Below, one piece after another: positions 1 through 37,761 of a stretch of DNA of 37,761 bases; position 1 is the first letter of the stretch; the number at the start of each line of letters is the position of its first letter. The notes under the pieces were generated by a model that was not told the origin of the DNA, did no database searches, and saw only the letters and a list, made by a program, of their open reading frames with translations. The stretch covers positions 1-37,761 of IMG/VR virus record IMGVR_UViG_3300018080_000067, one strand, 5' to 3'. Source of the DNA: a virus. Made by a program: the position numbers and the translations under genes.

Positions 1-123
1 CCTTAACGCTAAGTGATTCGACCTTTCCTTTTTCTGCGTTGGTTAAAGGTCTAATTTCCACCGGACCGACAGAAGTCTCAACGGTTTCGCGTTGCCTCTT
101 ACCGTTGAGCAACCTTTCTTTAA
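1..123. repeat. terminal direct repeat, left copy
   Basis: These 123 bases are identical to 37639-37761. A tail-chaperone gene continues in frame from one copy into the other, so the repeat most simply marks a circular assembly (unit 37,638 bp) and not a physical phage end. A genuine short direct terminal repeat inside a gene is possible but less likely. Confidence 0.95.
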
Positions 124-139
124 TATTTTCCTGTCCCAT
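1..139 (-). CDS. tail assembly chaperone (gpG-like), N-terminal part
   Basis: The reading frame starts at an ATG at 139-137 behind a GGAGGT ribosome site (MGQENIKERLLNGKRQR...). It runs off the left edge and continues at 37638 after circularisation. The closed gene encodes 162 residues. It lies between the major tail protein and the tape-measure gene, where siphoviruses encode the cytoplasmic chaperones that coat the tape measure during tail assembly. The assignment rests on position, size and the overlapping second frame, not on a recognisable motif. Confidence 0.8.
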   Translation of the reverse strand, partial: MGQENIKERLLNGKRQRETVETSVGPVEIRPLTNAEKGKVESLSVK

Positions 140-150
140 AGTTTACCTCC

Positions 151-1428
151 TTACGCCGGATTGTGCAGGCGATTGAAGTTCTGGATAACCGCTTGGATTA
201 TCTCTTCGCTATCGCAGTCATACTCTGCTGCGTAAGCCAATTCCTGCATGAGCTTCTCTTTACCGCTCGGCTGAATGCCAACGCTTTGTAGAAGCACACG
301 CCCCAACGAGATGACGCCCGAGCCCCATCCCGAACCTGAAACACCGCCACCATCAATGGTGAGTTCTAAAGCTTTCAACTGCGGATCGCCGTCAACGGCT
401 CCACCAGCATCGCCCCAGAAATCTTCTAGGTAATCGGTATTTTCGAACTGAAGAGTTATGGTTCCCGTCACGGTCAAAGCTTCCACCGTTCCGTCCTGTG
501 GAAATCTTGAGTTAAGACCTATGTTATCTTCAGTTGATCCGTTGTTATTAATCGCAGCTGTGAAAGCCCTTACTTTAGCAGAAATGTCGCTGAGAGAACC
601 ACCAAAGTCTCCAACCTTTAACTGACAATCAGCGAAAGAACGCTGTCTCTCACCATGACAGTTAGACGTAAGGAGCAGATCCTCTATGGGAGTTATAGTT
701 TCCTTTTTGTCTTTCTGAGCTAATACGTCGATAGCCATATCGCAGAGTTCCTGCTCTATGCTTATGTTCAAAGTGTTGATGATACAACCTAAGAACTTAT
801 GCTCGAAGATATCCTTTCCGACGAACGCGTTGAAAGAAGGAATGTTATTCCCGAGAACTGGAGTGATGGTATGAATGTAGTAACCACTTTCGTAGTCTAC
901 TTCATATGTCGTGGACTCAGTTAAGCCTTCCAAGTGTACATCCCCAGTTGAATAGTCTATCCAACCAGAAATTCCAGAGCCCCCACTTTCCACGATCTTG
1001 CCCCAACCATCATCTGTAGCGTACACAGTGGTTACTCCATCGTTAAGTTCGAAAGAACCCTGGATAACTGGTGCGCTAGCTAGGGTGAAGTCTTTCTCCG
1101 TTTCACCCACGCCTGTTGAATGATCTTCGTCGCTCACCGTTGACACGTTAGTGGTATCAATCTCTGATACTCCTAACGCCAAGTGCAACAGATAAGCCAA
1201 CGAAGAAATTGAGGCAGCAAAATCTGTTCCGCCTGCAGGCGCATAAGGACCCGGTATCGCGTTAGCAGGCATTCTGCCGATTCCGCCTTCATAAGCTATA
1301 AAGGGTTCGCTCGGCGAGTCTAGACTGGACCCTGTGATGTCGATGTGAAGATCTGGATCCGCTACATCTTCACCATAGCTACTCGACTCGATGGCCAGTC
1401 CCAAGTACCGTAAAGTTTCTTCTGGCAT
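151..1428 (-). CDS. major tail (tube) protein with inserted domain
   Basis: This 425-residue protein starts with ATG at 1428 behind GGAGGTCGAATA. It is downstream of the tail terminator and directly upstream of the chaperones, the standard place of the tail tube protein. Residues about 103-180 form a separate beta-rich module (STGVGETE ... GGSGISGWIDY ... GLTESTTY). It is clearly related to residues 185-264 of the major capsid protein, so the tube and the shell probably display the same surface domain. The assignment as major tail protein rests on synteny, abundance-type ribosome site and size. It could instead be a minor tube subunit, but no other candidate exists. Confidence 0.75.
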   Translation of the reverse strand: MPEETLRYLGLAIESSSYGEDVADPDLHIDITGSSLDSPSEPFIAYEGGIGRMPANAIPGPYAPAGGTDFAASISSLAYLLHLALGVSEIDTTNVSTVSDEDHSTGVGETEKDFTLASAPVIQGSFELNDGVTTVYATDDGWGKIVESGGSGISGWIDYSTGDVHLEGLTESTTYEVDYESGYYIHTITPVLGNNIPSFNAFVGKDIFEHKFLGCIINTLNISIEQELCDMAIDVLAQKDKKETITPIEDLLLTSNCHGERQRSFADCQLKVGDFGGSLSDISAKVRAFTAAINNNGSTEDNIGLNSRFPQDGTVEALTVTGTITLQFENTDYLEDFWGDAGGAVDGDPQLKALELTIDGGGVSGSGWGSGVISLGRVLLQSVGIQPSGKEKLMQELAYAAEYDCDSEEIIQAVIQNFNRLHNPA

Positions 1429-1892
1429 TATTCGACCTCCTCTGTTTCGAATCTCATTCTAATTTGTACAGCGGCTCCGTGAAGAGTTTCGTTGTCTATA
1501 ACTCGGGTATCTCCCGGAGACCAGCCAATTCGCTTTATGTAATGCACTAGACCTCCTAGTGTCTTATTAATTTTTCCTGTATCAGGATCCTTAAATAAAG
1601 CTGCGCTCGCTCTGATTGCCAATCGCTCTGCTTCTTTGCGTGCTTCTTCAGGATCTTTTTTCATTGATATTCCTACGATGTGATAAACAGGAAACCAATC
1701 CTCATGTATCGCCATCATTCCTTCTGGATTAATGTTTCCAGAATCTGGAATGACCCAAACAAGAGGTGGCTTAAACTTGTAAGCTTTATCCTTACGCCCC
1801 ACGATACAATCACTTATTTCATCGCCTAAATAATTCTTTATTCGATGACCAATAGTTTCTCTAATTCTTTCTAATTTATCTATTAAATTCAT
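1428..1892 (-). CDS. putative tail terminator / tail completion protein
   Basis: A 154-residue protein whose stop overlaps the next start as TAATG and whose ATG overlaps the previous stop as ATGA. It lies between the HK97 gp10-like gene and the major tail gene, where tail terminator or tail-to-head joining proteins are encoded. It is soluble and mixed alpha/beta, with no membrane segment and no diagnostic motif. The call is from synteny and size; it could be another neck component. Confidence 0.5.
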   Translation of the reverse strand: MNLIDKLERIRETIGHRIKNYLGDEISDCIVGRKDKAYKFKPPLVWVIPDSGNINPEGMMAIHEDWFPVYHIVGISMKKDPEEARKEAERLAIRASAALFKDPDTGKINKTLGGLVHYIKRIGWSPGDTRVIDNETLHGAAVQIRMRFETEEVE

Positions 1893-2386
1893 GCTGCGTA
1901 CCTCGCTAAGATAGAATCAGCGATCTCATCAATTTTACCTTCGACCGTATCAATAGCTCTATCAATAAAGGGATTAGGCTTTTGTCCTGGATTATTAACC
2001 ACTTTAGCAAACACGTAGGTACCACCCATCTTAAATCGTAAAGCTCTTTTCCCTCTAGTTGTTCGACTGCCAGACTGTCCTCTTCTCCTTCTATCCTTTG
2101 GAAAGATGAAAAAGGATCTATGTCTAGGACCATGAATACCCGTCCCAAATTGCACGTACTTCCAATACTCAGCGTTAATTGAAATAGTAAAGCCATCACT
2201 GGTTCTTTCAGGAAATTCTACTGAGCCCGCTAAACGCCCAGTGTCTACGGGGGCTTCCCGAGATATCTCTCCGAATAAAGAGATAGCAACTTGTTCTAAT
2301 ATCTCGGGAATGATTTCTCTAGCAAACTCTTTTTCAAATTTATTGAGTTCAGAGAAATCAAATTCAACTTTTAAAGGATCAGTCAA
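1889..2386 (-). CDS. HK97 gp10-like head-tail joining protein
   Basis: A 165-residue protein from a TTG start at 2386, preceded by GAGG. It carries the family pattern: APVDTGRLAGSV near residues 45-56, a YWKYVQFGTGIHGPR stretch, GKRAL followed by a Gly-rich strand, and a terminal NPGQKPNPFIDRA motif. HK97 gp10-type proteins sit at the neck or head-tail joint. The long N-terminal helix and basic RRRRGQSGSRTTRGKRA loop are typical. It is translationally packed between the connector fusion and the tail terminator. Confidence 0.8.
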   Translation of the reverse strand: MTDPLKVEFDFSELNKFEKEFAREIIPEILEQVAISLFGEISREAPVDTGRLAGSVEFPERTSDGFTISINAEYWKYVQFGTGIHGPRHRSFFIFPKDRRRRGQSGSRTTRGKRALRFKMGGTYVFAKVVNNPGQKPNPFIDRAIDTVEGKIDEIADSILARYAA

Positions 2387-3887
2387 GAGTGTCCTCGTAA
2401 GTAAATGTTCCTAGTCCTATGTTACTATAGTCCTCAGTACCATCGCCAAGCTTAGCCTCAGTAAAGAGGTTAAGAATTTCTTTAACTTCATCAGTTAGTA
2501 TTTCACTCTCCCTTTCACGAATAGTTTTCAACGTGATGTCTTGTGGAGAGATAGCATCCAATTTTCTTCGTTGTCTTGCTAAGCCTATGATGTTTCCCGT
2601 CATCATAATACAAGCTCTTTTTATCCCCTGTGGAACTGGATCCCAAGTTCTCATCGTGTATCGTTCTATAATTCCGGATGCTTCAGCTATCCAGCTGTTA
2701 AGTGTCTCGAAGAAATTTCCTTCAAGCTCTTCGAACTCTTCTTCTTGTATTCCCGTCATTAAGATCGCGTCATTCGGCGTACAGTAACCGATCGGAGACA
2801 ATTGATATGCTCCAGTGTCAACGATACCACGCGAGCCAAAGACGCCATTGAAGCTCAAGTAGGGAGCGCCTACTCCATAAGCTATGGCAGGACTATCTTC
2901 AGAAGGAATTAAATCGTCGTCTAGCTTCAAGTAATCTGGATCACCTGCCACAGCAGTCGAATGTATATGCGCACGTAAGAAGCCTCTAGCCCAGTCCATC
3001 ATATACTCTGGAGTTTGACTACCTCCTTTGTCCTCTGAAAAATATTCATCTACCACAAAAACAGAACCATCTCCGTAGAAAAAGAAACCACCAATGCCAA
3101 GATTTGGCATCACTAAAACTTTATCTTCTCTATGATCGCAGATAGTATTAAAGGTTGCACATAATCCTAGAACCCAAGAATCCCCGCCTACATATGCGCC
3201 AACTGGAGAGCGTACGGTGCAACCGAGTAATCCTAGAGCCCATAATGTTTGCGGATCTATGCTATTATTAACGTAGAAAGCATATTCTGGACTTTCAATA
3301 ATAGATCCCTGACAAAAGGTCCCTACAATAGCTTGATCAGAAACATCATCTCTCATTCCTATGCAAGTACGGAATCCTCTTATCTGAGATACTTCTACAA
3401 AATTTCGATACGAGCTGTTATAAATTCCATACGTTCCTGTTAAACTCGGATCACAATGAATGTTACAATCTTCGTAGAAGAAGCCATCGGGATATACCCA
3501 TGAACCCCCATTATAATAAGCAAGATTAAAAGCTCTAGCATCATTCTCGGTTACCTCTACTTCTATTCCTTTGAACCAGACGTTTTGCATAAAACGTTGA
3601 TCTGCATCTACAGCGACTAAACCAGCTTCAAACTTTACACTCTGTCCTTCAGCAGCTTCAATCTTGAGCCAAATATCTTTATAGACATCTCCGATATTTG
3701 TAATGGGTTCAACGGTGTGGATATTTAATATGGGCTCGTCGACAGCAGGAGGTGTATAGACTCCAGTATATCCGCGAAGGATATGTGTCTCAGAAAAAGG
3801 AGTAGAGCCTACATCCGTGGCTAACGCATCGAGAGCTTGTTGCGGTGTAGAGTAAGTCTTCCCTGGGCCAAACTCATAGACTGACAT
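2379..3887 (-). CDS. head-tail connector with N-terminal beta-helix domain
   Basis: A 502-residue protein from ATG 3887 behind GAAGGAGGTGAAGG. Residues 1 to about 370 look like a right-handed beta-helix (opening YEFGPGKTYSTPQQALDAL, then repeated short strands such as GTYGIYNSS, GTFCQGSIIES, LGLLGCTVRSP). Residues about 372-502 (YCTPNDAILMTGI ... IIERYTMRTWDPVPQGIKRA) resemble small helical gp6/gp15-type head-tail connectors. Connectors are normally 100-150 residues, so the solenoid is an unusual extra. It should project from the neck, and its role (receptor, glycan binding or stabilising) is unknown. The frame is open throughout, so this is not a sequencing fusion of two stop-separated genes. 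Confidence 0.65.
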   Translation of the reverse strand: MSVYEFGPGKTYSTPQQALDALATDVGSTPFSETHILRGYTGVYTPPAVDEPILNIHTVEPITNIGDVYKDIWLKIEAAEGQSVKFEAGLVAVDADQRFMQNVWFKGIEVEVTENDARAFNLAYYNGGSWVYPDGFFYEDCNIHCDPSLTGTYGIYNSSYRNFVEVSQIRGFRTCIGMRDDVSDQAIVGTFCQGSIIESPEYAFYVNNSIDPQTLWALGLLGCTVRSPVGAYVGGDSWVLGLCATFNTICDHREDKVLVMPNLGIGGFFFYGDGSVFVVDEYFSEDKGGSQTPEYMMDWARGFLRAHIHSTAVAGDPDYLKLDDDLIPSEDSPAIAYGVGAPYLSFNGVFGSRGIVDTGAYQLSPIGYCTPNDAILMTGIQEEEFEELEGNFFETLNSWIAEASGIIERYTMRTWDPVPQGIKRACIMMTGNIIGLARQRRKLDAISPQDITLKTIRERESEILTDEVKEILNLFTEAKLGDGTEDYSNIGLGTFTYEDTLD

Positions 3888-4191
3888 CCTTCACCTCCTT
3901 CTTTAAAACTTTGGCTGCGTCTACAAAGCCTTTTTTCTCTGCGATCTGAAGAGGAGTTCTATCAAATCTATCTTTGATATCTTTCTTAACTCCTTCGTCC
4001 AACATAGCTTGAGCCATTTTAGCGGAACGACCCATTATTTGAACGATCTCATAATTCTTTCTACCGCGCTTTTCTAAAGTTTCTTTTATCTCTTTAGCGT
4101 CGATTTCATTACGAGGCCAACGCATGATCTCTACCTTCCATTCCCAGCAAGGATTAAGATCAAGTAGTTCTTTCTTTGTAAACGTAGTCAT
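3874..4191 (-). CDS. small ankyrin-repeat-like protein of the head module
   Basis: A 105-residue protein from ATG 4191, preceded by AAAGG at good spacing. Its C-terminal half contains a recognisable ankyrin unit (DRFDRTPLQIAEKKGFVDAAKVLKKE), and a degenerate unit before it (SAKMAQAMLDEGVKKDIK). The N-terminus has Trp-rich NPCWEWKVEIMRWP. It lies between the major capsid and connector genes, the slot where head-fibre, decoration or N-recognition-type small proteins sit in some phages. The function is unknown; binding to a capsid or neck partner is inferred from fold and position. Confidence 0.6.
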   Translation of the reverse strand: MTTFTKKELLDLNPCWEWKVEIMRWPRNEIDAKEIKETLEKRGRKNYEIVQIMGRSAKMAQAMLDEGVKKDIKDRFDRTPLQIAEKKGFVDAAKVLKKEVKDVSL

Positions 4192-4209
4192 AGCTTTAAC
4201 CTTTAAAGT

Positions 4210-4229
4210 ATGGGGCCCGAAGGCCCCAT
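4210..4229 (-). terminator. UUCG hairpin after the major capsid gene
   Basis: On the coding (minus) strand an 8-bp perfect stem, ATGGGGCC/GGCCCCAT, closes a UUCG loop with a C-G closing pair, directly after the capsid stop. No real U-tract follows. It may therefore be a partial terminator or a 3' stabiliser/processing hairpin that raises capsid mRNA relative to downstream genes. Confidence 0.6.
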
Positions 4230-4235
4230 CACAGT

Positions 4236-5465
4236 TTAATAGATGATAGCTTTGACGGTGGCTTCCGGTTCTTCGAACTGGTAGTCCGTCTCAGTATCCA
4301 GGATGATGTCGTTTCGTTTCTTCTTTGCTTCACGTTCCTGTTCAAGCTCGACCTCATGGAAGATTCCATAGATCGTGTTGTCAGGATGTGTGAGCCACGC
4401 CTGGTTCTTCGGCATGTTGGGAACGTACTGGACATAAGCACTTTCATACTCGACCCGGACAGCGCCGCCCATTCCAGTCTGGAACTTATCACCAAGGTCG
4501 GTGCCACGAGCTTTCAGGATGTCCCGGTAAGCTTTCATGACCCACCAAGGAACGTTGATGTCCCACTCAGCTGGGTTGGTGTAGTACTCTTTGGGGATGG
4601 CCTGGATCATGCGATCAAACATGTTCTCAGGAAAGAGCACTCCGCTGGTGGCGTTGCGATCGAAGGACAGGGCTGTATACTTCACAAAATAATCCGTTGA
4701 AGCTGTTAAGCCCGTAAGGACTATCTTACCGCTGTCATAGTCAATGGTTCCAGCGATGCCCGAACCGCCAACCTCGTCGATGACGCCGTCGCCATCCTCA
4801 TCAGCAACCTTGGTGCCAGAGGTAGACCCCGTATAAATCTCAAAGGTTCCCTCTGTGATCGGAACGTTGTCATACCACACGGTCGCTTCTGTCTCACCAA
4901 CTCCCGTTGAGAATGAAGCTGTGGACGCGTCGTCGTAAGCAGCGTTTGCGTCTTCAACGCAAGTACGTCTTGTGAGTTTGAGCCAGCCATCATTGAGAGC
5001 AAGATAAGCGTCGCTTGATCCCGTGTCTCCTTTGATCGCCTGTTCCTCAATATCAAGACCACCACGCTCGGACATCATGTCAACGATGGTGCCCTGAAGC
5101 CCAGCTCGCTCCGGGTTGTTTCGCAGCATCTGATCCGTGATTGAAACCACGCCCTGCATACGAGCAGAGATAAGTTGATGTTGTGCGAACTGAGGTTCGA
5201 CGTAATCACTCTCGGACTTGGCCTGCCCTTCTGCGGGAGGCGGTCCCATGATTCTTTCACCAAACGCGATGCGATCGATGTCAACTTTAGGAGCGTCCAT
5301 GATCTGCAAGCGATAACGTTGCAAGACAACTGTCTTATGCTGCAGTGTTCTCACGTAACGATCAAACTGCTGCGGCTCAAGAATAGTCGCGCCCAAAGTT
5401 GTTTGGGTTGAGATGCCTTTAAAAGCGGCATCCAGATTGGCTAGCATTTCATCCAATGTAGGCAT
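4236..5465 (-). CDS. major capsid protein with inserted surface domain
   Basis: A 409-residue protein from ATG 5465 with a strong AGGAGGTGAAGC ribosome site, directly after the protease/scaffold gene. The HK97-type layout is seen: N-terminal helix region, an E-loop-like stretch around 65-100, LNDGWLKL near 157-164, and a P-domain-like C-terminal half (ENMFDRMIQAIPKEYY onwards). Residues about 185-264 are an inserted beta module (STGVGETE, PITEGTFEI, GGSGIAGTIDY, GLTASTDYF). The major tail protein has a homologous module. The shell therefore probably carries about one extra domain per capsomer subunit. The fold is assigned by synteny and pattern. Confidence 0.8.
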   Translation of the reverse strand: MPTLDEMLANLDAAFKGISTQTTLGATILEPQQFDRYVRTLQHKTVVLQRYRLQIMDAPKVDIDRIAFGERIMGPPPAEGQAKSESDYVEPQFAQHQLISARMQGVVSITDQMLRNNPERAGLQGTIVDMMSERGGLDIEEQAIKGDTGSSDAYLALNDGWLKLTRRTCVEDANAAYDDASTASFSTGVGETEATVWYDNVPITEGTFEIYTGSTSGTKVADEDGDGVIDEVGGSGIAGTIDYDSGKIVLTGLTASTDYFVKYTALSFDRNATSGVLFPENMFDRMIQAIPKEYYTNPAEWDINVPWWVMKAYRDILKARGTDLGDKFQTGMGGAVRVEYESAYVQYVPNMPKNQAWLTHPDNTIYGIFHEVELEQEREAKKKRNDIILDTETDYQFEEPEATVKAIIY

Positions 5466-5479
5466 GCTTCACCTCCTCT

Positions 5480-5845
5480 TTAATAGATTCGCCGGCCGAC
5501 CGCGTCCCTGTATATCTCAGGAACCGGACGTTCGGTAGGTTTGTCGCCATTGCCATCGTCCTTGAGAGCATTAGAAGCAGAAAGCTTCTTAGTGAAGTCG
5601 TCGATCTTCGCAAGACCTTCTTCGTACTTCTCTTTTGTCTCAGCCAACTCTGACTTAAGCGCTGTAATTTCCTCGTCCTCTTTGGGAGGATCCGCAGGAG
5701 GATCCGCCGGAGGAGGAGGGTCGTCCTTGGCCATCGCTTCCTTAACCGCCGTCACGATTTCTGGAGTGGCCTCTTTAACCGCTTCCGAAGCTACGGCTTT
5801 AAATTCTTCCTGTAGCTCCTTCTTTTCTTCATCTGTCAAAGGCAT
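5480..5845 (-). CDS. nested scaffold protein from internal start
   Basis: Inside the protease frame an ATG at 5845-5843 follows AAGGAGGAACAAACC, a near-ideal ribosome site with 8-base spacing. Translation from it gives a 121-residue acidic coiled-coil protein (MPLTDEEKKELQEEF...), which is exactly the scaffold half. This is the lambda C/Nu3 arrangement, where protease and scaffold share a frame and the shorter product is more abundant. Seen: site and frame. Inferred: use in vivo. Confidence 0.7.
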   Translation of the reverse strand: MPLTDEEKKELQEEFKAVASEAVKEATPEIVTAVKEAMAKDDPPPPADPPADPPKEDEEITALKSELAETKEKYEEGLAKIDDFTKKLSASNALKDDGNGDKPTERPVPEIYRDAVGRRIY

Positions 5846-6631
5846 GGTTTGTTCCTCCTTTTTCTTGCCTTTAAGTGAAACCCATTGAAGGAGTGTTTTC
5901 CAAAAGCTCCCGCCCTCCTCCTTCACCGCAATAAACTTACTCTTGAATACTGAGGGATTAGGTAGAATGGAGACAGCCACTCCTACCCAGTCCGGTCCCA
6001 GATCTTCAAGTAAAGTTTTCCTGTATTTAGTCCCATCGAAATGCATTCCGATAGGTTGTGTCCCTTTAGTAGCCATAAAAGCCTCAACGTCCTTGCGCCT
6101 TGCTCCCATTACAGAGAAACCTTTCAATGTTCCATCTTCTACCTTAGGCCATGTATCATCAGCTACTTTCACACCGAGCATCCATGTTCCTTTAGGAAGC
6201 ACCATCTCCTCTCCATCGACCACGTACTTTTCTTCAAAGCGTAAGAGGTCTGATGAAACTGGAGTTCCCACTTGCTTGAGAGTATGACTTATGTCAACAT
6301 GTCTAAAATGCTCCATGAAATCATAAGCCACTTGCTCGATCTTTTCTGCAGTGAGTTTCTCTCCGTCACTGTCCATCTCTCCTGGAACAAGCACAGGACC
6401 GACGACGATTCGTTGCGCAGCGCGTTTAGTTACAATGGTTCCACTGAGAGAGGGACCATCCTCAATTTCTTTCACCATCAGTTCTATCATTTCCTGCGCA
6501 GCTTCCTTCGTCGCTGTCTCAGCTCGGGCTTGTAGGAAACCACACATCTTTTTTGCAGACTCTTCACTGAGTCCTTGATTGCGCATCTCGTTATAGCAAT
6601 CATCAAAACTATCCCAACCTAGAAAAGGCAT
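5480..6631 (-). CDS. prohead protease (XkdF-like) with C-terminal scaffold region
   Basis: A 383-residue protein from ATG 6631 behind ATAGGAGGATAGC. Residues about 70-225 match the XkdF-like prohead protease pattern (VVGPVLVPGEMDSDGEKLT, HFRHVDISHTL, GTWMLGVKVAD, LKGFSVMGARR). Residues 263-383 are a Glu/Lys-rich coiled coil broken by a Pro-rich linker (DPPPPADPPADPP), typical of capsid scaffolds. It maps directly before the major capsid gene. A strong internal start (5845) would make the scaffold alone. The polypeptide is predicted to assemble inside the prohead, cleave and leave. Confidence 0.8.
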   Translation of the reverse strand: MPFLGWDSFDDCYNEMRNQGLSEESAKKMCGFLQARAETATKEAAQEMIELMVKEIEDGPSLSGTIVTKRAAQRIVVGPVLVPGEMDSDGEKLTAEKIEQVAYDFMEHFRHVDISHTLKQVGTPVSSDLLRFEEKYVVDGEEMVLPKGTWMLGVKVADDTWPKVEDGTLKGFSVMGARRKDVEAFMATKGTQPIGMHFDGTKYRKTLLEDLGPDWVGVAVSILPNPSVFKSKFIAVKEEGGSFWKTLLQWVSLKGKKKEEQTMPLTDEEKKELQEEFKAVASEAVKEATPEIVTAVKEAMAKDDPPPPADPPADPPKEDEEITALKSELAETKEKYEEGLAKIDDFTKKLSASNALKDDGNGDKPTERPVPEIYRDAVGRRIY

Positions 6632-6640
6632 GCTATCCTC

Positions 6641-7399
6641 CTATGCTGCCAACCTAATAAGTTCGCTTTCCTTGAAAGCTTCTTTATCAGAAGGCGGAGC
6701 CATGTGCGCGGGCATTAAGTAAGGTATCGGTCTGCATCTACAGTTTATCCATTCCTCTAAAGGCCCGCTTCGATCATGAGGGTGTTTCAATCCATTTGGA
6801 AAGTAGTTCCCCTTCTTTACTATTAATCCATGTAGATCTTTGTGAGATGATCTTACACGGTTATCCCTCGCTGTCCACCACTGTATATATTGAACGCCAG
6901 CAGCAGTCATCTTAGCAACTCGTGCGTTGCTCTGTGCGCTGTTTACCTCGGTCCTGGCAATTCGTTCGGCTTCGTAGGAAGTTAGTCCACTAAATTGCTC
7001 TTCTACCAACTCCGCAGTTTGTCGGGTTCCAAGTCCTTGTTGATAAGCTTGCGCGAGTGTCGTGTTTAAATTTCCCTTCAACCTATCCATCGTTAGTCTT
7101 GAGGCAGTGAAAGATTGATCGCGTAAAAGATCTGATGCTATCGGAGCCCCTTCCGCTGCTTCAAGTACTGATGTATAGATGATGGTTCCTACTTCATTAT
7201 AAAGAGGATCTAAAGTACTCATCGCTATCGCTCGGTGTAACTGATCAGAACCCCTTAAACGCTCGAGCAAACGAGCTTGTGCTTTGTCAAAGGTATTTTG
7301 AAGTCGACGATTTAATTCGACCTCGTCCATCGACCGAGCTTTCACAGCGAGCTTTCCGTAGAAGCGCTCGACTGCGATATATTTAGATAAGTCTTTCAC
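6641..7399 (-). CDS. Mu gpF / SPP1 gp7-like head morphogenesis protein
   Basis: A 252-residue protein from a GTG start at 7399 that overlaps the previous gene by 17 bases. The family signature is clear near residues 145-235: IARTEVNSAQSNA, WWTARDNRVRSSHKDLHG, a NYFPNGLKHPHD segment and WINCRCRPIPY. These proteins are minor head proteins associated with the portal and ejected DNA. The gene is in the usual place between portal and protease, though separated from the portal here by two small genes. Confidence 0.85.
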   Translation of the reverse strand: MKDLSKYIAVERFYGKLAVKARSMDEVELNRRLQNTFDKAQARLLERLRGSDQLHRAIAMSTLDPLYNEVGTIIYTSVLEAAEGAPIASDLLRDQSFTASRLTMDRLKGNLNTTLAQAYQQGLGTRQTAELVEEQFSGLTSYEAERIARTEVNSAQSNARVAKMTAAGVQYIQWWTARDNRVRSSHKDLHGLIVKKGNYFPNGLKHPHDRSGPLEEWINCRCRPIPYLMPAHMAPPSDKEAFKESELIRLAA

Positions 7400-7850
7400 C
7401 TGTTATCAACACCGATGTATTTATTATTTTTCCTGCTCCAGCTTTAGCAAACAATTGAAGTTTGCAAAGAAGACCAGCTTCCTGTATCTTTAACATCGCC
7501 ATTGTTTCCGCTGGCAATACTTTCGCTGAAGCGATGGGCGGAACGCTATGTACGATGTTAGTCTCTTCTTCAATATCAATATGAGTCACAGCGCTGATGT
7601 CATCGCCATCTGGAACGTCAGTCATCTTTATGACCAAATCAGTCAGTGGATCTGTTGTGCTCAAGTTCGTAATCATAAAAGCCACAGACTTGAGACCTTT
7701 ACAACACACCGGACCAGAGATGGGCTTAAGAGAATCATTCAACTCTTTCGTCGACCACTCTTCATAGAGCTTCCACTTTTGTCCATAAGCTCCTAACGGA
7801 TTCTTAGGATCAACTCCATCATGTGGTCCTTCTATTAATTCATAAGCCAT
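7383..7850 (-). CDS. small structural protein, paralogue of the next gene upstream
   Basis: A 155-residue beta-rich protein from ATG 7850 with GAGGT upstream. No known family is recognised. Its second half (FMITNLSTTDPLTDLVIKM, VPDGDD, then CKLQLFAKAGAGKIINTS) parallels the neighbouring 146-residue protein encoded at 7854-8294 in order and spacing of motifs. The two are therefore probably old tandem duplicates. Position between portal and Mu-F gene suggests a virion component, perhaps decoration or head-fibre. That role is inference. Confidence 0.6.
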   Translation of the reverse strand: MAYELIEGPHDGVDPKNPLGAYGQKWKLYEEWSTKELNDSLKPISGPVCCKGLKSVAFMITNLSTTDPLTDLVIKMTDVPDGDDISAVTHIDIEEETNIVHSVPPIASAKVLPAETMAMLKIQEAGLLCKLQLFAKAGAGKIINTSVLITGERLI

Positions 7851-7853
7851 AAC

Positions 7854-8294
7854 TTACCTCGCATAGAAAGCATTAACAGTCGTTGAGATTTCACCAGTAC
7901 CTACCTTCGTCTGAGCCCAGATCTGCATAAAAGCCAACGCCGGCGTTCTAAGCTCTATCGTGCCTACCTCTCCCGCTTTAAGACTTGTAAAGATAACTGG
8001 CTCCTTTTCAACTAAGAAACCAGTTTGCATGATGTCGTAGTAACCACCAACTATCTCATCGTCGTCGTTAGGCTCACCGATGCGAATTTCAAACTCATCA
8101 AGATCCCTTGAACCCATAGTAATGGACATAAGAACTCGAATAATATTCGTCAACGGCATAGAAGGAGTAACAGCTTCAAGAGCTGTTACACTTATATTAT
8201 TAGCGAACGCTGTCTTAAGATAAGATACTCTATCCTTACGAGCAAGAATTCCATCTCCTATCTCTTCTTTAGGCGATGTAAAAATATTAGCCAC
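7854..8294 (-). CDS. small structural protein, paralogue of the next gene downstream
   Basis: A 146-residue protein from a GTG start at 8294 preceded by AAGGAGTTAATC, which lies in the end of the portal gene. It is predicted mostly beta strand: ISVTALEAV, VLMSITMGSRDLDEFEIRIGEP, GTIELRTPALAFMQIWAQTKVGTGEISTT. The C-terminal pattern resembles that of the 155-residue protein encoded at 7383-7850. No family is recognised. A capsid-surface or neck role is a guess from location. Confidence 0.6.
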   Translation of the reverse strand: MANIFTSPKEEIGDGILARKDRVSYLKTAFANNISVTALEAVTPSMPLTNIIRVLMSITMGSRDLDEFEIRIGEPNDDDEIVGGYYDIMQTGFLVEKEPVIFTSLKAGEVGTIELRTPALAFMQIWAQTKVGTGEISTTVNAFYAR

Positions 8295-8296
8295 GA

Positions 8297-9805
8297 TTAA
8301 CTCCTTAGGAGCTCGTCCGATAGTCCCTTAATTGCTTCCAAAGCTTCATCGCTAAATAACGAATCGACTGGTTTATTGTCTATGTAATATTCATAAAGAT
8401 GAGGTTGTTCTTGCTCCGTAGGGATTTCAAGCCCAAAGTCCTCTCCAAAGTTCTTCATAAGATCCACAGGTCTCATGGCTCCACGAGCGAAGAGAAATTC
8501 CGCCACGTCCTTCTCATGAGTTTCCTCTGCTAGATCCAGATCATTAAACGAGAACGTTACATCTTTTACACCGAAGCCAGCGTTAATGATATATACGTTA
8601 ATCAGCGAAGCCAGACGCTGCTTACGGGGCGCAATTACAGAGTCCCTGTATATCCTATTAGATTCAACGGCAGTTGATCCTCCGAGAGATCCTGTTTCAA
8701 CTAGACCGATGCGATAGGACGGAACGCCGTGCGCCACTATAATCTCGTCTCTGTTATCCTTACGATAAAGCCTGAACGATGCTTCCTTTATCTCGACTGC
8801 CAACGGTTTGAACTCTATGTTAACTTGTGACTCTGGTGTTTGTCCCGGTACCGCCACGAGTAACGGACTATGTGGATTGGCTGCAAGTGTAGCGAGATGA
8901 CTCTTTATCTGTGAGATAATTGCATACTCAAAGTAAGATGGAGTTTGTTCATCGCCTCCAGTATATTCCTCGCCTATTGTTCCTGAACCGTCGTCCTCGA
9001 GCTTTATTCTTTTCTTCTTGCCGAGGTTATAATCACCGGTGATATAGATAGCGTAGGCTGGCACGCCATGGTTCCTGAAGAAGTCTATGTTATAATCACG
9101 AAGAGCTCTCATTCCTTCTACAGCGCCGACCGCTGGAATGATGGGAGCAAGACCATAGTAATCAGATCTGTTTGAAGGCCCTGATTCCCAGATCACTTCC
9201 GTTGCGCGTTGCGAAGAGTCTAATGAACTTAAAGTATACTCTTTTCCTGTGTCCTTGTCAACGTCCTTCTCATAGCCAAAGCGTTTAAACCAGCGCTCTG
9301 TGGTTCCAACCTTTTGCATGTACTTGTTGCCTTCTTTATGTGCGCGGATCGTGTGCGCTGGGATGTGTGCCATTGAATACGGCTTTCCGTTTGGATCCAT
9401 GAGTTCTCGAACTACTTCCCAACACATATATCCTACTTGCTCAAAGTCTCTTTCGACTTCGACAAGGATAGAGCTGATGGGCTTTCCGTGTCGCGCGTCG
9501 TCACTAAAGAACTCTTCAACGTCTTTGTTCTCTCCGGTGAGAGTAAAGCCAAGTCCCGCTACGTCGTTCGACTTCACGTCGCAGCACTTATTATGCCACG
9601 TGTTTATCTCAGATAAGCCCATCAACGTTTCAGGATTGTGTATCGGTTGAATCAATCCCTTCTCTGTGTAGTACTGAGCTGTAGCGAAGCGATCAGTAGG
9701 TAGCACGTTGCTCTTCGCTCCACTCTTTGAAGCGTAATACTCTAACGCAGTGAAAGGTATCACGTCGTTGCTCTTAGTCGCTATAAAAACAGGATCATTA
9801 CTCAT
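8297..9805 (-). CDS. portal protein
   Basis: A 502-residue portal. The ATG at 9805 overlaps the terminase stop as ATGA and has AGGAGG ten bases upstream. An upstream in-frame ATG at 9844 would add 13 residues but lacks such a site. Portal features include the N-terminal wing (LSEINTWHNKCCDVKSNDVAG), the DYYGLAPIIPAV segment, the FFRNHGVPAYAIYITG strand, and the clip/stem stretch with NRDEIIVAHGVPSYRIGLVETGSLGGST. It forms the dodecameric DNA gate at the capsid vertex and docks the terminase encoded just upstream. Confidence 0.85.
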   Translation of the reverse strand: MSNDPVFIATKSNDVIPFTALEYYASKSGAKSNVLPTDRFATAQYYTEKGLIQPIHNPETLMGLSEINTWHNKCCDVKSNDVAGLGFTLTGENKDVEEFFSDDARHGKPISSILVEVERDFEQVGYMCWEVVRELMDPNGKPYSMAHIPAHTIRAHKEGNKYMQKVGTTERWFKRFGYEKDVDKDTGKEYTLSSLDSSQRATEVIWESGPSNRSDYYGLAPIIPAVGAVEGMRALRDYNIDFFRNHGVPAYAIYITGDYNLGKKKRIKLEDDGSGTIGEEYTGGDEQTPSYFEYAIISQIKSHLATLAANPHSPLLVAVPGQTPESQVNIEFKPLAVEIKEASFRLYRKDNRDEIIVAHGVPSYRIGLVETGSLGGSTAVESNRIYRDSVIAPRKQRLASLINVYIINAGFGVKDVTFSFNDLDLAEETHEKDVAEFLFARGAMRPVDLMKNFGEDFGLEIPTEQEQPHLYEYYIDNKPVDSLFSDEALEAIKGLSDELLRS

Positions 9806-11184
9806 GCCGCGAAAGCCTCCTGCGCTCCATATCTGGACATCCAAGCTATTGCTTGCGTTGTTGAGTCTACCTGATCAAGGTACGCTGTTTCAGGGAACTC
9901 ATCAAGCTCTGTAAAATAATCAGCGAGCCACGGAGCGTTGCGAGGAACATGAACGCGTCTCGCTTCGAACCTGCCACTCACTGCGTCGGCCCGTTGAACC
10001 TTATCTCTATGTACTGGCACACCGATCAAGGGAAGGCTGGACTCCTTACGAAGTTCATGAAGTAAGTCCCTTCCACTCGCTGCCTTCTCTACAAGTACTG
10101 CGTCGGTGTGATGTTTATCATGTAGGGCGACCATGCGTTTCTTGACTTCGGGAAACACTCCGCGAAAGCGAACGACTTCAAGAAGATAGTAATCACCGCC
10201 AGTGTCGCCCCACACTGTGCCTACGTTGTAGGCGTTGCGCTCTCCCTTCTCAAACGCTGTATCCCAGGACGCTACGATCCTGGCGAATCGTGGTAACATA
10301 TCAAGACTAAAGTCTTGTTGTAGCCATTCAATCTTTAAGATAGCTGCTGCCCCTTTAGTTGGCTTCTGTTGAAAGAGGCAGTTGAAAGAATTAGGTCCTA
10401 TCTCTTCTCTCACATCCCTAAGCATCTTCGCAGTAAACTTCTGCTCCCAAAGAGCTTCACCCGGCTTACGCTTATCAAACTTAGTTGGATCATTATCCAT
10501 TAAAGCGGGCAGTCGAACGACGACCCAATTCTCTTCAGGCCATTCACGCAACAACCAACCAACGAGATCATCGTGATGCCAGCGAGTCATAGGGATTATA
10601 ACAGCTCCGTCCGGTGAGAGACGAGTTAACGCTACGTCGCGATACCAGTCCTTTAAAGCCTCGCGATACACGACGCTGTTTGCTTGCTTCCTATCCTTGA
10701 TCGGATCATCAATGATTAAGATGTCAGCGCCCTTTCCTGTGATACCACCACCGACGCCCGCTGCGTTGAACTCGGAGCCAGTGTTTAAAGCCCATTGCGC
10801 TCCTGCTGTTCCTATGTCCTTCGCGAGAGTAACACCGGGAAAGATTCTCTTGAACACAGGACTCTTGATCTGGTTCCTTGCCTTCCTTCCAAAGCCAGTA
10901 GCGAGACCAGCAGCGTAGGAACCAACGATCACGTTTAAGCCATGTACTCTCCCCATCGCGTGAGGTGGAAAGCGAACTGTTATCTCTTCTGATTTACCGT
11001 GGCGTGGTGGTTCGTTGAAGATGACGCGTTTATGTCCTCCCATAATTACTTCATTGAGAACATCGCCGACGACCCAGTGATGCCAGTTAGGGCGGTAGGG
11101 AGGATAGGTCAAGCAAGTATAAGGTACTACATGCCTGCGACCTAATTCCTCAGCAGCTCTTTCACGCATCGTCCGACGGCTCAT
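9802..11184 (-). CDS. terL: terminase large subunit
   Basis: About 460 residues. ATG 11184 has GAGGG at 7-base spacing; ATG 11190 is possible but too close to it. ATPase motifs: Walker A PPRHGKSE, Walker B ILIIDDP, and coupling motif region VIIPMTRWHHDD. The nuclease domain starts with ASWDTAF, continues with VLVEKAASG, and ends with acidic residues near the C-terminus. It packages DNA into the prohead through the portal encoded next. Length is normal. It overlaps both the small subunit and portal, implying coupled translation. Confidence 0.92.
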   Translation of the reverse strand: MSRRTMRERAAEELGRRHVVPYTCLTYPPYRPNWHHWVVGDVLNEVIMGGHKRVIFNEPPRHGKSEEITVRFPPHAMGRVHGLNVIVGSYAAGLATGFGRKARNQIKSPVFKRIFPGVTLAKDIGTAGAQWALNTGSEFNAAGVGGGITGKGADILIIDDPIKDRKQANSVVYREALKDWYRDVALTRLSPDGAVIIPMTRWHHDDLVGWLLREWPEENWVVVRLPALMDNDPTKFDKRKPGEALWEQKFTAKMLRDVREEIGPNSFNCLFQQKPTKGAAAILKIEWLQQDFSLDMLPRFARIVASWDTAFEKGERNAYNVGTVWGDTGGDYYLLEVVRFRGVFPEVKKRMVALHDKHHTDAVLVEKAASGRDLLHELRKESSLPLIGVPVHRDKVQRADAVSGRFEARRVHVPRNAPWLADYFTELDEFPETAYLDQVDSTTQAIAWMSRYGAQEAFAA

Positions 11185-11638
11185 CGTCATCCCTCAACAT
11201 TGAATTTAATTGATCGTTAGTATAAAGACTTAACTCGCCGCTCTCATCGACTGAGTGCAACGTTCCGATTAACTCCTGTTCTAAATCATGCATCTCACGA
11301 AGCTGGCTTATCAGCGTCACGGGCATCGCTTGAGGACTCAGCGTTTGAAGGCGCGTAAGGAGTTTATGCTTGAATGTTTGTGCGGTGAGCAATGTCTTCG
11401 TTAACGACTCACTAATGTTCAAGTTTACCTTGTCCAGCACGGTATCATAAATCTCGTCGAGCCTTCTATCCCAGTCATCTTCCTTCTTGTAACGCTTAAC
11501 AGTATTCTCGTGACAACCTATCTCTTTCCCGATCTCCTTAAGACTTAAGCCTTCTGCGTAAAGTTTAAAACCTTCAACTCTAGACTCTACGCTTACCCGA
11601 TTGCCACTATTTCCTTTTCTGTAACTTCGCTTTGCCAT
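11162..11638 (-). CDS. terS: terminase small subunit
   Basis: A 158-residue protein with an N-terminal basic segment and a helix-turn-helix (GLSLKEIGKEIGCHENTVKRYKK, residues about 30-52) of the small-terminase DNA-recognition type. A central coiled region and an acidic C-terminus (RDDDEPSDDA) follow. It is the first gene of the leftward late operon, about 28 bases from the predicted transcript start. Unlike its neighbours it has no Shine-Dalgarno sequence; the leader is AT-only. Role: recognition of the packaging site and regulation of TerL. Confidence 0.82.
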   Translation of the reverse strand: MAKRSYRKGNSGNRVSVESRVEGFKLYAEGLSLKEIGKEIGCHENTVKRYKKEDDWDRRLDEIYDTVLDKVNLNISESLTKTLLTAQTFKHKLLTRLQTLSPQAMPVTLISQLREMHDLEQELIGTLHSVDESGELSLYTNDQLNSMLRDDDEPSDDA

Positions 11639-11672
11639 AATTATGAATATAATATAAAGGTATATTATGTCT

Positions 11673-11701
11673 ATTATAACATATTGATTTCCGTTTGTAA
11701 A
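11673..11701 (-). promoter_or_regulatory. leftward late promoter
   Basis: On the minus strand TTTACA (11701-11696), a 17-base spacer and TATAAT (11678-11673) with an extended TGn just before the -10. This is the only good promoter seen ahead of the terminase-to-amidase block. The same -35 and extended -10 occur in the rightward promoter at 12048. Confidence 0.8.
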
Positions 11702-11719
11702 TAAAATAAACTTGACGAT

Positions 11720-11759
11720 TTACGTTTTGTTAAAATAAGTGCATTTAGTTCTCTATACT
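11720..11759. repeat. left arm of 40-bp perfect inverted repeat
   Basis: The 40 bases are the exact reverse complement of 11948-11987. The arm contains ACGTTTTG followed by GTTAAAATAAGTGCATTTAG. It begins 18 bases upstream of the -35 box of the leftward promoter. Confidence 0.95.
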
Positions 11760-11784
11760 GATTATGTATATTCTAGAATGGCTT

Positions 11785-11824
11785 CAAAACGTCATAGGTA
11801 AATGTTAAAATAAGTACATTTAGT
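11785..11824. repeat. inner left iteron pair
   Basis: CAAAACGT at 11785-11792 and GTTAAAATAAGTACATTTAG at 11804-11823. These are variants of the two elements present in the 40-bp arm. They are concentric with the mirror-image copies at 11887-11922. Confidence 0.85.
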
Positions 11825-11886
11825 CTCGGCTACCCTTACACACGGAAACACTTTTCATAGGAAATATGCTCAGGACCCTGGCTCAA

Positions 11887-11922
11887 GTGCACTTATTTTA
11901 ACAAATGGGGGGGTACGTTTTG
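11887..11922. repeat. inner right iteron pair (inverted)
   Basis: GTGCACTTATTTTAAC at 11887-11902 and ACGTTTTG at 11915-11922 are inverted copies of the inner left elements. The coordinate sums (about 23706-23707) show that inner and outer pairs share one dyad centre at about 11853. Confidence 0.85.
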
Positions 11923-11947
11923 ATACAAATTTTCAGTATACTTGTTT

Positions 11948-11987
11948 AGTATAGAGAACTAAATGCACTTATTTTAACAAAACGTAA
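11948..11987. repeat. right arm of 40-bp perfect inverted repeat
   Basis: Exact reverse complement of 11720-11759, separated from it by 188 bases. It ends 60 bases before the -35 box of the rightward promoter. Perfect identity over 40 bases without coding function implies selection or recent duplication. Confidence 0.95.
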
Positions 11988-12047
11988 TTCTAACGTCATT
12001 ATTTAACACAATCCTTACGCGCTTCACCTAACGTCGTGTTTATTTTG

Positions 12048-12076
12048 TTTACAAGATGAATTCTATATGGTATAAT
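12048..12076 (+). promoter_or_regulatory. rightward early promoter
   Basis: TTTACA at 12048-12053, 17-base spacer, TATAAT at 12071-12076 with TGG extended -10. The predicted start is near 12083, followed by AGGAGG at 12095-12100 and the TTG start of the SNF2 gene at 12112. Confidence 0.85.
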
Positions 12077-12111
12077 ATACCTTAGAATAATATTAGGAGG
12101 AAAATTAGAAC

Positions 12112-13866
12112 TTGCCGAAATTCACTTTATCCCTTTTAGACTCGTCTGGCTTTGGCTTAACCATCGGGCGATGTGACAAGACAGAGTTTCAGGATATCTT
12201 AAGACGCGTTCGTGCTTTCCCTGAACGTCGTTGGCTGGCCGAGCATAAGGTATGGCGTATCCCTACGAGCCCTGCAAACATAGAGTACTTAAAGACTGAG
12301 TTTGATATTGAAGAATGGGACGCAGATCCTGAAGCAAGAACAGTCTTAAACTATGAAGAGCTCAATGAACAACGTCAGGCTAAGAAACAAACTCACCGAT
12401 GGGATTATATCTTTAAAGATGAAGTCCCTGACATAACTTACTCCAGATCAATAACGACTCCCTACAATCATCAGATCGTTGCGCTTGATGCTCTCCATAA
12501 CACTGAGTATTTTGGTCTTCTCATGGAGATGGGAACTGGCAAGACTAAGGTGATCGTCGATGAGTGCTTTTGGCAGGCGCATGATCGAATGGGTGATCCT
12601 CCTTTTAAAGTCTTAATTGTTTGTCCGATGTCAATCATGGGCGTTTGGATGCGAGAGTTTAAAAAGCATAGGGATCCCGACATCACTTACTTTATCACTA
12701 AGGTATGGACACAGCACAGAGGAATGCAAAATCTTATAGACGGGGCGAAAGCAGAGGTTCCGCTGAAGGTGTTCATTACTTCTATTGATCGCGTCAAGTC
12801 GATGCTTGAGCCACTAAAGACAATGAACTTTGATCTATGTGTCTTGGACGAATCCACTCGCATTAAGAATCCACGAGCACAGAGAACGAAGGCGTGCATT
12901 GAACTAGCGCAGGCATGTAAGAGAAGAGCTATCCTTACCGGTGCTCCTTTAGTAAATAACATCCTTGATCTTTGGGCTCAGTTCGAGTTTCTTAAGCCAG
13001 CGTCTCTGGGCTATGAGTCATTTTATAAGTACAGAGATCGCTACTCTCATTTTACTCGATCGGATTCGGGTTACGTAAAGATCCATGGTGCGAGGCGCTT
13101 GGATGAGTTGAAGGAAAGAATGGCATCAGCTTCCTTTGTAGTAACTAAGGAACAGTGTTTAGACCTACCTAAGAAAACTCCTGTAACGCACGAAGTTGAG
13201 ATGAGTGAGAAGCAGAAAGAACTATATGATCAAATGAAAGAAGAGGCCTTGGCTACGCTAGAGTCAACCGAGTCAGAGGCAGTGGCAACTATCGTTCAGC
13301 TCTTAAGGCTTAGACAGATCTGCTCTGGCTTCCTCGTTGACGTTGAAGGTAAGACACATCACATCGAAGGAGCGACCACAAAGTTAGATGAGATAGATAG
13401 GATCTTCGACGAGATAGGCTGGCATAGTAAGATCATAATATGGGCAGCGTTTAAATATGATCACCATGTTATCAGCAGTCATCTTAGCAAGAAGGGCTTA
13501 AACGTTGAGGTGCTTAACGGCGATACGAAAGAGCAGGATAGGGATACCATAGAGGACAGATTCAACGAAGGAAATCTTCAAGTCATCGTCGGTGAGCCAG
13601 GGACCGGTGGTCTCGGCTTAACGCTAATTGGAAACGCAGAGAACCGCTGTCACATAGTTATCTACTACTCTAGCGATTACGCGTTGGAGAAACGAATACA
13701 GAGCGAGGATCGTTGTCATCGGATAGGACAGGATAGGCCGGTGACGTACATTGATATATGTTGTGAGAACTCGATTGATTATCGTATCGCCGAGGCCTTA
13801 CAAAATAAGCGTGATCTGTCCGAGTACGTTAAGGACATGTCAACAATCAAGGAGCTATTACTATGA
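12112..13866 (+). CDS. SNF2-family helicase/translocase
   Basis: 584 residues from a TTG start; an in-frame stop at 12106 forbids an earlier one, and AGGAGG lies 11 bases upstream. An N-terminal HARP-like recognition region (about 1-75) precedes a two-lobe SF2 core: motif I MEMGTGKTK (about 137), motif II DEST(RIKN) near 245, motif III LTGAP, motif V GTGGLGLTL and motif VI RCHRIGQDRP near 533. It is the first gene of the early block and overlaps the next as CTATGA. Phage SNF2 proteins are thought to act in replication, recombination or fork restart. The target here is unknown. Confidence 0.92.
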   Translation: MPKFTLSLLDSSGFGLTIGRCDKTEFQDILRRVRAFPERRWLAEHKVWRIPTSPANIEYLKTEFDIEEWDADPEARTVLNYEELNEQRQAKKQTHRWDYIFKDEVPDITYSRSITTPYNHQIVALDALHNTEYFGLLMEMGTGKTKVIVDECFWQAHDRMGDPPFKVLIVCPMSIMGVWMREFKKHRDPDITYFITKVWTQHRGMQNLIDGAKAEVPLKVFITSIDRVKSMLEPLKTMNFDLCVLDESTRIKNPRAQRTKACIELAQACKRRAILTGAPLVNNILDLWAQFEFLKPASLGYESFYKYRDRYSHFTRSDSGYVKIHGARRLDELKERMASASFVVTKEQCLDLPKKTPVTHEVEMSEKQKELYDQMKEEALATLESTESEAVATIVQLLRLRQICSGFLVDVEGKTHHIEGATTKLDEIDRIFDEIGWHSKIIIWAAFKYDHHVISSHLSKKGLNVEVLNGDTKEQDRDTIEDRFNEGNLQVIVGEPGTGGLGLTLIGNAENRCHIVIYYSSDYALEKRIQSEDRCHRIGQDRPVTYIDICCENSIDYRIAEALQNKRDLSEYVKDMSTIKELLL

Positions 13867-14129
13867 AGAAATTACTTGTCGTTGTGTTGTTAGTTCTCAT
13901 ACCTCTGGTAGCGCAGCCAGCTTCCAAGTATGAGCCCCGTGTAGATTTAGATATCTACTTCAACCCAGTCTACCAAGATGAGTGGGCTGGATACCTAACC
14001 TTCTCCCCTATGTATTTCCAGATAGATGAGTACACAACCTGTGAGTTCATCTTTACTGCTGGACACACAGGACTGGATCCGCGTTCGTTCCTCGGTGGAG
14101 GCTTTCGCGTCACTTGGAGCATGAGATGA
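13863..14129 (+). CDS. small exported protein, beta-rich
   Basis: 88 residues, ATG overlapping the SNF2 stop. It has a textbook Sec signal: MKK, then a Leu/Val core (LLVVVLLVLIPLV), then AQPA before a likely cleavage. The mature roughly 67 residues alternate polar and aromatic residues (VDLDIYFNPVY, GYLTFSPMYFQI, CEFIFTAG, GGGFRVTWSMR), like beta strands of an envelope protein. No family is recognised. An early exported phage protein would suit superinfection exclusion or envelope modification, but that is speculation. Confidence 0.75.
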   Translation: MKKLLVVVLLVLIPLVAQPASKYEPRVDLDIYFNPVYQDEWAGYLTFSPMYFQIDEYTTCEFIFTAGHTGLDPRSFLGGGFRVTWSMR

Positions 14130-14923
14130 AAAGATATTGCTTAGGTTTTCTGTTCGACTTTCCTAAAAAGAAGGTCACGTTAATTCATAAGCTACATCCT
14201 AAGTGGCAGGCGGGAAGGTGGAACGGAATAGGCGGGAAGTTAAAGGAAAGCGAGACAGCACAAGAAGGCATGGTTCGTGAGTTTGAAGAGGAGACCGGAG
14301 TAGCTACTCGGATCAATGATTGGAAACAATTTGCTGCGATGACCGATGAAGCGTCGTGGCGTTGCAACTGTTTCGTAGCTTGTGACACTGTGTATCAAGG
14401 AAAGGTAGCTCATGTGGAAGAAGAGGAGCCCGGAATATTTAATGTTAAGGAGCTTCCTCATGTGATTGAGAATGTCCCTATCTTAATTCAACTTGCTCTT
14501 CTCTATCCATCACCACGCTTTACCTATTTTCATTACAATAATCCAAAGCTCATAGGAACTGATGATGAGCGCTTGGAAACCCTGGAACAAGAGCTCAAGA
14601 TTCTTAAAGACAAGGTCCACGACATCGACAACACGCTCGACGATCTAATTCCTCCCGTTGAAGAAAACTTAGGGATCAGCGTATATAGGGCTCCTCCGAC
14701 ATGGTCTAAAGAAGAGTATGAGAAACAACTTAAAAAATTAGGTTGTCAAAGCTTCAAAGATATGTTCATGGGAAATCCTCCCGTAGACACTGATCCACCT
14801 ATGGGTAAATCTGTCGCAGTTCAAACAGAACGACAAAGACAAAAGATGATTTCTTTTGGGGAGAGATATGGAAGCTCTCACTTCGGCGTTGATCCAGCTA
14901 AGAAGGACGATGACAATGATTAA
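14126..14923 (+). CDS. Nudix hydrolase with C-terminal extension
   Basis: About 265 residues from ATG 14126 (ATGA overlap with the upstream stop, GGAG at 6 bases). The Nudix box is complete: G37, E43, then REFEEETGV at 51-59, fitting GX5EX7REUXEEXGU. Nudix enzymes cleave nucleoside diphosphates linked to another group, such as modified dNTPs. The Nudix domain ends near residue 140. It is followed by a coiled coil (DERLETLEQELKILKDKVHDIDNTLDDL) and a disordered tail ending KKDDDND. That tail is not typical of stand-alone MutT proteins and may bind a partner. Confidence 0.88.
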   Translation: MKRYCLGFLFDFPKKKVTLIHKLHPKWQAGRWNGIGGKLKESETAQEGMVREFEEETGVATRINDWKQFAAMTDEASWRCNCFVACDTVYQGKVAHVEEEEPGIFNVKELPHVIENVPILIQLALLYPSPRFTYFHYNNPKLIGTDDERLETLEQELKILKDKVHDIDNTLDDLIPPVEENLGISVYRAPPTWSKEEYEKQLKKLGCQSFKDMFMGNPPVDTDPPMGKSVAVQTERQRQKMISFGERYGSSHFGVDPAKKDDDND

Positions 14924-15083
14924 AGGATTCGAGCACGCCATAAGCTTAGCTTTTTGGCTCCAGCTTATGGAATATCAAACTAAACTTTTAGAATCTGCTA
15001 AAGAGCAGATCGATGAGCTCAATGAGGAACGCTCAACTCTTATTACGCGTATCGCTAAAAGCCTTTGGCTTAGAGGTGGATAA
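14910..15083 (+). CDS. hypothetical 57-aa helical protein
   Basis: ATG 14910 lies inside the end of the Nudix gene with AAGGA upstream. The product MTMIKGFEHAISLAFWLQLM... is one amphipathic helix followed by a coiled coil (LLESAKEQIDELNEERSTLITRI). It is not recognised. It belongs to a run of tiny overlapping early genes. Confidence 0.5.
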   Translation: MTMIKGFEHAISLAFWLQLMEYQTKLLESAKEQIDELNEERSTLITRIAKSLWLRGG

Positions 15084-15351
15084 AGAAGATGACCATCCCT
15101 ATAGGTTGTCTTATATGTTTAGGGTAGGAGTGTCCCAACATTTTTTAGCTAATTACGGAGGCGATGTAGCGGAGATCATTAAACAATGTATCATGGAGCA
15201 GTTCTCCTACAACGCTTCAACTATGAAATTTGAGTTTGATCACACGATGATCGTGTACGCCGACGAGATGGCGGCAGCGTTAACCAACGACAACCTTAAA
15301 CGAGCAATGGAGCTTGCAAATGAGTACCAGCGAGAGAGAAAAATTAGATAA
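15076..15351 (+). CDS. hypothetical small protein
   Basis: About 91 residues if the GTG at 15076 is used (VDKEDDHPYRLSYMFRVGV...). ATG 15013 is in frame but would overlap the previous gene by 71 bases; neither start has a strong ribosome site. The sequence looks like a small globular domain (GGDVAEIIKQCIMEQFSYNAST). It is not recognised. Confidence 0.5.
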   Translation: MDKEDDHPYRLSYMFRVGVSQHFLANYGGDVAEIIKQCIMEQFSYNASTMKFEFDHTMIVYADEMAAALTNDNLKRAMELANEYQRERKIR

Positions 15352-15526
15352 GTACATGAAGCGTGAACCCAAGGAAGAAGGTGGTTTCCTTATATACACG
15401 TTTTCATGCTGGCGGCACGCCTCGTCAGCCGTACACGTCATTAATGAAAATTACAAAACTTATCACGCGACGCGCTACGGGCGTCAGTGTGTAGTAAGGG
15501 AGATTGAAGATGAGAATGGAAGTTAA
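15320..15526 (+). CDS. hypothetical small protein
   Basis: 68 residues from ATG 15320 with GGAGC upstream, overlapping the previous gene. Sequence MSTSEREKLDKYMKREP..., then a beta-like core with FLIYTFSCWRHASSAVHVI and an acidic end. No family is recognised. Confidence 0.5.
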   Translation: MSTSEREKLDKYMKREPKEEGGFLIYTFSCWRHASSAVHVINENYKTYHATRYGRQCVVREIEDENGS

Positions 15527-15716
15527 AAGAAAAAGCATTGAAATTCATTGTGAAAATGAACAAGACATCGCGTACTTCAAAGGAACGCTAGGCCTCGGAT
15601 TTAAAGAGGATGGAAACACTGTAGAGCTCGAAGCGAAAGCTGAGATGAAGTATGATGATTGGACAGAACACTCTCATCCTGAGCTCGGTGTCCTGGTCAT
15701 CTCGAGGAAAGACTAA
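15510..15716 (+). CDS. hypothetical small protein
   Basis: 68 residues from ATG 15510 behind GGGAGA. MRMEVKRKSIEIHCENEQDIAYFKGTLG suggests a small alpha/beta domain. The stop overlaps the next start as TAATG. Function unknown. Confidence 0.55.
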   Translation: MRMEVKRKSIEIHCENEQDIAYFKGTLGLGFKEDGNTVELEAKAEMKYDDWTEHSHPELGVLVISRKD

Positions 15717-15913
15717 TGGCCTGTGAACATTGCGGGAAAGATTTAATGAGATCTTATGATGGAGAAACCATAAGATTTATAGGAAAGCATGGGCACATTA
15801 TTCTCGGCCGCAAATGGCTTATTAATAGAAATTCGGTAGAGTGGTGTGACATTGATTGCTTTAACGATTGGATAGGGGAGTATTTAGATGAGCAAAGTGT
15901 GGATAGTGAGTAA
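15716..15913 (+). CDS. small Cys-rich (zinc-ribbon-like) protein
   Basis: 65 residues. CEHC near the N-terminus and C..DC (WCDIDCFNDW) near residue 45-50 form a likely four-cysteine zinc site. One of several such small proteins in this block. Role unknown. Confidence 0.6.
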   Translation: MACEHCGKDLMRSYDGETIRFIGKHGHIILGRKWLINRNSVEWCDIDCFNDWIGEYLDEQSVDSE

Positions 15914-16190
15914 CAGCGGACACGATTACGAGGACGCGAAGAAGTTCGGTGAGGTGGATTTCCTTTTTCCTCAACGACAGTACCCGTTCGGCCGGTTCGA
16001 TGTCTTAGAAGAAGAGTTTGATAAGCGTAACGTTCAAGAGAATGATTACCTCTTACTCTCTGGACCCGTGTTGATAAACGCAGTAGCCGTGACGTGTTGC
16101 ATGATGAAGTTTGGCTTTGCCAACTTGTTAGTGTTTGACGCAAGGAAGCAGACCTATGTCGAAAAAGTGTACCAAAGCAACGTGGCGTGA
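15888..16190 (+). CDS. hypothetical 100-aa protein
   Basis: ATG 15888 with GGGGAG upstream. The sequence begins MSKVWIVSNSGHDYEDAKKFG and has a Rossmann-like alternation (VWIVSNSGHDY, DYLLLSGPVLINAVAVTCC, LLVFDARKQTYV). That pattern suggests a small nucleotide-related alpha/beta fold, but no known family is recognised. Confidence 0.6.
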   Translation: MSKVWIVSNSGHDYEDAKKFGEVDFLFPQRQYPFGRFDVLEEEFDKRNVQENDYLLLSGPVLINAVAVTCCMMKFGFANLLVFDARKQTYVEKVYQSNVA

Positions 16191-16317
16191 ACGCTGTAGG
16201 AGTTGTCAAGACTTAGAGATAAGTCCTAACTACTATTGTCATAAACATAGGAGGTTATTATATGTCCCTGCAACAAGCAAAAAAGAACTTCGAGAAAATA
16301 GAAGAAGCGACAAATGA
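16156..16317 (+). CDS. hypothetical 53-aa Cys-rich basic protein
   Basis: ATG 16156 with AAGGAAG upstream. MSKKCTKATWRERCRSCQD ... YYCHKHRR has C, CxxC and CxH, suggesting a zinc site. It overlaps the next gene by 56 bases, which lowers confidence. Confidence 0.4.
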   Translation: MSKKCTKATWRERCRSCQDLEISPNYYCHKHRRLLYVPATSKKELRENRRSDK

Positions 16318-16735
16318 GCTGGTATCCTACTTTGAGGAGATAACTCAAGTAGCTGGTGGTCTGTCAATTGAAGAGCTCGCTGAGTGGAAGCTTTTGTTTA
16401 AGAGAACCAGAGAGCATTTTAAAACTTACAAGAGCAAGTTTGGTGGCTTTAACCAAAAGCTTGACTTCCCGTTCGTCGATAAGATGATCGATGAGCAAAG
16501 AGAGAACATCGAGGTTGACGGCACGAGACTTTATCCAGGCATGACAGGGTTCTTCGACGTGGAAAAAGGAAATGATATACCGGAGGAATTTCAAAAGGTA
16601 GAGGTGGATAAGACAAAGCTTAAAAAGCATTGTGAAAAGCTTTTGGAAAGTGGTAAGCCTCTCCCTACTTGGGTCAAGAAGCATTTACAACCAGAGGTTC
16701 GCACTAGGAAAATGAGCAACCGCAATGGCGGATGA
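16262..16735 (+). CDS. hypothetical 157-aa protein
   Basis: ATG 16262 with an excellent AGGAGG site. The N-terminal half is a coiled coil (QQAKKNFEKIEEATNELVSYFEEI). The second half contains DGTRLYPGMTGFFDVEKGN and ends with a basic stretch (CEKLLESGKPLPTWVKKHLQPEVRTRK). No family is recognised. It lies directly before the putative ssDNA-binding protein gene, and its strong ribosome site suggests high expression, so a role in replication or recombination is plausible. Confidence 0.65.
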   Translation: MSLQQAKKNFEKIEEATNELVSYFEEITQVAGGLSIEELAEWKLLFKRTREHFKTYKSKFGGFNQKLDFPFVDKMIDEQRENIEVDGTRLYPGMTGFFDVEKGNDIPEEFQKVEVDKTKLKKHCEKLLESGKPLPTWVKKHLQPEVRTRKMSNRNGG

Positions 16736-16752
16736 ACAAGGAGAAATAAACA

Positions 16753-17472
16753 ATGGGAAAAATGAAAAAGAAAGATGAGCAAGGTATAGTACCAAAGCAC
16801 ATCGAACAAGGCCAAGAGGGAATGGAGAACGTCGAACAAAGCGATCTCATAATCCCTCGACTCGTGATCATGCAGGCGCTGAGTCCGCTTGTTGAAAACG
16901 GGGAGAAGAAACCAGGAGAGATAGTAAACTCTCTCACTGGTGAAACGTGGATAGGTTTAGAGGAGCAAAAGAACTTTATTCCTGTTTACCACTTTAAAGA
17001 ATGGATACACTGGGGCGATCGTGATTCTAACGAAGGTATTTTAGATCGATCATTGGATCCTGAAAGCGACCTGGCTATCAGCGTGAAGCGTGGCGAAAAG
17101 AACGAGAAGGGGAAGATGAAGATAACTGAGTACCATAACTTTATCGCCGTCTTTCCTGAGCACGGAATTCATCAACCTGTGATAGTTCCCTGCTGTCGCT
17201 CAAATCACAAGCACGGTAGAGCGCTGATTGGCCTGGCCAAGTATCGCGGTAGTCATCCTCTTTACGCGGGTGTCTACAACATAGGAACTCAAAAGGAAGA
17301 AAACCAGCAAGGACAAAAGTACTTTGCCTTCCAGTTCGAGAACGACGGATGGGTTCCTGAAAATCAATACGAAGAGGTCAAAGACTTCTATCAGTTGATT
17401 AAATCTATGGCGTGGAAAGACGCTGGTCCTGTGGAGGAAGTGGATACCGCTCCGGTGTCTGACGAACTCTAA
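16753..17472 (+). CDS. putative phage single-stranded DNA-binding protein
   Basis: 239 residues from ATG 16753 behind AAGGAGAAATAAACA. IIPRLVIMQALSPLV...GEIVNSLTGETW (about 33-66) and the beta-rich core with HNFIAVFPEHGIHQPVIVPCC and KYFAFQFENDGW resemble a phage family often annotated as ssDNA-binding. The C-terminus is acidic (VEEVDTAPVSDEL), as in SSB-type proteins that recruit partners through acidic tails. Position before the primase-helicase supports a replication role. The biochemical assignment is inference. Confidence 0.5.
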   Translation: MGKMKKKDEQGIVPKHIEQGQEGMENVEQSDLIIPRLVIMQALSPLVENGEKKPGEIVNSLTGETWIGLEEQKNFIPVYHFKEWIHWGDRDSNEGILDRSLDPESDLAISVKRGEKNEKGKMKITEYHNFIAVFPEHGIHQPVIVPCCRSNHKHGRALIGLAKYRGSHPLYAGVYNIGTQKEENQQGQKYFAFQFENDGWVPENQYEEVKDFYQLIKSMAWKDAGPVEEVDTAPVSDEL

Positions 17473-17750
17473 TGAAGAACTGCGCCATAGGTGGTTGCTC
17501 AAAACGGAGCAGAACTAACTGCCCCATGTGTGCGCATTGGACTCCCTCGAGGGGCTCGCGCTACTATAAGTGTGGACAGTATTACCTTACGAGGATAACG
17601 TGCGACAACGAATCCTGCGAGGGCTGTCAGTGGTACGAGGTTCCCATAGGGGATGGAAGACCAAACCTCTCTGGCGTCGACTGGGACGATCCAGAGGATA
17701 GAAAAAGATACTTTAGAAGGTATCAAAGAAGGAGACGATCAGATGACTAA
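17472..17750 (+). CDS. Cys-rich putative zinc-binding protein
   Basis: 92 residues, start overlapping the upstream stop. CAIGGC, CPMC, CGQYY and CDNESCEGC give at least eight cysteines, enough for two zinc sites, followed by an Arg-rich tail (RYFRRYQRRRRSDD). Not recognised; nucleic-acid binding is a reasonable guess. Confidence 0.6.
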   Translation: MKNCAIGGCSKRSRTNCPMCAHWTPSRGSRYYKCGQYYLTRITCDNESCEGCQWYEVPIGDGRPNLSGVDWDDPEDRKRYFRRYQRRRRSDD

Positions 17751-17964
17751 ATCAGAAGCAATAGAGTACTTGGAAAAGATAGAAGAAGATGAACCCGTGT
17801 TTATCTTAAGGGGACAGGACAAGGTAGCGCCGGAAGCGATATCCCTATGGGTTTGCAAAGCTGGCATGATGAACGCGAAACCGGAAAAGCTCAAGGGAGC
17901 GATGGATGTGCGCGTACAGATGCTGGACTGGCAGGCACAAAACTTATGCAAGGTTCCGGACTAA
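17743..17964 (+). CDS. conserved-looking small phage protein
   Basis: 73 residues from ATG 17743 behind GGAG. MTKSEAIEYLEKIEEDEPVFILRGQDKVAPEAISLWV looks like a common small phage protein type that begins with a helix and then an EPVF(I/V)LR strand. The function is unknown. Confidence 0.6.
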   Translation: MTKSEAIEYLEKIEEDEPVFILRGQDKVAPEAISLWVCKAGMMNAKPEKLKGAMDVRVQMLDWQAQNLCKVPD

Positions 17965-18071
17965 AATGCCGCCACCTGCCCGGTAAAGCTATCAACAAGA
18001 AGAGATGGATTTACCGATGTAAGAAGTGTAAACAGATCTTTATTGATCATCCGCTAACGAGGATAAAATGA
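17946..18071 (+). CDS. 41-aa zinc-ribbon-like microprotein
   Basis: ATG 17946, overlapping the upstream gene by 19 bases. MQGSGLKCRHLPGKAINKKRWIYRCKKCKQIF has CxH and CxxC in the spacing of a minimal zinc ribbon. Its stop overlaps the next start as ATGA. Short, so tentative. Confidence 0.5.
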   Translation: MQGSGLKCRHLPGKAINKKRWIYRCKKCKQIFIDHPLTRIK

Positions 18072-18247
18072 CTTTACAATATGACGAAATTATTGCAACT
18101 ACAAAGAAGGCTGTGCTCTATCGCTTTGACGACGAGGAACATTGGATTCCCGAGTCACAGATCATCGATCGCGATCCAGAGTACTGTACGGTAGAGGTAG
18201 AAGACTGGCTCGTGGAAAAGAAAGGCTTAGAAGCTTATGAAGTTTAG
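18068..18247 (+). CDS. hypothetical 59-aa protein
   Basis: ATG 18068 overlaps the previous stop (ATGA) and the TAG lies at 18245-18247. The product MTLQYDEIIATTKKAVLYRF...EEHWIPESQIIDRD is acidic. It has the AxLYxF...EHWIPxSQI pattern of small phage proteins. It fills an otherwise empty 165-base gap. Function unknown. Confidence 0.6.
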   Translation: MTLQYDEIIATTKKAVLYRFDDEEHWIPESQIIDRDPEYCTVEVEDWLVEKKGLEAYEV

Positions 18248-18419
18248 TATAGAAGTAGATGATAAGTTTTCTCCAATTGCCGAGGCTCTTATCAAGAGAT
18301 TAAACTTATTTACTATTCCTCCTTTTTATATAATGGTCTATGATTATACTTTAGTTAGATCGTTAGGAGAAGAAAGAATAGCTTTAGTAAACGACGTCCT
18401 CTATAAGGTAGAAATATGA
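18237..18419 (+). CDS. hypothetical 60-aa protein
   Basis: MKFSIEVDDKFSPIAEALIKRLNLF... overlaps both neighbours, and its stop overlaps the primase start as ATGA. A small alpha/beta fragment, not recognised. AT content is higher than in its neighbours. Confidence 0.5.
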   Translation: MKFSIEVDDKFSPIAEALIKRLNLFTIPPFYIMVYDYTLVRSLGEERIALVNDVLYKVEI

Positions 18420-21214
18420 TCTCAGATCTTGAAAAGTGGCTTGATAAGTTCGCCGTTGATGTGGAAGAAAACAGCGACGAGTGGTACACCGTGCTCTGTC
18501 CGTTTCACGAGGACACTCATCCTTCTGGCTTCATCAATAAAGAGAGTCAGAGGTTTCATTGTAAAACTTGTGGAGCAAAAGGAGACGCGTATGAATTCTT
18601 TTCTCGTATCATAGGGGCTCCACGTAAGGACGTGATTAAACTCATCAGTGGTAATGATAAGGTTCTCCCACAGGATAAGATCTATAAGCTACACGAGACA
18701 CTTTTAAAGAACAAAAAGATCTTAACGACGTTGCAAGACGAGAAGGGGATCAATGCTGAGACCGTGATCAAGTATCAGCTGGGATGGGATAAAACTAGAG
18801 TCACGATCCCTATCTACGACACTACACATGACGTTGTAAATATTCGCAAGTGGTCTCCGACCAAGCATAAGTTTAAGATCATAAATCAAACTGGGTTCGG
18901 TGGAGCAAGACTTTATCCTATCGCAGCGTTAGATCATTCTACCATCATCATCACAGAAGGAGAGCTCAAAGCTTTACTACTTCAACAGCTCGGGTTCTCT
19001 AACGCGTTGGCTCCGACCGGTGGAGCTGGAACATGGCAGAAGGATTGGAACCATCTTTTCAAAGGAAAGATAGTCTACATAATGTACGACATTGATAAGG
19101 CAGGAAAGGCAGGTGCTCAAAGAGTAGCGAGCGCGTTACATAGCGTAGCGACCAGCGTAAGGATAGTCAACTTGCCTATGAACATCAAGGAATTCCCTAC
19201 TGGTGATATCACAGATTTTGTGGTGGAGCTTGGACACGGCAAGAAGGACGTTGATGAGCTCATTGATAAAGCTGGTGAGTGGGAACCCGTTGAAGTTTAC
19301 TCACTGGACGTAGAGGACGAGGAGCCGATCAACTGTACGCTGGCTGAGTCTTCTGATGCTAAGTACTTTTTCAAGTCCATTCGAACACAGGTGGTAGCAT
19401 CAGCAAAGGACGTAGCACCCTACATAGTTCCTACGGAGCTTCAAATTACGTGTATGAAGGATAAGGATTATTGTGGACTTTGTCCTGTAAATAATACATC
19501 TGATTTTAAAACAAAGGTTGTGATTTCAGATAAACATCCTATCTTGCTCGAGCTCATTGACATAAGGGTAGACGACGTAAGGAAGGTTCTTAAAAAGGTA
19601 GCAAGGATACCTCGGCCTTGTGAAGAGTTCACGATTGAAATTGAGAAGACGAGGAACGTAGAAGAGGTAAGGTTAATCCCACAGCTGTCTATCGGATCGA
19701 CCGATGACACGCATGTTGTTCGCCGTGCGTTTTACGTGGGCAATGACATGGAGTCCAACGTGACTTACGAGATAGAAGCTCGAGTGTTGCCAGAGCCAAA
19801 AACGCAGTACGCCACGCTGCTAATCTATCACGCCAAGCCATCGGTGGACTCCTTGTCAGTGTTCAAGTTAGAACGAGACTTAAGTATCTTTCAGCCAGAG
19901 CGTTGGACAATGGAAAGCGTCGAAGAAAAGTTGAATGATATCTATGGAGATTTATCTGCTAACGTGACACGAATATATGAAAGACAACCGCTTCATCTCG
20001 TACTTGATTTAGCTTATCACTCTGTTCTTTACCTCCGTTTTCAAGATCAGATGATCAAGGGATGGGTTGAAGCTTTAATCTTGGGAGACAGCGGACAAGG
20101 TAAATCTGAAACGACCTCAAAATTGAAGGACTTCTACGGGCTCGGTGAAAAGATCGATGCTAAAGGTGCGAGCGTGGCAGGGCTCGTAGGAGGACTTCAG
20201 GAAACGGGTAAACGCTGGTTCGTATCGTGGGGTGTTATTACGCTCAACGATCGAAGGCTTGTTATATTGGAAGAAGTGAAAGGACTTGCTCCAGAGGTTA
20301 TATCTAAGTTGACAGAGGTTAGATCCTCTGGTATCGCTGAAGTTAGTAAAGTGGAAAAAGCTCGAACGAATGCTCGTACTCGGCTCGTGTGGATCTCTAA
20401 CCCACGATCGGACCGGCGCTTACTATCTTATAACTTTGGAGTGGAAGCAATTAAAGAGCTCATCGGAACGTTGGAAGATGTTCGTCGCTTTGACATAGCG
20501 ATCATTGTAACCAGTGGAGAGGTTAACCGAAAGGTAATAAACATCTCAGAAAAGGATAGGCCAAAGCATAAGCACAAATATAAAAGCGAGCTTTGTAGGG
20601 ATCTTATCTTATGGGCATGGTCAAGAAACATTGATCAAGTCAAGTTCGAAGATGAGGCAGTACAAGCCATCTTGGATGAAGCCTCCCTTCTGGGAAAGAA
20701 GTACGTTTCCAATATCCCACTTATCGAAGCAGCGGATCAACGATTGAAGCTGGCTAGGTTAGCCACGGCTCTAGCAGTACGTACGTATAGCTGCGAAGGA
20801 GACGCCGTCTTAGTACGTCCGTGCCACGTAGAGTATGTTTCCTATTTTCTTGATTACATCTACTCTAGGAACTCGTTTGGCTACGCAGACTACTCTCGCA
20901 TGGTTAAAACAGAGAACGAGCTTCGTGATCCTAAGGAAGTAAGACAGAGGATTGAATCTATTCCCTACGCTAAGGACGTTGTACAGTCTATGTTGGACTC
21001 TACAAACTTCACAGCGTTCGACGTGAGCGATTGGACTGAGTTTGCTTTAGAAGAGGCTCGGGGCCTAACTGGTTTTCTGGTTAGAAAGAACGCGATAAAA
21101 AGAGTGCGTAGGGGATACATGAAAACTTCTCCATTTATCGTACTACTAAAAGAACTTCTTAACACAGGAAACTTAAAGAATGAAGCTCGGAATGAGGAGG
21201 ACGAAGAGATATGA
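18416..21214 (+). CDS. primase fused to MCM-like replicative helicase
   Basis: 932 residues. A CHC2-type zinc finger (C28, H31, C49, C52) and a TOPRIM fold (IIITEGELKALLL near 180; YIMYDIDKAG near 222) form a DnaG-like primase. Residues about 300-540 resemble an MCM N-terminal OB region with a Cys cluster (CMKDKDYCGLC). The AAA+ module has Walker A GDSGQGKS (about 557-564), GASVAGL, Walker B LVILEEV (about 614), NARTRLVWISNPR (sensor 1 region, about 655-662) and DVRRFD (about 686-691, arginine-finger-like). This motif order is that of MCM helicases, not RecA-type DnaB. It should unwind and prime at the phage fork. Confidence 0.85.
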   Translation: MISDLEKWLDKFAVDVEENSDEWYTVLCPFHEDTHPSGFINKESQRFHCKTCGAKGDAYEFFSRIIGAPRKDVIKLISGNDKVLPQDKIYKLHETLLKNKKILTTLQDEKGINAETVIKYQLGWDKTRVTIPIYDTTHDVVNIRKWSPTKHKFKIINQTGFGGARLYPIAALDHSTIIITEGELKALLLQQLGFSNALAPTGGAGTWQKDWNHLFKGKIVYIMYDIDKAGKAGAQRVASALHSVATSVRIVNLPMNIKEFPTGDITDFVVELGHGKKDVDELIDKAGEWEPVEVYSLDVEDEEPINCTLAESSDAKYFFKSIRTQVVASAKDVAPYIVPTELQITCMKDKDYCGLCPVNNTSDFKTKVVISDKHPILLELIDIRVDDVRKVLKKVARIPRPCEEFTIEIEKTRNVEEVRLIPQLSIGSTDDTHVVRRAFYVGNDMESNVTYEIEARVLPEPKTQYATLLIYHAKPSVDSLSVFKLERDLSIFQPERWTMESVEEKLNDIYGDLSANVTRIYERQPLHLVLDLAYHSVLYLRFQDQMIKGWVEALILGDSGQGKSETTSKLKDFYGLGEKIDAKGASVAGLVGGLQETGKRWFVSWGVITLNDRRLVILEEVKGLAPEVISKLTEVRSSGIAEVSKVEKARTNARTRLVWISNPRSDRRLLSYNFGVEAIKELIGTLEDVRRFDIAIIVTSGEVNRKVINISEKDRPKHKHKYKSELCRDLILWAWSRNIDQVKFEDEAVQAILDEASLLGKKYVSNIPLIEAADQRLKLARLATALAVRTYSCEGDAVLVRPCHVEYVSYFLDYIYSRNSFGYADYSRMVKTENELRDPKEVRQRIESIPYAKDVVQSMLDSTNFTAFDVSDWTEFALEEARGLTGFLVRKNAIKRVRRGYMKTSPFIVLLKELLNTGNLKNEARNEEDEEI

Positions 21215-21378
21215 GGTCATGTGTAATTTGCAAAGATTTTTATGATTGCATAAAGTGCAAGACTAAAAGGGATAGCGCTTTGCAGACTTATAAAGCCACG
21301 GACCTAAATAAACAGTATCGAAAGACAGCAGATAACTGTGGCAACTACAAACAACTGGAGTATCATTATGAACTGTGA
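21211..21378 (+). CDS. 55-aa Cys-rich protein
   Basis: ATG 21211 with GAGGAGG upstream, inside the end of the primase gene; stop TGA at 21376-21378. MRSCVICKDFYDCIKCKTKRD has CxxC then CxxC, and a fifth Cys (NCGNY) follows. A likely single zinc site. It overlaps the next gene, which is also Cys-rich. Confidence 0.6.
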   Translation: MRSCVICKDFYDCIKCKTKRDSALQTYKATDLNKQYRKTADNCGNYKQLEYHYEL

Positions 21379-21664
21379 ACTTTGGAGAGAAAAGTGCGGT
21401 CCTTGCATGCATTTGCTTTGTGGGCATGAAGACGTCGACTGGCCTTGCGATCTTGAAAATAATCCAGATCCTTGTGACGCGTACACAGCGCGTTGCATAG
21501 GCTGTGCAAACTTAGAGGACGAAAGAGGAGAGGAATTCTTTATCTATCATTGTAGATATCCCGCTTCAACGAACAAGTGGGTTGAAGTAGTGAGAGGAGA
21601 AGATATCGAGGAAGCATTGAAAGTATGGCGTTGTCCGTTGCAACCGATGGGAGAACAGAAATGA
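21368..21664 (+). CDS. 98-aa Cys-rich protein
   Basis: ATG 21368 with GGAG upstream. Ten or more cysteines, including CELWREKCGPC, CDLENNPDPCD, CIGC and HCRYP, suggest several metal or iron-sulphur sites. Not recognised. It sits between the helicase and the flavoprotein fusion, so an electron-transfer or regulatory link to that enzyme is conceivable but unproven. Confidence 0.6.
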   Translation: MNCELWREKCGPCMHLLCGHEDVDWPCDLENNPDPCDAYTARCIGCANLEDERGEEFFIYHCRYPASTNKWVEVVRGEDIEEALKVWRCPLQPMGEQK

Positions 21665-22848
21665 GTAGATATATCTTAGGAACTGGAATTAACGCGTTGA
21701 TCTTTGCCTACTACAATCCTGACTTTAAGATCATAGACCCGCTGAACGATAGTCTAAAGCCGATGCCCAAGATCATGGATCACGTTGTAACGCTACACGA
21801 TACAACGGAAACCAGAGAGCTTTTAAAAGATATAGGATGGGATTCATTACCAGCTCATCTCCCTATCAAATATTTCTTCAACGGTAAGTACTATCCCTAT
21901 ATGCCCGAGCCTGTTGTCTCCGACTACGTTCAAAAGAAGATGGGAGGTAGGGAAGATCTTATGGATAGGGATAGAACTCTTAGTGTTCCCGGAGATACTT
22001 TTAATTTCTTGGAAAATAAAATTACAGATATCTATGAACGTTTAATGGAGGACGTCGTAGTTCATCATGATGAGTTGTTGAGCATCACACCTGAGTACAT
22101 CAAGCTCAATAAGGAAGGGAGGTTAAGATATGAATTTATTGTATCAACTATTCCAGCTAACTTTTTCTGGAATTACTGGCAGGGGAGGAAGCCTGAAGCC
22201 CTGGATCTTAAATATGGCGGAGCTACATTTAAGGTGTGCGATAATGCACCAGAGCAGAACACTGATAAGTTTGCATTCGCCTACTTCGCTGATGCCCGTC
22301 CCTACCATAGGGTGTTTGGCCTGCGAGATAAGTATGTCTATGAGTATTCGGGAAAATATGACATCCCGAATGCCTCCTATCTTCCCGTGTCCTACATCAA
22401 GACAGATAAGCATAACATCCCACCTGATAGGATCCTCTTTTGTGGTAGACATGCCACGTGGAGACACTGGTGGAAAATCCAGGATACTATTCGATTGTCC
22501 CGCTCTCGTTTTACTTGGGAAAGCATGTGGAACAGACAAGCCTTCTTCCAGACAAACTTCTCAGATCTCAATAGGGACACTGGGGAGCTTACAGAAGATA
22601 CTATATACTACATTACCTGCTTAACCGGAGAGCTTCATGAAATGCTTCAGGAGCTTAATTGGAAAAAGTGGAAACCTGGGGATAAGCCTGATCGAGCTAA
22701 GGTACTAACTGAGTACATAGACGCAGTTAAGTTTTTAATGGCTATCGGAGCCATCTGGGATTTTGATCCTGAAGAAATACATAGAGAATTTATTCGGAAG
22801 TCAAATGAGGTGGAGGAAAAGTATTATGATCGAGATGCATCTGACTAG
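21661..22848 (+). CDS. FAD-dependent amine-oxidase-like protein fused to all-alpha dUTPase/MazG-like domain
   Basis: 395 residues from ATG 21661. Residues 1 to about 290 look like a flavoprotein: ILGTGINALIFAYY with a Rossmann GxGxxxL loop at the N-terminus, then EFIVSTIPANFFW, and FCGRHATWRHWWKIQDTI near the end, the usual second FAD contact. Residues about 305-395 (TCLTGELHEMLQELNWKKWK ... LTEYIDAVKFLMAIG ... EIHREFIRKSNEVEEKYY) match the helical EELxE/ExxD core of dimeric dUTPases or MazG pyrophosphohydrolases. Such a fusion just upstream of ThyX suggests supply of dUMP plus a redox step on a pyrimidine nucleotide. Substrates are inferred. Confidence 0.7.
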   Translation: MSRYILGTGINALIFAYYNPDFKIIDPLNDSLKPMPKIMDHVVTLHDTTETRELLKDIGWDSLPAHLPIKYFFNGKYYPYMPEPVVSDYVQKKMGGREDLMDRDRTLSVPGDTFNFLENKITDIYERLMEDVVVHHDELLSITPEYIKLNKEGRLRYEFIVSTIPANFFWNYWQGRKPEALDLKYGGATFKVCDNAPEQNTDKFAFAYFADARPYHRVFGLRDKYVYEYSGKYDIPNASYLPVSYIKTDKHNIPPDRILFCGRHATWRHWWKIQDTIRLSRSRFTWESMWNRQAFFQTNFSDLNRDTGELTEDTIYYITCLTGELHEMLQELNWKKWKPGDKPDRAKVLTEYIDAVKFLMAIGAIWDFDPEEIHREFIRKSNEVEEKYYDRDASD

Positions 22849-22948
22849 TATCTTTGCCGGATTTTGCTTAGGCTTTATCACCGGTATCGGAGCGACGTTT
22901 GTATTAATGGTCTTAATAGATTTACAAATCAAAAAAGGAGGAAACTAA
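22826..22948 (+). CDS. 40-aa membrane microprotein
   Basis: ATG 22826 with GGAGG upstream; the stop overlaps the ThyX start (TAATG). The product is essentially one transmembrane helix (IFAGFCLGFITGIGATFVLMVLI) with a basic tail DLQIKKGGN. Function unknown. Confidence 0.55.
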   Translation: MIEMHLTSIFAGFCLGFITGIGATFVLMVLIDLQIKKGGN

Positions 22949-23820
22949 TGTTTAATTCATTCTTTGGCGAAATGCCTAAGACAAAATTCACGCCGTTGTA
23001 TCGACCGAGGATTGTGGTCGAATGCCCTAACATGGATGAGATGATTCCTCGTCTTAAAAAGGTGATCGGAGCAACCTGGGCGGAGGACATTAACGAAGCG
23101 TTTGTTTTGGGAAAAGAAGAAAAGCTTTTCAAGGGAACCGCGTTGTGGCAAGGACTTGAATATCTGCAGTTCTTCATCACGATTGAAAACGTGTCAAGGG
23201 TTTTCACTCATCAACTCGTAAGGATGAGGATCGGAGCGACGTACAGTCAGCAGTGTTCCGGGGATTCCGATTGGAGACATCATGATGTTCTCTATCCACC
23301 TTCCCTATCTGCAGAAAAGTTCGAAGAGTATTGTAGACGCGCTTTGCAAAATAAGATGGACTACGCCAGAATGATCGATGAAGGATACTCAGTACAGGAA
23401 GCTCGCTACATGATGCAGCAAAACTACTCAACCTTCATCATGATGAATATCAACATGGCTGCGCTGGCGCCGTTCATTAAGAAACGCATGTGTCCTCAGA
23501 CACAGTGCTGGGAGATGATCACGGTGGTCAGAGAGATTCGTAGACAAATCTTAAATCTGCGACCGATATTTACTCCTATGCTTGAAGATGAATGCAGGAA
23601 AGGAGCTTGTTTCTGGGCACGCTCTATTCAAGCTAATGATCCCGAAGCACACACGAACCTCTATAAAGAGGATGGAACTCATATGCTTAAAGGAGCCATG
23701 ACGGGAATGTATCAACAAGTTAAAAGCGTTTATCCAAAAACACATCAGGAAATGATTCATAAAGAAGGCTATGGCGATCATTACTACATCGGTGCAACGA
23801 GGACAGATCCATGGGATTAG
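22948..23820 (+). CDS. thyX: flavin-dependent thymidylate synthase (ThyX)
   Basis: 290 residues from ATG 22948 behind AAAGGAGG. The family core is visible: FTHQLVRMRIGATYSQQ (residues 87-102) in the place of the ThyX motif, and EARYMMQQNYSTFIMMNINMAALAPF followed by KKRMCPQTQCWEM, which carries the conserved Arg and the Gln-x-x-Glu. ThyX makes dTMP from dUMP using FAD, NADPH and methylene-tetrahydrofolate. The signature here is R-M-R instead of R-H-R, so activity or substrate may be altered. It neighbours the dUTPase-like fusion and a dNMP kinase, forming a pyrimidine module. Confidence 0.82.
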   Translation: MFNSFFGEMPKTKFTPLYRPRIVVECPNMDEMIPRLKKVIGATWAEDINEAFVLGKEEKLFKGTALWQGLEYLQFFITIENVSRVFTHQLVRMRIGATYSQQCSGDSDWRHHDVLYPPSLSAEKFEEYCRRALQNKMDYARMIDEGYSVQEARYMMQQNYSTFIMMNINMAALAPFIKKRMCPQTQCWEMITVVREIRRQILNLRPIFTPMLEDECRKGACFWARSIQANDPEAHTNLYKEDGTHMLKGAMTGMYQQVKSVYPKTHQEMIHKEGYGDHYYIGATRTDPWD

Positions 23821-24335
23821 CAAATGATTATTGGTCGAGGAACGCCCGGCGAGCTCTGGGCGTAGAGGTACGCGGAGTACAGTACTTAGAACTCCGCAAG
23901 ACAGGAATTCACGTCTTGATAAATGTTCAAGCCCGTGAACCAAACATGGAAAAGGTTGAACACGCTATCATAGAAGAGTGGGGAATAGAAACACTAGGAG
24001 CCCTCCTACGTGCAAGAGAACTTATGCTTACCGAGCGCACACGTAGGGATATGATCATTCCCTGCCACGATACACAGGATCCTACGATCCCGTTATCATG
24101 TGTTTCATTACTTCACGTGCTTATGCAACCAGAAGAAAGACTAAAGTCTAACTGGCAGTTCCAACTAAACGTGTATGCCAGATCAATTCACGTTGATAAG
24201 TTTGAAAAAGACTTAGAGCTTCTTAAGGACGTGGTAGCGTGGTTGTTGGAGCCGTATGAAGAATTTTACTGGGAAGACTATGACCCAGTGATCAGCATGC
24301 ATATCGCTTCATATCACAAGGAGCTGGCACGATGA
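23811..24335 (+). CDS. possible thymidylate synthase (ThyA)-superfamily protein
   Basis: 174 residues, start overlapping ThyX. The C-terminal half, IPLSCVSLLHVLM ... FQLNVYARSIHVDKFEKDLELLKDVV ... ISMHIASYHKE, follows the order of the phage ThyA-like pattern PC-(x)-QF ... L-x-x-x-MRSNDL ... D-x-x-x-x-x-L ... GSLHIYERH. It retains a Cys in the nucleophile position. The N-terminal half is not recognisable, and the protein is shorter than typical ThyA (about 260). It could be a degenerate or divergent pyrimidine-nucleotide C5 hydroxymethylase-like protein. Resemblance was judged by eye only. Confidence 0.4.
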   Translation: MGLANDYWSRNARRALGVEVRGVQYLELRKTGIHVLINVQAREPNMEKVEHAIIEEWGIETLGALLRARELMLTERTRRDMIIPCHDTQDPTIPLSCVSLLHVLMQPEERLKSNWQFQLNVYARSIHVDKFEKDLELLKDVVAWLLEPYEEFYWEDYDPVISMHIASYHKELAR

Positions 24336-24541
24336 AATCTGTTGGCGCTAACATATGGGAAGCTATTGTATACATGTGCTTTGCTATATTAATAGTGTAT
24401 CTCGTCATCACGCACATGAAAACAAAAGAACTCGAACGTCGCATATTTATTTTAGAGGACAGCGCATGCGTAACTCATGCAACGTTTGAAGCTCACGACA
24501 TAGAGGAGGTAAGCTATGATTATTGTAGAAGGGCCCAATAA
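24332..24541 (+). CDS. small membrane protein
   Basis: 69 residues, ATGA overlap with the upstream stop. One N-terminal transmembrane helix (IWEAIVYMCFAILIVYLVIT) then a basic stretch and an acidic cytoplasmic-type tail. Not recognised. It overlaps the kinase start by 26 bases. Confidence 0.55.
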   Translation: MKSVGANIWEAIVYMCFAILIVYLVITHMKTKELERRIFILEDSACVTHATFEAHDIEEVSYDYCRRAQ

Positions 24542-25514
24542 ATGTGGCAAGACAACTCTAGCGAAAGAGTTCAAAGATTATAAGTCTCTTTACATTAGAG
24601 CTTATGATAAGGACAACGGGGATGAACTCTGGTATTCGAGCTTAACTCAGGTTGAAAAGTTTAAGCAGGTGATCGTTGATCGTTGCTGGCTAACGGAAGC
24701 AATTTATCATAAGATATGTCGCCTTCGTCTTGATCAACTGTATTATCTTTCCCTACTAACTGAGGCCCGATCTGGGTTAATGCTGATACTTCTTCCTCCT
24801 ATGATAGAATTAGCACGCAGGGGAGGGAAACTTTATGAGAAGCCTGATGGTTCTGACTTTCCTTTAGCAGAACTTTGGAATCGGTACAACTTGCTCCAAC
24901 GTAACAGGCTCTTCATCAAAACGATCGACGGTTACAAGGTAAGACTTGATCATCTCCTTCCTTCAAAGACAATGTTCTTTACGAAGAATGGAGTATTCAG
25001 ACCTTCACAGATTCGCACGCTTGCTAGAACTCTTTCCAAAGAGAGAGAATTATATCGAACGGGTGGATGGTGCGGAGTAGGGAGTATGAATCCCAAAATT
25101 CTTTTAATGGCTGATAAAGTAAATCCTAATGTATCTAAAGATATTCATCATCCACCATTGCTTCCTGCACATCAAAGTCATGCAGGTGCTTACCTCATGA
25201 GAGTGCTCTATCATAGTGGAATAGATCTTAGGCTTATACACATTCATAACGCGTATAAGCCTAGCGGGAGGCCTTATCGTCGTTCATTAATTCAGATCCT
25301 TGACCCAGATATTATGATAGCTTTGGGCAAGGTAGGAAAGGGAGCTCTTAAAAGCTACTATAATCAGGAAGATATAGGGGAGATCCCTCATCCGCAGTAC
25401 TTAAGAAGATTTAAAACTGGACAAGAAGAAACCTACGGAGAGATGTTACGTGACAACATTAAATACCACGGCGGACTTGCCAAACATTTCACCAGACGAA
25501 ACGCTAGTAGTTGA
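24516..25514 (+). CDS. dNMP (thymidylate-type) kinase fused to UDG-like domain
   Basis: 332 residues from ATG 24516 behind GAGGAGG. Residues 1 to about 150 are a P-loop nucleoside monophosphate kinase: EGPNKCGKTT at 5-14 and DRCWLTEAIY near 55, matching the DR-x-x-x-(S/T)E-x-x-Y motif of thymidylate-kinase-like enzymes. Residues about 190-330 (ILLMADKVNPN, IHIHNAYKPSGRPYRR, DPDIMIALGKVGKGAL, IPHPQYLRRF) follow the fold pattern of the uracil-DNA glycosylase superfamily. Fusion of a dNMP or DNA-base kinase with a UDG-like domain suggests handling of an unusual or modified pyrimidine. Classic catalytic glycosylase residues are not obvious. Confidence 0.72.
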   Translation: MIIVEGPNKCGKTTLAKEFKDYKSLYIRAYDKDNGDELWYSSLTQVEKFKQVIVDRCWLTEAIYHKICRLRLDQLYYLSLLTEARSGLMLILLPPMIELARRGGKLYEKPDGSDFPLAELWNRYNLLQRNRLFIKTIDGYKVRLDHLLPSKTMFFTKNGVFRPSQIRTLARTLSKERELYRTGGWCGVGSMNPKILLMADKVNPNVSKDIHHPPLLPAHQSHAGAYLMRVLYHSGIDLRLIHIHNAYKPSGRPYRRSLIQILDPDIMIALGKVGKGALKSYYNQEDIGEIPHPQYLRRFKTGQEETYGEMLRDNIKYHGGLAKHFTRRNASS

Positions 25515-27414
25515 TATAGAATCAACCTCGTTTGACGACAAGGTGAAAGGACTAAATCCTTTCCAAGGGCATCGTATCGCTGGAGTAGCGATAGGAACTA
25601 AGGACGCCTCTAAACAGTGGTACATGCCCTTACGTCATTCGTCTGGAGTTCTCAATGACTCGAAGAACTTTCCCTTTGAGCAAGGAATAAAGTGGCTCCA
25701 AGACACGTTGGGAAATGGCAGGGATATCATCAATCATAATATCAAGTTCGATATGCGTTTCCTTTGGCACGATGGGATAGAGTTTAAAGGACGCTGTATT
25801 GATACGATGGTATTAGGACGACTGGTGCACAATGATCTATTTGGATACGCTCCCTACTCTCTTGACTCATTAGGACATAGATATCTTGGCGAAAAGAAAC
25901 TTGATGAAGCAAAGGCCTACACTAAATCTATCAAGACAAAAGACTATGGTAGAATCCCAGTAGGATTGATGACGCGCTACGCAGAGAAGGACGTTGAACT
26001 TACTGCAAGACTACTTAAAAAATTAGAGAGCTTACTCCCAAGTTTTTCATCTGAGATATGGGACACTGAACAACGATTAACTTACTGGATTTGGAAAGCT
26101 GAGATGAAAGGGATGGGAGTTGATTGGAAGAAATTAAAGCAAACCTATATTACGAACATCGAACGTATGTTAGAACTTTCAAATCAAATCTTTGATATCG
26201 TTGGCCACAAGTTTGATCTAGGAAAAGAAGCTGAGATGACTAAGGTTTTGATGGGGGAATTAGGATTAGTTCCTAAGTCGTATACAGAAAAGACACATAA
26301 ACCACAATGGAATAAGATGGCCTTTGAGACTATGGATCACCCGATAGGGAAACCCATGGCAGAGTTCAACTCCCTGGAACATTATGTAAATACTTACTGC
26401 AAAGGATGGCTAGATAGAAAAGGAGACGACGGTCGTTTGCATTCAGACTTTAGACAAGCTGGAACAAACACTGGTCGCTGGTCTTCTCAAAATCCTAACT
26501 TACAAAACATGTCTCCGGAAGCTGAGGTACACGCTGAATCAGAAGAAGATAATGTTATCGTAGCAGCTGACTATTCACAGATGGAGTATAGAATCTTTGG
26601 ACACTACACAAAATCAGATAGCATCCTAGGCGAGTACTCTAAGAATCCCTACATGGATTTCCACGGTCACCTGGCAGGAATGCTTGGAGTGGATAGACAG
26701 TTTGCAAAGCAAATGAACTTTAGTTTTATCTACGGGATGGGCAAAAAGAAATTGATAACTAACATCGCTGGTCTTCTTGCTTTGAAAGGAGCAGAGGATG
26801 AGACGATGCGCGAACAAATGAGAACTTATCTAACTGGTGGTGGTGGAGCCACTGCGGAACGTGCAAAGCAATTGAATACTCAAGAGACAAGAATCTTGGC
26901 TAATAAAATATTTAATGACTATCATCGAAGATTTCCGGAAATCAAAAAGTTTTCCAATCAAGTAAGCCATGCTATAAAACGTAGGGGTTGGATTAAGAAT
27001 TTTTACGGCAGGCGTTACGTGTTCGAACCAGGTTCGCCTCAGCATCAAGCTGTAAATTACATCGTACAAGGCTCAGCAGCTGATTGTTGTAAAACCGCGA
27101 TACTATCTTTGCATGAAAAATTACAATCTAAATATCCTGACGTTAGCTTTATTGGGCAGGTTCATGACTCTGTAATCTTAGAATGTCCCAAGGATCAATA
27201 TGAAGAGTTCGTGATCGACATGATTCCGGTTCTTGAGGAAGCTCCGTTCAGAGTACCGATGTTAGTGGACGTTAAAATAAGCGATAGATATTTAGCACAG
27301 GCAGTTGAAATTGAAGATCGTTTAGAGCTTGTTGGAGAAGATAAATTTCGGCAATCCCTACGGAATGCTCGCGAAGCTTCCAAGACCGCTAAAACGAGAG
27401 GCTGGGCATCGTAA
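25450..27414 (+). CDS. family A DNA polymerase
   Basis: 654 residues from GTG 25450 (GGAGAG upstream). The 3'-5' exonuclease is intact: DIE at 22-24, NHNIKFD, YAEKD. Polymerase motifs: TGRWSSQNPNLQN, motif A DYSQMEYR (about 374), motif B RQFAKQMNFSFIYG (about 416; Phe at the nucleotide-sugar-sensing position), motif C QVHDS (about 571). Motif C has Ser where most relatives have Glu (VHDE). There is no 5'-3' exonuclease domain, as is usual for phage replicative Pol I. It works with the primase-helicase and putative SSB of the same block. Confidence 0.93.
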   Translation: MTTLNTTADLPNISPDETLVVDIESTSFDDKVKGLNPFQGHRIAGVAIGTKDASKQWYMPLRHSSGVLNDSKNFPFEQGIKWLQDTLGNGRDIINHNIKFDMRFLWHDGIEFKGRCIDTMVLGRLVHNDLFGYAPYSLDSLGHRYLGEKKLDEAKAYTKSIKTKDYGRIPVGLMTRYAEKDVELTARLLKKLESLLPSFSSEIWDTEQRLTYWIWKAEMKGMGVDWKKLKQTYITNIERMLELSNQIFDIVGHKFDLGKEAEMTKVLMGELGLVPKSYTEKTHKPQWNKMAFETMDHPIGKPMAEFNSLEHYVNTYCKGWLDRKGDDGRLHSDFRQAGTNTGRWSSQNPNLQNMSPEAEVHAESEEDNVIVAADYSQMEYRIFGHYTKSDSILGEYSKNPYMDFHGHLAGMLGVDRQFAKQMNFSFIYGMGKKKLITNIAGLLALKGAEDETMREQMRTYLTGGGGATAERAKQLNTQETRILANKIFNDYHRRFPEIKKFSNQVSHAIKRRGWIKNFYGRRYVFEPGSPQHQAVNYIVQGSAADCCKTAILSLHEKLQSKYPDVSFIGQVHDSVILECPKDQYEEFVIDMIPVLEEAPFRVPMLVDVKISDRYLAQAVEIEDRLELVGEDKFRQSLRNAREASKTAKTRGWAS

Positions 27415-27427
27415 ATCGCCCATTTTT
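27399..27427 (+). terminator. weak possible terminator after the polymerase
   Basis: GGGC and GCCC around the polymerase stop can pair over an 11-base loop, followed by ATTTTTACATTTTG. The four-pair stem is weak, so this may be incidental. Confidence 0.25.
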
Positions 27428-27478
27428 ACATTTTGATTTGAAGGCTCAAAAATAAATGCAACTTTTTTGAAATTTTAT

Positions 27479-27581
27479 TTATCAATGAAATCAATAGGTT
27501 ATCTGGATTTCAGAGCGACAGATCAAAATAAAAGTTTACAAATACTAGAAACGTGGTATATTTGTCTTAGTTCATTGATAA
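27479..27581. repeat. 11-bp inverted repeat flanking a promoter
   Basis: TTATCAATGAA at 27479-27489 and TTCATTGATAA at 27571-27581 are exact reverse complements. One arm lies upstream of the -35 and the other at the predicted start site. This spacing would suit a two-site operator, or a hairpin in read-through RNA from the polymerase gene. Confidence 0.7.
27535..27562 (+). promoter_or_regulatory. promoter of the structured leader RNA
   Basis: TTTACA at 27535-27540, 16-base spacer, TATATT at 27557-27562 with TGG extended -10. It shares the TTTACA and TGn-10 architecture of the two promoters in the divergent region. The predicted start is near 27569-27571. Confidence 0.65.
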
Positions 27582-27807
27582 GAAGAAATCGCCAAAGAAA
27601 AGCCACGGTCTGGGGTAAAATCCTGGGCAGGTAGGGAGAGGTCAGATAGCCCGAAAGCTGGTCCCGCCCGAAGAGGTTGTTGGCGATGAAATAGCCCGAG
27701 AGAAATTTCTCGGCAAATTCTTTGAAAATTAGTAGATTTATCCCGGTAGCTTATTGAGGCTATTTGGGATTTCTGCGCTTGTTGAAATCCTCAGATTTCT
27801 GGGGATA

Positions 27808-27846
27808 AGGTAAGGGATGAGCTCCTTGCCTCTGATGAAACAGCTC
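27808..27846 (+). promoter_or_regulatory. H-type pseudoknot element, copy 1
   Basis: Stem AGGTAAGG/CCTTGCCT (27808-27815/27824-27831) closes the loop GATGAGCT (27816-27823). Then come CTGATGA (27832-27838), three bases, and AGCTC (27842-27846), which can pair with GAGCT of the loop. The SD and start of the 73-aa gene follow at once. In an alternative fold TCTGAT (27831-27836) pairs with ATCAGA (27858-27863) across the ribosome site. Confidence 0.65.
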
Positions 27847-27862
27847 GCACAGGAGATATCAG

Positions 27863-28084
27863 ATGATTTACCACGTAACAGGAATTAGGGCCGACGGAAC
27901 AAGGATAAAGAGAACCGCCACGAACATCGGAGAAGCGAGACGCTACCGTCACTGGATGTTAACCAATTCACATAACGATCCGCTGAACATCGAAGGCAGG
28001 AAGGTTGTGAAGGTTTATTGGAAGAAGGATTACAGAATAGCTTCACTGAACCAGGTCGAAGCTGCTGAGGCGGTGATGGGATGA
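27863..28084 (+). CDS. hypothetical 73-aa basic protein
   Basis: ATG 27863 behind AGGAG. MIYHVTGIRADGTRIKRTATNIGEARRYRHWM... looks like a small beta-beta-alpha domain with many Arg/Lys, and a nucleic-acid ligand is conceivable. It is the first gene after the structured leader. Not recognised. Confidence 0.6.
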   Translation: MIYHVTGIRADGTRIKRTATNIGEARRYRHWMLTNSHNDPLNIEGRKVVKVYWKKDYRIASLNQVEAAEAVMG

Positions 28085-28431
28085 AATGGAGAAAGAAAAT
28101 AGTGGCAGGAGAACCCATTTGGATATCAAAAAATAAACGATGGGAAATAACTATCACAATGAACAAAACGTATCGGTTGTGGGATACCAAGAACCTTGAT
28201 GATGCTATGTTCGCGAAGCAAATTAAACTATGTAAATTGAAAGCTCAATTAATAGAGCTCGATGAGGAGCTAAATTCTCCTGGAATGATAAAACAAAATC
28301 TTCTCGACGCAATCAAATCAGCAGATCAAGAAATAACTAATCTTCAACTTCAATCTGAAAATATATCACAGAGAATCGAAGATCTAGTTAAAAAGAAAAT
28401 AACGCTCATAGAAGAGCTCGAGGAACTTTAA
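28081..28431 (+). CDS. hypothetical 116-aa coiled-coil protein
   Basis: ATGA overlap with the upstream stop. The N-terminal 45 residues (MKWRKKIVAGEPIWISKNKRWEITI...) look like a small beta domain. Residues about 50-116 are a long coiled coil (LIELDEELN, ESADQEITNLQLQSENISQRIEDLVKKK region) ending IEELEEL. Its stop codon forms part of the next leader's closing helix. Function unknown. Confidence 0.6.
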   Translation: MKWRKKIVAGEPIWISKNKRWEITITMNKTYRLWDTKNLDDAMFAKQIKLCKLKAQLIELDEELNSPGMIKQNLLDAIKSADQEITNLQLQSENISQRIEDLVKKKITLIEELEEL

Positions 28432-28511
28432 AGTGAAACCCGGTTCGCCGGGTACGGGACAGGGATGGGCTCCACCCGCTGATGATCTAGCCCTAATACA
28501 AAATCACTTTA
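28429..28511 (+). promoter_or_regulatory. structured leader with pseudoknot element, copy 2
   Basis: A closing helix TAAAGTGA/TCACTTTA (28429-28436/28504-28511) ends just before AGGAGGT. Inside are CCCGG-uucg-CCGGG (28439-28452) and the pseudoknot element: CGGG...GG (28455-28463), loop GATGGGCT (28464-28471), CC-a-CCCG (28472-28478), CTGATGA (28479-28485), three bases, and AGCCC (28489-28493) able to pair with loop GGGCT. Relative to copy 1 an A-U pair of the pseudoknot helix has become G-C. Confidence 0.7.
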
Positions 28512-28528
28512 CTAGGAGGTAAAGAACA

Positions 28529-28882
28529 ATGGCAAAAAAGAAAGAAGACAAAAAAGAAATGAGCGCTGCGGAAGCAAAGAAATCAGTAGATAAAATTACT
28601 GATGAACAGCAAGCTGTCGTCGATTCGGCGATGGAGGATGTCAAGGGAGCTATGAAGCTCTTTGAAGCAGCCAGTGAGAAACTCGGCGCTGTGAAACAGC
28701 CCCACGCAAAGGTCACGAAAGAGAAGAAATACTGCGACTCGAAAGCAGCGGCTCTTGGGACCTACCTCTCCTACCGCGATCCCGAGCTTCGGAAGGTCAA
28801 GGAGAAAGAAAACAAGAAAAAGAAGCTCGAGAAAATGGAAGCACAGATGGCCGAACTCAAGAAAGAACTCGGCATCAAGTAA
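28529..28882 (+). CDS. 117-aa coiled-coil protein, shared C-terminal helix
   Basis: ATG 28529 behind AGGAGGT. Highly charged, Lys/Glu-rich: MAKKKEDKKEMSAAEAKKS, a middle segment with KYCDSKAAALGTYLSYRDPELR, and a C-terminal helix KKLEKMEAQMAELKKELGIK. That last segment closely resembles the ends of the 94-aa and 93-aa proteins encoded at 28949 and 29396. The consensus AUG, strong SD and own leader suggest high, separately tuned expression. Function unknown; scaffold-like or DNA-associated roles are possible. Confidence 0.7.
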   Translation: MAKKKEDKKEMSAAEAKKSVDKITDEQQAVVDSAMEDVKGAMKLFEAASEKLGAVKQPHAKVTKEKKYCDSKAAALGTYLSYRDPELRKVKEKENKKKKLEKMEAQMAELKKELGIK

Positions 28883-28932
28883 TTCTTACTCTGCTCCAGA
28901 GCAAAGTTCTGGGGCAGGAATAAGGATTACTT
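28877..28932 (+). promoter_or_regulatory. structured leader, hairpin with closing helix
   Basis: AAGTAAT/ATTACTT (28877-28883/28926-28932) encloses CTGCTCCAGA/TCTGGGGCAG (28891-28900/28908-28917, ten pairs, one G-U). It ends directly at AAAGGAGG of the 94-aa gene and starts at the stop of the 117-aa gene. Terminator, stabiliser or processing site are all possible; no U-tract follows. Confidence 0.6.
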
Positions 28933-28948
28933 AAAGGAGGTAAGAGAT

Positions 28949-29233
28949 ATGAGCTTTCAAGAAGATAAAGAAAAGCTTGAGGCCGATCGTAGATTGGCTC
29001 ACAGAAATTTCATGTTGATCGAAGCAGAGATTAAAGATGCTCAGGAACAACTTGAGGAATTACATCGGAAGATCCCTGAACTATGGAAACAATCAGAGCG
29101 ACTGAGAAGCCGCAGGGACCGTTTGGATAAGGAATGGGATAGGAAATACAGCGACGATGAAAAGAACATCAAGAGAGCGAAGCTGGAACGCTTGGAAGCT
29201 CAGATAAAAAAGATCAAAGCGGAATTACAATAA
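28949..29233 (+). CDS. 94-aa coiled-coil protein, shared C-terminal helix
   Basis: ATG 28949 with AAAGGAGG at 28933-28940. Almost entirely coiled coil: EDKEKLEADRRLAHRNFM, IKDAQEQLEELHRKIPELW, RLRSRRDRLDKEW, ending KLERLEAQIKKIKAELQ. The end matches those of the flanking small proteins (LEKMEAQMAELKKEL, LQKLEEQMEQLKKEL), so all three may dimerise with each other or share one partner. Function unknown. Confidence 0.7.
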   Translation: MSFQEDKEKLEADRRLAHRNFMLIEAEIKDAQEQLEELHRKIPELWKQSERLRSRRDRLDKEWDRKYSDDEKNIKRAKLERLEAQIKKIKAELQ

Positions 29234-29235
29234 TA

Positions 29236-29266
29236 GAGCCCGGAGGGCGATAAACCTTCCGGGCTC
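29236..29266 (+). terminator. strong GC-rich hairpin
   Basis: GAGCCCGGAGG/CCTTCCGGGCTC (29236-29246/29255-29266) pairs with one bulged T over an eight-base loop. It lies just after the 94-aa gene stop. Only TGTTTAT follows, so it may terminate weakly, pause, or protect the mRNA end. Confidence 0.55.
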
Positions 29267-29319
29267 GAAGTGTTTATAGCGTCTCAGACGCCGTAGGAGC
29301 TGATCTAATCTATTACGAT

Positions 29320-29372
29320 GTATCATATCCGCCGTGCTCATTACGGTGAGCAGGACGGAGCTGATACGCTCC
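29320..29372 (+). promoter_or_regulatory. structured leader with competing hairpins
   Basis: GTATCA/TGATAC (29320-29325/29362-29367) encloses CCGCC/GGaCGG (29329-29333/29353-29358) and GCTCA/TGAGC (29336-29340/29347-29351). GGAGC/GCTCC (29357-29361/29368-29372) is an alternative hairpin that excludes the outer helices. The tail CAATACAAATCTAGGAGGT resembles TAATACAAA...CTAGGAGGT of the 28.5-kb leader. Confidence 0.5.
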
Positions 29373-29395
29373 AATACAAATCTAGGAGGTGCCTC

Positions 29396-29677
29396 ATGGC
29401 AAAGTCGAAACAAGGAGAAGTGAAGAAAGAGGAAGTTGAAGTAAAGGAGCTTCCGGAAATTAGGGACGGGGAGGGAAACCTGTTCAAGCTTAAACGCACA
29501 GATTTCCCTAACGGCAAAGAGGGCAACGTCGCGTGGTGTGATTACCAGATTGAGCGCTGGACCGAGAAAAAGGAAAAGGCAATCAAGGCTGGCGATCCAC
29601 GACAGAAGAAGCTCGACAAGCTTCAGAAGCTCGAGGAGCAGATGGAGCAACTCAAGAAGGAGCTGTCGGAAGACTAA
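29396..29677 (+). CDS. 93-aa coiled-coil protein, shared C-terminal helix
   Basis: ATG 29396 is chosen because TAGGAGGT lies just upstream. An earlier in-frame ATG at 29318 falls inside the structured leader and lacks a ribosome site. Acidic/basic N-terminus MAKSKQGEVKKEEVEVKELPE, a short globular part (NLFKLKRTDFPNGKEGNVAWCDYQIERW), and a coiled-coil end KLDKLQKLEEQMEQLKKELSED like those of the two preceding proteins. Function unknown. Confidence 0.7.
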   Translation: MAKSKQGEVKKEEVEVKELPEIRDGEGNLFKLKRTDFPNGKEGNVAWCDYQIERWTEKKEKAIKAGDPRQKKLDKLQKLEEQMEQLKKELSED

Positions 29678-29680
29678 CTC

Positions 29681-29738
29681 GTTGTTCTCCTGTGCCTGAG
29701 TGCCCACGTTTAGTGGGTACTCTCCAGAGTAGAACAAT
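29681..29738 (+). promoter_or_regulatory. structured leader of the ligase gene
   Basis: GTTGTTCT/AGAACAAT (29681-29688/29731-29738) encloses a nine-pair hairpin AGTGCCCAC/GTGGGTACT (29699-29707/29713-29721). It ends directly before AAGGAGGT. Same layout as the leaders at 28429 and 28877. Confidence 0.6.
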
Positions 29739-29752
29739 AAGGAGGTACTACT

Positions 29753-30586
29753 ATGAAATGGCCAAATAGAAGTGACGTGTTTCTTAGGGCAAAGCCCTAC
29801 GTCTCTAAAAAAGTTAAAACGCTTCCTCTCTTTGTAGAAGCGAAGCACGATGGTCACAGAATTCTAATTGTAAAAGATGAAGATAAAATTCTTCACGCTT
29901 ACACAAGAACAGCGGGCATAGATTACTGCAAAGATAAAGCTGGATTTGCTGAAGCCTTGCCAGAGTGGATTAAAAATCTTCCCAAGTTAACTGCAGTAGA
30001 AACAGAAATGGAATGGCCTGAACACGAAGCGTCGGATGTCCCTACTGCAGTTAAAGAATTTCCAGAACAACTTGTGTTTATTCCTTTTGCTATGCCCTTT
30101 CATAAGGGACAGGACATTAGATGGATGGGCTATATGAGAATGAGAGAATTAATTCAAGAATTTAGCCCACGAATGCCAAAGTATCAAGTATTTGAAAATA
30201 TTAAACCTCCCGCTTTTTATCTTGAAGCGCAAGCAAAGAAAGCTGGACTTGAAGGATTTATTGTGAAAGAATCTGGATACTCTGGTTGGTGGAAAGCCAA
30301 AGTTACTCATACGATAGATCTTAAGCTCGTTGGCTTTAAGGATGGACAGGGCAAGTATGAAGGAGAGGTTGGAGCAATGGAGATGGCAGACGCTGAAGAC
30401 GTTCACATCTTCTGCTCAGGAATGACGGATGAGATACGCTTCTCCCTATCCGACAAAGATCTAGGTCGTCTCGCTGAGATAAAACATAACGGCGTGACCA
30501 GTGGTGGTAAGTTAAGACACCCGAGGTTCGTACGGTGGCGAGATGATAAGGAGGAAGTCGATGTCATCCAAAGAAACAAAGTTTAG
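29753..30586 (+). CDS. ATP-dependent DNA ligase
   Basis: 277 residues from ATG 29753 behind AAGGAGGT. Motif I is EAKHDGHR with the nucleotidyl-accepting Lys31. ETEMEWP is motif III-like, GLEGFIVKES is motif IV, WWKAKVTHTIDLKLVGF is motif V. The last roughly 80 residues form the OB-fold. This is a minimal two-domain phage ligase without DNA-binding extensions. It seals nicks left by replication and repair. The next gene's SD lies in its end. Confidence 0.87.
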   Translation: MKWPNRSDVFLRAKPYVSKKVKTLPLFVEAKHDGHRILIVKDEDKILHAYTRTAGIDYCKDKAGFAEALPEWIKNLPKLTAVETEMEWPEHEASDVPTAVKEFPEQLVFIPFAMPFHKGQDIRWMGYMRMRELIQEFSPRMPKYQVFENIKPPAFYLEAQAKKAGLEGFIVKESGYSGWWKAKVTHTIDLKLVGFKDGQGKYEGEVGAMEMADAEDVHIFCSGMTDEIRFSLSDKDLGRLAEIKHNGVTSGGKLRHPRFVRWRDDKEEVDVIQRNKV

Positions 30587-30950
30587 CAATGAGCTCCGCG
30601 ACTACTTAAAAAAGAATGGAGCCATCTCTCAAAAGATGCACGGCAATTTGTTCCAAGAGGGAGTGCCAGATCTATTGGTAGGAACTCCAGATGGACAAAT
30701 AATTCTCATTGAAAATAAGTGGACTATGTCCTACTCATTAACTATGAAAGAGATCTGGAAAATGCTACGAGTAAGTCAGAAAAGCTTCTTCAAAAGATGG
30801 AAGGAATATCCTATTTATGTTTGCGTAGGATCCCCGCGAGGCGTTATCCTTCTTATGGCAGATCACTTTCAAAAGGAGGTGGAAGATGAAAAAGTAGAAT
30901 GGATGACAATGAGAGATGCTGTAGGACCACTAGTTGGTGACTACGATTAA
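30561..30950 (+). CDS. VRR-NUC-type endonuclease (Holliday-junction resolvase-like)
   Basis: 129 residues from ATG 30561 behind AAGGAGGAAGTCG. Active-site pattern of the PD-(D/E)XK VRR-NUC family: E11 (FSNELRDYL), KMHGNLFQEGVPD with D37, then LIENK with E51 and K53. Phage members resolve branched DNA before packaging. It is last in the rightward block and next to the ligase, consistent with recombination and DNA maturation. Confidence 0.82.
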   Translation: MSSKETKFSNELRDYLKKNGAISQKMHGNLFQEGVPDLLVGTPDGQIILIENKWTMSYSLTMKEIWKMLRVSQKSFFKRWKEYPIYVCVGSPRGVILLMADHFQKEVEDEKVEWMTMRDAVGPLVGDYD

Positions 30951-30957
30951 GACAATA

Positions 30958-30995
30958 ATGGCCCAGGGAGAGGGACAGGTTACTCCCTGGGCCAT
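30958..30995. terminator. bidirectional terminator between convergent blocks
   Basis: A 13-bp perfect inverted repeat (30958-30970/30983-30995, GGCCCAGGGAG core) with a 12-base loop fills the 48 bases between the nuclease and amidase stops. T-tracts are poor on both sides, but position and stem strength support termination of both transcripts. Confidence 0.75.
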
Positions 30996-30998
30996 AGG

Positions 30999-31508
30999 TT
31001 AAACGAGTCCGCCACCAACAGGGCGTCTCGCCTTCCCACCTTTTCCAGCAAGTTGAGCTAAGAATTTAAGCCACTTGTTCACGCGTTCGAGCTTATCACC
31101 TATCACGCCAAACTTTTTCAAGAAGTCTTCAGTTAAGAATGGCATCATAATTCGAATTGTGATTTCAGTAAGCGTAGACAAGCCAGAGAGCACGGTAGGG
31201 ATTTCCTTTAACGTGATCTTGTTATCATCGTTTAACGTGCTCATGATCTGGTTCCAAGCTTCTGTGATGTTGTCCAGCTCTTTTTCAAGAGCTTCGTTAA
31301 ACATTTTCAGTACACCGATCACAGCTGTAATGATGATCCCTACCTTTGGATCCACCTTGGCCGCTGATAACACGCCCATGATCAGATCCAATATTGTAAG
31401 CATTGCTCCCAGTAATACTGGCATCTCTCTCGGCTCCAGCTTTCCGTCTTCGAAAATTTCCTGTAGATCATCCCACGAAGTAGTGAGATCTTTTTCTTCA
31501 TCCGCCAT
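30999..31508 (-). CDS. nested hydrophobic C-terminal protein from internal start
   Basis: The ATG at 31508 follows AGGAGGA with a six-base gap, in frame with the amidase. It would yield 169 residues: MADEEKDLTTSWDDLQEIF, hydrophobic segments MPVLLGAMLTILDLIMGVL and VGIIITAVIGVL, then the repeat unit and a basic end GKGGKARRPVGGG. Some phage lysins use internal starts to make extra cell-wall-binding subunits. Here the product looks membrane-seeking. Seen: site and frame. Inferred: expression. Confidence 0.6.
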   Translation of the reverse strand: MADEEKDLTTSWDDLQEIFEDGKLEPREMPVLLGAMLTILDLIMGVLSAAKVDPKVGIIITAVIGVLKMFNEALEKELDNITEAWNQIMSTLNDDNKITLKEIPTVLSGLSTLTEITIRIMMPFLTEDFLKKFGVIGDKLERVNKWLKFLAQLAGKGGKARRPVGGGLV

Positions 31509-32060
31509 GATTGTTCCTCCTGTATAATCGAGTATTCCTTCGACGAGAGCCATAGCAATATCATCTCGCTCATCAGCTTCGTCAGTTTTAGCCCGATCCT
31601 CTGGATTGCTGATAAACATGCATTCCACGATGACGGCGGGCATCTTTGTTTTTCTTATTACCGTAAACGGACCCCGTCCCGTTGCTGTGTCCGTTTTAAC
31701 TCCTCGAGGCTTTAAATCGAGTTCTTTGTGCATCACATCGTGAATGCATTGAGCAAGTTTCTTTCCTTCCTTCGAACGCGGACAATAAATAACTTCATGC
31801 CCGTGAGCAGATGATCTTTGCGCTGCGTTATAATGAACAGCTACGTAGATATCCGCGTTACGATTATTAGCTATTTGTACGCGTTCGTTGTTAGATACTT
31901 TTTGATCTGTTGCTCTTGTAAGGAAGACTTCGTGCCCAGCATCTACTAATAATGCAGCAGCTTTCAAGCTAACATCAAGCGTTAAATCTTCCTCTTCTAT
32001 TCCTCCACCTACGGCCCCAGGATCGGGACCACCATGTCCTGGATCAATGCAAATTAACAT
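30999..32060 (-). CDS. N-acetylmuramoyl-L-alanine amidase endolysin with hydrophobic C-terminal domain
   Basis: 353 residues. Residues 1 to about 178 are an Amidase_3 zinc enzyme: DPGHGGPDPGA with H9, an EEED acidic site near 22-25, VHYNA, and VIVECMFISNPED carrying the catalytic Glu. It cleaves the lactyl-Ala bond of peptidoglycan. Residues 185-353 contain two copies of a W-x(n)-(D/N)-(G/N)-K-(I/L)-x3-E-(I/M)-P unit (W196-P214, W269-P288), each followed by a hydrophobic stretch. An in-frame start with ideal SD lies at 31508. There is no signal peptide, so a holin should release it. Confidence 0.85.
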   Translation of the reverse strand: MLICIDPGHGGPDPGAVGGGIEEEDLTLDVSLKAAALLVDAGHEVFLTRATDQKVSNNERVQIANNRNADIYVAVHYNAAQRSSAHGHEVIYCPRSKEGKKLAQCIHDVMHKELDLKPRGVKTDTATGRGPFTVIRKTKMPAVIVECMFISNPEDRAKTDEADERDDIAMALVEGILDYTGGTIMADEEKDLTTSWDDLQEIFEDGKLEPREMPVLLGAMLTILDLIMGVLSAAKVDPKVGIIITAVIGVLKMFNEALEKELDNITEAWNQIMSTLNDDNKITLKEIPTVLSGLSTLTEITIRIMMPFLTEDFLKKFGVIGDKLERVNKWLKFLAQLAGKGGKARRPVGGGLV

Positions 32061-32061
32061 C

Positions 32062-32334
32062 CTATCCCTCCTTTAGTTGTTCGATCAAATCATCTATCTT
32101 ACCTACAAGTAATTCTGTAGACTCCACTATATGAAAACCCCAGACGACTGGGCGTTGCTTATCATCCACTAAAGAAAAAATTTTATAAATCTCTCCTGTT
32201 TGATATCTACATTGTTCGCAAGGATCTGGTCGACGCTTATCTATTAAATAAGCAATCAATGGCTTTATGACATATTGAAAGGTCATAAAAATAAATATTC
32301 CTATCCACCCAAGTTCTGCGAATGATTGTTCCAT
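32062..32334 (-). CDS. small membrane protein, holin candidate
   Basis: 90 residues from ATG 32334; GGAGGAGATTATTAA upstream lies in the end of the tail gene. One N-terminal transmembrane helix (LGWIGIFIFMTFQYVIKPLIAYLI), then RRPDPCEQC and a soluble helical tail. Adjacent to the amidase, so a holin or holin-like lysis role is likely from context. A single helix with a 60-residue cytoplasmic domain is not a classic class I or II holin. Confidence 0.55.
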   Translation of the reverse strand: MEQSFAELGWIGIFIFMTFQYVIKPLIAYLIDKRRPDPCEQCRYQTGEIYKIFSLVDDKQRPVVWGFHIVESTELLVGKIDDLIEQLKEG

Positions 32335-34407
32335 TTAATAATCTCCTCCCGGTATAACTTTGGACTTTACGTAGTAGTCTATCGTAGGTTGTTTAGTAAA
32401 AGTAGGATTGTTAAAATACGCAGAAATTCCATCAGCGTAGGGATTAGTATTTAAACCATACATTCTTATCTGTTCGGATCCTGTAAATGACCCAGATAAT
32501 GTTATTGATAGCCAAAATTTTGTATCCTTAGGAATAAATTCTTGTATTCCTAAGTAGTTCATAACTACTACATCATTGAAAGTACCACTGGCAGCTGGCA
32601 CAAATCCTCCATTACCAAAGCCTAATAAATATCCAGTTAAATCTGGAAGATCTGTCCCGTCGTCAGGATATAATCTGAAATAAATTACAGGATATGGGAA
32701 AGAGAAACCTTGATAGTCAAACTTAACTTGACAACTTGAGATGTACCCATCTAACTCCATCTTTAATTGTTGCGCAGGCCAATTAGTATTTCTCCAAGTT
32801 TTCCATCCCCCAACTGTAGCACTATCATCAGAAATTTCCCAGAAGTAGGGAGGAGAGTAATGTCTTTTAAGCTTGATATCTACTGTGTGCTCTCCTGCCA
32901 TTTGAACGTTGCGATCTGTTCCATGCACGATGAAAGATTCAGCATCTAATCCCGTCTCATCATCTGTGATTTCAATGACAGTCCCTATTCCGAGATCAAG
33001 CATGTCTGGATACACGTTTCTCATACTCATATCAGCGCCGTTGATGCGATTAGAAAATTTTGCAGCTAAAATTAAGTTGACATCATCTGCGTATCCATTA
33101 GATGGAACTAGATCATTATTTATTTCTAAGTCTCTCTGCCCATATTTATGCAATGATTCTAAGTTGACTAATTCTCTCCACGCAGCACCATATGTTCGAA
33201 AACGATTAGCTACTTTTTTGACATCTTGTTCTATCTTAAACTCAGCTATCTCAGAGCAGTCCCCAGTTTCATAAGAATAGTCAGGAACTGGTAATCCACC
33301 TAACCAAAAACTACTCTTGAAATAATAGACTCCATCTGGACCTATAAACTGATTATGCTGTCCAGCTTCAACTACATTAGCCAGGGCATCAATACCATCT
33401 TCTTCTGTCCAAGTTTTATTAGCGAGTACTTGTGGATCTGTGTCATCGATATCATATAGACTTGGATTAAGTTTTAGTTCTGTTAAGATTAGTTCTATAA
33501 TCTCATCCGCTTTCTTTCCGTTAGCTGTTACATTTACTTTATGATCTTTAAATAAGAAACTTCTATCTGAAGCTGAGACGAATACCTCCTTCGCATCAAT
33601 ATCTATGTTAGGTCTTATGCGAGTTATATATCCAAAGAACTGATCATACTCAGTAGAGCTGTAAGTCGCAGTAATATGTATTCGAGCCATCACGTCCCAA
33701 TAGGGATAGTAGGGAGATGATTCTTGCACTGGACTAAAGTCGCCATCAAGGTCTCGGAGCGTGCATTCCATCTGACCTTCCACTAAAGTACCTTCGACAT
33801 CCTCTGTCCCTATTGAAGCTCTGAAATCCCTACACGCTGTAGTTATATCAAAAGTTTTTAAGCGGTGTGAATAGAAATCGATCATATACGCGTCTCCGGT
33901 GACGCTGTTCCAAACCGATCCATTCCATTGATCGAGATCGAGTTGTGTTGTTTGTTCTGTATTTTGATAACCTACTTCATAGCAAGAAGCAGCGGTTCCA
34001 CCATCAGTGTAAAGCTCAATGTAGAACGCATCATCGATCTCGTACTCTCCTTCATAATCATCGAGTTCAAAAGTAAAGAACCAATCATATCCAGCAGAGC
34101 CAAAGCTCGCTACTGGAGAGGGATATCTTATATCAGGCGATGTGACTAAGAGAGTATAATTCTTATCGTAAAGCTTTGCTCTTGCATCAATACCAGTAGG
34201 TGCCGCGCCAGGACAGCGTAACTTAAACTTTATAGTAATGTACTTATAAAGAGGCTCAGTTGAAACATCTGTGATTGTAAACTTAATGCGAACCTTGGGA
34301 AAGGAAGGAGTACCAAATGCTAACCAAGCATTTTGATTAGTTTGATCTAGAACATCTGTGTATTTATTCCCAGTGAACTCAACTTTATATTGAACTGGAA
34401 GACTCAT
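32335..34407 (-). CDS. baseplate / tail-tip protein
   Basis: 690 residues from ATG 34407, ATGA overlap with the tape-measure stop. The N-terminal 180 residues are beta-rich. Residues about 190-300 (TACRDFRASIG, EGQMECTLRDLDGDFSPVQESSPYYPYWDVMARIHI, FFGYITRIRP) follow the pattern of phage tail-hub proteins that carry LysM-like or gp27-like beta modules. The last roughly 170 residues look like a carbohydrate-binding or jelly-roll-type beta domain. As the only large tail-tip gene it may combine distal tail, hub and host-recognition functions. Confidence 0.65.
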   Translation of the reverse strand: MSLPVQYKVEFTGNKYTDVLDQTNQNAWLAFGTPSFPKVRIKFTITDVSTEPLYKYITIKFKLRCPGAAPTGIDARAKLYDKNYTLLVTSPDIRYPSPVASFGSAGYDWFFTFELDDYEGEYEIDDAFYIELYTDGGTAASCYEVGYQNTEQTTQLDLDQWNGSVWNSVTGDAYMIDFYSHRLKTFDITTACRDFRASIGTEDVEGTLVEGQMECTLRDLDGDFSPVQESSPYYPYWDVMARIHITATYSSTEYDQFFGYITRIRPNIDIDAKEVFVSASDRSFLFKDHKVNVTANGKKADEIIELILTELKLNPSLYDIDDTDPQVLANKTWTEEDGIDALANVVEAGQHNQFIGPDGVYYFKSSFWLGGLPVPDYSYETGDCSEIAEFKIEQDVKKVANRFRTYGAAWRELVNLESLHKYGQRDLEINNDLVPSNGYADDVNLILAAKFSNRINGADMSMRNVYPDMLDLGIGTVIEITDDETGLDAESFIVHGTDRNVQMAGEHTVDIKLKRHYSPPYFWEISDDSATVGGWKTWRNTNWPAQQLKMELDGYISSCQVKFDYQGFSFPYPVIYFRLYPDDGTDLPDLTGYLLGFGNGGFVPAASGTFNDVVVMNYLGIQEFIPKDTKFWLSITLSGSFTGSEQIRMYGLNTNPYADGISAYFNNPTFTKQPTIDYYVKSKVIPGGDY

Positions 34408-37256
34408 CTATCTAAAGCCTCCTCAATGTAACGCACATTAGATCTAAAGAACTCTTTTGCGCTCTTTGGCTCCATCGTCCAGACACCGCTCTGATGAAAA
34501 TTCATTATAATTGGAGCACCGCCCTGTCGTCCCATCTTGCTCAAAGGTATCACAGCCTCAGGTCCAGCTTCACCAACCAGAGCCAGCGTAGGAGAGGTTA
34601 CAATTCCACCTTCAGCCAAAGCTATAGCTTGAGAAGCAATGGCTGCGGCCTCAGCAACACCTTTAGCAGTCACAGCTGCAGCCAGCGCGTAGTTGATTGG
34701 AGGTGGAGCAGAAGCAAGAGCCACTGTCGCAGCGTGATGTGTTTGTATGATTGCAGATGCAAACGCAGCAGCTTTTTCAAGCTGGAATAAAGCTTTAATC
34801 TCTCCACCCGCTGCTTCATTCAAAGCTGAAAAAGCACCGCCCAGGTTCCCTAAGAATTGCACTCGCATTGCAACTAAATCTGCTTCAGCTCTAGCAGCTT
34901 CTTCTGCTTGTCGAATACGCTCATCAGTTTTCTGTTGAATCATAGAGAGGCGTTCGTCTTCTTGCCTTTGCGTTTCTTCCGTTATCTGATTTTCCCAGTA
35001 CTTAGTTATCTCAGCAACTTGCACTCCGTGTCTTTCTGCTAAAGCAATTTCTTTCGCTGCTTGCTCTTCAAGTTGTTCCAATCTATTTAAGTTCGCAAAA
35101 CGTCTTTGGTCTGCAATTTGAGTTATTTGATCTTTAACTCTCTGAAGTTCTTTCTTTGATAGCTTAGTACCTGAGCTTTCTAAAGCTTTATCTGTGGCTT
35201 CTGCTATGCGAGTCATAGATTCATTCACCTGCGCGACAACCGTAGGGGTACCGCCCTCCATACCTACGGCGAGAGCTTCCATCATTCCTCGCCCACTATC
35301 AGTTAGATCTGACAGCGGTCCTTCCTCAGCGTCAGAGCCCGGAAGATATTTTCGAACCTTAGCCAAAATATTCTTTACCGCTTCTATAGGTCCGCTCGCA
35401 GCTTGCTTTATTCCTTTTGTAAAAGTATCGATTAAAGCTTTACCTTCTTGATATAAACCTGTAGCAGAGAGAAAAGTTTTAATAGCTGTGATAACGCCTT
35501 CAATAATTTCATACCAAGCTTTCGCTCCTTCAATGAGGAACGTGATAGCGTTAATAGTAAACTTGAAAACTTCCCAGATCAATTTTAGTTGAACCTTAGC
35601 AACGCTATACATGGCAGTAACAACTGCTTTAAAAACTTCCCATGCTATGGTGATATTAGTTTTAACTACTGCTACGACAGCTGGGAAAACTATCTTAACT
35701 ACTTCGAGAATTTTTTGTACTTCAGGAGAAGCTGATATTTCAGCCCACGCTGCTAAGACATCTGTCTTAACTGTGTTAAAAGCAGCTTTAATGTCAGCGA
35801 CCATGGGACCAAAGAATTCTAAGATACCGTTAACCACAGCCGCAGTCTTAGCTCTAATGTCTCCCCAATTCTTAGCCCACGCTACTGCGAACAATCCTAC
35901 TGCTGCTGTGATAGCGGCTATAGGACCAAGGATAGCTGCGACTGAGACGCCGAGGGCAGCGGCCACAGCTCCGATCGCACTTACTATACCACCTAATGCA
36001 GAAACCATTACACCCAACGCTATGAGCGCAGGACCAAGGACTGCTGTAATAGCTCCGATGGCCAGCACAGCATTTTGCATTCCAGGTGAAAGCTTATCAA
36101 AGCGCTCGGTAAGCATTTCAACTATTTCAACTACTTTATTTGCTACGGGGATAAGCTTAGGGATCACCTTATCGCCTAGATTTATCATAGCGATGGTAAG
36201 CTTGTTCTTCATTATTTGATAAGCAGCGTTTGCTGTGGCAGCTTGCTTTTCAAATGCTTCATTCATAGAGTTAGAGCCATTGAGCATATCATCAAGAGTA
36301 TCATTATATGCTTCATTAGCAGAAGTAAGTAAGGAGAATGCAGCGAAGGAAGCTTCAGCGCTACCAAAAAGAAGTTTCATCTCCTCGTTAGTAAGCTTCA
36401 TCTTATCTCTAGCAAACTCAAGAGCTCCACCTACTCCCTTCTTATCAATTTGATCTCGAAGCTTTTTAGTAGAGAAGCCAAGCTTTTGCATGGTCTTATC
36501 AAGCACTCCACCATCGTCTCCAAGCTCTCTAAATAAAGCAGCGAGCTGAGTCTGTGACTGAGCTGTCTTACCAGTTACGGTGGTCAGAGCAGCTGTGGAA
36601 GCTTGTAAGTCTTCAAAGGTTACACCTACCGCTGCAGCGAAGCCAGCAGCTTGACCAAAGTTTATTGAAAGCTTTGATACATCGGTGATACCATTCTTGA
36701 CTGTCTTAAACAAAACATCAGCATGCTTATCAGCTTCTTGCGCATCTAAATCAAACGCATTTATAGCCACAGTTAGAAGTTCTGTAGCCTCTGATGTTTC
36801 ACCTAAACCAGCAACGGCTAATTTCGAAGATGCTTCTAGAGTCTTTAATGCCTCGCTTGATTCGTTTATTCCAGCAGAGAAAATAGCATATAGGGGTCCT
36901 CCAAGCTCATCCTTATTCTTAGGTACAACTTTAAGTAGATCCTTTACGCCTTGCTCGAGCTCTGCCATAGCAGGAGTAGCATCGCCTTTGATAAGAGTTG
37001 ATACGTTGACAATAGATGTCTCAAAGTCAGCAGCCATCTTAGCAGCGCCCAAACCTATCGCAGCAATAGGAGCTGATAGGGCCGTTAGTTCCCTACCAGC
37101 TCCTTGAACTTTATTGCCAAAGCGGTCCATGACATCACCAGCCCGCTTCCACTTAGATTCAATTACTCTAGCGGCGCGTTCTGCGGACTTTTGGACCTGC
37201 TTTAATATTTGGGAAGCTTCGTCCTCCCCAATTATTGTTACTACTACTTCCGCCAC
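34404..37256 (-). CDS. tail tape measure protein
   Basis: 950 residues from GTG 37256 behind GGGAGGTAAGTC. N-terminal TP901-type region (FETSIVNVSTLIKGDATPAM, INFGQAAGFAAAVGVTFEDLQASTAALTT), a hydrophobic central stretch (about 395-465, many Ala/Ile/Val/Gly), helical middle and a coiled-coil segment near 720-800. The C-terminus ends ASQAIALAEGGIVTSPTLALVGEAGPEAVIPL. Tape measures set tail length at roughly 1.5 angstrom per residue, which would mean a tail near 140 nm (inference). The start lies within the chaperone T frame. Confidence 0.92.
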   Translation of the reverse strand: MAEVVVTIIGEDEASQILKQVQKSAERAARVIESKWKRAGDVMDRFGNKVQGAGRELTALSAPIAAIGLGAAKMAADFETSIVNVSTLIKGDATPAMAELEQGVKDLLKVVPKNKDELGGPLYAIFSAGINESSEALKTLEASSKLAVAGLGETSEATELLTVAINAFDLDAQEADKHADVLFKTVKNGITDVSKLSINFGQAAGFAAAVGVTFEDLQASTAALTTVTGKTAQSQTQLAALFRELGDDGGVLDKTMQKLGFSTKKLRDQIDKKGVGGALEFARDKMKLTNEEMKLLFGSAEASFAAFSLLTSANEAYNDTLDDMLNGSNSMNEAFEKQAATANAAYQIMKNKLTIAMINLGDKVIPKLIPVANKVVEIVEMLTERFDKLSPGMQNAVLAIGAITAVLGPALIALGVMVSALGGIVSAIGAVAAALGVSVAAILGPIAAITAAVGLFAVAWAKNWGDIRAKTAAVVNGILEFFGPMVADIKAAFNTVKTDVLAAWAEISASPEVQKILEVVKIVFPAVVAVVKTNITIAWEVFKAVVTAMYSVAKVQLKLIWEVFKFTINAITFLIEGAKAWYEIIEGVITAIKTFLSATGLYQEGKALIDTFTKGIKQAASGPIEAVKNILAKVRKYLPGSDAEEGPLSDLTDSGRGMMEALAVGMEGGTPTVVAQVNESMTRIAEATDKALESSGTKLSKKELQRVKDQITQIADQRRFANLNRLEQLEEQAAKEIALAERHGVQVAEITKYWENQITEETQRQEDERLSMIQQKTDERIRQAEEAARAEADLVAMRVQFLGNLGGAFSALNEAAGGEIKALFQLEKAAAFASAIIQTHHAATVALASAPPPINYALAAAVTAKGVAEAAAIASQAIALAEGGIVTSPTLALVGEAGPEAVIPLSKMGRQGGAPIIMNFHQSGVWTMEPKSAKEFFRSNVRYIEEALDR

Positions 37257-37317
37257 GACTTACCTCCCTATATAGGTGGCACAAAAACTCATGTTGAAGG
37301 GGTGTCAAGTCCCCCGG
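37168..37317 (-). CDS. tail chaperone T domain, reached by programmed +1 frameshift
   Basis: In the frame +1 to the G frame, an open stretch continues past the G stop and encodes DLTPLQHEFLCHLYREVSRGG followed by a Ser/Asn and basic tail, ending at 37168. It has no convincing start of its own. The coding strand reads GCC GGG GGA CTT: a glycyl-tRNA on GGG can slip +1 and re-pair with GGG, giving ...DAG-DLTPLQ. Tail chaperones of this kind often use +1, -1 or -2 frameshifts. The T frame overlaps the start of the tape measure by about 89 bases. The site is inferred. Confidence 0.6.
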   Translation of the reverse strand, partial: PGDLTPLQHEFLCHLYREVSRGGSSSNNNWGGRSFPNIKAGPKVRRTRR

Positions 37318-37761
37318 CGTCTCCGCCAGCTTCATGTTCCCCATCAATATCAGCATCGCTATCTCGTTTCCGGCCGACGTTTTTGCGAAACGCACTCGCG
37401 ATGCCCGCGATACCCTCCGTAATTCCCGAAAGATCTTTAATCGCTTCCAAGAGTTTTGCTTGATCGTCTTCGTCCATGGTAGACTCTTTGATCTCTTTCA
37501 CCGAGTAGCGTACATTTTTATCTACGCTAAGACCACACGATAAAATTACCATGTTGGATTCGTGATCACTCGCGAAAGTTCTCTCAAGATCTATATCCAT
37601 AGTATCAAGTTTTCCACCACGTGTCTTAACGTTAATGCCCTTAACGCTAAGTGATTCGACCTTTCCTTTTTCTGCGTTGGTTAAAGGTCTAATTTCCACC
37701 GGACCGACAGAAGTCTCAACGGTTTCGCGTTGCCTCTTACCGTTGAGCAACCTTTCTTTAA
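37289..37761 (-). CDS. tail assembly chaperone (gpG-like), remainder
   Basis: This is the continuation of the frame that starts at 139, and it ends at a TGA at 37289. The C-terminus is charged and Gly-rich (...DIDGEHEAGGDAGGLDTPST). A run of five G on the coding strand (37311-37315) lies ten codons before the stop. There a second frame can be entered to give a longer G-T product. Residues beyond 37638 duplicate the left end of the window. The gene precedes the tape measure, as in lambda-like tail modules. Confidence 0.8.
   Translation of the reverse strand, partial: KERLLNGKRQRETVETSVGPVEIRPLTNAEKGKVESLSVKGINVKTRGGKLDTMDIDLERTFASDHESNMVILSCGLSVDKNVRYSVKEIKESTMDEDDQAKLLEAIKDLSGITEGIAGIASAFRKNVGRKRDSDADIDGEHEAGGDAGGLDTPST
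37639..37761. repeat. terminal direct repeat, right copy
   Basis: This is the second copy of the 123-base terminal overlap, identical to 1-123. It should be counted once when the genome is closed. Confidence 0.95.

Follow-up and report, generated by a model that had tools for sequence, protein, structure and literature searches.

Gene context of the paired elements

The window analysed here is a stretch of viral DNA of 37,761 nucleotides (positions 1 to 37,761 of IMG/VR record IMGVR_UViG_3300018080_000067). Downstream of the DNA polymerase gene, two related RNA elements on the plus strand bracket a block of two small genes. The first element (copy 1, positions 27781-27846) precedes a 73-aa ORF (27863-28084, plus strand) that opens the block. 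This is followed by a 116-aa ORF (28081-28431, plus strand), whose stop codon abuts the second element (copy 2, positions 28432-28493). Downstream of copy 2 lies a 117-aa ORF (28529-28882, plus strand). As originally predicted, a ribosome-binding site is located 3ˊ of each copy, with AGGAG near position 27851 and AGGAGG at 28514-28519. Neither the 73-aa nor the 116-aa ORF has a match in PHROGs or Pfam. The setting of both copies is the transcript of the phage early/replication region. A promoter-like match occurs at 27535-27562, and such matches are no commoner than in shuffled sequence.

Structural anatomy of the two copies

The original prediction described two segments, at 27808-27846 and 28455-28493, with a common order of sequence elements, and a re-reading of the sequence confirms both the positions and the order. 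The first reads AGGTAAGG-GATGAGCT-CCTTGCCT-CTGATGA-AAC-AGCTC and the second CGGGACAGG-GATGGGCT-CCACCCG-CTGATGA-TCT-AGCCC. However, these segments are the 3ˊ halves of complete structures that begin approximately 25 nucleotides further upstream, and the 5ˊ halves (27781-27807 for copy 1 and 28432-28454 for copy 2) were absent from that description. With the 5ˊ halves included, both copies carry GAAA, the A15.1-U16.1 pair, UH, and CUGAUGA in the order characteristic of type II hammerheads, in agreement with the hammerhead core CUGANGA ... GAA-A15.1 ... U16.1-H17. The permutation is likewise that of type II, with loops closing stems I and III and with stem II left open. Copies 1 and 2 are very likely type II hammerhead ribozymes, which are self-cutting RNAs. 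For both copies, the observations reported here document motif identity, homology, and gene arrangement.

Copy 1 matches the structural descriptor and covariance model R1 (see below) as a complete type II hammerhead with a pseudoknot tail. The 5ˊ strand of stem II (GUU, 27781-27783) pairs with AAC at 27839-27841, and is followed by core nucleotides G12-A13-A14 (27784-27786), as expected from the Rfam RF02276 consensus. The stem III hairpin AUCCUCAGAUUUCUGGGGAU (27787-27806), which contains AU, begins with A15.1 at position 27787, is closed by the A15.1-U16.1 pair, and is evident in both the descriptor match and the predicted fold. Alignment with the hammerhead consensus places the predicted cleavage site (AUA / A) 3ˊ of H17, which is A27807, between positions 27807 and 27808. 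The stem I hairpin (27808-27831), found by descriptor, sequence, and predicted fold, presents loop I (GAUGAGCU, 27816-27823). It is followed by the core sequence CUGAUGA (27832-27838), the 3ˊ strand of stem II (AAC, 27839-27841), and a terminal AGCUC (27842-27846) that can pair with GAGCU at 27819-27823 of loop I.

Copy 2 is recognized by the descriptor, by model R1, and by the position of a hammerhead in a related phage. Its stem II is formed by AGU (28432-28434) and UCU (28486-28488), which yield two base pairs and a U10.1-U11.1 mismatch. Core nucleotides G12-A13-A14 (28435-28437) lead into a stem III hairpin (ACCCGG-UUCG-CCGGGU, 28438-28453, with A15.1 at 28438) that is apparent in the descriptor match, sequence, and predicted fold. 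The same consensus alignment predicts cleavage (GUA / C) 3ˊ of A28454, between positions 28454 and 28455. The stem I hairpin (28455-28478), assigned from model R1 and sequence, is interrupted by an ACA/A internal loop and carries loop I (GAUGGGCU, 28464-28471). The core sequence CUGAUGA occupies 28479-28485, and the pseudoknot strand AGCCC (28489-28493) has GGGCU at 28467-28471 as its partner. The first pair of stem II (10.1-11.1), which is otherwise strongly conserved, is A-U in copy 1 and departs to U-U in copy 2, whereas all other core positions are intact in both copies.

Because positions 27808 and 28455, at which the originally predicted segments start, coincide with the predicted cleavage sites, that prediction in effect described the 5ˊ ends of the downstream cleavage products. 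Its claim that exactly three bases separate CTGATGA from AGCYC is correct with regard to spacing, and these bases form the 3ˊ strand of stem II.

Statistical evidence and covariance model searches

The pattern GGGATG-N4-8-CC-N3-20-CTGATG has two matches in the window compared to 0.01 expected by chance. The full strict hammerhead descriptor also gives two matches in the real window, compared to 1 in 300 whole-window dinucleotide shuffles, and a 5-bp pseudoknot beside a descriptor match was seen in none of the 300 shuffles. Two descriptor matches on the minus strand of the window were taken as chance, as their short stems are closed over long spans.

A covariance model (R1) was trained on five homologues, with window sequence excluded, and used to search the window with filters off. 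Copy 2 comes first in the whole window (25.3 bits, E=7e-5), followed by copy 1 (15.3 bits, E=0.042), both in the correct register. The third-ranked location (11.5 bits) is missing most of the structure. A search of 14 pooled sources yielded the same two matches, with E=0.00032 for copy 2 and E=0.2 for copy 1. Because of the latter value, copy 1 taken alone is weak by model score, and the case for this copy is carried instead by its complete core, stems, and pseudoknot.

Rfam model RF02276 reports neither copy in the whole window, either at its gathering score or at lenient E-values. This gathering score is a detection cut-off and not a structural feature, and homology was established through R1. 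We infer that the silence of Rfam stems from the non-G-C pair at 10.1-11.1 and the non-GUC cleavage site of both copies, together with the AU-containing stem III of copy 1. Rfam returned nothing relevant for the window at its gathering or lenient thresholds, an outcome that might easily be mistaken for novelty.

The same search bears on the fluoride (crcB) riboswitch, to which the original prediction had compared the copies most closely. The likeness is superficial and consists of a hairpin-loop GATG, CTGATGA further downstream, and a pseudoknot that joins loop and tail. That the copies might be divergent fluoride riboswitches devoid of P3 finds some encouragement in the shared GATG loop and CTGATGA strings, but this possibility is exceedingly improbable. 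The CTGATGA sequence is the hammerhead core, and no crcB or other fluoride model matches in Rfam at E<=10. As had been recognized at the outset, the P3 hairpin is absent, with 5-6 nucleotides standing at its position, and there is no fluoride exporter among the genes adjoining the copies that were identified with PHROGs and Pfam. In addition, the spacing differs, the window copies include conserved 5ˊ hammerhead elements, and the homologues are hammerheads.

Homologues and covariation

When phage contigs were scanned with a relaxed pattern, a set of clear relatives emerged, each with GAAA and then a hairpin upstream. Those that combine CTGATGA with an AGCC tail and a similar loop I are present in L003, L009, L013, L020, L029, L032, and L041. 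The homologues in all seven contigs exceed the Rfam gathering score for RF02276 (Hammerhead_II), and L032 includes three copies. For example, the L013 representative reads GTC GAAA CGGGC GCA GCCCG T C / TACTGG GATGGCTA CCAGTA CTGATGA GAC AGCCA. Three matches from the first pattern scan (L001, L002, and L004) were set aside as coincidental since they lack the AGCYC tail. Many of the 48 matches from the relaxed scan are coincidences within coding sequences, and these matches were kept only where the 5ˊ half is present. The L003 contig (G002) has type II hammerheads at 1545-1609 and 3061-3126 on the minus strand, located approximately 1.5 kb apart. This pair brackets small genes, and one of its two members is sub-threshold.

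The pairing potential between loop sequence GRGCU and the downstream AGCYC, proposed originally, is confirmed in both copies, and the compensatory change from GAGCT/AGCTC to GGGCT/AGCCC is real. Each copy can form five base pairs between loop I and the 3ˊ tail, with further compensatory changes among the phage homologues, as the original prediction had asked to be checked. Specifically, among the copies and relatives the outer pseudoknot pair is either G-C or U-A, with G-C or A-U as its neighbour. Compensated variation also occurs in the pairs of stems I and II across copies and homologues. The original prediction likewise had the outer stem vary while preserving its pairing. The U10.1-U11.1 mismatch of copy 2 recurs in homologue L020.

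These findings also address the original proposal that the copies are leader RNAs with a novel pseudoknot, which would act as non-catalytic riboswitch-like or translational regulators of an H-type fold. The pseudoknot is indeed real and covarying, and it resides directly upstream of ribosome-binding sites. However, such a leader would have no need for the GAAA, stem III, UH, and 3-nt stem II complement found upstream in copies and homologues alike, and Rfam places the homologues in Hammerhead_II. Moreover, the supposedly novel pseudoknot is the published contact between loop I and the 3ˊ tail of type II hammerheads (PMC3088659). With the 5ˊ half of a hammerhead upstream of each copy, the leader-regulator reading is not upheld and has very little probability.

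Conservation of position in a distant relative

The closest relative found (L058) encodes a DNA polymerase that is 57% identical by alignment. Searches with the polymerase and the 119-aa protein returned only L058 plus distant polymerases, and the latter relatives have no hammerhead beyond chance-like descriptor matches. The L058 counterpart of the 117-aa gene (30% identity, E=6e-5) has a small gene upstream of it, and the hammerhead lies between the two, at the boundary that copy 2 occupies in the window. Gene order onward is retained, with a 94/96-aa pair at 38% identity and a 119/135-aa pair at 59%, and then the ligase and endonuclease genes, which are named in the window and whose L058 counterparts were matched by order and sequence reading only. 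The L058 ribozyme has diverged in sequence to exhibit a GUC site, a shorter stem I, and no obvious pseudoknot, and it matches RF02276 with E=1.7e-5, below the gathering score. Because a search for a second hammerhead in L058 found none, conservation is shown only for the position of copy 2.

We considered whether the elements could be decayed hammerheads, such that one copy, more likely copy 2, cleaves poorly and the transcript is cut once or not at all in vivo. The U10.1-U11.1 mismatch, the broken stem I, and the competing fold of copy 2, as well as the weak covariance model scores, are consistent with decay. All other core positions remain intact in both copies, though, and the pseudoknots covary. 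Likewise, L058 keeps a hammerhead at the same site, and the U-U mismatch is shared by L020 and is reportedly tolerated better here than any other mispair (PMC3088659). Decay is regarded as unlikely, and type II hammerheads predicted to self-cleave are the preferred interpretation. Copy 1 is quite likely to be an active ribozyme. Copy 2, which has the mismatch, the stem I internal loop, and a rival fold favoured by a pseudoknot-free energy model, is more likely than not to be active as well.

Other structures near the two copies

Several additional structures were observed in this region. Between the DNA polymerase gene and copy 1, an 8-bp stem (ATCGCCAA/TTGGCGAT) at 27588-27690 encloses several hairpins and is possibly an unclassified structured RNA. 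The folding energy of this region is not significant (z -1.06), and it has no Rfam match and no relative was found. Part of it was searched elsewhere, and the single match was rejected as chance-level with dissimilar surroundings. Several hairpins occur in the leader of the 119-aa gene (29234-29392), and one of them, GGAGC-TGATAC-GCTCC with AATAC after it, recalls the end of copy 2. There is no hammerhead core in this leader, and its Rfam match is at chance level only (L13-Bacteroidia, E=2.8). One gap downstream of copy 2, a strong hairpin occurs at the same gene junction in the window (28883-28948) and in L058 (9855-9920), with ATTCTTA-like flanks and no hammerhead core. L058 also has repeated intergenic units at 8580-8700 and 10210-10350 that are rich in TGTAATCTANATTACA-like palindromes, which are possible protein-binding or regulatory repeats.

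Possible function of the probable ribozyme pair

We infer that both copies self-cleave and that this would affect mRNA stability or translation. Stems I and III would fold as hairpins and stem II as a short open helix, while loop I and the tail immediately 3ˊ of stem II would pair in a 5-bp pseudoknot that keeps stem I next to stem II. Cleavage 3ˊ of A27807 and 3ˊ of A28454 would then split the polycistronic transcript into three products. The upstream DNA polymerase RNA would end in the stem III hairpin, the middle product (27808-28454) would be 647 nt long and bicistronic, encoding the 73-aa and 116-aa proteins, and the third would be the downstream RNA from position 28455. Each downstream product would start with a 5ˊ-OH, followed by the stem I/pseudoknot structure and, shortly after, its ribosome-binding site. 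It is tempting to speculate that these features shield the product from 5ˊ-end-dependent decay or tune its translation. A more elaborate possibility, which we consider a long shot, is that the pseudoknotted stem I with its 5ˊ-OH remains after cleavage and serves, upstream of the ribosome-binding site, as a protective or translation-tuning cap. Copy 2, with its U-U mismatch, interrupted stem I, and competing fold, would then cut slowly or conditionally and so determine how much bicistronic relative to read-through mRNA is present during infection.

Comparison with known systems

RAGATH-24 RNAs (RF03049) share phage contigs with two of the hammerhead homologues, being located approximately 100 nucleotides from the type II hammerhead in L013 (3157-3265, minus strand) and approximately 1.5 kb from that in L029 (2753-2893, plus strand). 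Their structure is different, and the Rfam search of the window found none.

Type II hammerheads with the same contact between loop I and the 3ˊ tail were reported by Perreault et al. in 2011 (PMC3088659). The pseudoknot is present in a majority of type II hammerheads but not in all, and in that study its disruption drastically lowers the cleavage rate, which is restored by compensatory change. The same authors describe in vitro cleavage and stems II of 1-2 bp, note U10.1-U11.1 mismatches among hammerheads found in nature, and refer to previous work in which U-U at this position gives more cleavage than any other mispair. They also found that prophage hammerhead clusters flank single genes or short blocks of genes. 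A later review further notes that prokaryotic hammerheads often reside beside ORFs for small non-conserved proteins and are persistently linked to phages, and that the role of phage hammerheads is unproven (PMC6155905).

The window pair fits these published settings (PMC3088659, PMC6155905). It resembles other type II hammerheads (RF02276; PMC3088659) in its permutation, core, NUH cleavage site, short open stem II, and pseudoknot, as well as in its phage or prophage setting, where more than one copy flanks small genes. It differs in that both copies fall below the Rfam detection threshold, in its cleavage triplets (AUA and GUA instead of the usual GUC), and in its 10.1-11.1 position (A-U in copy 1 and U-U in copy 2 instead of the usual G-C). 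As neither copy is picked up by the standard Rfam model, counts of phage hammerheads may be too low.

Both the element and its setting belong to kinds already described in the literature, and the pair represents neither a new class of pseudoknot nor a fluoride riboswitch. It nevertheless provides a clean case for considering the role of phage hammerheads, with two divergent copies that bracket a two-gene block and a distant relative that retains a hammerhead at one shared gene boundary despite sequence divergence.
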